Source of the DNA: Tessaracoccus flavus
GTDB lineage: Bacteria > Actinomycetota > Actinomycetes > Propionibacteriales > Propionibacteriaceae
Reading direction: 5' to 3'
DNA: 64,000 nt
Assembly (NCBI RefSeq): GCF_001997295.1
Contig: NZ_CP019605.1
Location: forward strand, 124,001-188,000
In this document: one piece after another, positions 1 to 64,000 of the stretch
Layout: each line of letters starts with the position of its first letter
Position numbering within the stretch: position 1 is the first letter of the stretch
The notes under the pieces: generated by a model
Databases searched by the model: none
What the model was told of the DNA's origin: nothing
Seen by the model: the letters and a program-made list of their open reading frames with translations, nothing else
Made by a program: the position numbers and the translations under genes

Positions 1-1
1 G

Positions 2-499
2 CCGGACGGGGCCGTCATCGCCCTGGACTCCTCCAGCACCGTGTATTTCCTCGCCAAGGAACTGCTGCAGCGGCGCGGCCTGACCGTCGTGACCTACTCG
101 CTCCCGACGGCCTCCCTGCTGCTCGACGGCTCGACGGCCACGGTCCACCTCCTCGGTGGGGTGCTGTCACGATCGACGAGAGCGGTGATGCCGCCGGCGG
201 ATCTGGGGGCCCCCAGCGTCGAGATCGAGATGTTTTTCGGCGGTGCACACTCCGCCTCCCCTGAGCTCGGGTTGGGGGAACCGGATGAGGCCGAGGCAGC
301 CACCAAGCGACACCTGGCTCTGCTCGCTCCCCAGCGCTACGCCCTGCTGACGTCGGACAAGGCCGACGAGACGGCCGCGCACACGTACCTCGGCCCCGAC
401 GAGGTGACGGGCATCTTCACCGACCCCGGGCTGCCGGCCGACGTGGTGTCCCGCTGGCGTGCTGCAGGCGTCCGGGTTGACGCCGGACGCACCCGTTGA
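2..499 (+). CDS. DeoR-family transcriptional regulator, C-terminal part
   Basis: C-terminal sensor domain of a DeoR-type repressor; the helix-turn-helix part lies before base 1, and the frame is open from base 2. The stretches IALDSSSTVYFLA and LTVVTYSLPTASLLL match the sugar-phosphate-isomerase-like fold of DeoRC domains, where the first loop binds a phosphorylated sugar effector. The later LLTSDKADETA corresponds to the family's 'D.sK' segment. It is followed after 99 bp by an FGGY sugar kinase on the same strand, so it probably controls that kinase and any upstream sugar genes. The effector cannot be read from this fragment. Confidence 0.8.
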   Translation, partial: PDGAVIALDSSSTVYFLAKELLQRRGLTVVTYSLPTASLLLDGSTATVHLLGGVLSRSTRAVMPPADLGAPSVEIEMFFGGAHSASPELGLGEPDEAEAATKRHLALLAPQRYALLTSDKADETAAHTYLGPDEVTGIFTDPGLPADVVSRWRAAGVRVDAGRTR

Positions 500-598
500 C
501 CGACCCGGACGCGTAAGGTTCGAGGCGCAAGGGCACCCTGACCCTGCACCGTCAAGGCCAGCGCGCAATGATGGTGCACGACACTGCAAGGAGGCACC

Positions 599-2182
599 AT
601 GGACGCAAGCACCGCCATCAGCCGAGGCGAGACCGCGCTGGGCATCGAGTTCGGATCCACCCGCATCAAGGCCGTTCTCATCGGACCGGACAACTCCCCG
701 CTGGCAACCGGCGGACACGAGTGGAAGTCGTCGTTCGTCGACGGTGTCTGGACCTATTCCCTCGACGACGTGTGGGCCGGCGTGCAGGCCGCCTACGCCG
801 ACCTCGCCGCGAACGTGCAGGAGCGCCACGGGGTGACGCTCCAGACCGTCGGTGCCCTGGGTGTCTCCGCGATGATGCACGGCTACCTCGCCTTCAACGC
901 CGACGGCGAGCTTCTCGTGCCGTTCAGGACCTGGCAGAACACGATCACCGGTGAGGCCGCGGGCGTGCTCACCCAGCTGTTCCAGCACAACATTCCGCAG
1001 CGGTGGAGCGTCGCGCACCTGTATCAGGCCGTCCTCGGCGGCGAGGAGCACGTCACGGACATCGACTACCTCGTGACCCTCGCGGGATACGTGCACTGGC
1101 GCCTGACCGGCGAGCGTGCGCTCGGCGTCGGCGACGCGAGCGGCATGTTCCCGATCGATCCGGCCACCGGCACCTACGACGAGGGGATGCTCGGCCAGTT
1201 CGACGAGCTCGTGGCGGACAAGGGGTATCCGTGGCGGCTGGCGGACCTCCTGCCGCGCGTGCTGCCCGCCGGCGCCGCCGCGGGGACGCTCACCGACGAG
1301 GGCGCCCGCCTGCTCGACCCGACGGGCCAGCTCCAGCCCGGCGTCGCCGTCGCACCGCCCGAAGGCGACGCGGGCACCGGAATGGTGGCCACCAACTCGG
1401 TCGCCCGCCGCACCGCGAATGTGTCCGCCGGCACCAGCATCTTCGCCATGGTGGTGCTGGAGGGTCAGCTGAAGGCACTGCATGAGGAGATCGACCTCGT
1501 GACGACCCCGGCGGGCGACCTCGTCGCGATGGCCCACTGCAACAACGGAACGATCGATCTCTCCGCCTGGGTGTCGCTCTTCGGGGAGGTTGCCACCGCG
1601 GTCGGAGCCACGATCGGCATGAACGAGCTGTTCGAGGCGCTGTACACCGCAGCGCTCGACGGTGATCCCGACGGAGGCGGCATGCTGGCGTACAACTACC
1701 TTGCCGGCGAGCACGTGACCGGCCTGGAGGCCGGGCGGCCGCTGTTCGTGCGCACCCCGTCGAGCAGCTTCACGCTGGCCAACTTCATGCGCACCCAGCT
1801 GTTCGCCTCCCTCGGTGCGCTGCGCGTGGGCATGGACGTCCTGCTCAAGGACGAGGGCGTGCAGCTCGACTCGATGTTCGCCCACGGCGGTCTGTTCAAG
1901 ACCAAGGGCGTCGCCCAGCGGTTCCTCGCCGGCGCGATGAACACGCCGGTGTCGGTGGGCGAGGTCGCGGGTGAGGGCGGCGCCTGGGGGATGGCGCTGC
2001 TGGCGAAGTTCGTCGGTCAGGGTCAAGACCTGGCCGGCTGGCTCGGCGCGGAGGTCTTCGCCCGCGCCGACGTCTCCACCGTGGAGCCCGATCCTGACGA
2101 CGTGACCGGCTTCGACCAGTTCATGGAGCGCTACCGCGCCGGCTTGGCGATCGAGCGCGCCGCCGTCGACGCCCTGCGCTGA
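599..2182 (+). CDS. FGGY-family carbohydrate kinase
   Basis: 527-residue sugar kinase of the FGGY family, which phosphorylates a pentose, pentulose, hexulose or polyol with ATP in the cytoplasm. The N-terminal [16 protein letters not shown] is the first phosphate-binding loop and [12 protein letters not shown] lies where the second loop (adenosine side) is expected. The length is normal for the family. ATG is preceded by AAGGAGG (589-595). It sits directly after a DeoR regulator, which suggests an inducible sugar catabolic unit extending upstream of the window. Similar proteins are often labelled ribulokinase, xylulokinase or just ATPase; I cannot assign the substrate. Confidence 0.85.
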
Positions 2183-2219
2183 GAGCGGGCGGCCGGGCCG
2201 GGCTCGACTGGTGGGCGGA

Positions 2220-2307
2220 GATTTGAGCAAGTAATAGGGGTCAACGAATCCAGACGGCGTTACACCGGCGTGTCGCTGCGTTGACCCATCTCATTTGCTC
2301 AACTCGC
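2220..2307. repeat. 88-bp palindromic repeat P, copy 1
   Basis: Between the FGGY kinase and argS. The element begins ATTTGAGCAAGTAATAGGG and ends with TTGACCCATCTCATTTGCTC, two arms that are near-complementary (TTGAGCAA...GGGTCAAC / GTTGACCC...TTGCTCAA) around a GGCGTTACACCGGCGTGTCGC centre. A second copy lies in inverse orientation at 17618-17709 with about 85% identity by eye. It could be a foldback DNA element or a paired operator. No gene is present here. Confidence 0.8.
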
Positions 2308-2359
2308 ACTCTCTCGGGGCCGGCCCACGGTTCGCGATGCGTCGGGGGCAGGTGAGACA

Positions 2360-4003
2360 ATGGCGCCCATGCAGTCTCTCCCCGCGCTCCTCGACGCCCG
2401 CCTCCGGGACCTGACCGGCGTCGACCCCGAGATGCGTCCGGCCACCAAGCCGCAGTTCGGGCACTTCCAGTCCAACGTCGCGCTCCGGCTCGCCAAGCAG
2501 GAGGGTCGTCCGCCCCGCGAGGTGGCGGCCGACATCGTCGAGCGGTTGGACGTCGACGATCTGTGCGAGCCGCTCGAGATCGCCGGCCCGGGCTTCATCA
2601 ACTTCCGCATGCGCACCGACGTGCTGGCCGCGTCGGCGACGGCGCTCCTGGAAGACCCCAACGGTGGAATCAACCCCGCCCGCTACCCGCAGCGGGTGGT
2701 CATCGACTACTCGTCGCCCAACGTCGCGAAGCAGATGCACGTCGGCCACCTGCGTTCCACGATCATCGGTGACTGCTTCAACCGGGTGCTCTCCGCGCTC
2801 GGCCACACCGTCATTCCGCAGAACCACGTGGGCGACTGGGGCAGGCAGTTCGGCATGCTGGTCGAGCAGATCCTGGAGGAGGGCCTCGACCCCGCAACTC
2901 TCGACCTGCCGGGGGCCGAGGCGCTCTACCAGCGGGCCAACGAGCACCTGAAGTCGGACGAGGAGTTCGCGACGCGCAGCCGCGACCGCGTCGTCAAGCT
3001 CCAGGCCGGCGACGAGGAGACCCGGCGCATCTGGCAGCAGCTCATCGACATCTCCGTGGCCGGCTTCAACGAGACCTACGCCCGGATGAACGTGCTGCTC
3101 ACCGACGACGACATCGCGGGGGAGTCGACCTACAACGACGATCTGCCCGTCGTGGCCGCCGACCTCGAGGACCGTGGGATCGCGGCCGTCGACGACGGTG
3201 CACTCGTGGTGTTCGTCGACGGCTTCAACGCGCCGGCGATCATCCGGAACCAGCGCGGCGGCTACGGCTACGCCACCACCGACCTCGCCGCGATCAGGCA
3301 CCGCGTCAACACGCTGGGCGCTGACCGCATCATCTACGTCGTGGGTGCCCCGCAGACCTTCCACTTCGAGCAGGTCTTCGCCGTCGCCCGGTTGGCCGGC
3401 TACCTCCCGCAGGACGTGAAGGCCGAGCATGTGGGGTTCGGGCAGGTGCTCGGAGCCGACGGCAAGAAGTTCTCCACCCGCGAAGGCACCGCGGTACCGC
3501 TCAACACGCTGTTCGACATGGCGGAGGCAGAAGCGGCGCCCAACATCGCGTTGGCCGCCATCAAGTACGCCGACCTCAGCAGCGGGTTGCAGAAGGACTA
3601 CGCGTTCGACGCCTCCCGCATGGTGCAGACGCACGGAGACACCGGGCCGTACCTCCAGTACGCCCACGCACGCGTCAACCAGATCCTGCGCAAGGCCGAG
3701 GCTGAGGGCATCCACTGGGGTTCGGTGAGCGTCCTCGACGAGCCGGCTGAACAGCAGCTGGCGCTGCTCCTGAGCGGGTTCGGCGACGTCGTCGACGAGG
3801 TGGCGCAGACTCTGGCACCGCACAAGCTCTGCGGCTACCTCTACGATCTGGCCGGAGGCCTCTCCGCGTTCTACGAGGCCTGCCCCGTGCTCAAATCCGA
3901 AGGTGACGTTCGCGCGTCCCGGCTCGCGCTCTGCGCAGCCACCCAGCAGGTGCTCGCGAAGGGCCTCTACCTCCTCGGGATCGACGCCCCCGAGCGCATG
4001 TGA
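2360..4003 (+). CDS. argS: Arginyl-tRNA synthetase
   Basis: Class I aminoacyl-tRNA synthetase that charges tRNA-Arg. 547 residues, full length. The N-terminal Arg-tRNA synthetase additional domain (about residues 1-95, PQFGHFQSNVAL) is followed by the catalytic core starting IDYSSPNVAKQMHVGHLRST with the HIGH-type signature HVGH, and KKFSTREGT at the KMSK position as usual for ArgS. The C-terminal anticodon-binding helical domain carries LQYAHARVNQILRKA and ends GLYLLGIDAPERM, typical of the family. A second in-frame ATG three codons later (2369) is an alternative start. Monocistronic; a family A repeat follows and converges on ppgK. Confidence 0.97.
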   Translation: MAPMQSLPALLDARLRDLTGVDPEMRPATKPQFGHFQSNVALRLAKQEGRPPREVAADIVERLDVDDLCEPLEIAGPGFINFRMRTDVLAASATALLEDPNGGINPARYPQRVVIDYSSPNVAKQMHVGHLRSTIIGDCFNRVLSALGHTVIPQNHVGDWGRQFGMLVEQILEEGLDPATLDLPGAEALYQRANEHLKSDEEFATRSRDRVVKLQAGDEETRRIWQQLIDISVAGFNETYARMNVLLTDDDIAGESTYNDDLPVVAADLEDRGIAAVDDGALVVFVDGFNAPAIIRNQRGGYGYATTDLAAIRHRVNTLGADRIIYVVGAPQTFHFEQVFAVARLAGYLPQDVKAEHVGFGQVLGADGKKFSTREGTAVPLNTLFDMAEAEAAPNIALAAIKYADLSSGLQKDYAFDASRMVQTHGDTGPYLQYAHARVNQILRKAEAEGIHWGSVSVLDEPAEQQLALLLSGFGDVVDEVAQTLAPHKLCGYLYDLAGGLSAFYEACPVLKSEGDVRASRLALCAATQQVLAKGLYLLGIDAPERM

Positions 4004-4009
4004 CGATCG

Positions 4010-4187
4010 TTGATCCCTGAGCTTGGTCGTTCTTGATCCCTGAGCTTGGTCGTGCTTGATCCCTGAGCTTGTCGAAGGGTCACGACCGCGACTGTGGTCG
4101 CCGCCCTGTGGTTAGGGGCGGCGGCAGGGAACTGGGCCGTTACCCTTCGACAGGCTCAGGGACCGATTCGACAGGCTCAGGGACCGA
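4010..4187. repeat. Family A repeat block A1 (inverted arms)
   Basis: Three left arms (TTGATCCCTGAGCTTG...), the last reading CCTGAGCTTGTCGAAGGGT, a GC-rich centre with GTGGTCGCCGCCC, then two right arms ACCCTTCGACAGGCTCAGGGA. The block can form a long hairpin between the converging argS and ppgK genes and ends exactly at the ppgK stop codon, so it may act as a bidirectional terminator. Other members: 13926, 18895, 28958, 33488, 36897, 38378, 50955. Confidence 0.85.
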
Positions 4188-4958
4188 TCACTGCAGGTCG
4201 GGGTGCTCCTGCGCGTCCTGGGCCGCCAGCGCGGCGCCGATGATGCCGGCACGGTTGCGGAGCTTCGCGGGGATGATCTCGGTCTTGAGGTTGAGCAGAT
4301 CGCCGAACTGGTTCCAGTCCTTGGAGACGCCGCCGCCCACGACAAACAGGTCGGGGGAGAACAGCATCTCGAGGTGCGCGTAGTAGGGCTGCAGGCGCTC
4401 GGTGGCCCACTCCTCGTAGGAGAGGCCCTCCTTGTCCTTGATCGACGACGCCGCACGCCGTTCCGCGTCGTAGCCGGCGAGCTCGACGTGGCCCAGCTCG
4501 GCGTTGGGGATGAGCACCCCGCGGTAGATGATCGCCGACCCGATTCCCGTGCCCAGCGTGGTGAGAATGACGAGGCCCTCGTGCCCCTTGGCGGCACCGA
4601 AGTGCACCTCGGCCAGGCCCGCGGCGTCGGCGTCGTTGACGAGCGTGATCGGGCGGCCCAGCGCGTCCTCGAAGTACTCGTCGGCCTGTAGCCCCGCCCA
4701 CTTCTGGTCGAGGTTGGCGATGAACGGCACTCGGCCGTGGACCACGGGCGCGGGGATCGTCAGCCCGACGGGGTTGTCGCCGATCTCGTCGGAGAAGGCC
4801 TCGATGATCTCCCCGATCACCTGGGCCACGTTCTTCGGCGTCGACTTGGCCGGCGTCGGAATGCGGAGCCGGTCAGCGGCGAAGTCGCCCTGCGTGAGAT
4901 CGACGGGCGCGCCCTTGATGCCCGAGCCGCCAACGTCGATGCCCAAAAAGATGCTCAT
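4188..4958 (-). CDS. ppgK: Polyphosphate glucokinase (ROK family)
   Basis: Phosphorylates glucose to glucose-6-phosphate using inorganic polyphosphate (and usually ATP) in the cytoplasm. 256 residues, the usual length. [17 protein letters not shown] is the N-terminal phosphate-binding loop of the actinobacterial polyphosphate-dependent branch; [19 protein letters not shown] holds the catalytic Asp, and [16 protein letters not shown] the second phosphate loop. ELGHVEL is at the sugar-binding position. It lacks the CXCGXXGC zinc motif of other ROK kinases, as is normal for PPGKs. Presence of this enzyme fits a polyphosphate-using actinobacterium. Converges on argS across a family A repeat. Confidence 0.95.
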
Positions 4959-5027
4959 GGGTGGAAGCCTACCGGGTGGGCACCGGTCGATCGATGTCTG
5001 GTTCCAGTTCCGCGCCGCGGAGCTTCG

Positions 5028-6572
5028 TCAGCCCCCGGCCGCGCTCCGAGCTGCCTGTGCGCGTTCGAGTTGCTCGAAGAAGACCTGCCTGGCCGTGTGC
5101 TCGTCGAGGTGGTACAGGCGGCACGACACGGGTCCGTCGGTGGTGTGGAGAGCGACGCTCGCCAGTCGGAGGCGCCGCTGCAGAGGCCCCTGGTGCAGGC
5201 TGAGCGATTGCATCCGCACGTGCGGGACGATCGTCAGAGTGTGTTCGATCAGACCGTGGTGCGCCACGACGACGTCGCGACCCACGCCCCATGTGTGTTC
5301 GCTGTGGCTGAGCGGGGTGAGCCAGCGGGCGCGGCCTGGCTGTGGATGCGGTTGGATCTCGGACAGATCGACGTGCGGCCAGACGACGTGGAGGATCTTC
5401 AGCACGTCGTCCCAACTCCCGAAGGGGAGGAGGACGCTCGTGTCCACCTTGCCGTCGTCGCCGGACTGGCCGGCCATGCCGAGAACGTTGACGCGCACCC
5501 GGTAGAGCCCGGTCAGGCGCTGGAACAGGTCCTGCCTGATGCTGATCCCCTGGATGCGCTCCGGTCGGAGGCCCTGCGTGGCGGTGGAGGTGAGTCCGCG
5601 GCGTACGCGGAGCGTGTCTCCGCGCCGAGTGACGGTGAAGCCCCAGTTGCTGCCGATGTTGGCCCACAGCCAGCCCGCCACCGCCACGAGTGCGCCGAGG
5701 ACTGTGAAGCCGGTGTCCTGCCAGATGTAGAGGGCGAGCAGGATGAGCGCGGCGGTGCCGAGGCTGAAGGCGGTGGAGGACACCAGGGTGCCGAGGAACA
5801 GGATGTGCACCGGGACGGCGTGCACGAGGACCTCCGGCTCCTCGGCCAGGGCGGTCTCCGGAGGGCCGGAGGCGGCCTCGCCGTCGGGGACGGCAGGGCC
5901 CTGCGGAGTTCCGACCGGGGTGACTGCCCTGGCCCGACGCATCCGCGCCAACATGTGCTCGCGCAGCGCCTCCGCGCGGCTCAGGGTGAGGAAGGACAGG
6001 GCGACCCCCCCGGCGCCTCCGACGTCGATCTGCACCTTCGCGAGGCCCAGGAGCCGGGCGATGAACGGCTGGTTGATCTCGACGGACTGCACCTTGGTGT
6101 AGTCGACCCGCGACGACGACGTCCACAGGAACTTGCGCTCGACACGGAACTCTTCGTCGTCGACGATGAACGTGGTGGTCCGCCAGGCTGCGATGCCAGC
6201 ACCGAAAGCGATGAGGGCCGACCCGAGCGCGATGACGCCGACCACGACTGCCATGCCGGTGAGATCGCTCAGACCGTTCTCGCTGATCTCGCGCACGAAC
6301 AGCACGACGGATCCCGCGAGGACGATGCCGCTGTGGGCGATTCCGGTGAGCGGGCTGGGGCGCTCGACGACCTTCTCCGCGGGGGTCGGCGCAGACTCCG
6401 GGGATGTGCTGGTCGAGGGTTGGTCGGTGGCCACTGGGCCGGGTGGCGACGGCGGGGGCCAAGCCGCCGTCGGTGGGTCGGGCGGTGGCCACCGCCGGGG
6501 GGATTGGGCCGAGTCGGCGGGCGGGACGAAGCTGGGCGCGTCGGCTGGGGGCTCCGGATCGGGACCCTGCAT
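5028..6572 (-). CDS. PH-domain (YdbT-like) membrane protein
   Basis: 514 residues. The N-terminus (about 1-75) is Pro/Ser-rich and low in complexity, followed by two membrane pairs and three bacterial PH (YdbS/YdbT, bPH2) segments, recognisable by patterns such as [40 protein letters not shown] and [18 protein letters not shown]. Function of the family is not well defined; YdbS/YdbT of Bacillus are linked to resistance against antimicrobial compounds. Start chosen at the ATG overlapping the stop of the preceding PH gene (ATGA), which indicates translational coupling in a three-gene operon with 6572-7060 and 7060-7695. Confidence 0.85.
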
Positions 6573-7060
6573 CAGATGCCGGCCTGCTGGGTCTCGCCCC
6601 GCCGGATCAGGCGGTCGCGCAGGGCGGCTGCGTCGTCGGCGGGAAGACCCGGGATGGCGATACCGCCCTGGCTGGAGGCGGTGATCATCTCGACGGAGGC
6701 CAGCCCGAAGGCGCGCTGCAACGGTCCGGAGCTGACTTGGACCAGCTGCATCCGGCCGTACGGCACGCAGGCGAGCTGGCGGAACACCAGGCCCTTGGTC
6801 AGGTAGACGTCCTCGTCGCGCTCCGCGTATCCCCACCGCTTGAACACGAGCGGTGCGCGGAGCATGCGCCACGCGATCCAGCCGGCGACGACGGCGACCG
6901 CCGCCCACCCTGCCCACGACGGCCCCCACAGGAAGGCGACCAACAGCGCCGGTGCCGCGAGCAGGAGCCAGACCACGGGGATCAGGATGAGCTTCATCTT
7001 GAGGTAGTTGGGGGAGAGGCGTTGCCAGGGCGTTCCGGGAGGGGCGAACAGATCGTCCAT
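6572..7060 (-). CDS. PH-domain (YdbS-like) membrane protein
   Basis: 162 residues. Two hydrophobic segments near the N-terminus (LILIPVVWLLLAAPALLVAF and the following WAAVAVVAGWIAW) are followed by one bacterial PH domain with YLTKGLVFRQLACVPYGRMQ and QVSSGPLQRAFGLASV. YdbS-type proteins pair with the larger YdbT-type partner, here the next gene. Start taken at the ATG (MDDLFAPP) that overlaps the upstream stop codon as ATGA; a longer form beginning 13 codons earlier is possible but overlaps the upstream gene more. Ends ATGA-overlapping the next gene. Confidence 0.85.
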   Translation of the reverse strand: MDDLFAPPGTPWQRLSPNYLKMKLILIPVVWLLLAAPALLVAFLWGPSWAGWAAVAVVAGWIAWRMLRAPLVFKRWGYAERDEDVYLTKGLVFRQLACVPYGRMQLVQVSSGPLQRAFGLASVEMITASSQGGIAIPGLPADDAAALRDRLIRRGETQQAGI

Positions 7061-7695
7061 CAACGCACGAACCTCTCGTAGCGGCGCGGGTTGCGGCATT
7101 GGGGTCCCAGCACCTTGACGTCGCCCATAACGATGGTGCCGACGAGGTTGAGCACCACCCCGTCCGGATGGCCGACCACCCCATCGATCTTCGAATCACT
7201 CAGCACCGAGGTGAGGCCGCTGGTGTTGATGGTGACGCCCTCGGGCACTCGGATCTTGATGTCGCACATGAACCCGCCCAGCCGCAGTGTCGTGGAGCGG
7301 CTGGCGAACGCGGTGCCGACGAGGTCCAGGCGGATCTCTCCCAGCCACGCGTTGAGCGTCACGTCGTGCGCGAGGCAGCCGATGACGCCGGGCTTCAGCG
7401 TCGAGAGCATCGCGTTGCCGCCGGTGTAGGCGCCGGGGGCGACGGGACCGGCTCCGTTGTGGCTCACGGGGTGCGCGAAGTGGGCCGGGCGGGGAGTGGG
7501 AGGGGGCACGAGATCGACGGTCAGCCGGTTGAGATCGCCGAACGTCTTGGCGTCGTAGGCCGCTGCGATCCGGTCGGTGTGCTCGTCGATGGTGAGTCTG
7601 CCGTCGGTGTAGGCGGTATTGAGCAGCTGGGCGACCACCTCGCGGTCTTGGTCAGCGCAGCGCAGCACTTCGAGGCGGTCGGGAACGTTCGGCAT
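7060..7695 (-). CDS. DUF1707 / LiaF-type C-terminal domain protein
   Basis: 211 residues. Residues 5-60 (LRCADQDREVVAQLLNTAYTDGRLTIDEH) form the DUF1707 SHOCT-like domain common in actinobacteria; the C-terminal part (GEIRLDLVGT, LRLGGFMCDIKIRVPEGVT) is the beta-strand-rich DUF2154/LiaF-like 'cell wall-active antibiotics response' domain. No membrane segment is seen. First gene of the operon with the two PH-domain proteins; this architecture suggests an envelope-stress role, which is inference. Confidence 0.8.
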   Translation of the reverse strand: MPNVPDRLEVLRCADQDREVVAQLLNTAYTDGRLTIDEHTDRIAAAYDAKTFGDLNRLTVDLVPPPTPRPAHFAHPVSHNGAGPVAPGAYTGGNAMLSTLKPGVIGCLAHDVTLNAWLGEIRLDLVGTAFASRSTTLRLGGFMCDIKIRVPEGVTINTSGLTSVLSDSKIDGVVGHPDGVVLNLVGTIVMGDVKVLGPQCRNPRRYERFVR

Positions 7696-7892
7696 ACCCC
7701 TGAGTCTACTGACGCTCAGACCATCGGCTCATCGGGTGAAACCCCGCCCCGACCCTGTCCAGCAGCCCTCGATCGGCAGATCTGGTGGCGTAGTCGACTC
7801 CAGATCCGCCGGTCGGGATTGCCGTCGACTGCCCCCTCTCGACGGCAGCCCGCACTAGGGTTGGCAGCAGGATCGAGAGCTGGGAGCAGGCT

Positions 7893-9014
7893 ATGGCGAA
7901 GCGGGTTGGCATTCTGACGGCGGGCGGGGACTCGCCGGGGCTCAACGCTGCGATTCGGGGATTCGGGAAGGCTGCGATCGGGCAGCACGGGATGGAACTG
8001 ATCGGCTTCGAGCAGGGGATCCGGGGGTTGGCGGAAGACCGCTGGCGGGTGCTCGACTCCGCGGCACTCTCGGGCATCCTCACCGTCGGCGGCACGGTTC
8101 TGGGGACCTCGCGTGACAAGCCGCACCGCATGGTGATCGACGGCGAGACGGTGGACATGGTCCCGACGATCGTCGAGAACTACGAGAAGAACAAGCTCGA
8201 TGCGCTCGTCTGCATCGGAGGTGGGGGAACGGCGAAGAACGCCAACCGCCTCGCAAAGGCGGGCCTGAACGTCATCCACCTGCCCAAGACCATCGACAAC
8301 GACATCGCGCACACCGACACGAGTTTCGGGTTCTCGACGGCGCTCGGCATCGCCACCGACGCGATCGACCGGCTCCACTCGACGGCGCACTCGCACCACC
8401 GCGTCATCATCGCCGAGATCATGGGCCACAAGGCTGGTTGGCTGGCCCTCGGGTCCGGCGTCGCGGGCGGTGCCGACATCATCCTCATCCCGGAGATCCC
8501 CTACTCGATCGAGTCGGTCGCCGAGTCGGTGCACAGCCGGGCGAAGTCCGGCCGGAGCTTCTCCGTCATCGCGATCGCCGAAGGGGCGCGCGACGAACAG
8601 GACACCGCTGATCTCGCCGCAGCCGAGGCGCTCCGCAAGAGCGCCTCGGCGCCGGAGGAGAAGGCTGCCGCGACCAAGCATCGAGACTCCATTGAGGCCG
8701 CCCACCGCGACAATGCCTTCAAAGTGGCATCCGCCCTCGAGGAGGCGACGGGACTCGAGTCGCGGGTGACGATCCTCGGCTACGTGCAGCGCGGGGGCAC
8801 CCCCGACGCGCACGACCGCATGCTCGGCACCCTGCTTGGTTCGGCCGGCGCAGCGCTGGTGGCTGACAAGGAGTTCGGCATCACGGTCGCCTCGCAATCG
8901 GGCGAGGCGGTGCCAGTGCCCCTCTCCGATGTGGCGGGCAACCTCAAGACCGTGCCCGTTGACCACGCGTGGATCAAGGCGGCCCGCGCGGTTGGAACCG
9001 GCCTCGGGGACTGA
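7893..9014 (+). CDS. 6-phosphofructokinase, group III (ATP/PPi ambiguous)
   Basis: Phosphorylates fructose-6-phosphate to the 1,6-bisphosphate in glycolysis. 373 residues. GILTAGGDSPGLNAAIRG is the N-terminal nucleotide/PPi loop; LPKTIDNDI (131-138) is the catalytic loop; IAEIMGHKAGWLAL and GYVQRGGTPDAHDRM bind the sugar phosphate. The loop that is GGDGS in Escherichia coli reads GGGGT (109-113), so the usual Asp is Gly; Gly at the second selectivity site favours ATP, whereas Lys132 in PKTIDND is usual in PPi-dependent and group III enzymes. Phosphoryl donor therefore uncertain. It differs from the longer Propionibacterium freudenreichii PPi-PFK type. Single gene with GGGAG upstream of ATG. 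Confidence 0.92.
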   Translation: MAKRVGILTAGGDSPGLNAAIRGFGKAAIGQHGMELIGFEQGIRGLAEDRWRVLDSAALSGILTVGGTVLGTSRDKPHRMVIDGETVDMVPTIVENYEKNKLDALVCIGGGGTAKNANRLAKAGLNVIHLPKTIDNDIAHTDTSFGFSTALGIATDAIDRLHSTAHSHHRVIIAEIMGHKAGWLALGSGVAGGADIILIPEIPYSIESVAESVHSRAKSGRSFSVIAIAEGARDEQDTADLAAAEALRKSASAPEEKAAATKHRDSIEAAHRDNAFKVASALEEATGLESRVTILGYVQRGGTPDAHDRMLGTLLGSAGAALVADKEFGITVASQSGEAVPVPLSDVAGNLKTVPVDHAWIKAARAVGTGLGD

Positions 9015-9902
9015 CCCGCCCGTCTCCCTGACGGGCATGAGGGACGAGGGGCGACCCCTACGTCTCCCTGCGTAGCGGCTGCGAGGGACGAGCGGTGACC
9101 CCTACGTCTCCCTGAGTAGCGGCCGCGAAGGACGAGCGGTGACCCCTACGTCTCCCTGAGTAGCGGCCGCGAGGGACGAGCGGCCGTGTATCGAAGGGTC
9201 CTTGCTCGCCCCTGCTCTGAAGGGGTCAGTTTGGTGACACGCGCGACCATAGTGGTCGTACATGTCGCTGAATGGCACCTTTCGGGTAGCGGCCGCGAGG
9301 AACGAGAGGTGACCCCAAACGTCTCCCTGAGTAGCGGGTGCGAGGGACGAGCAACCGCGTATCGAAGGGCTCGTGACAATACCGCGGACCCAGGGTCAGT
9401 CCTACCTTGTGGGCTGCCCCTCGATACGGTCGCTCGTTCCTCGCTCCTACTCGGGGAGACGGGACAGACGGTCGCTCGTTCCTCGCTCCCTAAACGGGGA
9501 GACGTAATTGGGGCTGGTTGTTCGCCCGGGGAGACGGGGGAAGGTGGAGTGCGACTCGTTCGTTTCCCTGAGTAGCGGGTGCGAGGGACGAGCAACCGCG
9601 TATCAAAGGGCTCGTGACAAGACCGCGGACCCAGGGTCAGGCCTACCTTGTGGGCTGCCCCTCGATACGGTCGCTCGTCCCTCGCTCCCTACTCGGGGAG
9701 ACGGGACGGACGGGCGCTCGTTCCTCGCTCCCTACTCGGGGAGACGGGGCAGACGGGCGCTCGTCCCTCGCTCCCTACTCGGGGAGACGGGACGGACGGG
9801 CGCTCGTTCCTCGCTCCCTACTCGGGGAGACGGGACAGACGTGCGCTCGTTCCTCGCTCCCTACTCGGGGAGACGGGACAACGGGCGCTCGTTGGCCCCG
9901 GA
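9015..9902. repeat. Family B repeat block B1 with tandem 43-bp array
   Basis: An 888 bp gene-free block between converging genes. It is built of arms like CGTCTCCCTGAGTAGCGG and CGAGGGACGAGCGGCCGT ending TATCGAAGGG, and their inverse forms. A roughly 120 bp segment (9326-9450) is duplicated at 9567-9690 with few changes. From about 9667 to 9882 there are five tandem ~43 bp units of the form GCTCGTTCCTCGCTCCCTAC plus TCGGGGAGACGGGACGGAC. Element E is embedded at 9216-9286. Long open frames here are repeat translations, not genes. Confidence 0.9.
9216..9286 (-). repeat. Conserved element E, copy 1 (core)
   Basis: 71 bp core shared with 15947, 23540 and 45578. On the minus strand it reads GCGACATGTACGACCACTAT then GGTCGCGCGTGTC; CGACCA-CTA-TGGTCG is a perfect small hairpin. 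It lies inside family B block B1, downstream of both flanking genes. Function unknown. Confidence 0.75.
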
Positions 9903-12647
9903 TCAGCGGGTGGCCTGCGCGAGCAGTTCGAGGACGTGCACGTAGGGCTGTCCCGTGGCACGGCTCATCCCGAGCTCGCACGTGCGGTTGCAGGAGGCAT
10001 AGGCGGCGAACTGCCTGCTACCGATTTCCGCTGCCTGCTCGGCGGTGGCGCTGGCCGTGAGCTCGGGGTGCAACAGGCCACGGTCTCCCGCGAAACCGCA
10101 GCAGGCCCAGCTCGCGGGCACCACGACGTCGTCGGAAATGAACTCGGCGATCGCCAAGAGCGAGTCGTTGATCCCCAAGCGCGAGGAGGTGCAGGTGGGG
10201 TGCAGGGCGATGGAGTCGATGGGGGCGGTCACCGTCAGCCGTGGGAGCAGCTCCCGGGCGGCGAACACGACGACGTCCAGCACGTCGGCGTTCCAGTACT
10301 CCGCCATCTCCGTCAGGGCCGCCGTGCAACTCGACGAATCGCAGACCACCGTCATGCCCTCGCGTGAGCGAAGTTGACCGCGGACCTTTTCCCGCATGGT
10401 CTCGTAGCCGTCGACGAGGCCCTTGGACTTCCAGGGGGCACCGCAGCACAGGTCCGCCGCATCCAGCAGACGCACCGGGACGCCTGCCCGTCGGCAGAGT
10501 TCGTCGAGGGCGGAGAACACGCCCTGGCCGGGGGAGCGCAGCATGGTCTGGAGGCACGAGGGGAAGTAGGCCGCCACCCCTCCCTTTCGTCGGTCCCGCA
10601 GTTTCGGTCGACGGCGCAGGCCCGAGCCGGCGGGGAGATCGCGGTCCACCGTCGGGACGGCGTCGCTCCCGAGCGCCTTACGGCCGGCCTTCGCGACGAC
10701 GGACGCAATAGGTCCGGCGGACTTGGCGGAGGTGAGCGCCGCCGACCCCATCCGGGTGGCCAGCCCCCAGGATTTCGCAGCCTGGTTCCACGCGCGCTTC
10801 TCGACGCCGTGTGCCCGCTCCGCGCGCTGGTTGCGCACCAACTCCCCCGTGTCGATGCCGAGCGGGCAGTGCACCGCGCACATGCCGGCTGCCGTGCACG
10901 TCTCGATCGCCTCGTACTCGTAGTCGGCGGCCACCTGGGCCACGAGTTCCCGGTCGTCGCGCCTGGCGGTCAGCTCGCGCCGCAGCACGATCCGCTGCCG
11001 GGGGGTCAGCGTCAGATCCCGTGACGGGCACCCGGGCTCGCAGAAGCCGCATTCGATGCACTGGTCCACCTCGGGCTCGATAGTGGGCATGAGCTTGAGG
11101 TGCTTGAGGTGGATGTCGGGATCCTCCGAGATGATCACGCCGGGATTGAGCACCCCGGCGGGGTCGAACAGGTGCTTGATCTCGCGCATGACGTCGTACA
11201 GCTCGTCGCCGTACTGGTCGTTGACGAACGGCGCCATCGCGCGCCCGGTGCCATGCTCGGCCTTCAGGACGCCGCCGTGGCGGAGCACCTGCCGGACGAG
11301 GGCCCGCGCGAACCGGCGGTAGCGCAGGAGCCCGGCCTGCTCGTCGAACCGTTCGCTCAGAAGGAAGTGGATGTTACCGTCGCGGGCGTGGGCGAACAGG
11401 GGCACGTCGAGGATGTCGTACCCGAACTTCATGAACAGCTCGTCCAGCGTTCTGCACATGCTGGCGAACTGCTCCAGCGGCACGCAGATGTCTTCGAGCA
11501 GCGTTGTGGTCCCCGACGTGCGGGCGCCCGCCACGAGCGCGTAGAGGCCCCGGCGCAGCTCGACCAGGGCGTTTCGCTCCTGGTCCTCGGTGGTGAGCTC
11601 GACACGGTCGACCACCTCGAGCTCCCGGAGCGCCTCCTCCGCGGCAGCCACCCGGGTGGCCAGGGCGGATTCGTCGACGTCGTGCAGCTCGATCAGCAGT
11701 GCGGCCTGGGTGGTCAGTTCGGTCTCGCGCAGGAGCGCGGGGGCGGTCGGCTGGTCCCGGACCACCCTGAGGCAGGCGACGTCCATGAGCTCGATGGCCT
11801 CGAACCCGTGCTCGACCAGCCCCGGCACGGCTGAGGCGGCGTCGTCGAGCGTGGGGAAGAGCGCCAGGGCCGCCGCGCTGTGGGCGGCCAGGGGAACCGT
11901 GTGGAACGTCGCCTCCGCGACAAAGCCGAGCGTCCCCTCGCTCCCGATGAGCAGGTGCGGGATGATGTCGACCGGCCTGTGGAACTCCAGCAGCGCGTTG
12001 ATGCCGTAGCCCATGGTGTTCTTGAGCGCGAACAGCCGGTTGATGTCTGCGATGGAGGAGGGGTTGGTGCGGAGCCGCGTGCGAAGCATGTGCAGGCCAC
12101 CGACCAGCGCCGTCTCGTCCAGTCGGAGCGTCATGTCCGCCGTCGGGTCGGCGGTGTCGACGACGCGTCCGCTGGGGAGCACGAAGACCATCGAGTCCAG
12201 TGTGTGGTAGCTGTTGGACTCCACTCCGGCGAGCATGCCACTGGAGTTGTTGGCGACGATGCCGCCGATGGTGCAGGCGATCTCGCTGGTGGGGTCGGGG
12301 CCAAGGCGTCGGCCGTACGGGCGCAGCCGCGCGTTGACGGCGGCCAGCGTCGCGCCCGCCCCTGCTCGCACGCGCAAGCCCTCGTCGAGAACCTCGATGT
12401 CGCGGAAGGACCGTCGCACATCTACGAGCATCCCGTCGGTGACGGACTGCCCGCACAGGCTGGTCCCTCCGGCTCGAAACGTGATGGGCATCCGCCTCCG
12501 GCGGGCCTCGATCATGAGCTCCGCCACGTCCTCCGCAGTCTGCGGAATTGCCACCGACGACGGCGTCAGCAGGAAGTGCGACGCGTCGTGCGCGCGCGCC
12601 AACCTCGTGATTGCGCGATCGTCGCGACCGATGGTGGCACTGGTCAC
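9903..12647 (-). CDS. FAD-linked 2-hydroxyacid dehydrogenase with Fe-S (CCG) domains
   Basis: 914 residues: a GlcD/DLD-type flavoprotein fused to a GlpC/GlcF-type Fe-S subunit; likely oxidises D-lactate or glycolate and feeds electrons to the respiratory chain. FAD-binding PCMH part at about 35-210 (ITFRAGGTSLCGQSV, CTIGGIVANNSSGM), FAD-oxidase C-terminal part to about 510 (LKAEHGTGRAMAPFVNDQYG), two Fe-S clusters in CIECGFCEPGCPS and CTAAGMCAVHCPLG, then CCG-type cysteine motifs (LCCGAPWKSKG; SWACCGFAGDRG) near the C-terminus. GTG start; no good alternative. Substrate is inferred from the family; it is not next to a lactate permease. Converges on the phosphofructokinase gene across repeat block B1. 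Confidence 0.92.
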   Translation of the reverse strand: MTSATIGRDDRAITRLARAHDASHFLLTPSSVAIPQTAEDVAELMIEARRRRMPITFRAGGTSLCGQSVTDGMLVDVRRSFRDIEVLDEGLRVRAGAGATLAAVNARLRPYGRRLGPDPTSEIACTIGGIVANNSSGMLAGVESNSYHTLDSMVFVLPSGRVVDTADPTADMTLRLDETALVGGLHMLRTRLRTNPSSIADINRLFALKNTMGYGINALLEFHRPVDIIPHLLIGSEGTLGFVAEATFHTVPLAAHSAAALALFPTLDDAASAVPGLVEHGFEAIELMDVACLRVVRDQPTAPALLRETELTTQAALLIELHDVDESALATRVAAAEEALRELEVVDRVELTTEDQERNALVELRRGLYALVAGARTSGTTTLLEDICVPLEQFASMCRTLDELFMKFGYDILDVPLFAHARDGNIHFLLSERFDEQAGLLRYRRFARALVRQVLRHGGVLKAEHGTGRAMAPFVNDQYGDELYDVMREIKHLFDPAGVLNPGVIISEDPDIHLKHLKLMPTIEPEVDQCIECGFCEPGCPSRDLTLTPRQRIVLRRELTARRDDRELVAQVAADYEYEAIETCTAAGMCAVHCPLGIDTGELVRNQRAERAHGVEKRAWNQAAKSWGLATRMGSAALTSAKSAGPIASVVAKAGRKALGSDAVPTVDRDLPAGSGLRRRPKLRDRRKGGVAAYFPSCLQTMLRSPGQGVFSALDELCRRAGVPVRLLDAADLCCGAPWKSKGLVDGYETMREKVRGQLRSREGMTVVCDSSSCTAALTEMAEYWNADVLDVVVFAARELLPRLTVTAPIDSIALHPTCTSSRLGINDSLLAIAEFISDDVVVPASWACCGFAGDRGLLHPELTASATAEQAAEIGSRQFAAYASCNRTCELGMSRATGQPYVHVLELLAQATR

Positions 12648-12717
12648 GAGATCAGCCTATAGGTGGGGGTGAGGTGAAATCGTCACCGCGTTGAAGGGCT
12701 GCTAATCTAGGCCGCAC

Positions 12718-12788
12718 GCGGGCGTAGCTCAATGGTAGAGCGTCAGCTTCCCAAGCTGAACACGCGGGTTCGATTCCCGTCGCCCGCT
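12718..12788 (+). tRNA. tRNA-Gly (CCC anticodon)
   Basis: 71 nt cloverleaf. Acceptor arms GCGGGCG / CGCCCGC, D arm GCTC-AATGGTA-GAGC, anticodon stem TCAGC / GCTGA with loop TTCCCAA (anticodon CCC), T arm GCGGG-TTCGATT-CCCGT. CCA is not encoded. A TAATCT -10-like hexamer lies 10 bp upstream (12703-12708). Confidence 0.96.
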
Positions 12789-12795
12789 CGATGAA

Positions 12796-12823
12796 GGCGC
12801 GGGCCCAGGCCCGCGCCTTTTCT
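12796..12823 (+). terminator. Rho-independent terminator of tRNA-Gly
   Basis: Perfect stem GGCGCGGGCC / GGCCCGCGCC around a CA-containing loop, followed by TTTTCT, starting 8 bp after the tRNA. Confidence 0.85.
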
Positions 12824-12961
12824 ACGTCATCGGCGAAACGTTCACCTGCAACGAGTGAATGGCCTTACGGGCGGGACTTCCCAACACCCCAAAGTTAGTG
12901 TGCAAGCGTCAACGAATGTCTGCCCGTCGGGGGGTAGGCACCACCTAGCGAAGGGACACAG

Positions 12962-13882
12962 ATGTCCAGAGTGACAACACGGCGGTTAGTGGCGGTTTCA
13001 GCCGCTGCCGCCTTGGCGGTGGCGGGCTTGGCCTTCCCGCAGACCGTCGCCAATGCGGCGTACGAGTACACGCCGATCAGTCAAGACCAGATGTCGGTCG
13101 TCGAGGTCGATTCGGTCGAGCTGACGGGCGAGGGCACCAACGGCCCGGGCGAACTGGCGCTCGACGGCAACATCGACACCTACTGGCACACCAAGTGGCA
13201 AGGTGGCATCGATCCGCTGCCGCACCACATCACGGTCAAGCTCGCCGACGAGGCCGTCAGCCTCGGCCGGGTGCACCTGACCCCGCGTCAGTCGTCGAAC
13301 GGCTCCGGTCGCGTCCATGAATACGAGTTGCACACCGCCGTCGGCGATTGTGAGACCGCCACCTACGCCAAGGTCGCCGAGGGCTCGTTCCCCGGCGAGG
13401 TGGCCACGTACTCCGAGGTGCGCACCATCACGCTCGATGAGCCCGTCGACGCCACCTGCGCGAAGGTCGTGTACCTCAGCTCGTGGGGCGGCGCCAAGGG
13501 ATCCGATCCCATCTCCCCCGTGGAGCAGGTCGCGACGCTGGCGGAGTTCAACGCGGACACCGCCACCGACTCCGGCGTCGATCCCACCGATCCGGTCGGC
13601 TGGGCGTTCAACAACCTGACGTACCTGCCGTTCATGACCCGTGCTCAGTGGGCCAACAACCCGCTCGGTTACACCGGCACCTGGACCGCCACTGACGGCT
13701 CCAGGTGGCGCACCGAGTGCGACACCGCGTTGACCGGCAAGAACACGTGCCGCACGTTCCGCTGGACCACCGTGTACAACGCATCCCCGAAGCCCGGGGG
13801 GTGGCTACACGTTCGGCCAGGAGAACAAGTGGGTGTTCAACAACATGGTGATGCTCCGACCCAGCTGATCGGTCATCGCTGA
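12962..13882 (+). CDS. Secreted discoidin-like protein with FNN cysteine module (3' frameshift)
   Basis: 306 residues as read. A Sec signal peptide (LVAVSAAAALAVAGLAFP, cleavage near ANA-A) is followed by a discoidin (F5/8 type C)-like beta domain (about 40-195: LALDGNIDTYWHTKW, LGRVHLTPRQ) and a module from about 213 (WAFNNLTYLPFMTRAQW, RTECDTALTGKNTCRTF) that also occurs in the secreted proteins at 17734 and 38650. The expected end NKWVFNNMVMLRPS is present but in another frame: one G too many in the G6 run at 13796-13801 shifts it. With five Gs the protein would end at 13868. Either a sequencing homopolymer error or a recent mutation. Start ATG has AAGGGA upstream. Probably cell-surface carbohydrate binding; inference. 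Confidence 0.75.
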   Translation: MSRVTTRRLVAVSAAAALAVAGLAFPQTVANAAYEYTPISQDQMSVVEVDSVELTGEGTNGPGELALDGNIDTYWHTKWQGGIDPLPHHITVKLADEAVSLGRVHLTPRQSSNGSGRVHEYELHTAVGDCETATYAKVAEGSFPGEVATYSEVRTITLDEPVDATCAKVVYLSSWGGAKGSDPISPVEQVATLAEFNADTATDSGVDPTDPVGWAFNNLTYLPFMTRAQWANNPLGYTGTWTATDGSRWRTECDTALTGKNTCRTFRWTTVYNASPKPGGWLHVRPGEQVGVQQHGDAPTQLIGHR

Positions 13883-13886
13883 AGGG

Positions 13887-13925
13887 GAGGGCCCCGTCGC
13901 TTCGCGCGGCGGGGCCCTCTTCTTC
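13887..13925 (+). terminator. Rho-independent terminator
   Basis: Stem GAGGGCCCCG / CGGGGCCCTC followed by TTCTTCGTT, just after the secreted module gene. Confidence 0.8.
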
Positions 13926-14028
13926 GTTCCCTGAGCTCGTCCTCCGTGCTCCCTGAGCTTGGTTTCCGTGCTCCCTGAGCTTGGTTTCCGTGCTCCCTGA
14001 GCTTGTCGAAGGGTGACGGCCGTGGCTG
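13926..14028. repeat. Family A repeat block A2
   Basis: Four left arms (CTCCCTGAGCTTGGTTTCCG and variants), the last CCTGAGCTTGTCGAAGGGT; right arms are missing here. Lies between converging genes. Confidence 0.75.
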
Positions 14029-14038
14029 TCTTCCCCGC

Positions 14039-14102
14039 TTCACCCTGAGAAAACGTGCTGCCGGCGCTATATGGGCCTTGGCACATCGCTTTTTCAGGAC
14101 GA
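14039..14102. repeat. Family D hairpin repeat, copy 1
   Basis: About 64 bp. Arms CCTGAGAAAACGTGC and GCACATCGCTTTTTCAGG can pair around a GC-rich centre with GCGCTATA. Related copies at 35118 and 58301. It sits 11 bp from the stop of the DUF368 gene and may serve as its terminator. Confidence 0.75.
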
Positions 14103-14112
14103 GTGCTGAGGG

Positions 14113-15096
14113 TCAGTTGCGCACAGCGATCTCGACCGGGTTCTGCTCGTCAGGATCGACGTTGGCCGCCTTCTCGATCGCCTCGCGCTTGGCCTCGTAG
14201 CGGGCCTCGACGCGGCTGAACAGATAGGAGGCGATGGTGCCGACCACCAGCATGGCGACGGCGAACGCCACGGAACCGCCGAGGCTGAGCCCGCTCTCGC
14301 GCAGGCCTTCGTCAGTGAAGGCGGGGAACACCACCGTCGGGAAGATGGCCAGCGACGAGCCGACCACCATGCCAAGGATGAAGTGGTAGGCGCCGGCGTA
14401 GTACCGGTCGAAGAGCCAGGCCGCGCCCTTCGCCAGGACGAGCACGCAGGCGACAACACCGAGCGCCAGCGGGATGATGACGCCGAAATCGAAGTCCTTG
14501 ATGCCTTCGGCCATCTTGTCGTAGAGGCCGAAGTAGATGAGGAAGTTCGATGGGCTCATGCCGGGGACGATGAGGCCGAGGCCGATGAGCGCGCCCGAGC
14601 CGAACCACACCGGGATGCTCGGCGTCACCTGGATGAGCGCGTTGCCGCCCAGCAGCATCAGCACGAAGATACCCGCGGCGGCTGCGCCGAGAATCCCGAA
14701 GTGGACGCCGGAGCGCCCCTGCTTGCCCGCCTGGCGATAGAGCGACGGGAACGTGCCGATGACGAAGCCGATGAACAGGCACGTGAAGTGAGCGGCGTAC
14801 GTCTCGAAGGCCTTGGCCACGACGGCGGAGAAGCCGAGGATGCCGAGCCCCACGCCGATCCCGACGGGGATGAAGAACATCACATTGCGCCGGAAGTTCC
14901 TGGTGACGTTGGCCAGAAATCGGATGAGCGGGTCGTAGAGCCCGAAGATCACGGCGAGCACCCCGCCCGACAGGCCTGGAAGGATCGCGCCGACGCCTAC
15001 GGCGATGCCCTTGGCCAGGCGCGCGAACCACTGGCCGACCGAGTCTGGTCGGTTGACCGGTGATGTCGGCGTCGGGCGCGGGGCGGGGTTGGCCAT
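14113..15096 (-). CDS. DUF368 membrane protein (PopT-type undecaprenyl-phosphate translocase family)
   Basis: 327 residues with about eight to ten membrane segments (for example IAVGVGAILPGLSGGVLAVI, GFVIGTFPSL, LIGLGLIVPGMSPSNFLIYF). The duplicated GLSGG / PGMSPSNFL motifs are diagnostic of DUF368. Members of this family (PopT) are reported to recycle undecaprenyl phosphate across the membrane for wall synthesis; assignment to that activity is by family only. Start at ATG with AGGAGG seven bases upstream rather than the longer in-frame form. Single gene, divergent from the HAD gene. Confidence 0.88.
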   Translation of the reverse strand: MANPAPRPTPTSPVNRPDSVGQWFARLAKGIAVGVGAILPGLSGGVLAVIFGLYDPLIRFLANVTRNFRRNVMFFIPVGIGVGLGILGFSAVVAKAFETYAAHFTCLFIGFVIGTFPSLYRQAGKQGRSGVHFGILGAAAAGIFVLMLLGGNALIQVTPSIPVWFGSGALIGLGLIVPGMSPSNFLIYFGLYDKMAEGIKDFDFGVIIPLALGVVACVLVLAKGAAWLFDRYYAGAYHFILGMVVGSSLAIFPTVVFPAFTDEGLRESGLSLGGSVAFAVAMLVVGTIASYLFSRVEARYEAKREAIEKAANVDPDEQNPVEIAVRN

Positions 15097-15215
15097 AGGG
15101 TCCTCCTGGGTGCGTGCGTCCCCACGATACGTACCGCTCTCCACCCCCGCCAACTTCCGAGCGGTGGGCTCCAGCCGCCCGACGGCGCTCAGTCGACTCC
15201 GGGTAGGGTCGGGGC

Positions 15216-15881
15216 ATGAGCGTGAAGGCAGCCTTGTTCGACCTCGACGGCACCCTGGCGGACACCGTCCCCCTCATCGCCGAGCACATGAGCGCGTCCC
15301 TCAACGCTCATGGCATCGCCTGCGTGCCGCGCGACGTCTACCCGCTGATCGGTCGACCGATCCTCGACGCCATGGGCGAGCTGCACGACTTCGCGGACCT
15401 AGCCCACCGCGACACCGTGATCGACGAGTACCGGGCGGCGCTGCACCTCGCGGTCAACGAGGTGGGGCCCGGACTGGTCCTGCCCGGCGTGCGGGAGATG
15501 CTCGCGGACCTGCGCGACGCCGGCTTCCGCATCGGCGTGGTGACCGCCAAGGGCCGGCTGGCCGCGGAGCATCTGCTGACGATCACGGAGCTGAGCCATC
15601 TGGTGGACGTGCTGGTGACCACCGACGACGTGGAGCGGGGCAAGCCTCATCCCGACTCGGCGCTGAAGGCGCTCGAGCATCTCGGCGCGGAGCCGGGGGA
15701 GACCTGGTACGTCGGCGATGCGTCGTCGGATGTGGCGATGGCCCACGCCGCTGGCATGCCCGCGCTCGGCATCACCACGGGCGCCGCGACTCGCGACGAG
15801 CTCGCCGAGGCCGAGTATGTCGTCGACACGGCTGAAGAGGTGACGGCGCTCCTGCTCGGCCCCTCCCGTCTCCATGAGTAG
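15216..15881 (+). CDS. HAD-family hydrolase (phosphoglycolate phosphatase-like)
   Basis: 221 residues, HAD subfamily IA. ALFDLDGTLADTVPLIAEHM holds motif I (DxDGT), GVVTAKGR motif II (Thr), K in RGKPHPDSALKAL motif III and YVGDASSDVAMAHAAGM motif IV. The alpha-helical cap lies between residues 15 and 85. It resembles Gph/PpaX phosphatases that hydrolyse phosphoglycolate or pyrophosphate; substrate unproven. The gene is followed at once by a family B repeat block. Confidence 0.88.
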   Translation: MSVKAALFDLDGTLADTVPLIAEHMSASLNAHGIACVPRDVYPLIGRPILDAMGELHDFADLAHRDTVIDEYRAALHLAVNEVGPGLVLPGVREMLADLRDAGFRIGVVTAKGRLAAEHLLTITELSHLVDVLVTTDDVERGKPHPDSALKALEHLGAEPGETWYVGDASSDVAMAHAAGMPALGITTGAATRDELAEAEYVVDTAEEVTALLLGPSRLHE

Positions 15882-15883
15882 GG

Positions 15884-16386
15884 AGCGAGGAACGAGCGAC
15901 TGCCCGCTTCGTCTCCCTCACCTGGAAGGGGCTTCTCTATACCCACTCTGAAGGGGTCAGTTTGGCGACACGCGCGACCATAGTGGTCGTACATGTCGCT
16001 GAACGGCACCTTTCGGGACGCCTGCCTTCCCTCACCCACGGTGCCGGCACGGCCAGAAAGCTGAGTAGGGAGCGAGGAACGAGCGACCGCCCGCTTCGTC
16101 TCCCTGAGTAGGGAGCGAGGAACGAGCGACCGTATCGAAGGGCGTGCCGCAAATAACCGCTGACTAGGGATGGCGATGATGTTGCGAGCCCTTCGATACG
16201 CGACCGCTCGTCCCTCGCGGTCGTTACTCAGGGAGACGGAGTGGGCGGCTGCTCGTCCCTCGCGGTCGTTACTCAGGGAGACGGAGTGGGCGGCTGCTCG
16301 TCCCTCGCGGTCGTTACTCAGGGAGATGGAGTGGGCGGCTGCTCGTCCCTCGCGGTCGCTACTCGGGGAGATAGGGGGAGACGGGG
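15884..16386. repeat. Family B repeat block B2
   Basis: Gene-free 503 bp between converging genes. Left arms (GAGTAGGGAGCGAGGAACGA) occur at 15875, 16062 and 16108, ending CGTATCGAAGGG; right arms CCCTTCGATACGCGACCGCT then four near-tandem 58-60 bp units with CTCGTCCCTCGCGGTCGTTA and CTCAGGGAGACGGAGTGGGC (16199-16385). Element E is embedded at about 15915-16060. Confidence 0.85.
15947..16017 (-). repeat. Conserved element E, copy 2 (core)
   Basis: Core identical to copy 1 apart from two or three bases. Similarity to copies 3 and 4 extends beyond the core (about 15915-16060), including GGTGCCGGCAC and GAGGGAAGGC segments on the minus strand. Confidence 0.75.
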
Positions 16387-16392
16387 AGGGGG

Positions 16393-17454
16393 TCAGCGTT
16401 CGGGGCGGAGTTCGAAGCCCCCCTCGACCAGGATGGGGTAGTACCCCAGCGCCTCGTTGACGTTCAGCATGTGACGGTTCTCCTCCGCGTTCCACGTGAC
16501 GATGGACACGGCCTGCGGCACTGCCTGCTTGACGGCGATGAGGTTCGCCGCCTTCACCAGCATCCCCAGCCGACGACCCCGGTGCTCCGGCAGCACGATC
16601 GTGTCCCACTGGTCTACGAAGGCGTCGGGGTTGGACCTGTCGAGCATCAACTCATTCAATGCCACCAAGGTGCCGCTGGGGCGATGCCGGACGACGGTCC
16701 GGAACATCCGGTTGGTCAGCAGCCGCTCCTGGTCCGAGCGCCGCATGCGCTCGGCGTCCCACTGCCATTCGACGACGGTCAAATCACCCGCGGGCACGTC
16801 CGTGGCCATCCGCTGCCGAAGCGTCGCGAGGTCGTCGAGGATGTCGTCGCCGGCAGCCCCCTCCCAGGCGATGAGTTCATAGTCGTCGCCAGCGTGGGCA
16901 CGCGCCTCGGCGAGCGCTTCTGCCGGATCCACCAGAGGGTTGGCGAAGTCGTACCGGCTCACCCGTTCAACCTGGCCCAGCTTGAATCCGTACCGCAACG
17001 CGAGGCGAACTGCGGGGTGATCCGCCGGGAGGGCGCCGGCTCCACTGGGCGGGCTGATGGTGGCGACGCCGTCGCCGGGGATCGGGCACTCGGCCCAGGC
17101 CTGGTAGCAGGTGAAACCGGGGGAATCCGCCCGGATGCGCTCAGCCAGCGCCGTGCCGATCCCGCGGCCCCTGAACTCAGGAAGGGTGAGGACGAAGACC
17201 ATGATGTGTTCGGGTTCGTCGACGAGGTTGACCCTCGACCGCGCGTTGCCGACGGGTTCGCCGTCGAGGCGTGCCAGGTAGCGACGCACGGTGTGTTCGG
17301 AGTCGGCCCGCGCAGCGGTGAGCGCGGCCTCGTCGGTGACGTCCCACTCGGGGCCGCCGATCAGCTCGTGGTAGTGGGCCCTGTCGATGCGCTGGTACTC
17401 GCGCCAGTCGTCGTCGACGGTTTCAGGCAGGGAAATTTCGGTAATGGTGAGCAT
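16393..17454 (-). CDS. GNAT-family N-acetyltransferase, two GNAT domains
   Basis: 353 residues. Two tandem GNAT folds, each with an acetyl-CoA loop: LPEFRGRGIGTALAERI (about 105) and LPEHRGRRLGMLVKAAN (about 300). The domain order resembles MshD-type double acetyltransferases, but I see no specific mycothiol-synthase signature, so the substrate is unknown. Start taken at MLTITEIS; an upstream in-frame ATG 22 codons earlier is less likely. Single gene. Confidence 0.82.
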   Translation of the reverse strand: MLTITEISLPETVDDDWREYQRIDRAHYHELIGGPEWDVTDEAALTAARADSEHTVRRYLARLDGEPVGNARSRVNLVDEPEHIMVFVLTLPEFRGRGIGTALAERIRADSPGFTCYQAWAECPIPGDGVATISPPSGAGALPADHPAVRLALRYGFKLGQVERVSRYDFANPLVDPAEALAEARAHAGDDYELIAWEGAAGDDILDDLATLRQRMATDVPAGDLTVVEWQWDAERMRRSDQERLLTNRMFRTVVRHRPSGTLVALNELMLDRSNPDAFVDQWDTIVLPEHRGRRLGMLVKAANLIAVKQAVPQAVSIVTWNAEENRHMLNVNEALGYYPILVEGGFELRPER

Positions 17455-17617
17455 GAGTGCGCCTTGGGGTGAGAAGGATGGGTGCAGGGAAAGACGGATG
17501 CCGAGGTGAACTCGAGGCATCGCGAGGCACGGTGGGACGCGTCACTTCCTGATCATCATGGGCGAAACCTTGCCACACGTCGCGGCGGCACGCAACGGTT
17601 TTCCGCCGGACCGGGGT

Positions 17618-17709
17618 GCGAGTTGAGCAAGTGAGATGGGTCAACTCTGCGACACGCCGGTGTAACGCCGTTGCTATTCGTTCACCCGTCTTATTTGCTC
17701 AAGTCTCGC
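17618..17709. repeat. 88-bp palindromic repeat P, copy 2
   Basis: Inverse orientation to copy 1 (2220-2307). GAGTTGAGCAAGTGAGATGG on one side and GTCTTATTTGCTCAAGTC on the other pair with each other; the centre GCGACACGCCGGTGTAACGC is identical to the reverse complement of copy 1. Located upstream of the GNAT gene start and just after the deacetylase stop. Confidence 0.8.
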
Positions 17710-17733
17710 CCGCCTGGACGCAGGGGCGAGAGC

Positions 17734-18822
17734 TCAGCAGATCAGGCTGGCGGGCTTCACCTCAGTCGGGCCCTGGTTGCGGCAGACGCCGATGCCCTTC
17801 GCGGCGAGGCCGTCGCGCATCGCTTTGAGGGCCGGACCGTTGAAGCCGTTCCACTGCATGTGCATGAGCACGGAGTTGCCGGGCTTCGCGTTGGCGACGA
17901 CGTAGCTCACCACCTGCGAGGTGGTCTTGCTGCGCCAGTCGTTAGTGTCGATGTTCCACAGCCAGATCCGCATGCCCTTGGCGTCGTAGGCGCGTTTGAC
18001 CGTGTCGTTCCAGGCGCCGTACGGAGGGCGGCCGTAGGTGGTCACGACGCCGGGTGCGCTCAGCTGCCGAAGCACCGCGTCGTAGCTGAGGGTGGTCAGG
18101 TTCGGGTGGCTGACCGAGTGGTTGAACACATAGTGACCCATCGAGCGGGCGTAAGCCGGGTCGAACTTCCCCGACGTGATGCAGTTGCCCGTGGGGAAGA
18201 GCTGCAGGGAGATGCCGAGGTCCCGTGCGGCGGCCGCGGTGGTCTTGAACGCGCTGAGCGAGTTCGGACAGTCGTCGAACGTGAGCGTCACCCGGCTGGT
18301 CGGATTCGGGCCCTTGTACATGCTGTAGTTCGTGATCGGCGGGCTCGTAGGTGGCGTCGTCGGGGGAGTGGGGTCTGCCGGAGGCCGGTAGACGTACAGC
18401 TCCTCCAGATTGCTCGGTATGACTCCGAACCGCACGAGGTTGTTGAACACGAAGCGGTCCCCACTCCAGATGTAGGAGCGGCAGCCGTTGCGGCCCGTAG
18501 CCGGGGTCTCGCACTCGGTGTACCAGAGGCGGCCGCCGATGGTGTGCTCCCCGGGCTCGGCGAGCGGGTTGCCCACCCAGAGGCTCTTCGGCGACGGCAG
18601 ATAGGTCAGGTTGTTGAAGGTCCACTTGCCGGCCACGACCAATTCAGTGCGGCACCGTGCCGTCTGAGAGTAGGGCTCGCACCAGGTTCGCCATTGGCGT
18701 CCGTTGATCGTGTGCTCGCCCGGGGTGGAGTAGACGTCGATGTCAGCCGCGGCGGGTGGAGCAAACGCCCCGCCGAGAGCGATGAGGGTCGCGAGTGCGA
18801 GCCCGAAGAGGGAGCGGAGCAT
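17734..18822 (-). CDS. Secreted polysaccharide deacetylase with N-terminal FNN modules
   Basis: 362 residues. Signal peptide 1-27 (LFGLALATLIALGGAF...AAA). Two tandem cysteine units at about 29-75 and 90-132 (CEPYSQTARCRTE / GRLWYTECETPATGRNGCRS, each ending FNNL) shared with the proteins at 12962 and 38650, a Pro/Thr linker (148-165), then a NodB catalytic domain: TFDD (181-184), HSVSH (235-239), GRPPYGAWN, WNIDTNDW and VLMHMQ correspond to motifs 1-5. It should be an active metal-dependent deacetylase on peptidoglycan or another surface glycan. GGAAGG lies 8 bp before the chosen ATG; a longer start is unlikely. Confidence 0.88.
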   Translation of the reverse strand: MLRSLFGLALATLIALGGAFAPPAAADIDVYSTPGEHTINGRQWRTWCEPYSQTARCRTELVVAGKWTFNNLTYLPSPKSLWVGNPLAEPGEHTIGGRLWYTECETPATGRNGCRSYIWSGDRFVFNNLVRFGVIPSNLEELYVYRPPADPTPPTTPPTSPPITNYSMYKGPNPTSRVTLTFDDCPNSLSAFKTTAAAARDLGISLQLFPTGNCITSGKFDPAYARSMGHYVFNHSVSHPNLTTLSYDAVLRQLSAPGVVTTYGRPPYGAWNDTVKRAYDAKGMRIWLWNIDTNDWRSKTTSQVVSYVVANAKPGNSVLMHMQWNGFNGPALKAMRDGLAAKGIGVCRNQGPTEVKPASLIC

Positions 18823-18894
18823 GATCGAAACCTTCCAAAACTGCCGATAGGACAGCCTAGGCCTGACCACGGTTTTCTCCTATGGTCCCGGCCC

Positions 18895-19232
18895 TGGTCC
18901 CTGAGCTTGTCCCTCCGTGTTCCCTGAGCTTGTCCCTCCGTGGTCCCTGAGCTTGTCCCTCCGTGGTCCCTGAGCTTGTCCCTCCGTGTTCCCTGAGCTT
19001 GTCCCTCCGTGGTCCCTGAGCTTGTCGAAGGGTTGCGGCCTGGGGTGTGGTCGCTGCCCTGGTGGTCGGGGGCGGCGGAAGGTCGCGAGGTCGTTACCCT
19101 TCGACGGACGCTCGCTCGTTCCTCGCGAGCTGCTCAGGGACCACCCTTCGACGGACGTTCCTTAGCTCTTGCGCTCGTCACTGCTCAGGGACCGATTCGA
19201 CGGACTCTCGCTCGTTCCTCGCGAGCTGCTCA
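18895..19232. repeat. Family A repeat block A3
   Basis: Six left arms (GGTCCCTGAGCTTGTCCCTC repeated with a 24-25 bp period), then TTGTCGAAGGGT, a GC-rich centre (GGTCGCTGCCCTGGTGGTCG), and three inverse arms (ACCCTTCGACGGACG...CTGCTCAGGGAC). Gene-free; lies downstream of metQ and upstream of the deacetylase. Confidence 0.82.
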
Positions 19233-19250
19233 GGGGCCAGAGACGCCGAA

Positions 19251-19279
19251 GGGCCGCCGCTGACGATCAGCGGCGGCCC
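19251..19279 (-). terminator. Strong hairpin after metQ
   Basis: Perfect 13-bp stem GGGCCGCCGCTGA / TCAGCGGCGGCCC with a three-base loop, 15 bp past the metQ stop. There is no clear U-tract, so termination efficiency is uncertain. Confidence 0.7.
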
Positions 19280-19293
19280 TCGAGAGGAAATCC

Positions 19294-20097
19294 TTACTCG
19301 GCGTTGCCGGGGATGACGTCCCCGTTCGGCCACTCCTGCTTGATGAAGTCGGCCACCTCGGCCGAGTGGAGCAGCTCGTCGAGCGTCGCGATTGCGGCGT
19401 TGTCGGTGCCCTCCTCCCAGACCAGGACGTTGGCGTACGGGTTACCCTCGACCGCCTCTACGGCGAGCGCGTCGTCGGCCTTCAGCCCCGCGTTGAGCAG
19501 GAAGTTGGCGTTGATGACGGCCGCGTCCACGGCGGGGTCGGTCAGCTGCTGCACGACGACCTCGGGCATGGTCTCCTCGAACTGCAGGCCCTTCGGGTTC
19601 TCAGCGTCGGTGAGCGTCAGCACGGTCGCGCCCTCGGGCACGTTGGTCAGCAGACCGGACGACTCCAGCAGCTTGAGGCCGCGGTACTGGTTCGACACGT
19701 CGTTGGTGATGACGACGGTGCCGCCGTCGGGGATGTCCTCGACGGTCGCGTGCCGGTCGGAGAACAGCGTCAGCGGCTCGATGTGGACGCCCTCGCCGTG
19801 GGCGAACTCGTAGCCCTTCTCCTCCATCTGGTTTTCCAGGTAGGGGAGGTGCTGGAAGTAGTTGGCGTCGATGTCGCCCGAGGCCAGGGCCTCGTTGGGC
19901 AGCACGTAATCATCGAACTCGCGGATCTCGATCTCGATCCCCGCCTCCTCGGCGAGGTTGTCGCGCACGAACTCGAGGATCTTCGCGTGGGGCAGCGGGC
20001 TCGCGCCGACCACCAGCGTCGAGTCGTCCGCGCCGCAGGCGGTCAGGGACAGGGTGGCTGCCAACGAGGCAGCCAGGGTGATGAGAATCTTTCGCAC
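19294..20097 (-). CDS. metQ: Methionine ABC transporter substrate-binding lipoprotein (MetQ/NlpA)
   Basis: 267 residues. Lipoprotein signal with lipobox LTAC-G, then an NlpA-type binding domain: LVVGASPLPHAKILEFV, DANYFQHLPYLENQ and VVITNDVSNQYRGLKLLE are characteristic. Delivers methionine (D/L) to MetNI at the membrane. Last gene of metN-metI-metQ, 85 bp after metI. The lipobox Cys follows a short 20-residue leader. Confidence 0.93.
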   Translation of the reverse strand: MRKILITLAASLAATLSLTACGADDSTLVVGASPLPHAKILEFVRDNLAEEAGIEIEIREFDDYVLPNEALASGDIDANYFQHLPYLENQMEEKGYEFAHGEGVHIEPLTLFSDRHATVEDIPDGGTVVITNDVSNQYRGLKLLESSGLLTNVPEGATVLTLTDAENPKGLQFEETMPEVVVQQLTDPAVDAAVINANFLLNAGLKADDALAVEAVEGNPYANVLVWEEGTDNAAIATLDELLHSAEVADFIKQEWPNGDVIPGNAE

Positions 20098-20182
20098 AGG
20101 AATGTTCCTTTGCTCGGGGCCAACAACAAGTTGGCCGTTCTTCTGACCCAGCCTCGAGAGGCTGGTCTTCCGGAGGAAGTCT

Positions 20183-20863
20183 TTAGCGATGATCGACGCG
20201 GCGGGCGATCAGATCGCCCACCCACTGGACCAGCTGCACCATGACCACGATCACGACGATCGTGATGGCCATGACGTCCAGCTCGTAGCGCTGGAAGCCG
20301 TAGTTGTAGGCAAGGCGCCCAAGGCCCCCGCCGCCGATCAGGCCGGCCATCGCCGAGTAACCGATGATCGTGACCACCGTTGTGGTGATACCGGCGACTA
20401 TGCCGGGCATCGCCTCCGGGATCAGCACCTTGGTGACCGACTGCATCTTCGTCGACCCCATCGCGTGCGCCGCGTCGAGCTTGCCGGAGTGGACGTCGCG
20501 CAGCGCGGTCTCGACGAGCCGGGCGAAGAAGGGGATCGCGGCGATGGCCAACGACACCGACGCGGCCAACGGCCCGAGCGAGGTGCCGACGAGCCAGCGC
20601 GTTACCGGGATGAGGGCCAGCATCAAGATGGCGTACGGGATCGACCTTGTGATGTTGACCACCACGCCGGACAGCACGGCGTTGAGGGCCCGGTTCTCGC
20701 CGAGCCCGCCCTTCGCCGTCGTGTAGAGGACGACGCCCAGCGGTAGCCCGAGCAGGACGGTCGCCACGCTGGAGATGCCGACCATCTGGAGGGTCTCCCA
20801 GATGGCGGGCAGCAGCGCCTTCTGCAGCGCTGGGTTGTTGAGCCACGTGTCGAGGAGGATCAT
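20183..20863 (-). CDS. metI: Methionine ABC transporter permease
   Basis: 226 residues, five or more membrane helices. ETLQMVGISSVATVLLGLPL at the N-terminus and the EAA-type loop AAHAMGSTKMQSVTKVLIPE identify MetI. GGGGLGRLAYNYGFQRY is the conserved C-terminal family motif. Starts with ATG overlapping the metN stop by 4 bp, so coupled to metN. Confidence 0.94.
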   Translation of the reverse strand: MILLDTWLNNPALQKALLPAIWETLQMVGISSVATVLLGLPLGVVLYTTAKGGLGENRALNAVLSGVVVNITRSIPYAILMLALIPVTRWLVGTSLGPLAASVSLAIAAIPFFARLVETALRDVHSGKLDAAHAMGSTKMQSVTKVLIPEAMPGIVAGITTTVVTIIGYSAMAGLIGGGGLGRLAYNYGFQRYELDVMAITIVVIVVMVQLVQWVGDLIARRVDHR

Positions 20864-21873
20864 GCCTGTTCCTCCAGCAGGTCGCGCGGGTCGGTCACTT
20901 TGGCGTCGGCGCCCTGGCGGCGCAGCTCGTCGATGACGTCTTGCGGGTCCGTGCCGTCGGGGACGGAGATGCGAAGGTGCGAGAACGTCGCACCGGCGAG
21001 GTGTTCGACGCTGCCGGCGACGATGTTGAGTTCGCTCCCGACGATCCGCGACGTGTGCGCGACGACCGGGGTCGCCGCCTTGGACCCGGAGCTGAGCACG
21101 TCCACCAGCGTGCCCCCGACCTCGTCGACCGGGTTGTGCGCGGGGATGCCCAGCAGCGCCTCGGCCAGCCGGCCGTCGAGCGTGTTGACGACGTCGACGA
21201 GCGGGCCGGATTCGACGATGCGGCCGGCGTCGAGCAGCGAGACGGAGTCACAGATGCGCTTGACCACGTGCATCTCGTGCGTGATGACGAGCACCGCGAG
21301 GTTGCCGAGGTGCTTGAGCGACAAGATGAGGTCGAGGATCTCGTTGGTGGTCTTCGGGTCGAGCGCCGAGGTCGGCTCGTCGAAAAGCAGGACGTCGGGG
21401 TCCGACGCGAGGGCGCGGGCGATGCCGACGCGCTGCCGCATGCCGCCCGAGAGCTGCGCCGGGTAGGCGTCGCCGGAGTCGGGCAGCCCGACGAGACCCA
21501 GCAGTTCCTGGACGCGCTCGGCGCGCTTGGCCTTGTCGACGCCGATCAGCTCGAGAGGGTAGCCGACGTTGTCCGCGATCGTGCGCGAGTCGAAGAGGTT
21601 GGCCTGCTGGAAGACCAGCCCGATCCGACGTCGGGCCGTGCGCAGCGCGTCGGACCGAGCCTGGGTGAGGTCGACGCCGTTGATCTCGACCCGGCCGGAG
21701 GTGGGGCGGTCGAGGAGAGTCAGGCAGCGCACCAGCGTGGACTTGCCTGCACCCGAGTGGCCGATGATCCCGTGGATGGAGCCCTCCGGGACGGTCAGCG
21801 ACACACCGTCGAGCGCGCGCACTTCGCGCTTGCCCTGGCGGTAGACCTTTGTCAGGTCGGTCACTGTGATCAT
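20860..21873 (-). CDS. metN: Methionine ABC transporter ATP-binding protein
   Basis: 337 residues. Walker A GHSGAGKSTL, signature LSGGMRQRVGIARAL, Walker B VLLFDEPTSALDP, H-loop VLVITHEMHVV; a C-terminal NIL (ACT-like) domain from about 265 which binds methionine and inhibits transport. Typical full-length MetN. First gene of the operon. The 108 bp upstream contain two adjacent perfect palindromes (21892-21915) that may be operators; I do not recognise a SAM riboswitch. Confidence 0.95.
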   Translation of the reverse strand: MITVTDLTKVYRQGKREVRALDGVSLTVPEGSIHGIIGHSGAGKSTLVRCLTLLDRPTSGRVEINGVDLTQARSDALRTARRRIGLVFQQANLFDSRTIADNVGYPLELIGVDKAKRAERVQELLGLVGLPDSGDAYPAQLSGGMRQRVGIARALASDPDVLLFDEPTSALDPKTTNEILDLILSLKHLGNLAVLVITHEMHVVKRICDSVSLLDAGRIVESGPLVDVVNTLDGRLAEALLGIPAHNPVDEVGGTLVDVLSSGSKAATPVVAHTSRIVGSELNIVAGSVEHLAGATFSHLRISVPDGTDPQDVIDELRRQGADAKVTDPRDLLEEQA

Positions 21874-21891
21874 GTGCTGGTTCGCCTCTTC

Positions 21892-21915
21892 CGTCTGCAG
21901 ACGTTCAATATTGAA
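21892..21915. promoter_or_regulatory. Twin 12-bp palindromes upstream of metN
   Basis: CGTCTGCAGACG directly followed by TTCAATATTGAA, both perfect, 19 bp before the metN ATG. Flanking GTGCTG/CAGCAC form a further outer inverted pair. Candidate operator or 5'UTR structure for methionine control. Confidence 0.5.
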
Positions 21916-21931
21916 TCAGCACGAGCCCTTT

Positions 21932-21948
21932 CCTCCCGCATCGGGAGG
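21932..21948 (-). terminator. Small hairpin after the MazF-like gene
   Basis: CCTCCCG-CAT-CGGGAGG, perfect 7-bp stem, 33 bp past the stop of the 21981-22553 gene and before metN. No U-tract; could be terminator or part of the metN leader. Confidence 0.4.
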
Positions 21949-21980
21949 TCCGTTGTTCACCGACAGAGAAAGGCTCAGGC

Positions 21981-22553
21981 TCAGTAGTGGCGCTCGACCT
22001 CGCTGGCCACCGTGTTGAACCGCTGCTCGTCGAGGATGGCGCCGATCCGTCGCACAGCGTCCGGATCGATGCGGATGATGCGGTTGACCCGCACCTCGCT
22101 CTCGCGCCGCTCGTGGTCCCACGCACCGGTACCGATGTTGATCCAATATCGCCCGGCCCGAGCCTCGCGCTCGCGGTGATCGTCCTTGTCCTGACTCGTC
22201 ACCTGCAGGCCCAGCAGCCAGTCGCCGTCGCGCCCGATGAGCAGCACGGGACGATCCTTCCCCTGGGAGTAGTCCTCCTCGTAGGGCACCCAGGTCCACA
22301 CGATCTCGCCTGGGTCCGGCTCGCCGTCCTTGTGCGGGTTGTAGACGATCGACGGCCTCTGCTCGTAGTCGCCCGGGTACCCGGTGGTCTGACGTCGCGC
22401 GTCTCGGCGTGGTTGAGGCCTCCTGCCGGGCGCATCGCCTGCGTCAGTGCGGCGGGCAGACCGACGGTTGTTCTGAATTGCGCGATCCACGGCGCGGGTC
22501 GCGACGTCGCGCAGGATCCGGGTCAAACCGTTGACGAGGGGATGTCGAGCCAT
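21981..22553 (-). CDS. PemK/MazF-family toxin-like protein
   Basis: 190 residues. The N-terminal 70 residues are basic and low in complexity (RRSARRTDAGDAPGRRPQPR); the C-terminal half has the MazF/PemK SH3-like fold: PGEIVWTWVPYEEDYSQGKD, RPVLLIGRDGDWLLGLQVTS. MazF toxins are mRNA endonucleases, but this long stand-alone actinobacterial form has no antitoxin gene beside it, so a toxin-antitoxin role is doubtful. Followed by metN on the same strand. Confidence 0.75.
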   Translation of the reverse strand: MARHPLVNGLTRILRDVATRAVDRAIQNNRRSARRTDAGDAPGRRPQPRRDARRQTTGYPGDYEQRPSIVYNPHKDGEPDPGEIVWTWVPYEEDYSQGKDRPVLLIGRDGDWLLGLQVTSQDKDDHREREARAGRYWINIGTGAWDHERRESEVRVNRIIRIDPDAVRRIGAILDEQRFNTVASEVERHY

Positions 22554-22577
22554 GCGTCGAGCCTAGCGGCCCGAACA

Positions 22578-23153
22578 TCAACGGAAGCGGGGAAGCCTGC
22601 CGTAGTGGATCTGCGACGGCCGCCGGTAAGGGGCCGGCTGCTCGGCGCGAACGGCGGCCCAGCGCTGGAAGTATCGCGTGACGGGAGGCAGGAACAGCAG
22701 CGTCACCCCGATCGCCGCGAGACCGAGCCCCACGAAAGCCCAGTCGTCGACGATGGCGACGAACCCGCCGACGAAACCGAGCGCCACCAGGCCCGCCCAC
22801 CGAGACCAGCGCCACCCGTTCCATGCCTGGAACCCGACGACGCCGCAGGCTCCGGCTGCGAGGACCAGTGCGCCCGCGAAGACGCCCTCGAGCGCGAGGG
22901 ACAGCCATCTCCCCGGCTCGGGCTGCACCCATTCGAGCAGGCGCGCGGAGGTGGGGTAGGTCTCGGGATGGGCGGCCTCCCACCAGCGGATGCCGTAGAC
23001 AACGGCGAGCGCGGCGGCTGCGAGGTAGAGGGCGACTGCGGCGATCGCGACGAGGACCGGTCGAGGGGGCTCCCCTGTGCGCGGGCTGCGCGGCACCTCC
23101 TGGCGAATCTCCTCGTTGGGGGGGAGAGTCGCGATCTGCTTCGGCTCGGTCAC
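22578..23153 (-). CDS. Hypothetical four-helix membrane protein
   Basis: 191 residues. A charged N-terminus of about 30 residues precedes four hydrophobic segments (VLVAIAAVALYLAAAALAVV; LALEGVFAGALVLAAGACGV; WAGLVALGFVGGFVAIV; WAFVGLGLAAIGVTLLFL). The C-terminal tail is basic. I recognise no family. It lies 24 bp upstream of the MazF-like gene on the same strand and probably shares its transcript. Confidence 0.7.
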   Translation of the reverse strand: MTEPKQIATLPPNEEIRQEVPRSPRTGEPPRPVLVAIAAVALYLAAAALAVVYGIRWWEAAHPETYPTSARLLEWVQPEPGRWLSLALEGVFAGALVLAAGACGVVGFQAWNGWRWSRWAGLVALGFVGGFVAIVDDWAFVGLGLAAIGVTLLFLPPVTRYFQRWAAVRAEQPAPYRRPSQIHYGRLPRFR

Positions 23154-23175
23154 CCCACCAGCCTACGCGAGGCAC

Positions 23176-23682
23176 GACAGATGTCTCTGAGTAGCGGGCG
23201 CGAGGAACGAGCGACGTTTCCCTTCCGTTTCCCCGAGTAGGGAGCGAGGAACGAGCGACCGTATCGAGGGGCGTCCCTCGACGTCGCACTGCACCGGGGT
23301 GAGCGGTCGTGTCGCGAGCCCTTCGATACGCGGTTGCTCGTTCCTCGCGACCGCTACTCAGGGAGACGTTCGGGGCGGTTGCTCGTTCCTCGCGACCGCT
23401 ACTCAGGGAGACGTTCGGGGCGGTTGCTCGTTCCTCGCGACCGCTACTCAGGGAGACGTTCGGGGCGGTTGCTCGTTCCTCGCGGCCGCTACTCAGCTTC
23501 CCCGTTGTTCCGGCATCGTGGGGAGGGAAGGCGGCACGTCCCGAAAGGTGCCATTCAGCGACATGTACGACCACTATGGTCGCGCGTGTCACCAAACTCA
23601 CCCCTTCAGAGTGGGCAAGAGAGAAGCCCACTTCCAAGTGAGGGAGGCGTTTTGGGGCGGTCCCTCATTCCTTGCTCTTTTC
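23176..23682. repeat. Family B repeat block B3
   Basis: Gene-free 507 bp. Left arms GAGTAGCGGGCGCGAGGAACGA and GAGTAGGGAGCGAGGAACGA, then right arms CCCTTCGATACGCGGTTGCT and three tandem ~57 bp units (GTTCCTCGCGACCGCTACTC + AGGGAGACGTTCGGGGCGGT) at 23336-23490. Element E follows (about 23505-23650). Ends at the stop of the DNA ligase gene. Confidence 0.85.
23540..23610 (+). repeat. Conserved element E, copy 3 (core)
   Basis: Plus-strand copy with GCGACATGTACGACCACTAT and the CGACCA/TGGTCG hairpin. Matches copies 1, 2 and 4 almost base for base over the core; with copy 2 similarity extends over roughly 150 bp. Confidence 0.75.
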
Positions 23683-24651
23683 TCAGGGAACCGTGGTCGC
23701 AGCGGCGACAGGGCTGATGTCCGGGCGGAGTGCCAGCAGCACCGGTTGGCGCAGGACGCCGTCGGGGGTGACGTTGAGGTAGCGGACGTGGACGCAGAGC
23801 ATCGGCTCCACCCAGCGGGAGCGGCGCGCGTCGGGGCCGGTCGGGGCTGGGTCGAACGGGGGGGTGGGGCGCTCGGTGTCCTTCAACACCTGGAGTAGCA
23901 CGTCGCGCTGCGCGTGGCCGAGCCCGGAGCCGACGCGCCCCACCGGGTAGAGCACCGGGTTCGCCTCGAAGGTGTCCTCGTCGGAGGGATGGCCGACCCA
24001 TAGCGCGCCCAGCTTGCCAGGGGAGTCGGTCTCGGGGATCCAGCCGCCGATCACCGCGATCATCTCGGAGCGGTGCGGTGTCTTCACCCAGTGCGGGCTG
24101 CGGACGCCCTCGAGGTACGGCGAGTCTGCACGCTTGCTGAGGATCCCCTCCAGCCCCGCCTCGCGGGTGTGCGCGGCGAGGGCGTCGCCGTCGTCGAAGA
24201 GATCCGACAGCTGCCACGCTGGGCGGTTGAGGTCGAGCGTTTCGAGCAGGGAGCGTCGCTCCGTGAGCGGCAACGAGGTCAGGCGCCGCCCGCCCAGCTC
24301 GAGCAGGTCGAACGCGACGAACGTGACGGGGCGTTCGGCTGCGTGCCGGACGATCCGCGTCGGGTTCCTGGCGTGCATCCGGTGGGCGATGACGTGGAAG
24401 CTCGGCCGGCCCTGATCATCGAGGGCGATGAGCTCGCCGTCGATCGTGCAGTCGGGGAGTCCCGCACCGCCGCGCACCACCTCCGGGTAGGCGACGGAGA
24501 TGTCGCCTTCGTTGCGGTTGGTCAACCGAACCTGCCCGTCGCGGATGGTGGCGATCGCCCTGATCCCATCCCACTTCACCTCGTGCACCCAGCCGGGTCC
24601 CGTCGGCGGCTGGCCAGGGGTGGACGTCGGGGTGGCGAGCATCGGGCGCAT
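23683..24651 (-). CDS. ATP-dependent DNA ligase (LigC/LigD ligase-domain type)
   Basis: 322 residues. The adenylation domain has the nucleotidyl-lysine motif I in HEVKWDGIRAIA (KWDG), motif III in TFVAFDLLEL, motif IV in EGILSKRADSPYLEG and motif V in HWVKTPHR; the OB-fold domain runs to the C-terminus. Size and sequence fit the small actinobacterial ATP ligases related to the LigD ligase domain (non-homologous end joining or base repair). No Ku or polymerase gene is near. Start at MRPMLATP, 2 bp after the marC stop, indicating an operon with marC. Confidence 0.88.
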   Translation of the reverse strand: MRPMLATPTSTPGQPPTGPGWVHEVKWDGIRAIATIRDGQVRLTNRNEGDISVAYPEVVRGGAGLPDCTIDGELIALDDQGRPSFHVIAHRMHARNPTRIVRHAAERPVTFVAFDLLELGGRRLTSLPLTERRSLLETLDLNRPAWQLSDLFDDGDALAAHTREAGLEGILSKRADSPYLEGVRSPHWVKTPHRSEMIAVIGGWIPETDSPGKLGALWVGHPSDEDTFEANPVLYPVGRVGSGLGHAQRDVLLQVLKDTERPTPPFDPAPTGPDARRSRWVEPMLCVHVRYLNVTPDGVLRQPVLLALRPDISPVAAATTVP

Positions 24652-24653
24652 GG

Positions 24654-25244
24654 TCAGCTCGTGAAGAAGGTGTCGATGCCGTCGAAGAGCATCTGCACGC
24701 CGAGCACGACCAGGATCATGCCCATCAGTCGCTCCACGGCGATGAGGGCCCGCTCCCCGACGGCCCGACGCAGGAAACCCGACGAGTAGAGGATCAGCGT
24801 GCCGACCAGCCAGGCCGCAATGAGGGCGCCGAGGAAGATCGGCCAACCGCTCGGGTTCTGGCTGACGAGCACCACCTCGACGGCGAGCAGTGACGGGCCC
24901 GCGACGTAGGGCACCGCCAGCGGCACGATGAACGGCTCGTCGTGGGTCATGGGCTCATGCAGCGGACGCTCGGGGGTGGGGAAGATCATGCGGACGGCGA
25001 TGAGCATGAGGATGACGCCGCCGGCGGCCTGCAGCGAGGCGTTCTCGATGTGCAGCAGCTCGAGGAAGAATCGGCCGACGAAGAGGAACGTGACCATGAT
25101 CGCGAGTGCGATGAGACATTCGCGCAGGATCACCCACTGCCGACGCTCAGGGGCCGTCTTCCGCAAGGCCGCCAGGAACAGGGGCACGTTGCCCAGCGGG
25201 TCCATGACGAGGAAGAACGTCATGGCAGCGGACAACATGGTCAT
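24654..25244 (-). CDS. MarC-family membrane protein
   Basis: 196 residues with six membrane helices. FFLVMDPLGNVPLFLAAL at the N-terminus and FIVPLAVPYVAGPSLLA in the middle are hallmarks of MarC (UPF0056). Function is unclear; some members have been proposed as amino-acid or small-molecule exporters. Start at ATG (MTMLSAAM); a 40-codon longer frame has no transmembrane character. Next to the DNA ligase with 2 bp spacing. Confidence 0.88.
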   Translation of the reverse strand: MTMLSAAMTFFLVMDPLGNVPLFLAALRKTAPERRQWVILRECLIALAIMVTFLFVGRFFLELLHIENASLQAAGGVILMLIAVRMIFPTPERPLHEPMTHDEPFIVPLAVPYVAGPSLLAVEVVLVSQNPSGWPIFLGALIAAWLVGTLILYSSGFLRRAVGERALIAVERLMGMILVVLGVQMLFDGIDTFFTS

Positions 25245-25305
25245 CGTCGGGATACCTCTTCTCTGGAGCCGGCGCTCAACTGTACGGCGTGCGCCCCCAC
25301 GGCTT

Positions 25306-26475
25306 TCACGGGGTGAGCTTGCGCAGCGCGAGTTCGGCGAAGAGGCGGGCGCCGTCGGGCACAACGGCGTCGTCGAACCGGGCGTAGGCCGAGTGGTTGA
25401 AGGGCGCCGTGTCCGGGTCGGCGTCGGGAGGGCAGGCCGACAGCCCGATGAAGCAGCCCGGAACCTCCTCGAGCAGCCGGGAGAAGTCCTCCGCCCCGGC
25501 GAGCGGCTTCTCCCAGCGACGGTGGCGCTCGTCCCCGAACAGGTCGCGCACCACGTCGGCGACGACGTCGGCCTCGGCGTCGTGGTTGACGGTGACGGGG
25601 TACTGCTCGACGAACTCGGTCTCGCCGGTCACCCCGTGGCCGGCGGCGATGCCGTCGACCAGCCGCTCGATCGTCTGGAAGAGCTTGGCGCGCACGTCGG
25701 TGTCGAAGGTCCGCAGCGTCGCCTCCAGCCGCCCCTCCTCGGGGATGACGTTGGCGATGGTGCCCGCGCTCAGGAGGCCGACGGTGACCACCACCGGGTT
25801 CTGAACGTCGAAATTACGCGTCACCATGGTGTTGAGACCGGTGGTGATGGCGGCGAGGGCCGGTACGGGGTCGGCGGCGAGCTGCGGCGTCGAGCCGTGG
25901 CCGCCGCGGCCCAGCACCCGCACCTTCGCGATGTCGGAGCTGGCCATGACGGTGCCGGGCTTCGTGGAGAACACGCCGTGGGGATCCAGTGCGGACCAGA
26001 CGTGGATGGCGTACACGTAGTCGGGACGCGGCCCGGCGACGTCGAGGAGCCCTTCCTCGAGCATGTACCTGGCGCCGTCGACCCCTTCTTCGCCGGGCTG
26101 GAACATGAAGATGACGTCGCCCGCCAGCTCGCCGCGCCGAGCGCACAGTTCGTGTGCAGCGCCGATGAGCATGGTCATGTGGAGATCGTGGCCGCACGCG
26201 TGCATGTTGCCGTTGGTGGAGGCGTAGTCGAGGCCGGTCAGTTCCTTGACGGGAAGCGCGTCCATGTCGGCGCGTAGCAGCACGACGGGGCGCTTGCCCT
26301 GCGTCTCGCGGCCGCCACGCAGCACGCCGACGACGCTCGTCAGGGACTCGCCGAGGGTGATCTCGAGCGGCAGGCCGTCGAGAGCTTTGAGCACAGCCTC
26401 CTGGGTCCGGGGGAGGTCGAGCCCCACCTCAGGGATCTGGTGCAGTTCGCGGCGCACGGCGATGAGATCGATCAT
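25306..26475 (-). CDS. M20-family amidohydrolase (hippurate hydrolase-like)
   Basis: 389 residues. RRELHQIPEVGLDLPRTQE is the N-terminal signature of M20D amidohydrolases; LLRADMDALPV and HACGHDLHMTMLIGAA carry metal ligands, FQPGEEGVDGARYM the catalytic Glu pair, and GAEDFSRLLEEVPG the C-terminal metal-binding region. Hydrolyses an N-acyl amino acid or related amide in the cytoplasm; exact substrate unknown. Start at MIDLIAVRREL rather than the longer frame that runs into a family C repeat. Confidence 0.9.
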   Translation of the reverse strand: MIDLIAVRRELHQIPEVGLDLPRTQEAVLKALDGLPLEITLGESLTSVVGVLRGGRETQGKRPVVLLRADMDALPVKELTGLDYASTNGNMHACGHDLHMTMLIGAAHELCARRGELAGDVIFMFQPGEEGVDGARYMLEEGLLDVAGPRPDYVYAIHVWSALDPHGVFSTKPGTVMASSDIAKVRVLGRGGHGSTPQLAADPVPALAAITTGLNTMVTRNFDVQNPVVVTVGLLSAGTIANVIPEEGRLEATLRTFDTDVRAKLFQTIERLVDGIAAGHGVTGETEFVEQYPVTVNHDAEADVVADVVRDLFGDERHRRWEKPLAGAEDFSRLLEEVPGCFIGLSACPPDADPDTAPFNHSAYARFDDAVVPDGARLFAELALRKLTP

Positions 26476-26530
26476 GGACCTATTCCTAGCAGATCCACTC
26501 CGCCCGCTAGCCCCCAGCGAACCTGGTACC

Positions 26531-26690
26531 AGCGCGCCAGCAAAGAAGCCGGAACGCCAACGGATCGGCCCAAACGCCAACGGACAAGGCCGAACGCCGA
26601 CAGTAATAAGCGACGCCCGCGAAATATCGCGGGCGTCGCTGGGTCTCGGTGGCGTGAGCCGCTGACCGTTGGCGTTGTGGTCCGACCGGG
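26531..26690. repeat. Family C repeat block C1 (ACGCCAACGG array with hairpin)
   Basis: GGAACGCCAACGG, AAACGCCAACGG and GAACGCCGACAG spaced about 22 bp, then a perfect 14-bp stem AGCGACGCCCGCGA / TCGCGGGCGTCGCT (26609-26640), then the inverse unit CCGTTGGCGTT. Same architecture at 36650 and 50045. Lies at the 3' end of the CoA-transferase gene. Confidence 0.8.
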
Positions 26691-26711
26691 GATCAGAACG
26701 CGCGGATCAGG

Positions 26712-28226
26712 TCACTCCTTCATCGTCCCCGTCTCGAGGAAGCGGACGTGCCAACCCAGCGCTGTGCGCAGGTCGTGCGGCGTGTGCATGCCGTTGGCCT
26801 TCGTGTGGGCCAGCTTCACGTACTCGCGCAGCGGCTCCCGGTAATCCGGGTGGGCGCAGTTCTCGATGATCTTCTCGGCGCGCTGGCGGGGAGCCAGGCC
26901 GCGAAGGTCCGCAAGACCCTGCTCGGTGACGATGACCGACACGTCGTGCTCGGTGTGGTCGACGTGGTTGACCATCGGGACGATCGCCGAGATGGCGCCG
27001 CCCTTCGCCGTCGACGGCGACACGAAGCAGGAGAAGAAGGCGTTGCGGGTGAAGTCACCCGAACCGCCGATGCCGTTCTGCATGCGCGACCCCATCACGT
27101 GGGTGGAGTTCACGTTGCCGTAGATGTCGGCCTCGATCATGCCGTTGCAGGAGATGACGCCCATGCGGCGGATCGCCTCAGGGTTGTTCGACACGTCCAT
27201 CGGGCGCAGGACGATCTTCTTGGCGTAGTGAGCCGCGTTGTCGTTCATCCGCTCGGCCGCCGTCGGCGACAGCGAGAAGGCGGTGGCCGAGGCGACGGCC
27301 AGCTTGCCCGAGTCGATCAGGTCGACCATGCCGTCCTGGATCACCTCGGTGTAGGAGGTGATGTTCTCGAACGGCCCCTCGAGCAGGCCCGCGAGCACCG
27401 CGTTGGCGATGTTGCCGACGCCCGACTGCAGCGGGTTGAGGTTCTCCGGCAGGCGCCCGGCCTTCACTTCGGCAGCGAGGAAGTCGAGGAAGTAGCCCGC
27501 GATCTTCAGCGAATCTTCGTCGAGGTCCTTGAACGGGGTGTTGCGGTCGGGTGCGTCGGTCTCGATGATGGCGACGACCTTGTCCAGGTCGATCTTCATC
27601 GTGGGCGTGCCGATGCGGTCACCCGTGGAGGTGATGGGCAGCGGCGGCCGGTGCGGGGGCAGGTTGCCGATCGGGTAGTAGACGTCGTGCATGCCGAAGA
27701 GGCCCTCGGACTGCCACTCGTTGACCTCGAGGATGATGCGCTTGGCCTTCTCGATGTACGTGCGGTTGGCGCCGATCGACGACGACGGCACCAGCTCGCC
27801 GTCCTCCGTGATGGCGGTGACCTCGATGACGGCCAGGTCCAGGTCGCCGAGGAAGCCCTGGGCGACGAGGTTGGGCATGTGGGACAGATGGATGTCGGAG
27901 TAGTAGGTCGTGCCGTCGTTGATCTTGGCGCGCTGCACCGGATCGGACTGGTACGGGGCGCGGAACCGGACGCCGTCGACCTCGGCCAGAGCACCGTCGT
28001 GCTCGGGAGCCGTCGACGCGCCTGTCCAGCTGCTGACCATGAACTCCTCGCCACGGGCGTGCGCCTCGCGGATGCGCTCGGCAAGTGCAGGCGGGAAAAC
28101 CTTGGGGTAGCCGGCGCCGGTGAAGCCCGAGAAGCCGATATTCCATCCGTTCTCGACGATCGCGGCGGCGTCGACAGCCGACATCACCTTGCTCTTGAAC
28201 GCCTCGCTGCGGATGCGACCTGACAT
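26712..28226 (-). CDS. Succinyl-CoA:acetate CoA-transferase (acetyl-CoA hydrolase/transferase family)
   Basis: 504 residues, a typical length. Transfers CoA between succinyl-CoA and acetate (or propionate), a key step linking the propionate/acetate fermentation routes. Ach1/AarC-type sequence: GFSGFTGAGYPKVFPPALAE near the N-terminus, NPLQSGVGNIANAVLAGL, and the catalytic region SYTEVIQDGMVDLI with the active-site Glu. The C-terminal half has GSRMQNGIGGSGDFTRNAF. Start at ATG with AAGGAGG 6-7 bp upstream. Assignment between acetyl-CoA hydrolase and CoA-transferase is from family resemblance. Confidence 0.9.
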   Translation of the reverse strand: MSGRIRSEAFKSKVMSAVDAAAIVENGWNIGFSGFTGAGYPKVFPPALAERIREAHARGEEFMVSSWTGASTAPEHDGALAEVDGVRFRAPYQSDPVQRAKINDGTTYYSDIHLSHMPNLVAQGFLGDLDLAVIEVTAITEDGELVPSSSIGANRTYIEKAKRIILEVNEWQSEGLFGMHDVYYPIGNLPPHRPPLPITSTGDRIGTPTMKIDLDKVVAIIETDAPDRNTPFKDLDEDSLKIAGYFLDFLAAEVKAGRLPENLNPLQSGVGNIANAVLAGLLEGPFENITSYTEVIQDGMVDLIDSGKLAVASATAFSLSPTAAERMNDNAAHYAKKIVLRPMDVSNNPEAIRRMGVISCNGMIEADIYGNVNSTHVMGSRMQNGIGGSGDFTRNAFFSCFVSPSTAKGGAISAIVPMVNHVDHTEHDVSVIVTEQGLADLRGLAPRQRAEKIIENCAHPDYREPLREYVKLAHTKANGMHTPHDLRTALGWHVRFLETGTMKE

Positions 28227-28351
28227 CTGTCCTCCTTGAAGATTGCGGTGCGGGGCCCACCTTACCGGCTCGCCCGGTCGGCTCGCCGCACACCTCACAA
28301 TCGCGGCCGGGCGGCCCTATGGTAGAGGGACGAGAGTAGGGAGACACCCCG

Positions 28352-28957
28352 ATGACCGACGACGACCGCACTCAGCTCTGGATCGTGCGCCACGGCGCGA
28401 CGGAATGGTCCGAGAGCGGACAACACACGAGCGTGACCGACCTGGGGCTCCTGGAGAAGGGCCGCGCCAACGCGGAAAAGGTGGGCAGACGGCTCGCTGA
28501 CGTCGAATTCGGCATGGTGCTGAGCAGCCCGCGACTGCGCGCCATCCAGACCGCGGAGCTGGCAGGCTTCGACGACGTCACGATCGACGACGACCTCGTC
28601 GAGTGGGCCTACGGTCCCGGCGAGGGTCTGACCTCCCCCGAGATCCGCGAGCAGATCCCGGGCTGGCGCATCTGGACCCACGGAGCGCCGAAGCTGGACC
28701 GCGAAGGCTACGAGCCGGGCGAGACGAAGGAGCACGTCGCTGAGCGGCTGGGCCGGGTGGTCGAGCGCGTGCGGTCCTCCGGGCATCGACGGGTGCTCGC
28801 CTTCGGCCACGGCCACGCGATGCGCGCCCTGGCGATGGTCTGGCTCGACGCGCCCGTCGAGTTCGCCGCGCACTTCCCACTCCAGACCGGCACGCTGTGC
28901 GTGCTGGGCTACGAGAAGGAGAACCCGGCGATCGTCCGGTGGAACGCTGAAGTCTGA
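28352..28957 (+). CDS. Histidine phosphatase family protein
   Basis: 201 residues. LWIVRHGATEWSESGQHT holds the catalytic RHG motif; SSPRLRAIQTAEL, the acidic EWAYGPGEG, and FGHGHAMRAL the second His. This is the phosphoglycerate-mutase-like phosphatase superfamily; such actinobacterial proteins are often annotated as acid phosphatases or broad-specificity sugar-phosphate phosphatases. Substrate unknown. Divergent from the CoA-transferase and converging on serB across a family A repeat. Confidence 0.88.
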   Translation: MTDDDRTQLWIVRHGATEWSESGQHTSVTDLGLLEKGRANAEKVGRRLADVEFGMVLSSPRLRAIQTAELAGFDDVTIDDDLVEWAYGPGEGLTSPEIREQIPGWRIWTHGAPKLDREGYEPGETKEHVAERLGRVVERVRSSGHRRVLAFGHGHAMRALAMVWLDAPVEFAAHFPLQTGTLCVLGYEKENPAIVRWNAEV

Positions 28958-29086
28958 CCCCTGAGCTTGGCGCTCGTTGGTCCCTGAGCTTGTCGAAGGG
29001 TAGCGGCCTCACACCGACCGCCGCCCCTGGCGCGGGGGCGGTGACCACAGCCCAGGCCGTGACCCTTCGACAAGCTCAGGGATCGA
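28958..29086. repeat. Family A repeat block A4
   Basis: Complete inverted pair: CCTGAGCTTGTCGAAGGGT, GC-rich centre (CGCCCCTGGCGCGGGGGCGG), and ACCCTTCGACAAGCTCAGGGA type right arm. Sits between the convergent histidine phosphatase and serB genes, eight bases from the serB stop. Confidence 0.85.
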
Positions 29087-29094
29087 GGTCGGGG

Positions 29095-29961
29095 TCAGTA
29101 GCCGGCGAAGGCGAAGGGGGCGACGGCGTCGAGGCGCGGGAAGTTGAGCGACACGTCGGCCTTGGCGGCGGTGACGGGCTTGGCGCAGTACGCGACCGAA
29201 AGCCCCGCGGCGGCGAACATCGCCAGGTCGTTGGCGCCGTCGCCGACTGCGACGGTGAGCGCCGGGTCGATCGAGTTGTCGTGGGCGAAGCGCAACAGGT
29301 CCCGCGCCTTCTGGTCCCGGTCGACGACGCTCCCGACGCACCTGCCGGTCAGGCGCTCCACGCCGTCGGCGGTGACGGTCTCCAGATCGTTGGCGTTGTA
29401 GAAGTCCAGGCCGAGCCGCTGGGCGAGCGGAGCGACCAGTTGCGTGAAGCCGCCCGAGGTGACGCCCACTTTGGCGCCAGCGGACTGGGCGGTGCGGATG
29501 AGTTCCTCCGCGCCGTCGGAGAGCGTCATGGCTGCGGCCACCTCGTCAAACACGCTCGTTGGCAGCCCGTCGAGGGTGGCGACGCGTTCGGTCAGGGAGC
29601 TGGTGAAGTCGAGTTCGCCGCGCATCGCGCGCCCGGTGATTTCGGCCACCTTTTCTCCGACCCCCGCATGATCGGCCAGCAGATCGATGGCCTCGGTGGT
29701 GGTGAGCGTGGAGTCGACATCCATGAGGAGAAGCTTGGCGCGCTGCAGCGCCAGTGGTCCGGTGATGACGGCCACCGCGACATTCCCGGCGAAGGCGCGC
29801 AGAGCGGTGCGCAGGGCGTCGGGATCATCGTGGGAGGTGAGGATGCTGGTGCGGTGGCCGTAGGGCGTCTGGTCGGAGATCACGTACTCGGGCGTGGGGA
29901 CCAGCGACACCAGGGACGTGGGGATGGGTCCCTGCGATGCCATGGTGACGCGAATCTGCAT
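29095..29961 (-). CDS. serB: Phosphoserine phosphatase
   Basis: 288 residues. Last step of serine synthesis. HAD core: LLLMDVDSTLTTTEAIDLLA (motif I DVDST), GVTSGGFTQL (motif II), KARDLL (motif III Lys) and AVGDGANDLAMFAAAGL (motif IV). The N-terminal ~90 residues form a degenerate ACT-like domain (TSLVSLVPTPEY). ATG start with two alternatives inside the first seven residues (M1, M7). The gene ends next to the family A repeat. Confidence 0.93.
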   Translation of the reverse strand: MQIRVTMASQGPIPTSLVSLVPTPEYVISDQTPYGHRTSILTSHDDPDALRTALRAFAGNVAVAVITGPLALQRAKLLLMDVDSTLTTTEAIDLLADHAGVGEKVAEITGRAMRGELDFTSSLTERVATLDGLPTSVFDEVAAAMTLSDGAEELIRTAQSAGAKVGVTSGGFTQLVAPLAQRLGLDFYNANDLETVTADGVERLTGRCVGSVVDRDQKARDLLRFAHDNSIDPALTVAVGDGANDLAMFAAAGLSVAYCAKPVTAAKADVSLNFPRLDAVAPFAFAGY

Positions 29962-29982
29962 GGGCTTCAGGCTAGCGGCGAG

Positions 29983-31731
29983 TCACCCGCGGCCTGCCAC
30001 GGGTCCATGGGTGGGGGCAAGGGCGTCGCGGACGGCGGCGATCGCGTCGGGCAGCTCGTGGAAGTGCTGTTCGGGGCGCATGGCCTCAAGGAGTAGGGCC
30101 GTGCGGATCTGGGATTCGGTCATCCCCTGCACCACGACCACCACGCCTCGGCGCTCCATCTCCTCGATGGATTCCTTCAGCGCGAACGCCCCGGAGGCGT
30201 CCATCACCTGCAGTCGGTGGCAGCGGATGATGATGGCGGCGCGTTCCTTGCTGGTGACCTCTCGGATGAACCTCCTCGCGTCGCCGTAGAACAGCGCGCC
30301 GTCCACCCGCACCATGCCCAGCAGCGGACGCAGCCACTCGGCGTCGGTGGGGATGTCGACGCGCCCGGCCCGGGTGTCGACGGGGAGCGACTGCCGCCGG
30401 ACCACCGAATACGACGCCATGTGCCTGAGGCTCATGGCCCCCGCCATGAGAACGCCGAGAAGGACGGCGGCGATGAGGTCGAGGGCGACGGTGCAGGCCA
30501 GCGTGAGTAGGAAGGTGTTGCGGTCCGCCCTGGTGGCCCGCACCATGCGGCTGGCGAGGCTGACGTCGATCATTCGCAAGGCGGTGCCCACCAGTACGCC
30601 AGCCAGGGCAGCCAGGGGAATCCGTTCCACGACCGGGGAGAGGACCAACACGATGACCAGCAGCACAAGCGCGTGGCTGATCGATCCCAGCCTGGTGCGG
30701 GCCCCGGAGCGGACGTTGACCGCGGTGCGGGCGATGGCGCCGGTGGCGGGCAGCCCTCCGAAGAGGCCGGACGCGACGTTCGCCAGACCCTGCCCGACCA
30801 GTTCGCGGTCGGGCCTGGTCCGGGTGAGGTCGGGGCGCATGCCGTCGGCGACTCGAGCGGAGAGGAGCGACTCAAGAGCGGCGAGGGCAGCTACTGCCAG
30901 CGCAGGTGCCGCGAGTTGCTGGACGAGGCCGATCGACACCGTAGGCAGCTGGGGCAGCGGCAACCCGGCGGGAAGCGACCCGATCCTCTCGACCTCGAGC
31001 CCGGTCAGCTCGACGACGACCGTCGCCACCGTGATCGCGATGAGCGCGGCCGGCAGCTTGCGCGCGAACCTGGTCAGCGCCGCAGCGATCACCAGCACCA
31101 GCGCTCCGACGGTCAACGGAGCCCAGGCCCCGGCCCAGTCTGTCTGGACGGCCGTCAGCCAGCTCGACACCACCGTCGACTCGTGCCGAACCGCCTCGGT
31201 GCCCAGAAGAAGTGGCACCTGTTGGACCGCGATGATCACGCCGATGCCCATGGTGAAGCCCTCGACGACCGGCGCCGGGATGATGTCGACAGCGCGGCCG
31301 AGACCAGCTACTCCGGCGGCCACCACGATGATCCCGGCCAGGATGGCGAGCAACGGCACGGATCCGACCCCGTGCTGGGCGATGACGGGGAGCAGCACGA
31401 CGGTCATCGCGCCGGTCGGGCCCGACACCTGCAGGTGGGACCCGCCGAACACTGCCGCCACAAGGCCGGCCACGACGGCAGTGACGATTCCCGCGGCAGC
31501 GCCCATCCCAGAGGCGACGCCGAAGCCGAGCGCCAGCGGCAGCGCCACGACGCCGACGGTGACGCCCGCCACCAGATCCTTCGACCACGACTTGCCGACT
31601 CCGCGGTAGTCGCCCGGGCCCGGCACGAGGTCCCGGAGCCCGACGACTCGCTGTGCGGCGGCCACCCTGGCAAAGCGCCAGGACTCGGCTGGTGTGTTGC
31701 GGGGGGCTTCGCGCCGGGTGTCGTCGACCAT
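29983..31731 (-). CDS. SulP/SLC26-family anion transporter with STAS domain
   Basis: 582 residues, about ten to twelve membrane helices followed by a C-terminal STAS domain. DLVAGVTVGVVALPLALGFG and HLQVSGPTGAMTVVLLPVI match the SulP signature; GGLPATGAIARTAVNVRSGA the second conserved region. The STAS part (about 470-560) contains IIIRCHRLQVMDASGAFALK. Transports sulfate, bicarbonate or another anion; not determinable here. Start at MVDDTRRE. Upstream of serB on the same strand with 21 bp spacing, so they may be cotranscribed. Confidence 0.88.
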   Translation of the reverse strand: MVDDTRREAPRNTPAESWRFARVAAAQRVVGLRDLVPGPGDYRGVGKSWSKDLVAGVTVGVVALPLALGFGVASGMGAAAGIVTAVVAGLVAAVFGGSHLQVSGPTGAMTVVLLPVIAQHGVGSVPLLAILAGIIVVAAGVAGLGRAVDIIPAPVVEGFTMGIGVIIAVQQVPLLLGTEAVRHESTVVSSWLTAVQTDWAGAWAPLTVGALVLVIAAALTRFARKLPAALIAITVATVVVELTGLEVERIGSLPAGLPLPQLPTVSIGLVQQLAAPALAVAALAALESLLSARVADGMRPDLTRTRPDRELVGQGLANVASGLFGGLPATGAIARTAVNVRSGARTRLGSISHALVLLVIVLVLSPVVERIPLAALAGVLVGTALRMIDVSLASRMVRATRADRNTFLLTLACTVALDLIAAVLLGVLMAGAMSLRHMASYSVVRRQSLPVDTRAGRVDIPTDAEWLRPLLGMVRVDGALFYGDARRFIREVTSKERAAIIIRCHRLQVMDASGAFALKESIEEMERRGVVVVVQGMTESQIRTALLLEAMRPEQHFHELPDAIAAVRDALAPTHGPVAGRG

Positions 31732-31904
31732 GGCCCCCGTTCTACTCCCTGTCGCTCGCGGAGGCACACGCGGGGTGAGGGACCGCTCGGCGCGACCTCT
31801 CAGTGGGGAGGCACGCTCAGGCCTGGTCGCGAGCGGTCCTCCACCCTGCGGGGCGGCTTTTCCACAGGTCTCGTCCAACGCCGGAGGCGGGCTTCAGGAA
31901 AGCG

Positions 31905-31947
31905 AAAACGCACCGACCAGCCGTTGGTGGGGCGATCGGTGCGTTTC
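31905..31947 (-). terminator. Rho-independent terminator of the HtrA-type gene
   Basis: Arms AAACGCACCGA / TCGGTGCGTTT, 17 bp past the stop codon; on the minus strand the stem is followed by TTTTCGCTTT. Confidence 0.75.
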
Positions 31948-31963
31948 CGCTCGAGGAGACGAG

Positions 31964-33394
31964 TCAGCGGGAGGCGGCGATGGGAATGACAGTGAGCTCC
32001 TGCTCCTGCCCGCCACGCTGCACGGTGATCTTCATCTCCTGGCCTACCTGGCCTGCGCGCACGAGCGCGACCAGCGATTCCATATTCATCACCGGCTTGC
32101 CGTCGACGGCGGTGATGAGGTCTCCGACCTGGATGCCGGCCTCGGCGGCGGGCGAACCGTCGACCACGGTCGCCACCTCGGCGCCGACCTGGCCGGTGGT
32201 GCGGATGTCGCTCGCGCTGACCCCGATCCGGGGGTGCTTCGCCACCCCGGTCTCGATGAGCTGGTCGGCGACGTACTTGACCTGGTCAGCGCCGATGGCG
32301 AACCCGATCCCGATATTGCCGGCCTGAGCGCTGCCGGCCGACGGCAGCGCCGCAATCGAACTCGTGATGCCGATGAGCTCACCCGAGCCGTTGACCAGAG
32401 CGCCGCCGGAGTTGCCGGGGTTGATCGCGGCGTTGGTCTGGATGGCGGCGGTGACCACCACGTCGTCGCCCTGCGCCATCGTCGTGTTGCCGACGGCGCG
32501 CGTGGTGACCGGGCGGTCGAGGGCAGAGATGATGCCGGTGGTGACGGTGTCGGCCAGCCCCAGCGGGTTGCCGATGGCCATGACGGGGTCGCCGACGTTG
32601 AGGGTGTCGACATCGCCGTAGCTCATGACAGAGAGTTCGGCCGGCGGGTCGACGAACTTGATGACCGCCAGGTCGGTCGATGGGTCGCTGCCGACAACCT
32701 CCGCTTCGTAGGAGGTGGTGCCCAGGAGGACGGTGATGGTCGCGCCCTGCCCGCTGCCGGCGATGACGTGGTTGTTGGTGACGATGTGGCCCTCGTTGTC
32801 GATGACGACGCCCGAGCCCTGGCCCCCCGAACCGTTGCCCATCACCTGGATGGCCACGACGGAGTCGGCCGCCGCCTCAGCGACGACGGTCCAGTTCGGG
32901 TTTGCCGGATCGGCCTGGACCACCTCGGTGGTGGTGCCCTGGGGGCCTGCGCTCGTGGTCGTGGCGGTCGCCGTCGGCTGGTCCTCCAGCATCTTGGTGA
33001 CGGTCACTCCCGTGCCGCCGCCGATGCCGCCCGCCAGAACGGCGACCGCCAACATGCCGGCCAGCCCCGTGCGGCGCTTGGCCGGCTTCTGAGTAGTGGC
33101 GGGCTGCGGCGCGGGCCGGTACTGCGGCGGAGCGTCGTACCAGGACCCGCCAGGCTGCGGCTGCGACGGCCGCTGCGGGCCGTACTGCTCGGGCCGCGGC
33201 TGTTGCCAGGTTCCGCGGCTCGGATCGGACTGGGGCTGGCCCTGCTGTCCGACGGGAGGAGCCGAGGGCTGGAAGACGGGTCTGGACGGCGACGAGGTGG
33301 GGTACGACGGTCCCTCAGGGCGCGCACTCTGCCCGGACCAGCCTTCGCGGCTCCAGGGGTGCGGGTTCTGGTTTCCCATCTGCTCGTTGCTCAT
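31964..33394 (-). CDS. Membrane-anchored HtrA/DegP-type serine protease with PDZ domain
   Basis: 476 residues. A Pro/Gln/Gly-rich cytoplasmic N-terminus (about 1-110) precedes one membrane helix (LAGMLAVAVLAGGIGGGTG), then an extracytoplasmic trypsin-like domain with catalytic His in HIVTNNHVIAGSG, Asp in SDPSTDLAVIKF and Ser in INPGNSGGALVN, and a C-terminal PDZ domain (VVDGSPAAEAGIQVGDLITA). This is the usual layout of actinobacterial HtrA/PepD envelope quality-control proteases. GAAAGG precedes the chosen ATG. Followed by a terminator. Confidence 0.92.
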   Translation of the reverse strand: MSNEQMGNQNPHPWSREGWSGQSARPEGPSYPTSSPSRPVFQPSAPPVGQQGQPQSDPSRGTWQQPRPEQYGPQRPSQPQPGGSWYDAPPQYRPAPQPATTQKPAKRRTGLAGMLAVAVLAGGIGGGTGVTVTKMLEDQPTATATTTSAGPQGTTTEVVQADPANPNWTVVAEAAADSVVAIQVMGNGSGGQGSGVVIDNEGHIVTNNHVIAGSGQGATITVLLGTTSYEAEVVGSDPSTDLAVIKFVDPPAELSVMSYGDVDTLNVGDPVMAIGNPLGLADTVTTGIISALDRPVTTRAVGNTTMAQGDDVVVTAAIQTNAAINPGNSGGALVNGSGELIGITSSIAALPSAGSAQAGNIGIGFAIGADQVKYVADQLIETGVAKHPRIGVSASDIRTTGQVGAEVATVVDGSPAAEAGIQVGDLITAVDGKPVMNMESLVALVRAGQVGQEMKITVQRGGQEQELTVIPIAASR

Positions 33395-33487
33395 GGTGGC
33401 CTTTCTCACGTATTGACGTGTTCCAGGTAACGCCCCAAGTCTATGAGCTTGCTGTGAAGACCCCTTCGGTTCCCTGGGAGTCGAGAA

Positions 33488-33535
33488 ACCCTTCGACAGG
33501 CTCAGGGATCGAAGAGTCTGGCTCAGGGAGCGAAG
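33488..33535. repeat. Family A repeat fragment A5
   Basis: Two right arms (CCCTTCGACAGGCTCAGGGA; TCTGGCTCAGGGAGCGAAGA) two bases before the methyltransferase stop codon. Confidence 0.65.
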
Positions 33536-33537
33536 AG

Positions 33538-34533
33538 TCAGGCGCGCGCGACGGTGACGGTTGCCGTGTAGTGCGGGTCCTGAAGCGCCACCTGGGTCCG
33601 ACCGACGCGGACATTGAGCTCCTTGCGCCACGGCAGGTGCGAGTTGAAGACGCACCAGAGCTGGCCGCCCGGGCGAAGCACGCGGGCGGCGTCGTCGAAC
33701 ATGGCGAGGGTGTCGGCGGAGTCCTTGGCGAAACCCTTGTGGAACGGGGGGTTGGTGACGATGGCGTCGAAGGAATCATCCGGGTAGTCAGCCAGGCCGT
33801 CGCCCCAGGTGGCGTCCACCTCCACGCCGTTCACCTCGGCCGCGACGACGGTGCCCGCGACCGCGGACCAGCTCACGTCCCGCGCGGACACGGTGCGGCC
33901 GTCGCGCGCCAGCCACATCGCGAGGGTGCCGTTGCCGCAGCCGAAATCGAGCACGTCCTCGCCCTCCAACCCGGGGGTGCGCCCGGCCCCGCGGAGGGCG
34001 GCGAGCAGCAGGCGCGAGCCTGGATCGATCTTGGTGCCGCCGAACGTGGCACCGTGGGCGGCCACCGCGAAGCCAAGGTCGTCGTGGTCGCGCACCTTGG
34101 GCCAGTCGGACTCCAGACCGTTGGGACCCCAGGCCCGCAGCACGCGGGACTTGGACCGGCCCAGGCTCGCGGCCACCGCCGTGAAGTGCTTGCCCAGTAC
34201 CTCGTTCATGGTGAGGTTCATGTGCTTGATGCGGGCCCCGCCCACGAACGTGACGTCCTGCGCGCCCTGGACCAGCGCGGCCTGCTCGTCGAGCGCGGCC
34301 AGCGATTTCGGTAGGCGGGCGAGGGCGAGATCGACGCCGGCCAGATCCGTCGGGTGTTCAACAAGGAGCTCCGAGGGCACGAGCGCGGCGTCGCGCCAGT
34401 CGTCGCAGAAGACCCTCACATCGTCGGTGAGGGTGAGTGCGTCCTCGACCAGCGCGGGGGCATCCAGCAGCGCGACCGCGCTGGCCTCCTTCGGCGCTTC
34501 GTCCCAGATCAGGTCGTCCACCACGTCTCGCAT
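33538..34533 (-). CDS. Class I SAM-dependent methyltransferase (RsmC/RlmG-like)
   Basis: 331 residues. A degenerate N-terminal domain (about 1-160) is followed by the catalytic domain: EDVLDFGCGNGTLAMWLA binds SAM, and FDAIVTNPPFHKGFA holds the NPPF motif of N-methyltransferases acting on guanine in rRNA (RsmC, RlmG) or on amides. The two-domain architecture and length fit RsmC/RlmG. The target is therefore probably a 16S or 23S rRNA guanine N2; this is inference. Lone gene on this strand, ends at a family A fragment. Confidence 0.88.
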   Translation of the reverse strand: MRDVVDDLIWDEAPKEASAVALLDAPALVEDALTLTDDVRVFCDDWRDAALVPSELLVEHPTDLAGVDLALARLPKSLAALDEQAALVQGAQDVTFVGGARIKHMNLTMNEVLGKHFTAVAASLGRSKSRVLRAWGPNGLESDWPKVRDHDDLGFAVAAHGATFGGTKIDPGSRLLLAALRGAGRTPGLEGEDVLDFGCGNGTLAMWLARDGRTVSARDVSWSAVAGTVVAAEVNGVEVDATWGDGLADYPDDSFDAIVTNPPFHKGFAKDSADTLAMFDDAARVLRPGGQLWCVFNSHLPWRKELNVRVGRTQVALQDPHYTATVTVARA

Positions 34534-34607
34534 GCACCGACCCTAGCGGGCTCGCGCACGTGGGCGCGTGCGCAACTACGATGGGCGCAAAGGAATGGAG
34601 GCCTGAC

Positions 34608-35057
34608 ATGGGAATGCTCGCGACATTCACCCCGATCCCGGCTGGCTGCGTCGACGACGTGGTCGAGGACCCGAGCCTGATCGAGCGGGACTACGCCGAC
34701 GTTGCCGTTGACTGTGACAAAGCCTGGCAGGGCATCCACTTCCTGCTCACCGGCTCCGACTGGGAGGGAGACCCGCCGCTCAGCCTCATGATCATGGGCG
34801 GCCGGGAACTGACCGACGACGGAGTGCGGCTCCTGTCGTCGGACGAGGTGCAGCAGGTGGCGGCCACTCTTCCCATGGAGGAGGTGCTTCGCGCCCGGTT
34901 CGACCCGCAGCGCATGAACCAGCTCGACATCTATCCCGGCATCTGGAGCGAGGGCGACGCCGCCTGCGACTACCTGCTCGAGCACTACGGACCTCTCGCC
35001 GACCTCTTCCGCGACGCAGCCGGCCGGGGCGACGCGATCGCGATCTCGATCGCCTGA
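34608..35057 (+). CDS. DUF1877-family protein
   Basis: 149 residues, cytoplasmic. KAWQGIHFLLTGSDWEGDPP and ERDYADVAVDCDK are typical of DUF1877 (YfbM-like). Function unknown. ATG start chosen because GGAATGGAGG lies just upstream; the frame is open further upstream without a ribosome binding site. Divergent from the methyltransferase. Followed by a family D hairpin. Confidence 0.82.
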   Translation: MGMLATFTPIPAGCVDDVVEDPSLIERDYADVAVDCDKAWQGIHFLLTGSDWEGDPPLSLMIMGGRELTDDGVRLLSSDEVQQVAATLPMEEVLRARFDPQRMNQLDIYPGIWSEGDAACDYLLEHYGPLADLFRDAAGRGDAIAISIA

Positions 35058-35117
35058 CCCGTTCGTTTGCGGGGGTTTCGGCCGCGAGGAACCAGGGAAC
35101 GCACGCAGTCGGCCGGG

Positions 35118-35182
35118 TTCATCCTGAGAAAACGTGCCTCGACCGCGCTATAGGTCTTGGCAAGTCGTTTTTTCAGGACGAA
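35118..35182. repeat. Family D hairpin repeat, copy 2
   Basis: CCTGAGAAAACGTGCC / GGCAAGTCGTTTTTTCAGG arms around CGCGCTATAGG. Between the convergent DUF1877 and serine hydrolase genes; the T6 run suggests a terminator role on the plus strand. Confidence 0.75.
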
Positions 35183-35232
35183 GTGAGGGGATCCTCTTTG
35201 CAGGCGGCCGTTCGTCAGGCAGAGGCCGACGG

Positions 35233-36570
35233 TCAGCCGAGGACCGAGACGAGGTCGATCACCAACTGGTCGGCGCGGAGGTCGGGCGCGTCCGGGCTGA
35301 AGCCCATCCGCACCACCACGAGGTCCGCCGACGGCACCACATAGGTGCGCTGGCCGTCGTGGCCCTGCATCCAGTAGGCGTCGGCGGGAAGATTGGGCTT
35401 CGACAGAGTGCCGTCGGGGCGCAGGTTCACCCACCACGACGACCCGTATCCGGAGTCCTCGGCCTCGACGACGGGTTCGGCCGTCGTCGACTCGGCGATC
35501 CAGCCCTCGGGGAGCAGCCGTTCCCCGCCGACGACGCCGTCGTCGAGCGCGAACTGGCCCAGGACCGCGAACTCGCGGGGGGTTGCCCACAGGTAGGAGC
35601 TGCACACGGGCACGCCCGCACCGTCGGGCTCCCAGACGGCGCGGCTCAGCCCGAGCGGGGCGAACAGCTCGGAACGGGGCAGGTCCGCGCCCTGGCCGGT
35701 GGCCTGGACGAGGGCCTTGCAGACGATGTTGGTGCTGCCGCTCGAGTACTCCTGCACGGTTCCGACTGGGTGCTCCTGCGGTTGACCGGCCGCGAAGGCG
35801 CCCATGTCGCGCTGCAGGTACAGCATCGAGGTGATCGGCGTGCCGAGGTCGTAGGTCTCGTCCCAGGCCAGCCCGCTGCGCATGCGCAGCAGATCATCGA
35901 GGGTGATCGCCCCACTCGCGTCGTCGGCCCAGCCCATCTCGAGTGGCTCGTCGATGTCGACCACGCCGTCGTGTACCAGTCGGCCCACCAGCAGGTTCGT
36001 CGCGCTCTTCGCCATCGACCAGCCGAGTTGGGGGGAGAACTCAGTGAAGCCGTCGGCGTAGCGCTCAGCCACGAGGCGGCCTTCGTGGAGGACGACGACG
36101 GCGCGGGTGCCCAGCGCGGCTTTCGCGTCGTGGTCGAGGTCGTCGCCGAAAGCCCTGTTGATGGCGCTCTCAAGGTCAGCCGGGGGTGGGACGAGGGCTC
36201 TGGTGAGCACGGGGTTGGAATCCAGGACGCGCGTGGGCTCCGGCAGTTCTGGCGCCTGGGCACCGACGGTGCAGCCGTATCCCTCCGCGGCGTGGGCCCG
36301 CTGCACGGCGAGCACACCGAGCACGCTGGCGCGGACCGAGGCCTCGTCGTCGGTGGTGCGCAGGTACGGCACGAGGGGGTTGGAGGGAAGGTCGGCCTCG
36401 ACGTTGCTGCGACCACCGATCGTCCGTAGCGCGCACTCGTTGTGGGCGGCATACCCCGTTCCGGTGAGGAGCAGAGGGCGCGCGTACCAGTACCCGCCCA
36501 GCAGGGCGATGATGATCACAACGATCACACCCACCAGGACGCGTGGCCACAGACGTCGACGCTCCCTCAC
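35233..36570 (-). CDS. Membrane-anchored serine hydrolase (beta-lactamase/PBP4-like class C family)
   Basis: 445 residues. One N-terminal membrane helix (VLVGVIVVIIIALLGGYWYA) then an extracytoplasmic domain with the SxxK motif in GWSMAKSATNLLVGRLV, a YSS triad at VQEYSSGSTNIV (position of YxN, here Ser-Ser), and a C-terminal HDGQ in WMQGHDGQRTYVV where KTG/HxG is expected. Class C beta-lactamase-fold hydrolases of this type act as esterases or D,D-peptidases; substrate unknown. Start ATG overlaps nothing; a convergent family D hairpin follows. Confidence 0.85.
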   Translation of the reverse strand: MRERRRLWPRVLVGVIVVIIIALLGGYWYARPLLLTGTGYAAHNECALRTIGGRSNVEADLPSNPLVPYLRTTDDEASVRASVLGVLAVQRAHAAEGYGCTVGAQAPELPEPTRVLDSNPVLTRALVPPPADLESAINRAFGDDLDHDAKAALGTRAVVVLHEGRLVAERYADGFTEFSPQLGWSMAKSATNLLVGRLVHDGVVDIDEPLEMGWADDASGAITLDDLLRMRSGLAWDETYDLGTPITSMLYLQRDMGAFAAGQPQEHPVGTVQEYSSGSTNIVCKALVQATGQGADLPRSELFAPLGLSRAVWEPDGAGVPVCSSYLWATPREFAVLGQFALDDGVVGGERLLPEGWIAESTTAEPVVEAEDSGYGSSWWVNLRPDGTLSKPNLPADAYWMQGHDGQRTYVVPSADLVVVRMGFSPDAPDLRADQLVIDLVSVLG

Positions 36571-36649
36571 AGTGAGAACCTAACCGCACCTCATGGGCGT
36601 TGTCGGGTGAATCGACATATTGCGCAGGGTGGTGTCGCGCCGGGTACCG

Positions 36650-36828
36650 GAGTCACTGCTCGATCGCCAATCGGGCGGTTCGAACGCCAACCGAGAGCCG
36701 CAAACGCCAACCGACAACGCTTTCCGCCGACCAGAATCAGCGACGCCCCCGAGATCTCAGGGGCGTCGCTGAGTCTCGCGGGCGTCTTTGGCTATCGATT
36801 GGCGTCCTGTGCGGTCCGTTGGCGTCGA
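36650..36828. repeat. Family C repeat block C2
   Basis: GATCGCCAATCGG, GAACGCCAACCGA, AAACGCCAACCGA and TTCCGCCGACCAG at about 20 bp spacing, a central hairpin AGCGACGCCCC...GGGGCGTCGCT (36739-36770) and inverse units ATTGGCGTCC and CCGTTGGCGTC. Gene-free, upstream of the serine hydrolase. Confidence 0.8.
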
Positions 36829-36859
36829 GGGGCCCCGCCGGGTTGATCGGCGGGGCCCC
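36829..36859. terminator. Perfect GC hairpin, possible orphan terminator
   Basis: GGGGCCCCGCCG / CGGCGGGGCCCC with a 7-base loop. No intact gene ends here; on the minus strand it follows a short relic of a module-protein C-terminus (36874-36896). Confidence 0.6.
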
Positions 36860-36873
36860 TGGTCGGGTGATGG

Positions 36874-36896
36874 TCAGCGGGGGCGGAACATCATTG
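36874..36896 (-). pseudogene. Possible 3' relic of an FNN-module gene
   Basis: Minus strand reads ATG ATG TTC CGC CCC CGC TGA (MMFRPR-stop), similar to the last residues MVMLRPS of the module protein at 12962, and is followed by a terminator-like hairpin as that gene is. The sequence before it is a family A repeat, so the body of the gene would have been lost at the repeat. Short match; tentative. Confidence 0.3.
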
Positions 36897-37214
36897 ATCC
36901 CTGAGCTTGTCGTTCATTGATCCCTGAGCTTGTCGAAGGGTTACGGCCGTGACGGTGGTCGCCGCCCCTGTGGTCGGGGGCGGACGGTGGGGAACTGGGT
37001 CGTTACCCTTCGACGGACGCTCCTCGCTGGCGCTCGTCGCTGCTCAGGGTTCAGGTCCCTGAGCTTGTCGAAGGGTTACGGCCGTGACGGTGGTCGCCGC
37101 CCCTGTGGTCGGGGGCGGACGGTGGGGAACTGGGTCGTTACCCTTCGACGGACGCTCGCTCGTTCCTCGCGAGCTGCTCAGGGACCGGTTCGACGGACGC
37201 TCCTCGCTGCTCAG
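36897..37214. repeat. Family A repeat block A6 (duplicated)
   Basis: Two near-identical ~110 bp units (36915-37030 and 37051-37160), each with CCTGAGCTTGTCGAAGGGT, a GTGGTCGCCGCCCCTGTGGT centre and TACCCTTCGACGGACGCTC right arms. Ends at the lycopene cyclase stop. No gene inside. Confidence 0.82.
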
Positions 37215-37218
37215 GGAG

Positions 37219-38340
37219 CTAGGCGGGGCCGAGGGTCGCGGCGACCAGGGCCCCCTTGGCCCGCACGGGCATGCGTACGAACATGCCCCACATCGCCCTT
37301 GCGAGGCCGGCCGCGCTGGCGTCGCGCGACATGAACTCCCGCTGGGACGCCGTCGGGATCCGGCCGAAAGCCTCGAACAGCGCGAGTGTCCCGGGGGTGT
37401 CGAGCCGCAGCAGGGCTCGCAGCCCCATCTCGCGGAACAGATCCGTCGGCCCGATCGGGTCCGCGGAGCGGAGCGCTCTGCCTGCGGCGAGCTCGTCGGC
37501 GAGGGTCTCAGCGCGCTTGAGCGCGTGGGCCACCGAGTAGCCCGTGACGATGTTGCCGCCTCGTCCGGCGGTGCCCACCGCCAGCACACCGGCCGGCGCC
37601 GGCTCGCCCCGCCCCCGCATGGGGATGCGGACCACCTCACGCTCCAGCGGATGGTCGATCGCGTCGGGGGCGACGCCTCGGTGGAGGAGTCGCCGCCGCA
37701 ACCGGCGCTTCAGCTCTTCGATGGGTAGCCCTGGAGCTGCGGCCAGGCAGGTCTCCTCGAGCAGGATCCGCCCGTTGCCCACGGGGATCGCGTAGAGGAA
37801 GGTCGGGGGAGCGGGAGCGTCGTCGTCCGCCCAGTCGGTGCGCCAGTCCATCAGCAGACCGGCGGCCCCGTCGAGAGCCGGGGCAGCGGCGGCGGCCTCG
37901 ACGACGATGCCGTACGCGGTCTGCGCGGGAGCGGGGTCGTCGGGCCTGGACCCGTTCGGTCGCGCGCCCCGGGCGTCGACGACGACACGTGCCTCGCTGA
38001 GCAGGGCAGTGACGTCGTCGTCGGTCAGGCGCGCTTGTCTGAGTTCGGCGCCGGCCAACGGCAGGGCGGCCTGGAGTGCGGCGTTGTCGAGGACGAGGTA
38101 GTCGCGGCGGAGCGGATAGCGCCCGTGCGCCCGCAGCTCGGGATGCACGACGCGCTCACGAATCACGCTCTCGGGCAGTGCCCCCAACTCGTCGCCCCAG
38201 ATCCCGTAGGTGGGCGTCCAGCGGCCTTCAATCCGTGGGTCGACGGCCAGCACGCGCATCCCGCGGACGAGGCAGGCCGACGCGAGTGCCCGCCCGGCTG
38301 GCCCCAGGCCGACCACCGCGACATCGAACGAACTGCTCAC
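37219..38340 (-). CDS. Lycopene cyclase (CrtL-type flavoprotein)
   Basis: 373 residues. FDVAVVGLGPAGRALASACL is the N-terminal dinucleotide-binding motif; PTYGIWGDELGALP and FLYAIPVGNGRILLEETCLA are family signatures of lycopene beta-cyclases, which close the ionone rings of carotenoids. MRGRGEPAPAGVLAVGTAGR follows in the C-terminal half. GTG start chosen (VSSSFDVAVVG); upstream sequence is repeat DNA. No other carotenoid gene is in the window, so the rest of the pathway is elsewhere. The stop codon lies 4 bp from a family A block. Confidence 0.85.
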   Translation of the reverse strand: MSSSFDVAVVGLGPAGRALASACLVRGMRVLAVDPRIEGRWTPTYGIWGDELGALPESVIRERVVHPELRAHGRYPLRRDYLVLDNAALQAALPLAGAELRQARLTDDDVTALLSEARVVVDARGARPNGSRPDDPAPAQTAYGIVVEAAAAAPALDGAAGLLMDWRTDWADDDAPAPPTFLYAIPVGNGRILLEETCLAAAPGLPIEELKRRLRRRLLHRGVAPDAIDHPLEREVVRIPMRGRGEPAPAGVLAVGTAGRGGNIVTGYSVAHALKRAETLADELAAGRALRSADPIGPTDLFREMGLRALLRLDTPGTLALFEAFGRIPTASQREFMSRDASAAGLARAMWGMFVRMPVRAKGALVAATLGPA

Positions 38341-38377
38341 CCGCCCATCATTCCACGGGCCACCACTACGCCTCCCC

Positions 38378-38648
38378 GAGCCTGTCGCGTCCTGGTCCCT
38401 GAGCTTGTCGCGTCCTGGTCCCTGAGCTTGTCGAAGGGTTACGGCCGGGACGTCGGTCGCCGCCATTGTGGTCGGGGGCGGTGGTAGACAACGAGGCCGT
38501 TACCCTTCGACGGACGCTCACTCGTTCCTCGTGAGCTGCCCAGGGACCACCCCTCGACGGACGGGCTGCTCGCTGCGCTCGCTGGCCCTGCTCAGGGATC
38601 GAGTCGGCGGACGGGCTGCTCGCTGCGCTCGCTGGCCCTGCTCAGGGG
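38378..38648. repeat. Family A repeat block A7
   Basis: Three left arms, GC-rich centre, then three right-arm variants including two copies of GGACGGGCTGCTCGCTGCGC followed by TCGCTGGCCCTGCTCAGGGA. Gene-free; ends at the stop of the GHL10-type gene. Confidence 0.8.
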
Positions 38649-38649
38649 A

Positions 38650-40335
38650 TCAGACCTTGAAGCGGACGATGTTGTTGAACACCCACATGTTGGTCCGGTA
38701 GTAGCGCCAGGTGCCGTCGGGGTTCTGCACCGACTGCACCACGCCGTAGACGTAGATGAAGCTCCGGCACGCGTTGGGACCGGTCAGGGCGGTGTCGCAT
38801 TCCGTCTTCCATTGGCGACCCGACGAGATGAACACCGAGCCCTCGGAGTCCACGGCGAGCGGGTTGGTGCCCCACGCGTCCCTTGTCATGTACGGCAGGT
38901 ACGTGAGGTTGTTGAACGCCCACTTGTTGGTCTTGATATACACGCCGCCGTCGTAGACGACGATCGTCGCCCAGATCTCGGTGCGGCACCGCACGGTCTG
39001 GGAGTAGGGCTCGCACGTGGTGCGCCACTCGCGGCCGTTGACCTGGTGGTAGCCGGGGGTCGAGTACACGTCGGCGTCGGGCTTCCACGTCATTTCGGGC
39101 ACCGAGCTCGGAGTCGGGAAGACGCTCGCCTTCAGGGCCGCAGTCAGCGCCCGCCGTTCGGAGGCCTTCACCGTCGTCGAGGTCGACGCGGCCGCAGCCT
39201 GACTGGCGTTGGCATAGCTGTAGCCCGACCAGCCGAGTCCCGCGGAGGTGACCAGCTGCGCCTGCAGCACGGAGTTCGGGATGGTGTTGAGGTAGAGCGC
39301 GGTGCCGGAGATCATGTGGCGGCCGGTCTCACTCTTGACGCGGACCAGGAATTGATTCCACGAGGTGAACATCGCCGCCTGAGCGGTGTCGTGCTGGCGC
39401 TTGTAGTTCATCAGCACGACGGCGTCGATGAGCTTGGCCCGGGTCCAGCCGTACCAGTCCTGAAGCACGCCAGTGTAGGTGTCGGTTTGCTGCCAGGTCT
39501 TCGTTGCTGACGGCCCGGTGCCGTACGAGATCCCGTTGACCGACAGCGCCGCCGAGGGGTCAGCAGCGGCGACCGTCTGGCTGATGCGGCGCACCACATT
39601 GGTCACCTGGTCGCGACGCCACTGCGAGAACTGCGCATCTGATGGCAGGGGCGTGCCGGTCCGGCCGGTGGCGGCACGGAACCTCTGCAGGGATGTGAGG
39701 GAGTAGCCCCAGTCGTTGCCTGCGATGGTGCCGCTGCGGTCGGGGTAGCGGATGTAGTCGAGGTTGATGCCGTCGACCTCGTAGTTCCGCACGATCGAGT
39801 TGACGCCCGCGACGATGTAGTCGACCGCGGCCGGGTTGCCCAGGTCGATGTAGCTGTTGTTTCCGACGATCTCGACACCGTCGTAGCGCTTGTCGAGCCA
39901 GCGGTTACTGCCGGTGGCGGTCGGGCCGTGGGTGTTGTAGACGTGCGCGGGGTTGGGCGGTGCGGTGGCGCTGTTCCACAGCGTGCCGACGTTGAACCAG
40001 GCGTGCACCTTGAGCCCGGCGGCGTGACCCTGACGGATCACCTCGGCCAGCGGGTCGAACGGCGCGGGCGTGGCGATCGTCGAGCTACGGGGGTAGGTCG
40101 AGTTGTTGCAGAAGCAGTCGAAGCGGCGCGCCGTCTGCACCAGCAGTGTGTTGACGTTCGCGGCCTTCGCGTCGGCCACCACCTGGGTGATCCGTTGCGG
40201 CGAGGACAAGCCCGGGTTGAACGCGTCAACCCACAGCGAACGCCACTGCGACGCCGGGGCCGCAGCGGCCGGCATCGGTTGAAGCGTGGCTGCGGCCAGC
40301 ACCCCCGCGATGAGGACGGTCAACAGCTTTCTCAT
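38650..40335 (-). CDS. Secreted GHL10-type glycosyl hydrolase (DUF187/YngK) with FNN modules
   Basis: 561 residues. Signal peptide 1-27, then a TIM-barrel of the glycosyl hydrolase-like 10 family: SQWRSLWVDAFNPGLSSPQR, LKVHAWFNVGTLWNSAT, VDGINLDYIRYPDRSG and AVVLMNYKRQHDTAQAAMF. The last ~142 residues hold two tandem cysteine units (CEPYSQTVRCRTE; RQWKTECDTALTGPNACRSF, each followed by FNN) shared with 12962 and 17734. Presumably acts on a cell-surface or environmental glycan; activity of GHL10 proteins is poorly known. Start ATG chosen to open the signal peptide. Confidence 0.88.
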   Translation of the reverse strand: MRKLLTVLIAGVLAAATLQPMPAAAAPASQWRSLWVDAFNPGLSSPQRITQVVADAKAANVNTLLVQTARRFDCFCNNSTYPRSSTIATPAPFDPLAEVIRQGHAAGLKVHAWFNVGTLWNSATAPPNPAHVYNTHGPTATGSNRWLDKRYDGVEIVGNNSYIDLGNPAAVDYIVAGVNSIVRNYEVDGINLDYIRYPDRSGTIAGNDWGYSLTSLQRFRAATGRTGTPLPSDAQFSQWRRDQVTNVVRRISQTVAAADPSAALSVNGISYGTGPSATKTWQQTDTYTGVLQDWYGWTRAKLIDAVVLMNYKRQHDTAQAAMFTSWNQFLVRVKSETGRHMISGTALYLNTIPNSVLQAQLVTSAGLGWSGYSYANASQAAAASTSTTVKASERRALTAALKASVFPTPSSVPEMTWKPDADVYSTPGYHQVNGREWRTTCEPYSQTVRCRTEIWATIVVYDGGVYIKTNKWAFNNLTYLPYMTRDAWGTNPLAVDSEGSVFISSGRQWKTECDTALTGPNACRSFIYVYGVVQSVQNPDGTWRYYRTNMWVFNNIVRFKV

Positions 40336-40469
40336 GATTCCTCCCGTGGTTGCCGATGGCGGAGGGAGGGCTGCGCGGCGTGCGCTGGGGCGGGCGTCGA
40401 CGCTGCTCGGTGCCACCGGTACTGACGATGCTACGCCTGAGTCCGTCGGAAGTGAAGGCCCACGTCACA

Positions 40470-40483
40470 CACCCCTTGGGGTG
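40470..40483. promoter_or_regulatory. CACCCCTTGGGGTG palindrome upstream of katE
   Basis: Perfect 14-bp palindrome whose core ACCCCTTGGGGT equals the core of the CsoR-like site at 47334. It lies 113 bp before the katE ATG and 135 bp before the GHL10 start. Role uncertain. Confidence 0.35.
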
Positions 40484-40595
40484 GGGTTCGGCTCCGGCAA
40501 ACCCGCACGGATGAGCCGCTCTGCTGCCTAGACTCGAAAGGCCCGATGCCTCTGGATCGCGAGCGGTCCGGGGGTCCGACGAAGGAGAACCGCGA

Positions 40596-42866
40596 ATGGC
40601 CACTAAGAAGTCGCCCTCGAAGAAGCCAGCTGCCAAGAAGGTCGCACCTGCCGACGACGCCGCCCTCTCGGCTCCGCCGCCCGGCCCCGGCATCGAGAAT
40701 CCGCCGGTGGAGGAGCCGACGGCCCCCGTCGCACCGCCGCCGCCCAAGCCGTCGCAGGGTTCTCCCGAGACGGTCACCCCGACCGGGGCTCCCACCGGTG
40801 CTCCGCCCGAGTCCAAGGCGCAGCAGGGCGAGTACCTCACCACCGCGCAGGGCGCGCGGCTGCGCAGCACCGACCACGCGCTCAAAGCGGGCCCCCGCGG
40901 CCCGGTGCTGCTGCAGGATCACCACCTCCGCGAGAAGATCACGCACTTCGACCACGAACGCATCCCCGAGCGCGTCGTGCACGCGCGCGGCACCGGAGCG
41001 CACGGCGTGTTCGTCGCGAACGGCCGGGCGGAGAAGATCTGCCGCGCTGCCTTCCTGAAGAAGGGCGTCGAGACCGACGTCTTCGTCCGGTTCTCGACGG
41101 TCGCCGGGTTCCGCGGCTCCTCCGACACCGTCCGCGACACCCGCGGGTTCGCGACGAAGTTCTACACCTCAGAGGGCAACTACGACCTCGTCGGCAACAA
41201 CATCCCCGTCTTCTTCATCCAAGAGGGCATCAAGTTCCCCGACATCGTGCACGCGGTCAAGCCCGAGCCCGACCGCGAGATCCCGCAGGCGCAGAGCGCC
41301 CATGACACGTTCTGGGACTTCGTCTCCCTCCACACAGAGGCACAGGCCCACGTGGCCTGGAGCATGTCCGACCGGGCCATCCCGCTGTCGTATCGGATGA
41401 TGGAGGGCTTCGGCATCCACACCTTCCGGCTCATCAACGAGGCGGGCGAGACCAGCCTGGTGAAGTTCCACTGGAAGCCGAAGCAGGGCATCCACAGCCA
41501 GGTCTGGGAAGAGACCCAGATGACGGCGGGCAACGACCCCGACTTCCACCGCCGCGACCTCTATGACGCGATCGACGCCGGCGCCTTCCCGTCCTACGAC
41601 CTCGGCGTGCAGGTGATGCCGGACAGCGACGACGAAACCTTCGAGGGCATCGACCTGCTCGACCCCACCAAGATCGTCCCCGAGGAGCTCTGCCCCGTCG
41701 AGATCATCGGCACGATGACGCTCAACCGCCGCCCCACCAACTTCTTCGCGGAGGTGGAGCAGGTGATGTTCAACCCCGGCAACCTGGTGCCCGGCATCGA
41801 CATCACGAACGACCCCCTGCTGCAGGTGCGGCTGTTCTCCTACATCGACACGCAGATCACCCGCCTGGGCGGGCCGAACTTCAGCCAGATCCCGATCAAC
41901 CGCGCCCACTGCCCGGTCAACGACATGTTCCGCGACGGCTTCCACCAGCACGCCGTCCACGGCGGGGTGGCGCCGTACCGCCCGAACTCGCTCGACGGCG
42001 GCAACCCGGCCGTCGCCGACGACGACAGCGGCGCGTTCATCGACGTCCCGCAGCGCGTCGAGGGCGCGAAGGTGCGGGAGCTGTCCGAGAGCTTCGACGA
42101 CCACTTCAGCCAGGCGACGCTGTTCGTCCGCTCGCTGACCGACGTGGAGCGCCAACATCTGACGAGGGCCTACGTCTTCGAGCTTGGCAAGTGCTACGAG
42201 GAATCGATCCGTGTCCGGCAGCTGCAGTGCCTGGCCAACATCGACGCCGACCTCTGCGCCGAGGTGGCCAAGGCACTCGGCCTGCCGGCGCCGGAGCCGA
42301 CGGTGCCGCCAGCCGCAGACGTCGAGCCGAGCCCTGCGCTGTCCCAGATCCGGGGCACGTGGCCGGTGACCGGCCGCAAGATCGCGCTCATCGTCGACGC
42401 CGACACCGAGCCCGCCGCCATCACGGCGGCCAAGGATGCCGTCATGGCCGCGGGCATGCTGCCGTTCGTCACCGCTCCCCATGGCGGCAAGCTGGGTGAC
42501 GTCGTCGTCGATCGCACGTTCCTGACCGCGGCGTCGATCGAGTTCGACGCGGCCGTGGTGGTGGAGGCGCCGGCGCCCGCGCCGGACGCTGAGCCCACCT
42601 TCGACGCCAAGGCCGGCCACTCGACGTCGGGGAAGCCCGTCGACCCGCGGGTGGTGAAGATGCTCGGCGAGATGTTCCGCCACTGCAAGGCGATCGCCGT
42701 CACCCCGGGGGCGACCGCGGTGCTGGAGGCCGCCGGCATCCCGGCGGACGCGGCCGGCGTCGTCGCTGAGGAGCCTGCGGCCGCCGTCGCCGAGCTGGCA
42801 AAGTTGCTCGCCACCCATAGGGTCTGGGAACGGTTCCCGACCGCCAAACCCACTGCGAAGGAGTGA
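40596..42866 (+). CDS. katE: Large-subunit catalase (HPII type)
   Basis: 756 residues. Heme catalase converting hydrogen peroxide to water and oxygen. Core: FDHERIPERVVHARGTGAHG with the catalytic His, FVRFSTVAGFRGSSDTVRDT, and FSYIDTQITRLGGPNFSQIP with the heme-ligand Tyr. A C-terminal flavodoxin/GATase-like domain (about 590-750, KIALIVDADTEPAAI) marks the large-subunit clade. The N-terminal ~75 residues are Lys/Pro/Ala-rich (KKSPSKKPAAKK), as in some DNA-binding tails, and could direct it to the nucleoid. AAGGAGAA precedes the ATG. A short ORF and the FUSC gene follow immediately. Confidence 0.94.
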   Translation: MATKKSPSKKPAAKKVAPADDAALSAPPPGPGIENPPVEEPTAPVAPPPPKPSQGSPETVTPTGAPTGAPPESKAQQGEYLTTAQGARLRSTDHALKAGPRGPVLLQDHHLREKITHFDHERIPERVVHARGTGAHGVFVANGRAEKICRAAFLKKGVETDVFVRFSTVAGFRGSSDTVRDTRGFATKFYTSEGNYDLVGNNIPVFFIQEGIKFPDIVHAVKPEPDREIPQAQSAHDTFWDFVSLHTEAQAHVAWSMSDRAIPLSYRMMEGFGIHTFRLINEAGETSLVKFHWKPKQGIHSQVWEETQMTAGNDPDFHRRDLYDAIDAGAFPSYDLGVQVMPDSDDETFEGIDLLDPTKIVPEELCPVEIIGTMTLNRRPTNFFAEVEQVMFNPGNLVPGIDITNDPLLQVRLFSYIDTQITRLGGPNFSQIPINRAHCPVNDMFRDGFHQHAVHGGVAPYRPNSLDGGNPAVADDDSGAFIDVPQRVEGAKVRELSESFDDHFSQATLFVRSLTDVERQHLTRAYVFELGKCYEESIRVRQLQCLANIDADLCAEVAKALGLPAPEPTVPPAADVEPSPALSQIRGTWPVTGRKIALIVDADTEPAAITAAKDAVMAAGMLPFVTAPHGGKLGDVVVDRTFLTAASIEFDAAVVVEAPAPAPDAEPTFDAKAGHSTSGKPVDPRVVKMLGEMFRHCKAIAVTPGATAVLEAAGIPADAAGVVAEEPAAAVAELAKLLATHRVWERFPTAKPTAKE

Positions 42867-42868
42867 AC

Positions 42869-42943
42869 ATGTCGAACGCCGATCACGTGGAGTCGTCAAC
42901 GGCCGACAGCGTCCGAGAGGCGGCGGATCGACCCCACCAGTGA
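42869..42943 (+). CDS. Short ORF (24 aa) coupled to the FUSC-like gene
   Basis: ATG with an ideal AAGGAG five bases upstream (overlapping the katE stop) opens a 24-codon frame MSNADHVESSTADSVREA... whose TGA overlaps the GTG of the next gene (GTGA). Such an arrangement would couple translation of the FUSC gene. It may be a real leader peptide, or the original N-terminus of the FUSC protein separated by a frameshift. No homology recognised. Confidence 0.4.
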   Translation: MSNADHVESSTADSVREAADRPHQ

Positions 42944-43992
42944 ATTTGATCGCCCGGCTCCGCCGGGTGATGCTGCACGAGCGTGCTCTGCTGGCGCTCA
43001 AGTCCGGGCTCGCGGCGGGGCTTGGGTGGGTTGTCGGCGCACAGTTCCCGGGTGTGATGGCGGAGTACGCCTACTACGCCTCGCTGGGCGGCATCTCGGT
43101 CATCTATCCGGCTATCAGCGACTCGGTGCGCGAGGCGATCCGCGCCACGGCTGCGATCATACTCGGTGCGCTGGTCGCAGCGCTGATGCAGATCATCTCG
43201 TGGCCCAACGCGCTGACCGTGGGGCTGGTGGTGGTCATCGGCACGGCACTGGGCGGCCTGCGTTTCCTCGGGGAGCAGCGGCACTGGGTGGCAACCGCTG
43301 CGCTGTTCGTGCTGATCTTCTCCGGCGACCCGCCGCAGGACTACATCCTCATCTACGTGGGGCAGATCCTGACCGGTGCGCTGATCGGGCTGGCGGTCAA
43401 CGCCGCGGTGCCGAAGATGAACCTCACGTCGCTCAGCGACGCGGCTGAAGGGCTGCGGGCGGAGCTCGTGGTGCAGCTGCGCCGGGTCGCAGAGTTGCTG
43501 CGCGAGCGAGATGAACCGGACGCGGAGCAGCTGGAGGCGGTCTTCGACGAGATCGACAACGAGCGCGATCGGCTGCGGCAGGCGCTGGAAAAGGTGAAGC
43601 GGTCCACCGAGGGCAACCCGCGGGCGGTCCGCTACGAGGGCGTCCGCCGCTCGCTCCAGGATCGGGCGCGGTCGCTGGCGCACATCGCGTTCATGGTCCA
43701 GGACGTCGGGGTCGTCCTGCAGGACGTGCAGCGCGACGACTACCGGGTACTCGACCTCCAGCTGCGCCGGGCCACGGCCACGGCCTTCGCGGGCCTCGCC
43801 GACGTGATCGAAACCCCGACCGCGGAGCTGGCGGAGCGGGTCCGGGCGGATGTCACCGACCTGATGAACCAGGTCCACAACGCGGAGTTCGACGACGTCG
43901 AGGGCCGTTATCTGGCGGGGATCATCGCCGCCTCCGCTCAGCTCTCGCTCAGCACGGCGCTCAGCAGTCTGCCCGTCGTCGAGGACTCCTGA
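42940..43992 (+). CDS. FUSC/aromatic-acid-exporter-type membrane protein
   Basis: 350 residues. Four to five N-terminal membrane helices (AAGLGWVVGAQF; AIIRATAAIILGALVAAL-type; ALTVGLVVVIGTALGGL; ILIYVGQILTGALIGLAVNA) are followed by a long helical cytoplasmic region rich in Arg/Glu (about 165-320). This matches the FUSC/ArAE family of putative efflux proteins. The GTG start overlaps the TGA of the short upstream ORF. Located 74 bp after katE, likely cotranscribed. Substrate unknown. Confidence 0.78.
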   Translation: MNLIARLRRVMLHERALLALKSGLAAGLGWVVGAQFPGVMAEYAYYASLGGISVIYPAISDSVREAIRATAAIILGALVAALMQIISWPNALTVGLVVVIGTALGGLRFLGEQRHWVATAALFVLIFSGDPPQDYILIYVGQILTGALIGLAVNAAVPKMNLTSLSDAAEGLRAELVVQLRRVAELLRERDEPDAEQLEAVFDEIDNERDRLRQALEKVKRSTEGNPRAVRYEGVRRSLQDRARSLAHIAFMVQDVGVVLQDVQRDDYRVLDLQLRRATATAFAGLADVIETPTAELAERVRADVTDLMNQVHNAEFDDVEGRYLAGIIAASAQLSLSTALSSLPVVEDS

Positions 43993-44032
43993 CCCGTCCG
44001 GTGTGTCTGGGGCGAGGAGTACGCTGGTCGGC

Positions 44033-45253
44033 ATGAGCGAGGGCGCTTGCCGACGGATCTCCGTCAAACCAGGGGAGGCCACTTCCCCGAGAGTGGAGAG
44101 CTTCGACGGCGTCTGGCGCGTGCGCTCGACCGAAGCGGTGCGCCAGATCCTGCGTCAGCGTGACGCCACCGCGCAGGCGGGCTTCAACTCCGAGTCCATT
44201 CCCGACGGCACGATGGCCGACCAGCCGATCCTGTTCATGGACGGGGAGCCGCACCGTCAGCAGCGGAGCAAGATCGCACGGTACTTCGCGCCCAAGACTG
44301 TTGCGGCGCGCTACCGCGAGCTCATGGAGCGGCGCGCCGACGCGCTGGTCGCCGAGATGGTTGCCGACGGGCGGGCGCGACTGGACGACGTGTCGCTGCG
44401 GTACTCCACAGAGGTTGCGGCGAAAGTGATCGGACTCACCAACTCGCGGACCGACCGGATGGCGCGACGCCTGGAGAAGTTGTTCGACCAGCCGCCGTAC
44501 GATCCGGCGCGGGGCGACGGCGAGGGTCGCGTGAGGGCCGCGCTGAGGCAGCTCCGCGGTGCCGCGCCGATGGCGTGGTTCTACGTTTGGGACGTGCGGC
44601 CCGCGATCCGCGAGCGGCGGCGCGAGCCGCAGGAGGACGTCATCAGCCACCTGCTCAAGGAGGGCTACGGCATCCCCGCGATCCTCATCGAGTGCGTCAC
44701 GTACGGCGCGGCAGGGATGGCCACCACTCGCGAGTTCATCTCAATGGCGGCGCTGCACCTCCTGCGCGACGATGCGCTGCGTGCCCGCTATGTGCAGGCC
44801 GACGAGCCGGAGCGGTACGCGATCCTGCACGAGATCCTGAGGCTTGAGCCGATCGTCGGGCACCTGTACCGGCGTGCCGAGCGTGAGTTCACGTTCGACG
44901 ACGCGGGGGCCACGCACACCGTCCGGGCCGGGCAGTTGCTCGACCTGCATATCCGCCAGGCCAACGCCGACCCGACGACCGTGGGGGACGCCCCGCTGGA
45001 CCTCTGCCCGGGCCGGGAGCTCCCCCGCGGGATAGGTGCGGAGGTGATGAGCTTCGGCGACGGCCCCCACAAGTGCCCGGGCAATGCCCTGGCGATCCAG
45101 GAGACGGACATCCTCTTGACGCGTCTCTTCGCGCACGACGTCGCACTGGTCGGTGAACCCGACCTGGGTTGGGACGAGATCATCTCGGGCTACGCGCTGC
45201 GAAACGTGACGATCGCTGTCTCTCCGTCCGACCTGCACCGTCTCCCCGGGTAG
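44033..45253 (+). CDS. Cytochrome P450
   Basis: 406 residues. I-helix oxygen-binding region TYGAAGMATTREFI (AGxxTT), K-helix EILR (ExxR) at LHEILRLEPIVGHLYRR, and heme-binding loop SFGDGPHKCPGNALA with the ligand Cys. The N-terminal part is short and soluble, as in bacterial class I P450s needing ferredoxin and ferredoxin reductase, neither of which is adjacent. Substrate unknown. An upstream in-frame GTG (44003) is an alternative start; AGGAG at 44015 fits either poorly. Confidence 0.92.
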   Translation: MSEGACRRISVKPGEATSPRVESFDGVWRVRSTEAVRQILRQRDATAQAGFNSESIPDGTMADQPILFMDGEPHRQQRSKIARYFAPKTVAARYRELMERRADALVAEMVADGRARLDDVSLRYSTEVAAKVIGLTNSRTDRMARRLEKLFDQPPYDPARGDGEGRVRAALRQLRGAAPMAWFYVWDVRPAIRERRREPQEDVISHLLKEGYGIPAILIECVTYGAAGMATTREFISMAALHLLRDDALRARYVQADEPERYAILHEILRLEPIVGHLYRRAEREFTFDDAGATHTVRAGQLLDLHIRQANADPTTVGDAPLDLCPGRELPRGIGAEVMSFGDGPHKCPGNALAIQETDILLTRLFAHDVALVGEPDLGWDEIISGYALRNVTIAVSPSDLHRLPG

Positions 45254-45690
45254 CGGGCGAGCGTATCCCCGTCTCCCCGAGTAGCGAGCGAGGAACGAGC
45301 GAGCGTTTCACCGTCTCCCCGAGTAGTGAGCGAGGAACGAGCGAGCGTTTCACCGTCTCCCCGAGTAGTGAGCGAGGAACGAGCGAGCGTATCGAGGGGT
45401 GTCCCGCGAGGCTGCGACTGGCTTGGGAGAGCGGTCAGGTTGCGAGCCCCTCGATACGCGGGTGCTCGTTCCTCGCGGCCGCTACTCAGGGAGACGTGGT
45501 GGGCCGGCTGCTCATTCGTCGCTCGCTACTCAGCTAGCCCGCCGTTCCGGCACCGTGGGTGAGGGGAGGCGGCACGTCCGAGAGGAGCCATTCAGCGACA
45601 TGTACGACCACTATGGTCGCGCGTGTCGCCAAACTGACCCTTTCACAATGGGTAAAGAGAAGCCCCACTTCAGATGAGGGCGACGGCTGG
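45254..45690. repeat. Family B repeat block B4
   Basis: Three tandem ~54 bp left units (GTCTCCCCGAGTAGTGAGCG + AGGAACGAGCGAGCGTTTCA, from 45250), ending CGTATCGAGGGG, then the right arm CCCCTCGATACGCGGGTGCT and CGCGGCCGCTACTCAGGGAG, then element E (about 45535-45675). No gene; between converging P450 and 45697-45990. Confidence 0.85.
45578..45647 (+). repeat. Conserved element E, copy 4 (core)
   Basis: Plus-strand copy, slightly more diverged at its ends, but GCGACATGTACGACCACTAT and the following GGTCGCGCGTGTCGCCAAAC are intact. Confidence 0.75.
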
Positions 45691-45696
45691 GGCTGG

Positions 45697-45990
45697 TCAG
45701 CCGAGGAACACCGCGGCGAGGAAGGCGGCGTAGAGGGCCAACGCGCCAACGGCGAGGATCTGGGACGGCTTCGTCCAGCCGTCGCGCACCGCGGCGACGG
45801 TGAACGCCGCAGCGAGAAGCGCCCACACCAGCTGGTGACCCCAATCGACGACCACACCCAGCCAACCGGCCGACTCCGTCGCTGCCACGCCGTCGCCCAC
45901 GACGGTGAAGACGATCGCTATGACAGCCGCCGCCGCGGCGGCCGCCGCGTAGACCCAGCGCCGGCTGCGCTTTGAGGGCGGTTCAGCCAC
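45697..45990 (-). CDS. Small hypothetical membrane protein
   Basis: 97 residues with three hydrophobic segments (AAAAAAAAVIAIVFTVVGDG; LVWALLAAAFTVAAVRDG; ILAVGALALYAAFLAAVFLG). No family recognised. It starts within the last codons of the VOC gene (8 bp overlap) and so is probably translated with it. Ends next to family B block B4. Confidence 0.65.
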   Translation of the reverse strand: MAEPPSKRSRRWVYAAAAAAAAVIAIVFTVVGDGVAATESAGWLGVVVDWGHQLVWALLAAAFTVAAVRDGWTKPSQILAVGALALYAAFLAAVFLG

Positions 45991-46444
45991 GTGACCCGCC
46001 CGCCTGGGTGTCGCGGGGGAGCAGGCCCGATGCCCGCATCAGGTCAACGCCCAGCGTGCTCGGGTTGTGGGCCACCTCCCAGCGGATGCCGTCGGGGTCG
46101 GCGAAGTAGCCGCTGTATCCACCCCAGGCACGAGACTGGCCCGGGACGATGTCGGACGCGCCCGCGGCGTCGGCGTCGGCGAGCACGCGGTCGACGTCGG
46201 CCGGGGCTGGGACGTTGTGCGCGAGCGTGATCGGGACCAACCCGTCGCCGCGACTGATCGGCCCGACCTCGGCTTCGAACTCATCCTCGGCCCACAGCGA
46301 CAGCACGAGCGTGGCCGAGAGGCGGATCATGACGATGCTCTCCGCCTCGAACTCGGCCGGCCACCCCAATCCTTCGATGTAGAACCGTCGCGCTGCCGCG
46401 ATGTCCGTGACGGCGAGCGTGACGAAGTTGAGCCGCGGTTCCAC
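45983..46444 (-). CDS. VOC-family (glyoxalase/bleomycin-resistance-like) protein
   Basis: 153 residues. Two beta-alpha-beta-beta-beta modules; LNFVTLAVTDIAAARRFYIE at the N-terminus and GGYSGYFADPDGIRWEVAHN at the C-terminus are typical of VOC proteins. Function not determinable: members include glyoxalases, dioxygenases and antibiotic-binding proteins. 20 bp downstream of the DUF302 gene on the same strand. Confidence 0.85.
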   Translation of the reverse strand: MEPRLNFVTLAVTDIAAARRFYIEGLGWPAEFEAESIVMIRLSATLVLSLWAEDEFEAEVGPISRGDGLVPITLAHNVPAPADVDRVLADADAAGASDIVPGQSRAWGGYSGYFADPDGIRWEVAHNPSTLGVDLMRASGLLPRDTQAGGSRG

Positions 46445-46463
46445 GACGTCCGATCCCTCGTGA

Positions 46464-46856
46464 CTACGACGCGGCTACGCGGTCCAAGGCTGCCTTGAGG
46501 GCCGCGCGGACCTCGTCGGCGAGCGGCTCCATCTGCGAGTTGCCGGTCAGCGTGACCATCGTCTCCGGATCGATCGCCTCGACCACCGTGACACCGGCGC
46601 TGTGCCGGACCACCACGTTGCAGGGCAGCAGCAGCCCGAGCGAAGGTTCGGTCTGCAGGCCCTTGTGGGCGAACCCCGGGTTGCAGGCGCCGAGGATGAC
46701 CTGGTCGTCGATGTCGACGTCGAGCTTGTTCTTCAGCGTCTGCTTGAGGTTGATCTCGGTCAGGATCCCGAAGCCGCTCTCGGCCAGCGACTCCTTGGTC
46801 AGCCCGACCACCTCGTCGAAAGGGCGCTCCAGGTCGATTCGTAGTGCGTAGTTCAT
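46464..46856 (-). CDS. DUF302-family protein
   Basis: 130 residues, cytoplasmic. DEVVGLTKESLAESGFGILT, LGACNPGFAHKGLQTEPSLG and LLPCNVVVRH match DUF302, a small alpha/beta fold often found beside copper- or sulfur-stress genes regulated by CsoR/CstR. Here the operator-like site at 47334-47349 lies upstream of the adjacent same-strand gene. ATG preceded by AAGGAGG 6 bp upstream. Function unknown. Confidence 0.88.
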   Translation of the reverse strand: MNYALRIDLERPFDEVVGLTKESLAESGFGILTEINLKQTLKNKLDVDIDDQVILGACNPGFAHKGLQTEPSLGLLLPCNVVVRHSAGVTVVEAIDPETMVTLTGNSQMEPLADEVRAALKAALDRVAAS

Positions 46857-46916
46857 GTCAACCTCCTTGCTTCGATCTTGCCGTGTCCGGTGCCGCTCGG
46901 GAAGGGGTTGGGCGAA

Positions 46917-47324
46917 TCAGCAGGAGGCGTGGTCAGTGATCCGCTTGGCGGCGGCGAACGCATAGCACGTGAGCAACAACAGCAGCGGAGGGATGGCGTT
47001 GGCCGACTGGGACAGCAGCACCGGTGCGCCGAGCGTCACGATGGCCGGCACCGCACCGCACGATCCGCCCACCAGGTGTTCACGCAGCCGCACCCCGGCT
47101 GGCGGCACGTAGGTTGCCAGGGTGAGCGCTCCGACGGCGGCGGCAAGGCCCAGCAGTGCGCCGTCGAGGAAGGAGGTCGCGGGTCGTGCGGACGTCAACA
47201 TCAGGAACATGGCCACCGCCGCGACGGCGAAGGTGACGGTGTGTCGCCTGGACCAGGCCGCACGCCAGAAGGCGGGGCCGCTGGCTGGGACGTCGATGTG
47301 TCCGAGCGTCTGCTGTTGGGTCAT
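46917..47324 (-). CDS. Small four-helix membrane protein behind CsoR-like operator
   Basis: 135 residues with four hydrophobic segments (VTFAVAAVAMFLMLTSA; FLDGALLGLAAAVGALTLAT; AVPAIVTLGAPVLL; AIPPLLLLLTCYAFAAA). No recognised family. It ends DHASC and contains only three Cys. A TATAGT -10 hexamer lies 6 bp before the ATG, so the transcript is probably leaderless; the longer in-frame start would lie inside the operator. With the DUF302 and VOC genes it forms a same-strand group that may respond to metal or sulfur stress. Confidence 0.7.
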   Translation of the reverse strand: MTQQQTLGHIDVPASGPAFWRAAWSRRHTVTFAVAAVAMFLMLTSARPATSFLDGALLGLAAAVGALTLATYVPPAGVRLREHLVGGSCGAVPAIVTLGAPVLLSQSANAIPPLLLLLTCYAFAAAKRITDHASC

Positions 47325-47333
47325 GTTTCCACT

Positions 47334-47349
47334 ATACCCCAAGGGGTAT
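47334..47349. promoter_or_regulatory. CsoR/CstR-like operator overlapping promoter
   Basis: ATACCCCAAGGGGTAT: arms ATACCCC/GGGGTAT with a 2-bp spacer, the form bound by CsoR/CstR/RcnR-type (DUF156) repressors sensing copper, persulfide or nickel. On the minus strand the right arm merges into TATAGT, a -10 hexamer placed six bases before the ATG of the 46917 gene. Confidence 0.65.
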
Positions 47350-47425
47350 CGCGTTGCCCTGATGCTCTTCCAGTGAGGGGGCGCGGACGGTAGATTGGGG
47401 CTTTCTGCGACAGTGAGGTCCGGCC

Positions 47426-48016
47426 ATGCAGCTTTCGAGTCGTTCCATCCTTCCGTTCCTCGCGGCCGCCGCGCTCGCGCTGTCCGCGTGCGGAGGTGAG
47501 GCCGAGGTGCCCCCGACGCCCGCCACCGAGGCCGCGTCGACCACCACCCCGGAGCCGGTGCCCGAGCCGACCGACGAGGCGCCCGCCACCGGTTCCGACG
47601 ACGGGGCTATCGAGATGGAAGAGGAGATGGAAGAGATCGCCGCTTCCATGGAGGCGCAGCAAACGGGTGGCTCGGCAAGCGTCACCATCGGCGACCAGAC
47701 GTGGGACTTCGACGGCGTGCTCTGCGCGTTCGGCCCGGAGGAGATCGGGCAGGAGGGCGCCGAGTTCGTCCTCTCCGCGATCGGCGACGGCCTGCAGTTC
47801 TACATCTCCGTCGACGCGATGGGTCAATTCGTGAGCCTCAACGACATCGAGAACTTTGAGGATCCAGCGCTCAGCTGGGAAGCCGACCAGGACGCGAGCG
47901 GCGAGGGCTTCATCCAGGTGGACGGAAAGGATGTCAGCGGAGAGGCGACGTTCATCGACTACCTCAGCGAGAGCTGGGACGAGGTCGAGGGCAGCTTCGA
48001 GGGCTCCTGCCCCTGA
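47426..48016 (+). CDS. Hypothetical lipoprotein
   Basis: 196 residues. Signal peptide with lipobox LSAC-G; a Pro/Thr/Glu-rich linker (about 23-75, very acidic EMEEEMEEIAASMEA) and then a compact domain with GSASVTIGDQTWDFDGVLCA and GSCP at the C-terminus (two Cys, likely disulfide). No known family. The domain resembles other small actinobacterial surface lipoproteins only in general shape. Confidence 0.75.
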   Translation: MQLSSRSILPFLAAAALALSACGGEAEVPPTPATEAASTTTPEPVPEPTDEAPATGSDDGAIEMEEEMEEIAASMEAQQTGGSASVTIGDQTWDFDGVLCAFGPEEIGQEGAEFVLSAIGDGLQFYISVDAMGQFVSLNDIENFEDPALSWEADQDASGEGFIQVDGKDVSGEATFIDYLSESWDEVEGSFEGSCP

Positions 48017-48241
48017 TTCGTCGTTGACTCAGGTCGGTCGGAGGGGGCGTAGGCCCTTCGGTCTGGCCCGTTGGCGTCGGTCCTGGGTAGCGGTGTCCAG
48101 GAGTCAGGTAGACGGCGGGTCGCATCACGGAACGCCGGGTGACAAGCCGGGGGACCGGTTGGCGAATGCGGGATCCCACCGCAACTGGGTTATGATAAGG
48201 GCCGATCGCGTCCAACCGCGGGCGGGAATTTCGGAGGCGCG

Positions 48242-49147
48242 GTGCAACGACTACGACCAGGGCTGGTGCTCTCGGATCGATACCGTCTCATTGGACATGT
48301 GGCATCAGGCGGCATGGGCCAGGTTTGGGAGGCATTCGACGACGTGCTCGAGCGTCGCGTCGCCGTCAAGGTCATGCATCCCCACACCCAGGACGAGATC
48401 GCGATGGCGAGGCGCTTCAAGGACGAGGCCCGCTTCGCCGCCCAACTCGCCCACCCGAACATCGTCACGGTGCACGACTACGTCGAGCACGAGGGACTCA
48501 TCTGCCTCGTCATGGAGTTCGTCGACGGCCCGACGCTGGCTGGGATCCTGACCCGCGGCCCGCTCGAGCCGGAAGAAACGCGAACGGTGCTGGCGGAACT
48601 GGCCGCCGGACTCGCCGTCGCCCACGACGCCGGCATCATCCACCGCGACATCAAGCCCGCCAATGTCCTCGTCGCGGAGACTGGAGCCAAGCTCACGGAC
48701 TTCGGCATCGCCCGATCGGTCGACCGCACGTCGCACACCATGGACGGGCAGGTCCTCGGCACCGCTCACTACCTCAGCCCCGAGCAGGCGCTCGGCGAGC
48801 AGGTCGGTCCGCCGTCGGACATTTACGGCCTCGGCGTGCTGGCGCACGAAATGCTGAGCGGCACCAAGCCGTTCGACCGCGGTTCGCCGATCGCCACCGC
48901 ACTGGCCCACGTCCAGGATGCGCCTCCGCCGCTCGCCGACGGCACCCCCGCCGAACTCGAGCGGCTCATCAACAGCTGCCTCGAGAAGGCGCCTGAGGAT
49001 CGCCCGACCGCCGCCGCGCTGGCCGACCTCCTCGCTGGTTCCGGGGTGGCAGTCGACGTACCGGCTGACCTTCCCGCCGAGGCGCCGGACGTCGAGGAGA
49101 CGCTCGTCTTCTCATCGGTCCCGCGCCGGGCGCTCGCCGAGCGCTGA
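48242..49147 (+). CDS. Serine/threonine protein kinase (kinase domain only)
   Basis: 301 residues. Hanks-type kinase: GHVASGGMGQVWEAFDDVLE (glycine loop), VAVKVM (Lys), IIHRDIKPANVLV (catalytic loop), LTDFGIAR (DFG) and a SPEQ at the APE position. The kinase ends near residue 270 and there is no membrane helix or PASTA region, so it is a soluble kinase unlike PknB. GTG start with GGAGG eight bases upstream. Next gene (exonuclease III) follows by 28 bp. Target unknown. Confidence 0.92.
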   Translation: MQRLRPGLVLSDRYRLIGHVASGGMGQVWEAFDDVLERRVAVKVMHPHTQDEIAMARRFKDEARFAAQLAHPNIVTVHDYVEHEGLICLVMEFVDGPTLAGILTRGPLEPEETRTVLAELAAGLAVAHDAGIIHRDIKPANVLVAETGAKLTDFGIARSVDRTSHTMDGQVLGTAHYLSPEQALGEQVGPPSDIYGLGVLAHEMLSGTKPFDRGSPIATALAHVQDAPPPLADGTPAELERLINSCLEKAPEDRPTAAALADLLAGSGVAVDVPADLPAEAPDVEETLVFSSVPRRALAER

Positions 49148-49175
49148 CGCCCCCCCGGGGGGTAGCCTCGCAGTT

Positions 49176-50036
49176 GTGAGGATTGCCACCTGGAACGTGA
49201 ACTCCGCCAAGCAGCGGATGCCCCGGCTGTTGCCGTGGCTTGCGGAACGTCAGCCCGACGTCGTCTGCCTCCAGGAGACCAAGCTCACCGACGCCGGGTT
49301 CGCCGATCTCTTCGACGGACCGCTGGCCGAACTCGGGTACGAGGCAGCTCATCATGGGCAGGGCGGGTTCAACGGCGTCGCGCTGCTGTCGCGCGTCGGC
49401 CTGGCCGACGTGGAGCGCAACTTCGCCGGGCAGCCCGACTACCGCGGAGCCACCGAGGCGCGGGCGATCAGCGCGACCTGCGCAGGCGTACGGATCCGCA
49501 GCCTCTATGTGCCCAACGGCCGCGAGGTGTCCTCCGACCATTACGACTACAAGCTCCACTGGCTGGACGCGCTCGCCGACGCCGTCGCGCAGGGCCCGTC
49601 CGACGTCGCTCTCTGCGGGGACATGAACGTCGCCCCCGCCGACGCCGACGTCTTCGACCCGGGCGCCTACATCGGACACACCCACGTCACCGCGCCGGAG
49701 CGGGAGCGGCTCTCCGCCTTCGGGCTGGTCGACGTCGTCCGCGCGCGCTGGCCGGAGCATGACCGGCTGTTCTCGTACTGGGACTACCGTGCCGGGATGT
49801 TCCACCAGGATCTCGGGATGCGCATCGATCTGGTCCTCGCGTCGCGCCCGGTAGCCGACCGCGTTGCGGCGGCCTGGGTCGACCGCGCCGCCCGCAAGGG
49901 GAAGCTGCCCAGCGATCACGCGCCGGTCATCGTCGACCTCGACGAGGCGCCCGACGGCGACATCGGGCCTGTCGTGCCCCCGCCGTCGAACCCCAAACGG
50001 GGCGGTCGGACGCGTCTCCCGCAGTCGCGCGACTGA
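49176..50036 (+). CDS. xth: Exodeoxyribonuclease III
   Basis: 286 residues. Endonuclease/exonuclease/phosphatase fold: IATWNVNSAKQRM (metal Asn), VVCLQETKLTD (metal Glu), GDMNVAPADADVFD (Asp/Asn), and SDHAPVIVDL (catalytic His) are all present. Repairs abasic sites in DNA. GTG start. The last ~25 residues form a basic proline-rich tail (PKRGGRTRLPQSRD). 28 bp after the protein kinase gene. A family C block follows. Confidence 0.92.
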   Translation: MRIATWNVNSAKQRMPRLLPWLAERQPDVVCLQETKLTDAGFADLFDGPLAELGYEAAHHGQGGFNGVALLSRVGLADVERNFAGQPDYRGATEARAISATCAGVRIRSLYVPNGREVSSDHYDYKLHWLDALADAVAQGPSDVALCGDMNVAPADADVFDPGAYIGHTHVTAPERERLSAFGLVDVVRARWPEHDRLFSYWDYRAGMFHQDLGMRIDLVLASRPVADRVAAAWVDRAARKGKLPSDHAPVIVDLDEAPDGDIGPVVPPPSNPKRGGRTRLPQSRD

Positions 50037-50044
50037 CCTCGCCG

Positions 50045-50275
50045 CCCCGCCGTCGGGCCCCACACGCCAACGGTTCCGTCGAGACGCCAACGGCCCTACC
50101 GGAACGCCAAAGGTCGGACCCCAACGCCAACGGTTCGGAGCCCAACGCCAACCGTTCCAGCCGTACGCCAACCGTTATTCGCTTTCGCCAGCGAAAACCA
50201 GGGACGCCCCGGATGTATGTCAGGCATCGTTGATAACTGCAGGCCTCCCTACCTCTTCGTTGGCGTTGTGGACTA
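50045..50275. repeat. Family C repeat block C3
   Basis: Six units: ACACGCCAACGG, GACGCCAACGG, GAACGCCAAAGG, CAACGCCAACGG, CAACGCCAACCG and GTACGCCAACCG at 20-23 bp intervals, a degenerate central hairpin (GGGACGCC...), and a final TTGGCGTT in inverse orientation. At the xth 3' end, gene-free. Confidence 0.82.
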
Positions 50276-50312
50276 CGGGAGCTGACGCAGGAAGAGCCGT
50301 ACGCTTGCCGTC

Positions 50313-50804
50313 GTGAGCACTGACATCATCGCGGCCGTCGCCGCCGCTGCCCTGGCCCTCCTCGGTCTGGTGGGGATCGTCTTCCCCGTGCTTCCGGGCA
50401 GCATCACGGTCGCGGTCGGCGCGCTGGTCTGGGCCATCTGGGGAAGCTCGACCTGGGGCTGGGTCGCCTTCGGGGTCGCGGCGGTGCTTCTTCTTATCGG
50501 CGCTCTGAGCAGCTGGCTGCTGACCGGACGGTCACTGCAGCAGCGGCAGGTGCCTAAGTGGCCGATCGCCGTCGGGCTGGTGCTCGGGATCGTGGGCATG
50601 ATCGTGCTGCCCGGGCTGGGCCTTCCCATCGGTTTCGTGGTCGGGCTGCTGTTGGCCGAGCTCTACCGCGTCCGCAATCTTCGCGACGCCGTCGCCACCA
50701 GTTGGGCGACCATCAAGGCGCTCGGCCTGGGGATCATCGTCGAGCTCCTCTGCGCCATGGCCGCCACCGCCGTGCTGGCTGTGAGTATCGCCACCGCCTG
50801 GTGA
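50313..50804 (+). CDS. DUF456-family membrane protein
   Basis: 163 residues, four membrane helices. LLGLVGIVFPVLPGSITVAV near the N-terminus and LVLGIVGMIVLPGLGLPIGFVVG are DUF456 signatures. Function unknown. GTG start with a weak ribosome site. Alone on the plus strand, converging on the patatin gene with a long hairpin (50845-50924) between. Confidence 0.85.
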   Translation: MSTDIIAAVAAAALALLGLVGIVFPVLPGSITVAVGALVWAIWGSSTWGWVAFGVAAVLLLIGALSSWLLTGRSLQQRQVPKWPIAVGLVLGIVGMIVLPGLGLPIGFVVGLLLAELYRVRNLRDAVATSWATIKALGLGIIVELLCAMAATAVLAVSIATAW

Positions 50805-50844
50805 CCAGTAGCCAAGCGCACTTGCCAGAGTCTTCAAGAGCTTG

Positions 50845-50924
50845 ACCCTCTGGTTTTGCGCTCGACGATACCTCTGAGCGTGGCGCTGCGCTCAGAGCCT
50901 GCGTCGAGCGCATAACGAGAGGGT
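50845..50924. repeat. 80-bp three-step hairpin
   Basis: ACCCTCT/AGAGGGT, TGCGCTCGACG/CGTCGAGCGCA and CTCTGAGCG/CGCTCAGAG nest perfectly in one stem. No other copy seen in the window. Between the convergent DUF456 and patatin genes; could be a bidirectional terminator without a U-tract. Confidence 0.75.
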
Positions 50925-50954
50925 TCAGAACCACTAGCCGAGACGAGCGTCGGG

Positions 50955-50992
50955 CCGTTGCCCGTCGACAAGCTCAGGGATCGAGTTGGTCG
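50955..50992. repeat. Family A repeat fragment A8 overlapping the patatin stop
   Basis: Half unit CCGTCGACAAGCTCAGGGA-type arm. The TCA that is the patatin stop codon (50974-50976) lies inside the arm, so the repeat supplies the last codons of that gene. Confidence 0.65.
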
Positions 50993-52773
50993 TCGGGGAC
51001 GAGGCGGAGCTGGGGGGTCGGTCGGGGGACCGATGTCGTCAGCACCGACGCGTCCGCCCACGCCGCGGCTAGGTCGGTCAGCTCGCCGGTGCGCTCGTTG
51101 AGATCGTCGCGCTGCTCTACGGTCAGCCGGTAGGACGGCAGGGGAGCGTCGGCGCCGGGGCCGGCGAGGTCGGGATAGGGGGTCCCGCCGGAGGTGTCGT
51201 CGTGGTAGCTGACGGACCACCGACGCAGCCACTGCGCGAGCCCGGACGTCGAGGTGCGGAACCGGATCCAGCGGTGGTTGTCCCATCCCTGGGCGGGCAC
51301 GGCGCTGGGCTGGTCGCCCGCGAACGTATCCACCAGCTTGACCGCGCCGAGCTTCCCGCGCTCCGCCAGATCCTTGACCACCTGGGCGGGCATCGACAGG
51401 TTCATGCCCCCCTCGGTTGAGTCCTGGTAGACGGTGACGATGCGGTCTCGGTACCCGGGCATCACCATCTGCGCCGCGTCCACCCAGGTGCGGGCGGTAT
51501 CCACCATCGTCATCGCGAACGCGCCCCACGCACCCAGACCCTCGGTGGGCAGATGGAACCACGGCCGCTGGATGCCTGCCGCGTTGCCGGTGGGCAGGTA
51601 GCTGTTCGCCGACTCGTCGGCGGACTTGGCCCGGCCCTTCGGGAAGTGCGCGAGGTTGAACGCGAACGTCGGGTGCCGCGGAAGCGGCGAGTCGAAGAAG
51701 TGCACGGGCAGGTTGGCGCAGAGCCCACCGTCGGTGAACCAGACGCTCGAGAAGCTCGGCGTCTCCCAGTTGTTGGGGTCGGTGTAGTCGACGGCCCACA
51801 GCCGGACGGCGGAGATCAAGCCGGGGAAGCTGAGCGACATCCGGGTGGCGACGATCACCGGCAGGTCGTCGGCGGCGGGCCAGGGATGCAGGTGGCCGTG
51901 GGGTTCGGCGTCGGGCTGCGGCGGGTGGTCGACCATCCACTGCACGACGTCGTCGGGGAACAGCCGGCGCATGTCGTCGGGATCGAAGTAGTACTCGCCG
52001 GTGCTCCACGGCATCGCCATCGGCTGGTGGCGGGAGAGGTTGGTGGTCATCACGCGCAGGGTCACGCCGCCGCGGCGGAGGTCGCCGAATGTGAGCGGCG
52101 GCCCGTCGCGACGCCCGGCGAGCGACTGAATCTTCGCGTGCAGCCACGGCGTGAGCGGGGTGGCCCCGTGGGCTCCGACGCCCTCCATGCCGGTGCACAT
52201 GCCGAAGTTGTCGTCGGCCACCTTCGCGAAGGTGCGCAGCGCCCCGGCAGCGACCGCCACCGCGACACCGAGCAGCAGCGCGATGAGCCCTCCGACGACG
52301 CCCGCTCCGGCGGCGACCCCCTCGCCGAGCGCGCTGAGAACGATGATGATCAGGCCCGGGACGGCGCCGAGCAGCGCCCCCTTCCAGAAGCTCCGCAGCA
52401 GCCCGCCGATCAGCGCCGCGATCTTGTTGTCCGCCGCCGCCATGGAGAACATGAGGCGAAACAGCGGCGCGGCGGTGCGGGTGGGCTGGAAGAAGGAGGA
52501 CAGCGTCGAGTGGCCGTCGGGGCCGACGGCGGCGAGCGCGTCGGGCATCGCGTCGAGCTCGGCGAAGGCGCCGGCGTCGCGGCCCAGCTCCGCGGCGGCG
52601 GCCGCGGCGGCGGCGATGGCCCCCGCGGACGCCCCGCCCACCTGGCTGAGCCGGTAGGTCTTCGCTAGCTCGGCGACCGCACGCGGGTAGATCACGCCGC
52701 TGGTGATTCCGCCCTTCATGACGATGTCGCAGCGCAGGGTGGGGTTGGCGTACGGGTCTGGGTCGATGGTCAT
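50974..52773 (-). CDS. Patatin-like phospholipase with internal membrane segment
   Basis: 599 residues. Patatin fold: glycine-rich GGITSGVIYPRAV (21-33), nucleophile elbow GGASAGA with Ser49, and the catalytic Asp348 in WFTDGGLCANLP (DGG). Between them (about 119-182) lie two to three hydrophobic segments (GALLGAVPGLIIIVLSALGE; VVGGLIALLLGVAVAVAAGA), an unusual insertion that should hold it in the membrane. Starts ATGA-overlapping the HNH gene, with GGAGG upstream inside that gene. Third gene of the HNH-ATPase/HNH/patatin operon, where it is the best candidate for a membrane-damaging effector. Stop codon lies in a family A arm. Confidence 0.85.
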   Translation of the reverse strand: MTIDPDPYANPTLRCDIVMKGGITSGVIYPRAVAELAKTYRLSQVGGASAGAIAAAAAAAAELGRDAGAFAELDAMPDALAAVGPDGHSTLSSFFQPTRTAAPLFRLMFSMAAADNKIAALIGGLLRSFWKGALLGAVPGLIIIVLSALGEGVAAGAGVVGGLIALLLGVAVAVAAGALRTFAKVADDNFGMCTGMEGVGAHGATPLTPWLHAKIQSLAGRRDGPPLTFGDLRRGGVTLRVMTTNLSRHQPMAMPWSTGEYYFDPDDMRRLFPDDVVQWMVDHPPQPDAEPHGHLHPWPAADDLPVIVATRMSLSFPGLISAVRLWAVDYTDPNNWETPSFSSVWFTDGGLCANLPVHFFDSPLPRHPTFAFNLAHFPKGRAKSADESANSYLPTGNAAGIQRPWFHLPTEGLGAWGAFAMTMVDTARTWVDAAQMVMPGYRDRIVTVYQDSTEGGMNLSMPAQVVKDLAERGKLGAVKLVDTFAGDQPSAVPAQGWDNHRWIRFRTSTSGLAQWLRRWSVSYHDDTSGGTPYPDLAGPGADAPLPSYRLTVEQRDDLNERTGELTDLAAAWADASVLTTSVPRPTPQLRLVPDDQLDP

Positions 52774-53621
52774 GATGGTCCTCCGAACAGTTTCTGGCGG
52801 TAGGCGGCCACCACCTGGCGGCACATCGCGGAGTATGGGGCGTGGTCGGCGACGAAGCGACTCACCTCGGCGAGGCGCCGTTCCAGTTGGGTCAGGAGTT
52901 CCGGATCGTCGGGCCGTCGCACGACGTTGGACTGCGCCTCGGCCACCGACTCCAAGTGCGCGATGAGGTCGAGCAGCCGGTCGCGCCGGGCGGCGCGCAG
53001 CCCACGGCGCTGGAGTGCGCAGACCTCGATGGTCGCCGCCCCCTTCCGGCTGCCGCGCAGGGGCCGGACCCACCCGTCGTCGACGGTGCCGGTGCCCCAG
53101 ACGAATTCGAGGTGCTTCTCCGGGTAGTCGAGGTAGGGGTGGAGGAGCAGCCTTTTCTCGGTGCGTTCCGACCCCGGCGTCGTGGCCCGCGTCGACTCCG
53201 ACGCCAGCGGGAACGCGTTGGCCTTCCCCGCCGTCACCGTCTTGGGCTGGTTGGGGAGGTCCTGGCCGCGCGGGCTGTTGCAGTCGGTGCAGGACGGCAG
53301 CAGGTTGGTCCACTCGCTCGCGAGCCAGTAGTAGCCGGGCGGCACGCGCTTGCGTCCGATCTTCACCTCGCCCTTGGGTCGGTAGTGCTCGATCGCCACG
53401 GGTTGGGTGGCGGCGTAGCTCGTCTCGCAGTACGCGCACTTCCCGCCGAACGCCTCCTCGAGCGCCGCGCGGACGTCCGGGTTCTTATAGGCCTTGAAGC
53501 CGTCGTACTTGGCCGACCCGTCCCAGGCCGCGTAAAAGTCCAGCGCGGCCTGCCGCTCGTCGAGCGTCTTCACGTCCGACAGGCTCGCCGGCTCCTTGGG
53601 CTTGCGGACCCGTCGCATCAT
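52770..53621 (-). CDS. HNH endonuclease (PtuB/TIGR02646-like)
   Basis: 283 residues. Zinc-binding CxxC at 62-65 (KCAYCETSY), the catalytic EHYRPKGE at 78-85, then WLASEWTNLLPSCTDCNSPRG with a second CxxC at 111-114 and Asn115: a complete HNH site of the type found in PtuB and retron-associated HNH proteins. The helical C-terminal half (about 195-275) has no known domain. Start at ATG overlapping the stop of the ATPase gene (ATGATG); it ends ATGA-overlapping the patatin gene, so all three genes are translationally coupled. Confidence 0.85.
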   Translation of the reverse strand: MMRRVRKPKEPASLSDVKTLDERQAALDFYAAWDGSAKYDGFKAYKNPDVRAALEEAFGGKCAYCETSYAATQPVAIEHYRPKGEVKIGRKRVPPGYYWLASEWTNLLPSCTDCNSPRGQDLPNQPKTVTAGKANAFPLASESTRATTPGSERTEKRLLLHPYLDYPEKHLEFVWGTGTVDDGWVRPLRGSRKGAATIEVCALQRRGLRAARRDRLLDLIAHLESVAEAQSNVVRRPDDPELLTQLERRLAEVSRFVADHAPYSAMCRQVVAAYRQKLFGGPS

Positions 53622-55594
53622 CGTGCCTCCGGTAGGTACTTGCCCCACAGGTCGGCCAGCTTCGCGGTGATCTCCGCGCCGCTCGGTGCCACGGCGTCGC
53701 CCGTCTCCCGACGCTGCGCGATGTAGTCGGCCGCCGACGTCAGCAGCAGCCGCTCCCGCTCGGTGGTGCCGAACTGCTCCAGCTCGTCGAGCCTGGCGCG
53801 CACGTGGTCCAGCCGCTTCTTCTGCTCCGCGGTAGGGCGGGTGAGCGCCATCAGCCGGTAGTAGCTCTCCCACAGCTCCGCGACCTCCGGGTCGTCGGTG
53901 GAGCCCAGCCCGAAGTGCTCCGACGTCAGCAGCTGATCGATCCGCATCCCGGTCACCGGCGGCAGGTCGGTCAGCGCGACGATGTCGCCCTCGCTGTTGC
54001 GCCTGACGACGACCACCTCGCCGTCGACGATGCCGCGCAGGCACAGCGGGTCGTGGGTGGTAACGACGAACTGGATGCGTGGCATGAGGTTGCGCAGCGC
54101 CGTGACGATGCGCAGCCGCCAGCGCGGATGCAGGTGGGCGCCGATCTCGTCGATAAGGACGATGCCCTCCGCGAGCGCGGGTCGGCCCCAGAGCCGCATC
54201 GTGGTGCGGAGGACGTCGGAGGCCATGACGATCATCGACTGGTAGCCGTCGCTCAGCGTCACGATGTCGGAGCGCGACCGACCCTGGCGCAGCGTCACCC
54301 TCGTGCGGCTGCGGCTGAGCTCGGAATCGGCGTCGAGGGCGAGCATCTCGTGGATGCCGGTGGCGACGTCGTCGAACGTGTCGTCGTCGAGGGAGAGCAG
54401 CCAGTCGGTCGGGTCGGTGAGTGGGGCGACGGGGTCGAAGAGGTTGTCGACCCGCACCACGCGATCGTCGCTCGCGGGCGACGGCGTGCGCGGCAGCAGC
54501 CGCGTGGCGCCGTAGCCGAGCAGCAGCGCGGCGACGGGCTCCGGGCCGGTGAAGTCCTTCTCCCCGTGGGCCCACTCCAGCCGGAGCGGCTCCTGCCTCC
54601 CGGAGAGGTAGACCTCGACCAGCCCCTTGCGCGCGCCGTCGCGGAGGAACCGGCGCGCGTCGATGCCGAGCTGGCGGCGCTGCTCGCCGCCCATGAGCGT
54701 GAGCGCGATCGCGTGCAGCACCGAGCTCTTGCCGCAGCCGTTCTCGCCGAGCAGGACCGTCCAGGGGCCGCGCTCGCTGGTGGAGCGGGCCAGATCGATT
54801 TCCAGCTCCCGGATGGGCCGGAAGTTGCGGATGACGACGCGCTCGATCCACTGCGTGGCGTGGTAGTAGTTGGCCTGGCCGAGCTCGATCCCCGCGGTCA
54901 TCGGAAGTTCGGGGCCCGACGGCCGGGCTGCGGCCTCGGGGACTCTGCCACCCGCCTGCGGGGTGGCGGTGTGGCCGAGTTGTCGCCGGAGGGCCGGGAA
55001 CTCCTCGGGCGCGGCCACGCCGTCGAGCGCGGCGAGCCGGGACTTGACGAGGAAGTCGCGGTTGAGCGCCAGCACGTCGAGCGTCGCCCGCCCGCGCTCG
55101 GTCAGGGCCGTGACGGTGCCGTCGGGAAGGTAGCGGAGGTGCTCGTCCGGGTCGTCGACGGCGGGGTCGAGCAGCAGCGGCTCCTCCGCCGCGAGGTCGT
55201 CGCCCTGCGCGGCGCGCTGCCCGCGGACGGGGAACCGGGTGCCGCGAGCCCGGACGCAGTCGGCGCAGGCCGGGTAGAGGTTGGTCCATTCGTAGGTGAG
55301 CCACCAGTAGGACTGGAGGTCGACGTCGCCCTCGGACCCGACCGCACCCCACGTCGGCCGGTGGTGGGCGACGACGGCGCCGTCGGGTCCCTGGAACTCG
55401 AGCGCGCGCTCGCAGTAGGCGCACGTGCCGTCGGTCATCTCGAGCAGGGCCCGGACAACCTCGGGCGCGTGGAGCACGGCGTCGAGCTCCGGGCCGCGGC
55501 TGCGCTTCTGCTGCCAGGCGCGGGCCAGGTCGTCGGTGAGACGCTCGCGGGAGCGCGCGAGGACGTCGGGTTCTGCGGGTCGTGGAAGCCTCAT
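53618..55594 (-). CDS. HNH-like domain fused to AAA/ABC-type ATPase (PtuA/OLD-like)
   Basis: 658 residues. N-terminal zinc-ribbon HNH-like domain (about 55-125): CAYC at 58-61, AHHRP at 76-80, ACADC at 110-113, homologous to the next gene's nuclease but with Ala76 instead of Glu and Val114 instead of Asn, so probably inactive. From about 245 an SMC/ABC-type ATPase: FRPIRELEIDL, Walker A LLGENGCGKSS (282-291), LSDGYQSM (447-454), Walker B IVLIDEIGAH (478-487), H-loop VTTHD (511-515). AAGGGGG precedes ATG. First gene of the operon; ATPase plus HNH resembles Septu (PtuA/PtuB). Confidence 0.85.
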   Translation of the reverse strand: MRLPRPAEPDVLARSRERLTDDLARAWQQKRSRGPELDAVLHAPEVVRALLEMTDGTCAYCERALEFQGPDGAVVAHHRPTWGAVGSEGDVDLQSYWWLTYEWTNLYPACADCVRARGTRFPVRGQRAAQGDDLAAEEPLLLDPAVDDPDEHLRYLPDGTVTALTERGRATLDVLALNRDFLVKSRLAALDGVAAPEEFPALRRQLGHTATPQAGGRVPEAAARPSGPELPMTAGIELGQANYYHATQWIERVVIRNFRPIRELEIDLARSTSERGPWTVLLGENGCGKSSVLHAIALTLMGGEQRRQLGIDARRFLRDGARKGLVEVYLSGRQEPLRLEWAHGEKDFTGPEPVAALLLGYGATRLLPRTPSPASDDRVVRVDNLFDPVAPLTDPTDWLLSLDDDTFDDVATGIHEMLALDADSELSRSRTRVTLRQGRSRSDIVTLSDGYQSMIVMASDVLRTTMRLWGRPALAEGIVLIDEIGAHLHPRWRLRIVTALRNLMPRIQFVVTTHDPLCLRGIVDGEVVVVRRNSEGDIVALTDLPPVTGMRIDQLLTSEHFGLGSTDDPEVAELWESYYRLMALTRPTAEQKKRLDHVRARLDELEQFGTTERERLLLTSAADYIAQRRETGDAVAPSGAEITAKLADLWGKYLPEAR

Positions 55595-55660
55595 GGGGCA
55601 CCCCCTTGGGGCGATTATTCCCCTATCTGCGCTGTAATCCAGTGCGATTGGGCAGACTGA

Positions 55661-55696
55661 TGCCACTTTTGTCCCGTCTATGGGACAGAAGTGGCA
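55661..55696. promoter_or_regulatory. 36-bp inverted repeat between divergent genes
   Basis: TGCCACTTTTGTCCC and GGGACAGAAGTGGCA (one mismatch) flank a 6-bp centre GTCTAT, 67 bp before the ATPase start and 89 bp before the DUF4349 start. Probable operator for one or both divergent units. Confidence 0.6.
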
Positions 55697-55784
55697 AGGG
55701 TCTCCGCCGATTGAGTACCACGCCAGGAGTAGCCTGGTGGGTGCGGACCGTCGCACGCGGCCCCACATCCTGCGAGGAGGCACG

Positions 55785-56734
55785 ATGAAGCGGAACGCTT
55801 GGTGGTGGAGGGCGCTGGCGGCCGTCGTCGCCGTGATCATCGGGGTGGTGCTCGCGGGCTGCAGCGCCAGCAACGAGGCCTCAGACATGCCAGCCGGCGC
55901 GCCCGAACCGGCGGTCGGTCGCGACGCCGGGGAATGCCCGAGCAGGGTGGCGATGAGGCGGGCGACGGCGACCGGATGATCATCCGGGCGAAGGTACTGC
56001 GGCTGGAGGTCGAGAGCACCCCCGACGCCGTCACCCAAGTCCGCGAAATCGCCCGCGAGTATGACGGGTCCGTCACCGACATGCAGGTGGCCACCGACTC
56101 CGAAGAGTGGCTCTACCGGTACGAGAAGGACGGAACCATCGTCGGCGACGGCGCGGCCCTCCGGGGTTGGGTGACGGTCCGCGTGCCGAGCGAGACCTAC
56201 GAGGAGTTCGTCGACGACGTGGCCGGGGTTGGAGTGGTGAAGTTCCAGTCCGAGGCCACGAGCGACGTCACGCAGGAGCACGTCGACCTTTCCGCCCGGC
56301 TGGAGAACCTCCGCGCCCAGGAGGCGCGGCTTCGCGAGTTCTTCGACGAGGCCAGGACTGTCAAGGACATGCTCGCCATCGAGACCGAGCTCTCCCGCGT
56401 CCGCGGGGAGATCGAGTCGATGGACGCCCAGGTGACCTACCTCGAGCGGCAGGCCGCGATGGCGACGGTGACGATCGAGCTCACCGAACCCCGCGCCGTC
56501 GTGCGCCCCGGGGGAGAGTCGTGGGGTTTCGTTGACGCGATCACCAACGGCATCCGCGGCGCCGCCGGCCTGCTCACCGGCACGATCACCGTCCTCATCG
56601 CCACCGCGCCGGTGTGGCTGACCGCGCTGGTGCTGTTCTTCCCCATCCGCGCGTTCCTTCGCCGCCGCGCCGAACGAGGCGCGGCCGGGTCGGGGGACAG
56701 CGTGGATCCAGGGTCGGTGCCACCCGCTGCCTGA
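55785..56734 (+). pseudogene. DUF4349 lipoprotein, frameshifted
   Basis: The ATG at 55785 (GCGAGGAGG upstream) opens a lipoprotein signal with lipobox LAGC-S, but this frame stops at 55979. The DUF4349 body (IIRAKVLRLEVESTPDAVTQ, SARLENLRAQEARLREFFDE coiled coil, one C-terminal helix VLIATAPVWLTALVLFFPI) continues in the -1 frame to 56734. One missing base in the G run at 55929-55932 would restore a 316-residue protein. Either a sequencing error in a homopolymer or a recent loss. DUF4349 proteins are membrane-anchored with unknown function. Confidence 0.75.
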
Positions 56735-56777
56735 CATCGCTGCCCCGGAAGTTCGGGGCGCCGTGCGAGAATGCCGC

Positions 56778-57704
56778 ATGCGAGTGGGTCGACGTGGTGT
56801 CCTGGGGCTGGGCGTGCTCGGCATGGCGGGGTGCGCCCCGGTCTCAGTCCCGCCGACGACGCCGAGCCAGTCCACTGCGAGCCCAGCGACGACCCCACCC
56901 AGCCAGGCCGCTCCGAGCACGCCCGCCCCCAGCACTGTGGCGCCCAGCGCAGTGACGTCCAACCAGAACACTCCGAGCGCTTCGCCCGATCCCACCGCTG
57001 CCGTGCCCAGCCGCGAGGACCTCGTCGCCCGCTATGGAGAGCGCACGGCGCGACAGTGGGGCATCGAGGTCGACGGCGTGGTGCTGCGCAGCGAGGCAGA
57101 CGCCGCCGTCGTCACACTCGACGCGTGCGGTGGGCCGAACGGTTCAGGCTACGACGAGGCGTTGATCGAGGTGCTTCGCAGCTTGAGCGTCCCTGCGACG
57201 CTGTTCCTCAACCTGCGATGGATCGATGCGAATCCAAGCGTCGCGGCTGAACTGGCAGCGGACCCGCTCTTCGAGCTCGCCAACCATGGCACGGCGCACC
57301 GGCCGCTGTCGGTGAGCGGCGCGGAGGCTTACGGGATCTCCGGCACAGCGTCCGTAGGCGAGGTCGTCGACGAGGTGATGGGAGGCTGGGAGCGCCTGGC
57401 GGAACTCACCGGATCACCCCCTCTATGGTTCCGCTCCGGCACCGCGCACGTGGACGACGTGGCCGTCGAGATCGTGCAGCAACTCGGCCAGCGCGTGGTC
57501 AACTTCGACGTCAACGCCGACGCCGGCGCCACCTTCTCGGCCAGCCAGGTCAGGCGGGCGATGGGTGAGGCCGGCCCTGGCTCGATCTGCATCGGCCACT
57601 TCAACCGTCCCGGTTCGGGCACGGCCGGCGGGATGGCGTCGGCTCTGCCCAGGCTCCTCGACGGCGGGCTCGCCTTCGCCCGCCTGCGCGACGTGCTGCC
57701 CTGA
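56778..57704 (+). CDS. NodB-like polysaccharide deacetylase lipoprotein
   Basis: 308 residues. Tat-like/lipoprotein signal (VGRRGVLGLGVLGMAGC, lipobox MAGC), a Pro/Thr/Ser linker to about 70, then a deacetylase-like domain: VVTLDACGGPNGSGYDEALI (motif 1 with DACGG as in actinobacterial forms), ELANHGTAHRPLSV (H..H motif 2), and FRSGTAHVD (motif 3). Later motifs are weak, so activity is not certain. An upstream GTG (56763) is an alternative start. Located after DUF4349 on the same strand. Confidence 0.78.
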   Translation: MRVGRRGVLGLGVLGMAGCAPVSVPPTTPSQSTASPATTPPSQAAPSTPAPSTVAPSAVTSNQNTPSASPDPTAAVPSREDLVARYGERTARQWGIEVDGVVLRSEADAAVVTLDACGGPNGSGYDEALIEVLRSLSVPATLFLNLRWIDANPSVAAELAADPLFELANHGTAHRPLSVSGAEAYGISGTASVGEVVDEVMGGWERLAELTGSPPLWFRSGTAHVDDVAVEIVQQLGQRVVNFDVNADAGATFSASQVRRAMGEAGPGSICIGHFNRPGSGTAGGMASALPRLLDGGLAFARLRDVLP

Positions 57705-57707
57705 GGT

Positions 57708-58192
57708 CTATTCGACGATAGGGACGGCGATCAGGAAGAACGCCAGTAGCGACAGCAGGTCCTGGATGACCGTGGCCAGCGGTCCGCTGCCGAACGCGGG
57801 GTCCCGCCCGGCTTTAGCCATGGCCCACGGCAGTCGTCGACGACGGCGAGGCTCGACTCGCCGTGCCGAACGGCCTTCCACGCCGCCTGTTCTTCGTTGA
57901 AGCCCCGATGGATCACAGGTGGGTCGCTGTCCATCACGTCGGCGGCGGTGAGGCTGGGTGTCGCGGCTAGGGCTGTGCCGATGGGGATGAGGCCCACCAG
58001 GCGCGGAATTCCGTTGTCGGTGAGGACCGCCACCTCATCAACTGAGGCGAACGTTCGCCCGGTGAGCGTGGCGCGGATCTGCTCGATGGTCGCGTCCGGC
58101 CGACAGGTGGGTACGTCGTCGTCGATGTACTGCTCGATGGAGCCGGGCAACAGTTCGGTGTCGCGGGAGGAGTAGGCGTCGTTGCTGGTCAT
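57708..58192 (-). pseudogene. mgtE-type magnesium transporter remnant (internal deletion)
   Basis: ATG at 58192 with GGAGG upstream opens MTSNDAYSSRDTELLPGSIE and a CBS-domain pair (TCRPDATIEQIRATL; LTAADVMDSDPPVIHRGFNE) as in MgtE-like Mg2+ channels. Right after EESSLAVVDD-type end of CBS 2 the frame loses homology, and in another frame the last MgtE helix appears: AGRDPAFGSGPLATVIQDLL, ending at the TAG at 57708-57710. The four preceding membrane helices are missing; the junction is near 57840. It cannot transport magnesium. Confidence 0.75.
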
Positions 58193-58235
58193 GATGGCCT
58201 CCGCTTCCACGATAGACCTCGATCCTGGCCGCCAG

Positions 58236-58282
58236 ATGCCTCCCTGAGTCGCGGCGTGAGGGACGAGCGGCCGTGTATCGAA
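58236..58282. repeat. Family B repeat fragment B5
   Basis: Single left unit: GCCTCCCTGAGTCGCGGCGT, GAGGGACGAGCGGCCGTGTA, TCGAAG. Upstream of the mgtE remnant. Confidence 0.65.
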
Positions 58283-58300
58283 GCTCGTTCCCCACGTTCG

Positions 58301-58364
58301 CCCTGAAGAAATGAGGTGCCAGGCCCCATAGAGACACGTCGGCACGTTTTCTCAGGGCGAAGGA
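58301..58364. repeat. Family D hairpin repeat, copy 3
   Basis: Inverse orientation to copies 1 and 2: CGCCCTGAAGAAATGAGGTGC and GCACGTTTTCTCAGGGCGAA arms around GCCCCATAGAGAC. 25 bp from the LacI stop. Confidence 0.7.
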
Positions 58365-58388
58365 AAGACGGCTCGATGTTCGCCCCCG

Positions 58389-59387
58389 TCAGGGCGGCGC
58401 AGAGGCGGAGGAGGAGCGGACGACGAGGCGGCTGGGGATGGTCACCGACGTCGGCGGGGCGGCGGGGTCCGACAGGCGGCGGAGGATCGCCTCGCCGCAG
58501 GCCAGGCCGACGTCGACGCCGCGGTTGTCGACCGTCGTGAGGTCGAGGAAGCGGCTGCGGGCGAATTGCGAGTTGTCGTAGCCGATCAACGCGGCATCGG
58601 CGGGGACCTCGCGACCCACCTCCCGCAGCGCCGCCCGCACGCCCAGCGCCATGGCGTCGTTGGCCGCGAAGACCGCGCTCACGTCCGGGTGGCTGCGCAG
58701 CAGCTCGACGGCGCCGTCGTAGCCGCCGTCCTCGTTGGTCGGGTTCCCCTCTCCCGCGATGCGCGGCGCCTCTCCGATCGACGCCATGAACTTCGCGTAG
58801 GCCTCGCGCCGCTCGGCCGCCGCACCGCCCAGGCCTGTGACGTGTCCGATGCGGATGTGCCCCAGCGAGCGGAGGTGCTGCATCAGCAACCGCACGCCCA
58901 GAGCCTGGTCGCTCGACACGTGGTCCGCCCCGTCGACGTCGTGCAGACGCGTCCCTTCCAGGACCGTCGGCACGCCAAGGTCGGGGAGGTCCCGGCCCGG
59001 TTCCGCTGCGATGACCAGCGCGTCGACCTGACTGTCGAGGAATCCCTCGACGGCGCTGGAATCGTCGGCCTGCTGCTCGCGGATGGCGACATGGAAACCG
59101 TGGGGGCCGAGGGCGCTGCGCAGACCGCGCAGGACATCGACGAACGAGGGGTTCTGGAAGTCGTCGATGATCAGTCCGACGGTCTTGGTCCGCCGACTGG
59201 CGAGGTTCGCGGCGGCCCGGCTCTTTCTGTACCCGAGCTTGTCGATCGCCGCCATGACTGCGGCATGTTTGGCGGGTGCCACGAGGGGGGAGTCGTTGAG
59301 GACCAGCGAGACCAGCGACTTGGAGACCCCCGCCTCCCTCGCCACGTCGTAGATCGTCGGCCGTGCTGAATTCGCTGCAGGTGTCAC
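58389..59387 (-). CDS. LacI-family transcriptional regulator
   Basis: 332 residues. N-terminal HTH PTIYDVAREAGVSKSLVSLV and hinge NLASRRTKTVGLIIDDFQNP (PurR/LacI type), followed by the periplasmic-binding-like effector domain (GHIRIGHVTGLG; VFAANDAMALGVRAAL). GTG start. Divergent from the oxidoreductase/isomerase operon, whose start has a perfect LacI-type palindrome (59435-59452), so it most likely represses that operon. Effector is probably a sugar or polyol of that pathway. Confidence 0.9.
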   Translation of the reverse strand: MTPAANSARPTIYDVAREAGVSKSLVSLVLNDSPLVAPAKHAAVMAAIDKLGYRKSRAAANLASRRTKTVGLIIDDFQNPSFVDVLRGLRSALGPHGFHVAIREQQADDSSAVEGFLDSQVDALVIAAEPGRDLPDLGVPTVLEGTRLHDVDGADHVSSDQALGVRLLMQHLRSLGHIRIGHVTGLGGAAAERREAYAKFMASIGEAPRIAGEGNPTNEDGGYDGAVELLRSHPDVSAVFAANDAMALGVRAALREVGREVPADAALIGYDNSQFARSRFLDLTTVDNRGVDVGLACGEAILRRLSDPAAPPTSVTIPSRLVVRSSSASAPP

Positions 59388-59398
59388 GCTACTCCCGT

Positions 59399-59427
59399 TT
59401 GACAGAACATTCTGACCGGCCTAGAGT
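59399..59427 (+). promoter_or_regulatory. Promoter of the oxidoreductase/isomerase operon
   Basis: TTGACA at 59399-59404 and TAGAGT at 59422-59427 with a 17-bp spacer. Confidence 0.75.
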
Positions 59428-59434
59428 TCGTATC

Positions 59435-59452
59435 ACTTGGACCGCTCCAAGT
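59435..59452. promoter_or_regulatory. LacI-type operator
   Basis: ACTTGGACCGCTCCAAGT, arms ACTTGGA/TCCAAGT perfectly inverted around a centre CCGC containing the CG step usual for LacI/PurR sites; starts 7 bp after the -10. Confidence 0.7.
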
Positions 59453-59473
59453 AGCTTACATCGAGGAGGATGG

Positions 59474-60649
59474 ATGAGCATCGGCATCGCCGTCATCGGG
59501 GCCGGAATGGCGGGGAAGGCCCACGCAGCCGCCTATCGGGTGGCCCCGACCCTCTACCAGCCGACGTTGCCCGAGCTGCGCTTCGTGTCCGTCGGCGACG
59601 TCAATGCGCCGCTCGCCGAGGCGACGGCGAACAGGTACGGGTTCGATCGTCACGACACCGATTGGCGCGCGATCGCCGAGGATCCCGACATCCACGTGGT
59701 CAGCGTCGTGATCGCCAACAGCCTCCATCTGGAAGTGGTGAAGGGTCTGCTCGACGCCGGCAAGCACGTGCTGTGCGAGAAGCCGCTGGCGGACACCCTC
59801 GAGTCGGCCCGCGAGATGGCCCGCCTGGCCCGCGAGGCGTCGTCGATCACCCGGGTCGGGCTCACCTACCGCCGCCAGCCGGGCATTGCCGCGATCAAGA
59901 ACTGGATCGACGACGGCACGCTCGGCCGGGTGCTGCACTACTCCGGGCGTTACTGGTGCGACTACGGCTGCAACCCCAACGGCCCCATCAGTTGGCGGTA
60001 CAAGGGCCCGATGGGCTCCGGCGCACTGGCCGACGTGGGCAGCCACCTCACCTATCTCTCCGAGTTCGTGGTGGGCCAGAACATCCAGACCGTCTCGGGA
60101 GGTGCCTTCATGACCGCCATCACGGAGCGTCCCGTGCCGCTCGGCGCCGTCGTCGGGCATGGGATGACGGAGATCTCCGACGAGAGGGAGCCCGTCGAGA
60201 ACGACGATTACGCCACCTACACCGCGCTGTTCGGCGACGTCCGCGGCAGCTTCGAGGTGTCCCGCGTGGCCGCCGGCTACCCCAACGGCCTGAACATCGA
60301 GGTGTTCTGCGAGAACGGTGCCGCGAGCTTCCACCAGGACACGCCCTCGCAGGTGCGCCTCTACCTCCACGGCGACGACCCCGGCACGAACGGTTACCGA
60401 ACCGTCAACCTCGGCTCGGACCACCCGTACGTCGCCGGTGGCATGGCCATGGACGTCTCGGGGGTGGGCTTCGGGCAGAACGAGGGGTTCGCCTATCAGG
60501 CCCGCGCCTTTCTCGAAGAGGTCGCAGGAATCCCTGAGGCGGAGTCGCTGCCTCGCAACGCCTCGTTCGACGACGGCGTCCACAACATGGAAATCCTCGC
60601 CGCCGTCGCTGAGTCGGCCGCGAACAACGGAAAGACGGTGCACCTATGA
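59474..60649 (+). CDS. Gfo/Idh/MocA-family oxidoreductase
   Basis: 391 residues. NAD(P)-dependent sugar or polyol dehydrogenase: GIAVIGAGMAGKAHAAAYRV is the Rossmann motif; VLCEKPLADT carries the conserved EKP Lys; GPISWRYKGPMGSGALADVG then GSHLTYLSEF with the catalytic Asp/His region (DVGSH). ATG with GAGGAGGA upstream. First gene of the divergent operon under the LacI regulator, 4-bp overlap (ATGA) with the next gene. Substrate might be an inositol or aldose; not determinable. Confidence 0.88.
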   Translation: MSIGIAVIGAGMAGKAHAAAYRVAPTLYQPTLPELRFVSVGDVNAPLAEATANRYGFDRHDTDWRAIAEDPDIHVVSVVIANSLHLEVVKGLLDAGKHVLCEKPLADTLESAREMARLAREASSITRVGLTYRRQPGIAAIKNWIDDGTLGRVLHYSGRYWCDYGCNPNGPISWRYKGPMGSGALADVGSHLTYLSEFVVGQNIQTVSGGAFMTAITERPVPLGAVVGHGMTEISDEREPVENDDYATYTALFGDVRGSFEVSRVAAGYPNGLNIEVFCENGAASFHQDTPSQVRLYLHGDDPGTNGYRTVNLGSDHPYVAGGMAMDVSGVGFGQNEGFAYQARAFLEEVAGIPEAESLPRNASFDDGVHNMEILAAVAESAANNGKTVHL

Positions 60650-61650
60650 AACTCGGTGTCTACAACGCAGTTCTGCACGATCGCCCCCTCGAGGATGCCC
60701 TGGCGGTGATCGCGGATCTCGGTCTGACTGGGATCGAAATCAACTCCGGCGGCTTCCTGCCGCCCACCCACATCCCGGAGATCGACGAGATCGTCGCCAG
60801 CCCGGCGGCCGCGAAGAAGTACCTGGCCAGGTTCGACGGCACCGGCGTCGAGATCGCCGGCCTCAACTGCAACGGCAATCCGCTCCACCCCAACCGCAGC
60901 ATCGGCGACAAGCACGCCGACGACATCCGCCGGTCCATCCGCGCGGCCGCCGCCCTGGGGCAGGACCGTGTGGTGACCATGTCGGGGCTTCCCGGCGGCG
61001 AGCCAGGGGTGAGGCACCCCAACTGGATCGTCAACGCCTGGAACTCCGCCGCGCTTGACGTCCTTGACTACCAGTGGGAGGTCGCGGCCGCCTTCTGGAG
61101 CGAGATGGACCAGTTCGCCAAGGACCACGGGGTGAAGGTGGCCCTCGAGCTCCATCCCCAGAACCTTGTCTTCAACGCGCGTGACGTCCGCAAGCTCATC
61201 GAGCTGACCGGCGCCACCCACCTCGGCGTCGAGATGGACGCCTCCCACCTGTTCTGGCAGCAGGCCGACCCGATCGCTGTGGTGCGGGAGCTCGGCCCGC
61301 TCATCCTGCACGCCGCGGCCAAGGACGTCCGGATCAACCCGGAGCACGCGAGGCTCAACGGTGTCCTCGACAACGGCTTCCGCCGGCTGGCCCCCGACGA
61401 GGACCGCGTCAATCTCGGCGGTGACGAGTGGGCCAACGAGTGGCCGAAGGACTCCTCTTGGGACTTCGTCGCGCTCGGCAAGGGCCACGACACCGCCTAC
61501 TGGACCGAGTTCATCCGCGCGCTGCACGAGGTGGACCCGGACATGTGCCTCAACATCGAGCACGAGGACACCGAGCTCGGCCGGATCGAGGGCCTCGAGG
61601 TGGCCGCCACCGTGCTCACCGACGCCTGGGCCGCCTTCGCGGGGAAGTGA
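60646..61650 (+). CDS. Sugar phosphate isomerase/epimerase (AP-endonuclease-2-type TIM barrel)
   Basis: 334 residues. MKLGVYNAVLHDRP start and GLTGIEINSGGF, VALELHPQNLVFN, GVEMDASHLFWQ and LNIEHEDTELGRIEG match the xylose-isomerase-like TIM barrel (IolE/IolI-like, metal ligands E/D/H). Likely converts the product of the oxidoreductase in the same operon. Starts overlapping the stop of that gene (ATGA). Followed by the convergent permease after 37 bp. Confidence 0.86.
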   Translation: MKLGVYNAVLHDRPLEDALAVIADLGLTGIEINSGGFLPPTHIPEIDEIVASPAAAKKYLARFDGTGVEIAGLNCNGNPLHPNRSIGDKHADDIRRSIRAAAALGQDRVVTMSGLPGGEPGVRHPNWIVNAWNSAALDVLDYQWEVAAAFWSEMDQFAKDHGVKVALELHPQNLVFNARDVRKLIELTGATHLGVEMDASHLFWQQADPIAVVRELGPLILHAAAKDVRINPEHARLNGVLDNGFRRLAPDEDRVNLGGDEWANEWPKDSSWDFVALGKGHDTAYWTEFIRALHEVDPDMCLNIEHEDTELGRIEGLEVAATVLTDAWAAFAGK

Positions 61651-61687
61651 CGCGAAGACCTGGCTCAGCCAACCCGGCGGGGCCAGG

Positions 61688-63178
61688 TCAGTGGTCGGCC
61701 ATCGCCGCAGCCTTGCGCGCGGCGTCGGCGTCGGGCGTGGTCCCGTTGAGGAAGGCGTTCAGCACGACGGCTGAGAAGGTGGCCAGCAGGATGCCCGACT
61801 CGATGAGCGGGTGGATCTCGGCGGGCATCCACTGGCTGAAGTCCGGCGCCACCAGCGGGATCATGCCGATCCCCAGGGAGATCGCGACGACGAGCAGGCT
61901 GTTGCGGTTGCCCGCGAAGTCCACGTTCGACAGGATGCGGATGCCGGTGGCGGCCACCATGCCGAACATGGCGATGCCCGCGCCACCGAGCACCGACGTC
62001 GGCAGCGCCTCGACGAGGGCGCCCATCTTCGGCACGAGCCCCAGCACGATGAGGATGCCGCCCCCCGCCACGCACACGAACCTGCTGCGGACGCCGGTGA
62101 CGCCGACGAGCCCGACGTTCTGGCTGAACGACGTGTAGGGGAACGTGTTGAAGATGCCGCCGATGAGCGTGCCGAGACCGTCGGTGCGCAGTCCTGCTGA
62201 GAGCATCGGCCGGGTCACCTTCCGCCCGGTGAGGTCGCCCAGCGCGAGGAACATGCCGGTGGACTCGATGAGCACCACCACCATGACCAGCGACATCGTG
62301 ACCACCATGACGGGGTCGAACAGAGGCAGCCCGAAGTGGAAGGGCGTCACGAACGCGAACCAGTCCGCCTCGACGACGCTGTCGAACGTCACCTTGCCCG
62401 CGAAGGCCGCGATGATGCTGCCGACGACGATCCCGAGGAGGACGGAGATGTTGGCCACGAAGCCCTTGCCGAAGCGGGCGACCAGCACGATGGCCACGAG
62501 CACAGCCGCGGAGATGGCCAGGTCTCCCAGCGTGGCGTAGAGGGGGTTGGGGAGGCTGGGCGCGGGGCTGAGCCCAGGCGGAATGGGCGGCACGGTGCCG
62601 CCGGGCGCCGAGGCGAGGTCGTCGACGGTGGTCAGCCACTCCGAGTGGGAGGGGTCGACGACGGTGGGCGCGGTGGGCCCGACGGGGTTGCCGAAGATCC
62701 AGTTGATCCCGATCCGCATGAGCGAAACGCCGATGACGAGGATGATCGTCCCGGTCACCACGGGCGGGAAGAACCGCAGCAGCCGGCTGACCAGCGGCGC
62801 GATGAGCATCGCGACGACGCCGGCGGCCATCACCGACCCGAACAGTTGCCGCGCCCCCTCCGAGCCCGGGTTCGCCATCGCGATGGCCACCATGGGCCCC
62901 ACGGCGGCGAACGTCACGCCCATCATCACCGGCAGCCGGATGCCGAACCACTGGGTGGCACCGAACGCCTGCAGGATGGTGACGATGCCGCACGCGAACA
63001 GGTCGGCCGAGATGAGGAACGCGACGTCGTTGGGGGACAGCTGCAGGGCGCGGCCGACGATGAGCGGCACGGCGATCGCGCCGGCGTACATCACCAGGAC
63101 GTGCTGCAGCCCCAGGGCGAGGAGCTTCGGGGCGGCCGGCACCTCGTCGACGGGGTGGACGGCGGTGGTGGCGGTCAT
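61688..63178 (-). CDS. NCS2-family nucleobase permease (uracil/xanthine type)
   Basis: 496 residues, about 12 to 14 membrane helices. LGLQHVLVMYAGAIAVPLIV at the N-terminus, GGIFNTFPYTSFSQNVGLVG at the centre and LLVVAISLGIGMIPLVAP near the end are NCS2 (XanP/UacT/PbuX) signatures; MVVVLIESTGMFLALGDLTG precedes the substrate region. A xanthine or urate/uracil proton symporter by family; substrate not certain. ATG overlaps the stop of the preceding glycosyltransferase (ATGA). Confidence 0.9.
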   Translation of the reverse strand: MTATTAVHPVDEVPAAPKLLALGLQHVLVMYAGAIAVPLIVGRALQLSPNDVAFLISADLFACGIVTILQAFGATQWFGIRLPVMMGVTFAAVGPMVAIAMANPGSEGARQLFGSVMAAGVVAMLIAPLVSRLLRFFPPVVTGTIILVIGVSLMRIGINWIFGNPVGPTAPTVVDPSHSEWLTTVDDLASAPGGTVPPIPPGLSPAPSLPNPLYATLGDLAISAAVLVAIVLVARFGKGFVANISVLLGIVVGSIIAAFAGKVTFDSVVEADWFAFVTPFHFGLPLFDPVMVVTMSLVMVVVLIESTGMFLALGDLTGRKVTRPMLSAGLRTDGLGTLIGGIFNTFPYTSFSQNVGLVGVTGVRSRFVCVAGGGILIVLGLVPKMGALVEALPTSVLGGAGIAMFGMVAATGIRILSNVDFAGNRNSLLVVAISLGIGMIPLVAPDFSQWMPAEIHPLIESGILLATFSAVVLNAFLNGTTPDADAARKAAAMADH

Positions 63179-64000
63179 GGTGTGCCTCCTTGGTCGGGTG
63201 CCGGCGCGTCCGCGGCGAGCACGGCGTGGGCCCGGTGGGCGCCGGGGGAGGAGGTGAGGTCGTGGGACAGCGCCGCGAGCCGCGCGGCCGGGTCCGGGTG
63301 GAGGGACAGCAGCCGCGCCGCGGCTCCGCGCAGCTCGTCCGGGGCGGCAGCGTTGGGATCGAGCACCTCGCCGAACCCCGCGTCCTCGAGGGCAGCGGCG
63401 CCGGCGAACTGGTCCGTCGACAGCGGCAACAGCAGCAGCGGCACCCCCGCGGTGAGGGCCTCGGTGACGCTGTTGTTGCCGCCGTGCGAGACGGCGAGCG
63501 CGGAGCGAGCAAGCAGGGTGACCTGCGGCAGCACCTCGCGGACCAGCCACGACGCGGGGATCGGGCCCAGCGCCTCTCGGGGCGTCGACCCGCTGGCCAG
63601 CGCGACCCGGACGTCGAGTCCGCGCAGCGCCTCCGCGATGCGGGCCAGCACGTCGGAGCGCACCGAGAGGAAGCTGCCGAGGCTGACGTAGACGATCGGT
63701 TCGTCGCCGGCGGCCAGCCACGCGTCCACCTCGGCGTCGGGCTCCTCCGTGCGGACGGCCGAGCCGAGGAACGCGTGCGGCCCCAGCAGGGCGGTGCGGG
63801 CCGGGGGGTGCAGCTCACCGGGGTAGTTGAGCAGCAGCACGTCGCCGGTCTCGGCGAACGCGTCGTCGCTGGCGGGCGCGCCGGGGTTGAGGGTGGCGAG
63901 GGCCCCGTTCCACTGGGCGGTGAACTGGTCGCGCACACGCTCGCACAGCCGTCGGAGCTCCGCCAGGGCGGTCGGGTCGGGGTGGATGGCCGACGGCCAG
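63175..64000 (-). CDS. UDP-glycosyltransferase family 1 (MGT-like), N-terminus missing
   Basis: The window ends inside this gene; the frame stays open to base 64000. The C-terminal GT-B half is visible: EPIVYVSLGSFLSVRSDVLA and SHGGNNSVTEALTAGVPLLL with the family's HGGxxS/E nucleotide-sugar motif, then ATDQFAGAAALED-type ending. Related enzymes glycosylate macrolides, lipids or other small molecules. Translationally coupled to the NCS2 permease gene by an ATGA overlap, an unusual pairing. Confidence 0.75.
   Translation of the reverse strand, partial: WPSAIHPDPTALAELRRLCERVRDQFTAQWNGALATLNPGAPASDDAFAETGDVLLLNYPGELHPPARTALLGPHAFLGSAVRTEEPDAEVDAWLAAGDEPIVYVSLGSFLSVRSDVLARIAEALRGLDVRVALASGSTPREALGPIPASWLVREVLPQVTLLARSALAVSHGGNNSVTEALTAGVPLLLLPLSTDQFAGAAALEDAGFGEVLDPNAAAPDELRGAAARLLSLHPDPAARLAALSHDLTSSPGAHRAHAVLAADAPAPDQGGTP

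Follow-up and report, generated by a model that had tools for sequence, protein, structure and literature searches.

The window, a 64,000-nucleotide stretch of the Tessaracoccus flavus chromosome, encodes three complete open reading frames in an overlapping run on the minus strand (55594-50974), in the order ptuA-ptuB-patatin. Translation confirmed this arrangement and the two ATGA overlaps proposed by the sequence-only reading, and GGAGG lies a few bases 5' of the start codons of the ptuB and patatin genes. The features are as follows:

53618..55594, minus strand: ptuA-like gene, 658 aa, an ABC/OLD-type ATPase carrying a fused, degenerate HNH domain (PADLOC PtuA1 PDLC00292, E 4e-195)
55025..55594, minus strand: N-terminal HNH-like domain of the PtuA-like protein, residues 1-190 (BLASTP to the PtuB-like protein, P0002, and residue counts)
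54722..54748, minus strand: Walker A motif GENGCGKSS, residues 283-291 (motif)
53618..53621, minus strand: ATGA stop/start overlap of ptuA and ptuB (sequence)
52770..53621, minus strand: ptuB-like gene, 283 aa, a stand-alone HNH nuclease (PADLOC PtuB1 PDLC00328, E 3.5e-70)
52770..52773, minus strand: ATGA stop/start overlap of ptuB and the patatin gene (sequence)
50974..52773, minus strand: patatin-like phospholipase gene, 599 aa (Pfam PF01734, E 1.3e-10)
52213..52386, minus strand: predicted membrane hairpin in the patatin, residues 130-187 (AlphaFold helices 130-148 and 153-187; hydropathy)

The domain calls made earlier (an ATPase with an N-terminal HNH-like domain, an HNH nuclease and a patatin with membrane helices) agree with the matches to PDLC00292, PDLC00328 and PF01734 and with the hydrophobic segments of the patatin. 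The PtuA-like protein combines its Walker A with a Walker B motif (IVLIDEIGAHL), and in Foldseek it matches PtuA structures best (E about 1e-15). The adjoining PtuB-like protein has intact E78-H79, N106 and CTDCN, and the HNH motif of PtuB is intact in all 24 loci in which the three genes were compared as a triad. In Septu EcB88, the available text of one report describes H75/N91 of PtuB and the Walker residues of PtuA as essential (PMC13096335); by spacing on the Ec78 PtuB, H75/N91 would have counterparts among the residues seen here. The NCBIfam retron models gave 110/500 bits for PtuA and 58/150 bits for PtuB. Both ptuA and ptuB are already catalogued as Septu by PADLOC, and because its PtuA models contain the fused form, the pairing of an HNH-ATPase fusion with an HNH nuclease is not the unnamed arrangement that had been supposed.

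The fused HNH-like N-terminus is related to the PtuB-like protein (BLASTP, 33% identity over 183 alignment columns, E 3e-20) and retains the zinc cysteines C58, C61, C110 and C113 as well as H77 and N105, with Ala in place of the acidic residue that precedes H77. As the PtuB of Ec78 lacks a final Asn after CxxC, we rejected that residue as a catalytic mark and judged the fused domain by its acid-His pair, which is present in just 3/24 triads and 23/121 homologues. The fused domain is therefore mostly degenerate and, on these motifs, probably not a working nuclease. What is new here is this degeneracy beside an intact PtuB. In one locus (L026) the pseudo-HNH appeared to be a separate, split gene; this was dismissed, because a run of N in the contig separates the HNH part from the ATPase.

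The third protein (P0003) is a patatin-like phospholipase by both its motifs and its fold, with Ser49 in GASAG and Asp348 in DGG. Both residues are invariant across 18 aligned patatins, and GxSxG and DG[GA] occur in 24/24 triads. Foldseek matches, with modest scores, include VipD, ExoU, PlpD and the CBASS effector CapV (8zr9, E 1.9e-4). In the hydropathy profile, residues 132-150 and residues 162-180 each form a hydrophobic segment. No PADLOC model matched the patatin at E<=1, nor did any NCBIfam model. Among 50,697 phage records there was no patatin match at E<=1e-10, and viral contigs yielded one distant PtuA locus and two distant patatin loci.

Of the 80 nearest patatin loci retained by one scan, 13 contain all three genes side by side; these triads come from Propionibacteriaceae, Ruaniaceae, Thermoleophilia, Acidimicrobiia, Nocardioides and Alphaproteobacteria, and come in two gene orders, with the patatin first rather than last in L026 and L037. 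HNH-PtuA is absent from the other 67, although three of these (L007, L024 and L031) are truncated upstream too near the gene to decide, and four (L020, L034, L045 and L054) are truncated within about 600 bases downstream. In genome samples, for which few candidates were scored per genome so that weak HNH-PtuA members may be missed, HNH-PtuA was found in 3/394 genomes of the class (E<=1e-30) and in 1/396 of the phylum (the window's own), and in Propionibacteriaceae the patatin adjoins it in 12 of the 13 genomes that carry it. The patatin itself occurs in 14/394 genomes of the class sample, adjoining HNH-PtuA in two, one of them the window's own. On plasmids, 10/32 PtuA loci have an adjoining patatin. 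The objection that homologs are usually not adjacent is thus true from the patatin side and mixed from the PtuA side. Since the three genes are together in 13/80 patatin loci, yet HNH-PtuA is present in only 3/394 class genomes, the linkage exceeds chance.

The two parts nevertheless exist separately. PtuA-PtuB pairs without a patatin look complete in 8/8 newly inspected plasmid loci and in L133, L134, L145, L146 and L148, and a member within the Tessaracoccus triad clade (G577) has no patatin within 16 kb. Given these complete pairs and the 67/80 patatin loci without HNH-PtuA, the patatin is an accessory to PtuA-PtuB. We also sought a common partner for the solitary patatins among 18 hand-chosen upstream ORFs and found none: these ORFs are household-type and unlike each other, the only kin being L051, L079 and, distantly, L055. 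As the family is mostly solitary, with such neighbours, a house-keeping lipid role for it is possible.

This separate occurrence is what would be expected if an ordinary Septu pair merely shared its transcript with a patatin that has its own job, perhaps in lipid housekeeping or in a separate defence. We consider such independence rather unlikely, given the ATGA overlap, the linkage over two phyla and in two gene orders, and the agreement of the trees. PtuA and patatin tree distances are correlated across 24 triads (r 0.90, 0/5000 permutations), as well as within the 15 actinobacterial (r 0.70, 8/5000) and nine alphaproteobacterial triads (r 0.95, 1/5000). The reading frames overlap and the genes are inherited jointly in related genomes. 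Because the third overlapping gene recurs in 13/80 patatin loci, we file the operon as a Septu variant.

Around the operon, the sequence-only reading had suggested a search for a defence island. The seven neighbours scanned in the window do not form one: the operon is chromosomal and flanked by genes for DUF456 and DUF4349 proteins, and these neighbours look household-type. Elsewhere, three rhizobial plasmid triads adjoin GajA/GajB (Gabija), IetA/IetS (IetAS) or a type II methyltransferase; two further plasmid triads (L130 and L175) have household-looking annotated neighbours. Within the genus the operon is patchy (10/39 genomes). In 6/9 of its other carriers it lies 9-150 kb from the DUF4349 gene, and inheritance is therefore partly vertical. 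When the flanking genes were sought in the 39 genomes, matches were found in 24 and 19, and where both are present they stand side by side only in the window, so that this comparison yielded no clean empty site as a sign of mobility. A palindrome 5' of ptuA (arms 55654-55675 and 55682-55703) was discarded as a regulatory part of the system: the genome contains its core pattern a single time, and of 154 loci compared just one has it, namely L102, which is the copy in the window. It is therefore no conserved operator.

The chromosomal setting among household genes and the partly stable place in the genus could also suit a nucleic-acid or lipid stress module with no part in phage defence, for example a RecF/OLD-like repair system with a lipase. 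We regard this as very unlikely, considering that PtuA proteins studied by experiment are matched in both sequence and structure, that presence is patchy and that three copies on plasmids adjoin other defence genes. Taken with the conserved linkage, the same evidence upholds the earlier proposal of a Septu-kind defence operon with a patatin, and the operon is, as far as sequence can indicate, very likely a defence system of the Septu family.

If so, the patatin is probably its membrane effector, and we moderately favor a three-gene Septu variant in which PtuB cuts nucleic acid and the patatin attacks the membrane. The sequence shows an intact P-loop in PtuA, an intact HNH site in PtuB, and an intact Ser-Asp dyad and predicted membrane hairpin in the patatin. 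By analogy with studied Septu and retron-Septu systems, PtuA would assemble and hold PtuB, and infection would release or activate PtuB to cut DNA or tRNA. Available text reports that PtuAB of retron-Eco7 depletes tRNA-Tyr, and that another Septu PtuAB acts on DNA (PMC11555353). The degenerate HNH on PtuA may be a structural partner for PtuB that takes the place of a second HNH within the molecule, rather than a second blade. The patatin would be a second effector, from the same operon and under the same trigger as PtuB, hydrolysing phospholipid of the inner membrane and thereby halting the infected cell ahead of phage release. Abortive infection is the mode that this would imply.

The hairpin could instead make the patatin a tether and trigger, keeping PtuAB inhibited at the inner membrane, comparable to RT-msDNA in retron-Septu. 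PtuB would then be freed when phage entry or phage lysis proteins disturb the lipid or the membrane. Here the third component of retron-Septu Ec83, which according to the available text holds PtuAB inactive until infection (PMC12948488), offers a precedent, and patatin-PtuA co-inheritance suggests contact. At least one hydrophobic segment is present in the insert of 24/24 triad patatins, but equally in all 67 solitary patatins compared, and thus did not arise for PtuAB. PtuA-PtuB pairs without a patatin exist, and the Ser-Asp motifs kept in every triad would be needless for a pure tether, which we therefore think unlikely. A Septu under membrane control, in which the patatin serves as lipase and as sensor in place of RT-msDNA, and PtuAB, with its degenerate HNH in PtuA and its live one in PtuB, is armed at the membrane and freed on phage disturbance, seems quite unlikely; if true, it would be a dual membrane and nucleic-acid abortive system. 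On the preferred two-effector reading, a nuclease and a membrane enzyme in one natural operon would allow a direct test of whether a single PtuA trigger can drive two unrelated effectors, and the live/degenerate HNH pair is a simple handle on the PtuA-PtuB fit.

In the literature searched, with subscription papers and preprints outside its scope, we found no description of PtuA, PtuB and a patatin together, and the combination is not described in the available text of PMC12419801, PMC8777954, PMC10013915, PMC12948488 and PMC12657218. The sequence-only reading is largely right, save that two of its three genes were already catalogued as Septu. The operon resembles Septu type I in having a PtuA ATPase followed by a PtuB HNH nuclease, both matched by PADLOC models, but that is a two-gene system, whereas here a third overlapping gene encodes a patatin; moreover, PtuA is 658 aa with its fused degenerate HNH, compared with 465 aa in the solved chain 8ee4. 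A third-gene rule for Septu, missing from the PADLOC version used, is suggested. CBASS with CapV likewise places a patatin phospholipase in a defence operon; however, no CD-NTase or other cyclase was detected in either the operon or the seven neighbours scanned, and the 599-aa patatin differs in its predicted membrane hairpin and in matching no PADLOC model. With PADLOC Septu type II and retron I-A (Ec78 = Eco7, Ec83) the operon shares a PtuAB core plus a third partner gene. That partner is a reverse transcriptase according to the available text of PMC8565338, and here, where the seven neighbours scanned include no reverse transcriptase, it is the patatin. PtuAB thus seems a modular defence core, found alone in Septu, alongside a reverse transcriptase in retron I-A and, in this operon, paired with a lipase.

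The operon at 55594-50974 is filled by three open reading frames on the minus strand:

55594-53618, minus strand, gene 1, ptuA-like (TGA stop at 53620-53618)
53621-52770, minus strand, gene 2, ptuB-like (ATG start at 53621)
52773-50974, minus strand, gene 3, patatin (ATG start at 52773)

The ATGA overlaps that the sequence-only reading had claimed for genes 1/2 and 2/3 were confirmed at 53618-53621 and 52770-52773, and GGAGG lies just 5' of the starts of genes 2 and 3. The GC content of the operon (0.69-0.72) is the same as that of the flanking DNA; the host genome is a single contig of 3.22 Mb, and the closest named protein matches are from Tessaracoccus and Arachnia (Propionibacteriaceae). 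The region separating ptuA from the divergent DUF4349 gene contains an inverted repeat (55654-55703; 22-nt arms, 82%), the core pattern of which occurs once in the genome and was absent from the other loci compared. A long palindrome just 3' of the patatin gene (50845-50924; 36-nt arms, 83% complementary, 8-nt loop) has relatives at about 14 genome sites (25 matches, both strands) and belongs to a REP/MITE-like repeat family.

The proposal that the first two genes encode a PtuA-like ATPase and an HNH nuclease of the Septu kind is borne out by PADLOC, in which gene 1 matches PtuA1 (PDLC00292, E 4e-195) and gene 2 matches PtuB1 (PDLC00328, E 3.5e-70). Gene 2 additionally aligns to positions 1-244 of the 726-position model PDLC00292, and thus the PADLOC PtuA family already includes the fused HNH-ATPase form. 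Scores against the NCBIfam retron Ec78 pair were under cut-off (110 bits against 500 for gene 1, 58 against 150 for gene 2), as was that of gene 2 against TIGR02646 (46.7 bits; cut-off 52.15). The best Foldseek matches of the gene 1 AlphaFold model (mean pLDDT 72.7) are PtuA proteins of Septu and retron I-A complexes (best 9nnb, E 8.9e-16; E. coli Septu 8eea, E 3.7e-15). On profile matches, and for gene 1 also on predicted structure, genes 1 and 2 are identified as Septu.

Gene 2 and the N-terminal domain of gene 1 share 33% identity (E 3e-20). H75 and N91 are reported as essential in PtuB of Septu EcB88 (PMC13096335); in Ec78 PtuB, the same 16-residue spacing would map them to the I-E-H-F-R-P His and the W-N-N-L Asn. 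Across 24 triads (HNH-PtuA, PtuB and patatin genes at one locus), PtuB always retains [DE]-H, W-x-N and CxxCN. The acid-His pair of the fused domain is present in three (locus L013 and genomes G488, via L117, and G428, via L118); the acid is missing in 9/24 and the His in 12/24, the entry for locus L026 being assigned by hand because a contig gap splits the domain off. Loci L037 and L026 carry the most decayed fused domains, with zinc cysteines and active site both gone. Among 121 aligned gene 1 homologues (the query and 120 listed of 753 found), the pair occurs in 23 and the pair plus the last Asn in 4; N105 is found in all 121, the zinc cysteines in 120 or 121. Given these near-universal residues and the scarcity of the pair, the fold of the fused domain is preserved and its active site mostly gone. 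The window's copy reads A76-H77, so that the acid, which in HNH nucleases precedes the His as a metal ligand, is gone and His and Asn are retained. This domain may be inactive, a reading kept conditional because just the acid is missing.

Gene 3 matches Pfam Patatin (E 1.3e-10), and its AlphaFold model (mean pLDDT 81.1) has a helical hairpin at 130-148/153-187, in agreement with the patatin with internal membrane helices proposed earlier. Foldseek recovered the patatin-fold phospholipases VipD, ExoU, CapV (8zr9) and PlpD with low TM-scores; searches of PADLOC and NCBIfam (E<=1) and of PHROG (0.001) gave no match. Relatives number at least 5716 at E<=0.001 among 8000 scored. Ser49 (GASAG) and Asp348 (DGG) are invariant across 18 aligned patatins, both catalytic motifs occur in 24/24 triad patatins, and a wider set of 91 has GxSxG in 90 and DG[GA] in all. 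Two loop segments found in most of 17 aligned relatives are absent from the window's patatin.

The three genes belong together. PtuA and patatin trees are correlated over the 24 triads (r 0.90, 0/5000 permutations), as well as within the 15 actinobacterial (r 0.70, 8/5000) and nine alphaproteobacterial triads (r 0.95, 1/5000). We scanned a named-genome collection with the patatin alignment and took the best 80 of at least 235 confirmed relatives, which are not a random sample because they were ranked by similarity to the window's patatin. Thirteen adjoin HNH-PtuA and PtuB (L002-L005, L010, L013, L026, L037, L038, L049, L061, L064, L072); their hosts are Propionibacteriaceae, Occultella, a Thermoleophilia MAG, an Acidimicrobiia MAG and Nocardioides astragali on the actinobacterial side, and the alphaproteobacteria Tabrizicola, Ensifer, Kaistia and Rhizobium. 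Patatin is the first gene of the triad in L026 and L037. The 67 unlinked loci include three with less than 700 bases upstream (L007, L024, L031) and four with about 600 or less downstream (L020, L034, L045, L054). Counts from the class, family, order and phylum samples are lower bounds, as few candidates were scored per genome. HNH-PtuA was found in at least 13/197 family genomes, with patatin after ptuB in all except genome G577. The suggested co-occurrence of the three proteins holds for 12/13 family PtuA genomes, but only 13/80 patatin loci are linked. The class sample has patatin in at least 14/394 genomes and HNH-PtuA in at least 3/394 (both E<=1e-30), the two adjoining in the window's genome and G360; G136 has PtuA without patatin. 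In Kaistia's order at least 3/297 genomes have HNH-PtuA (E<=1e-40), accompanied by patatin in Kaistia but not in the other two; the phylum sample has it in at least 1/396, the window's own. Within the genus the operon is patchy (10/39 genomes); its history is partly vertical, since of the nine further carriers six (G515, G520, G530, G534, G561, G565) have the operon and the DUF4349 gene on one contig, 9-150 kb apart. The distance is about 1.5 Mb in G475.

Plasmid records matching gene 1 at E<=1e-30 number 32, and patatin lies about 1 kb downstream of ptuA in 10, which include near-copies (two R. beringeri, three R. indicum/leguminosarum, two Paracoccus). Ten of the 22 others were inspected: PtuB follows PtuA in each, with no patatin within the stretch fetched. 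Six of eight newly inspected plasmid ATPases start with an HNH-like domain; L172 and L174 do not, and so not all 32 are the fused form. Loci L133, L134, L145, L146 and L148 are further PtuA-PtuB pairs; the PtuB match of L147 is partial. Because pairs occur without patatin, we regard the pair as its own unit and patatin as an accessory that joined it, probably repeatedly. G577, whose PtuA groups within the triad clade, has probably lost the patatin. In a quick tree of 91 patatins (the 80 scan loci, the window and 10 triads added non-randomly from PtuA and plasmid searches), the triad label switches 11 times, gains and losses pooled, 10 of them forced by starred branches. In L133 the patatin-less pair adjoins a gene (11085-12275) for a protein of 396 aa that has a hydrophobic stretch, and a short ORF, PIN-like by eye, directly follows ptuB in L145; these are perhaps other third partners of PtuAB. 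The triad of L175 (plasmid CP049734) may be decaying, as at 8001-11106 ptuA is annotated as two pieces and ptuA and ptuB each match in two frames.

The window operon neighbours DUF456, DUF4349, an exonuclease/endonuclease/phosphatase-family protein, a protein kinase, a polysaccharide deacetylase, a CBS protein and a LacI regulator. The defence island looked for here did not appear among these seven neighbours: PADLOC matched just the kinase (kinase models, e.g. PD-T4-6), which we read as generic. Eight of ten hand-chosen plasmid neighbours matched PADLOC: GajA/GajB directly follow patatin in Rhizobium CB3060, IetA/IetS neighbour the R. beringeri triad and a type II methyltransferase that of R. 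etli NXC12, and the PtuA-PtuB pair of R. leguminosarum pRlvC has GajA/GajB and an RT of the retron III-A type as neighbours. Neighbours of the Paracoccus (L130) and R. leguminosarum A1 (L175) triads are mostly household-looking by annotation.

Depletion of tRNA-Tyr is reported for retron Eco7 PtuAB (PMC11555353) and its cleavage for Septu EcB88 (PMC13096335), DNA is reported as the target of other PtuABs (PMC11555353, PMC12948488), and Ec83 msDNA is described as holding PtuAB until infection (PMC12948488). By analogy, PtuA would hold PtuB and infection would free PtuB; the degenerate HNH domain is proposed to act as a built-in partner. Patatin would add membrane damage; this is the weakest part of the mechanism, for although linkage, the intact dyad and the hairpin favour a membrane effector, solitary relatives indicate that the enzyme has an existence apart from PtuAB.

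Genes 1 and 2 as Septu, and the fused form in PADLOC, are already known. Searches of one literature library found no paper uniting PtuA or Septu with patatin in one system, and we therefore regard the patatin-bearing Septu, with patatin as third gene, as new. Septu type II is described as a reverse transcriptase followed by ptuAB (PADLOC paper, PMC8565338); its extra gene is thus a reverse transcriptase, whereas that of the window operon is a patatin.
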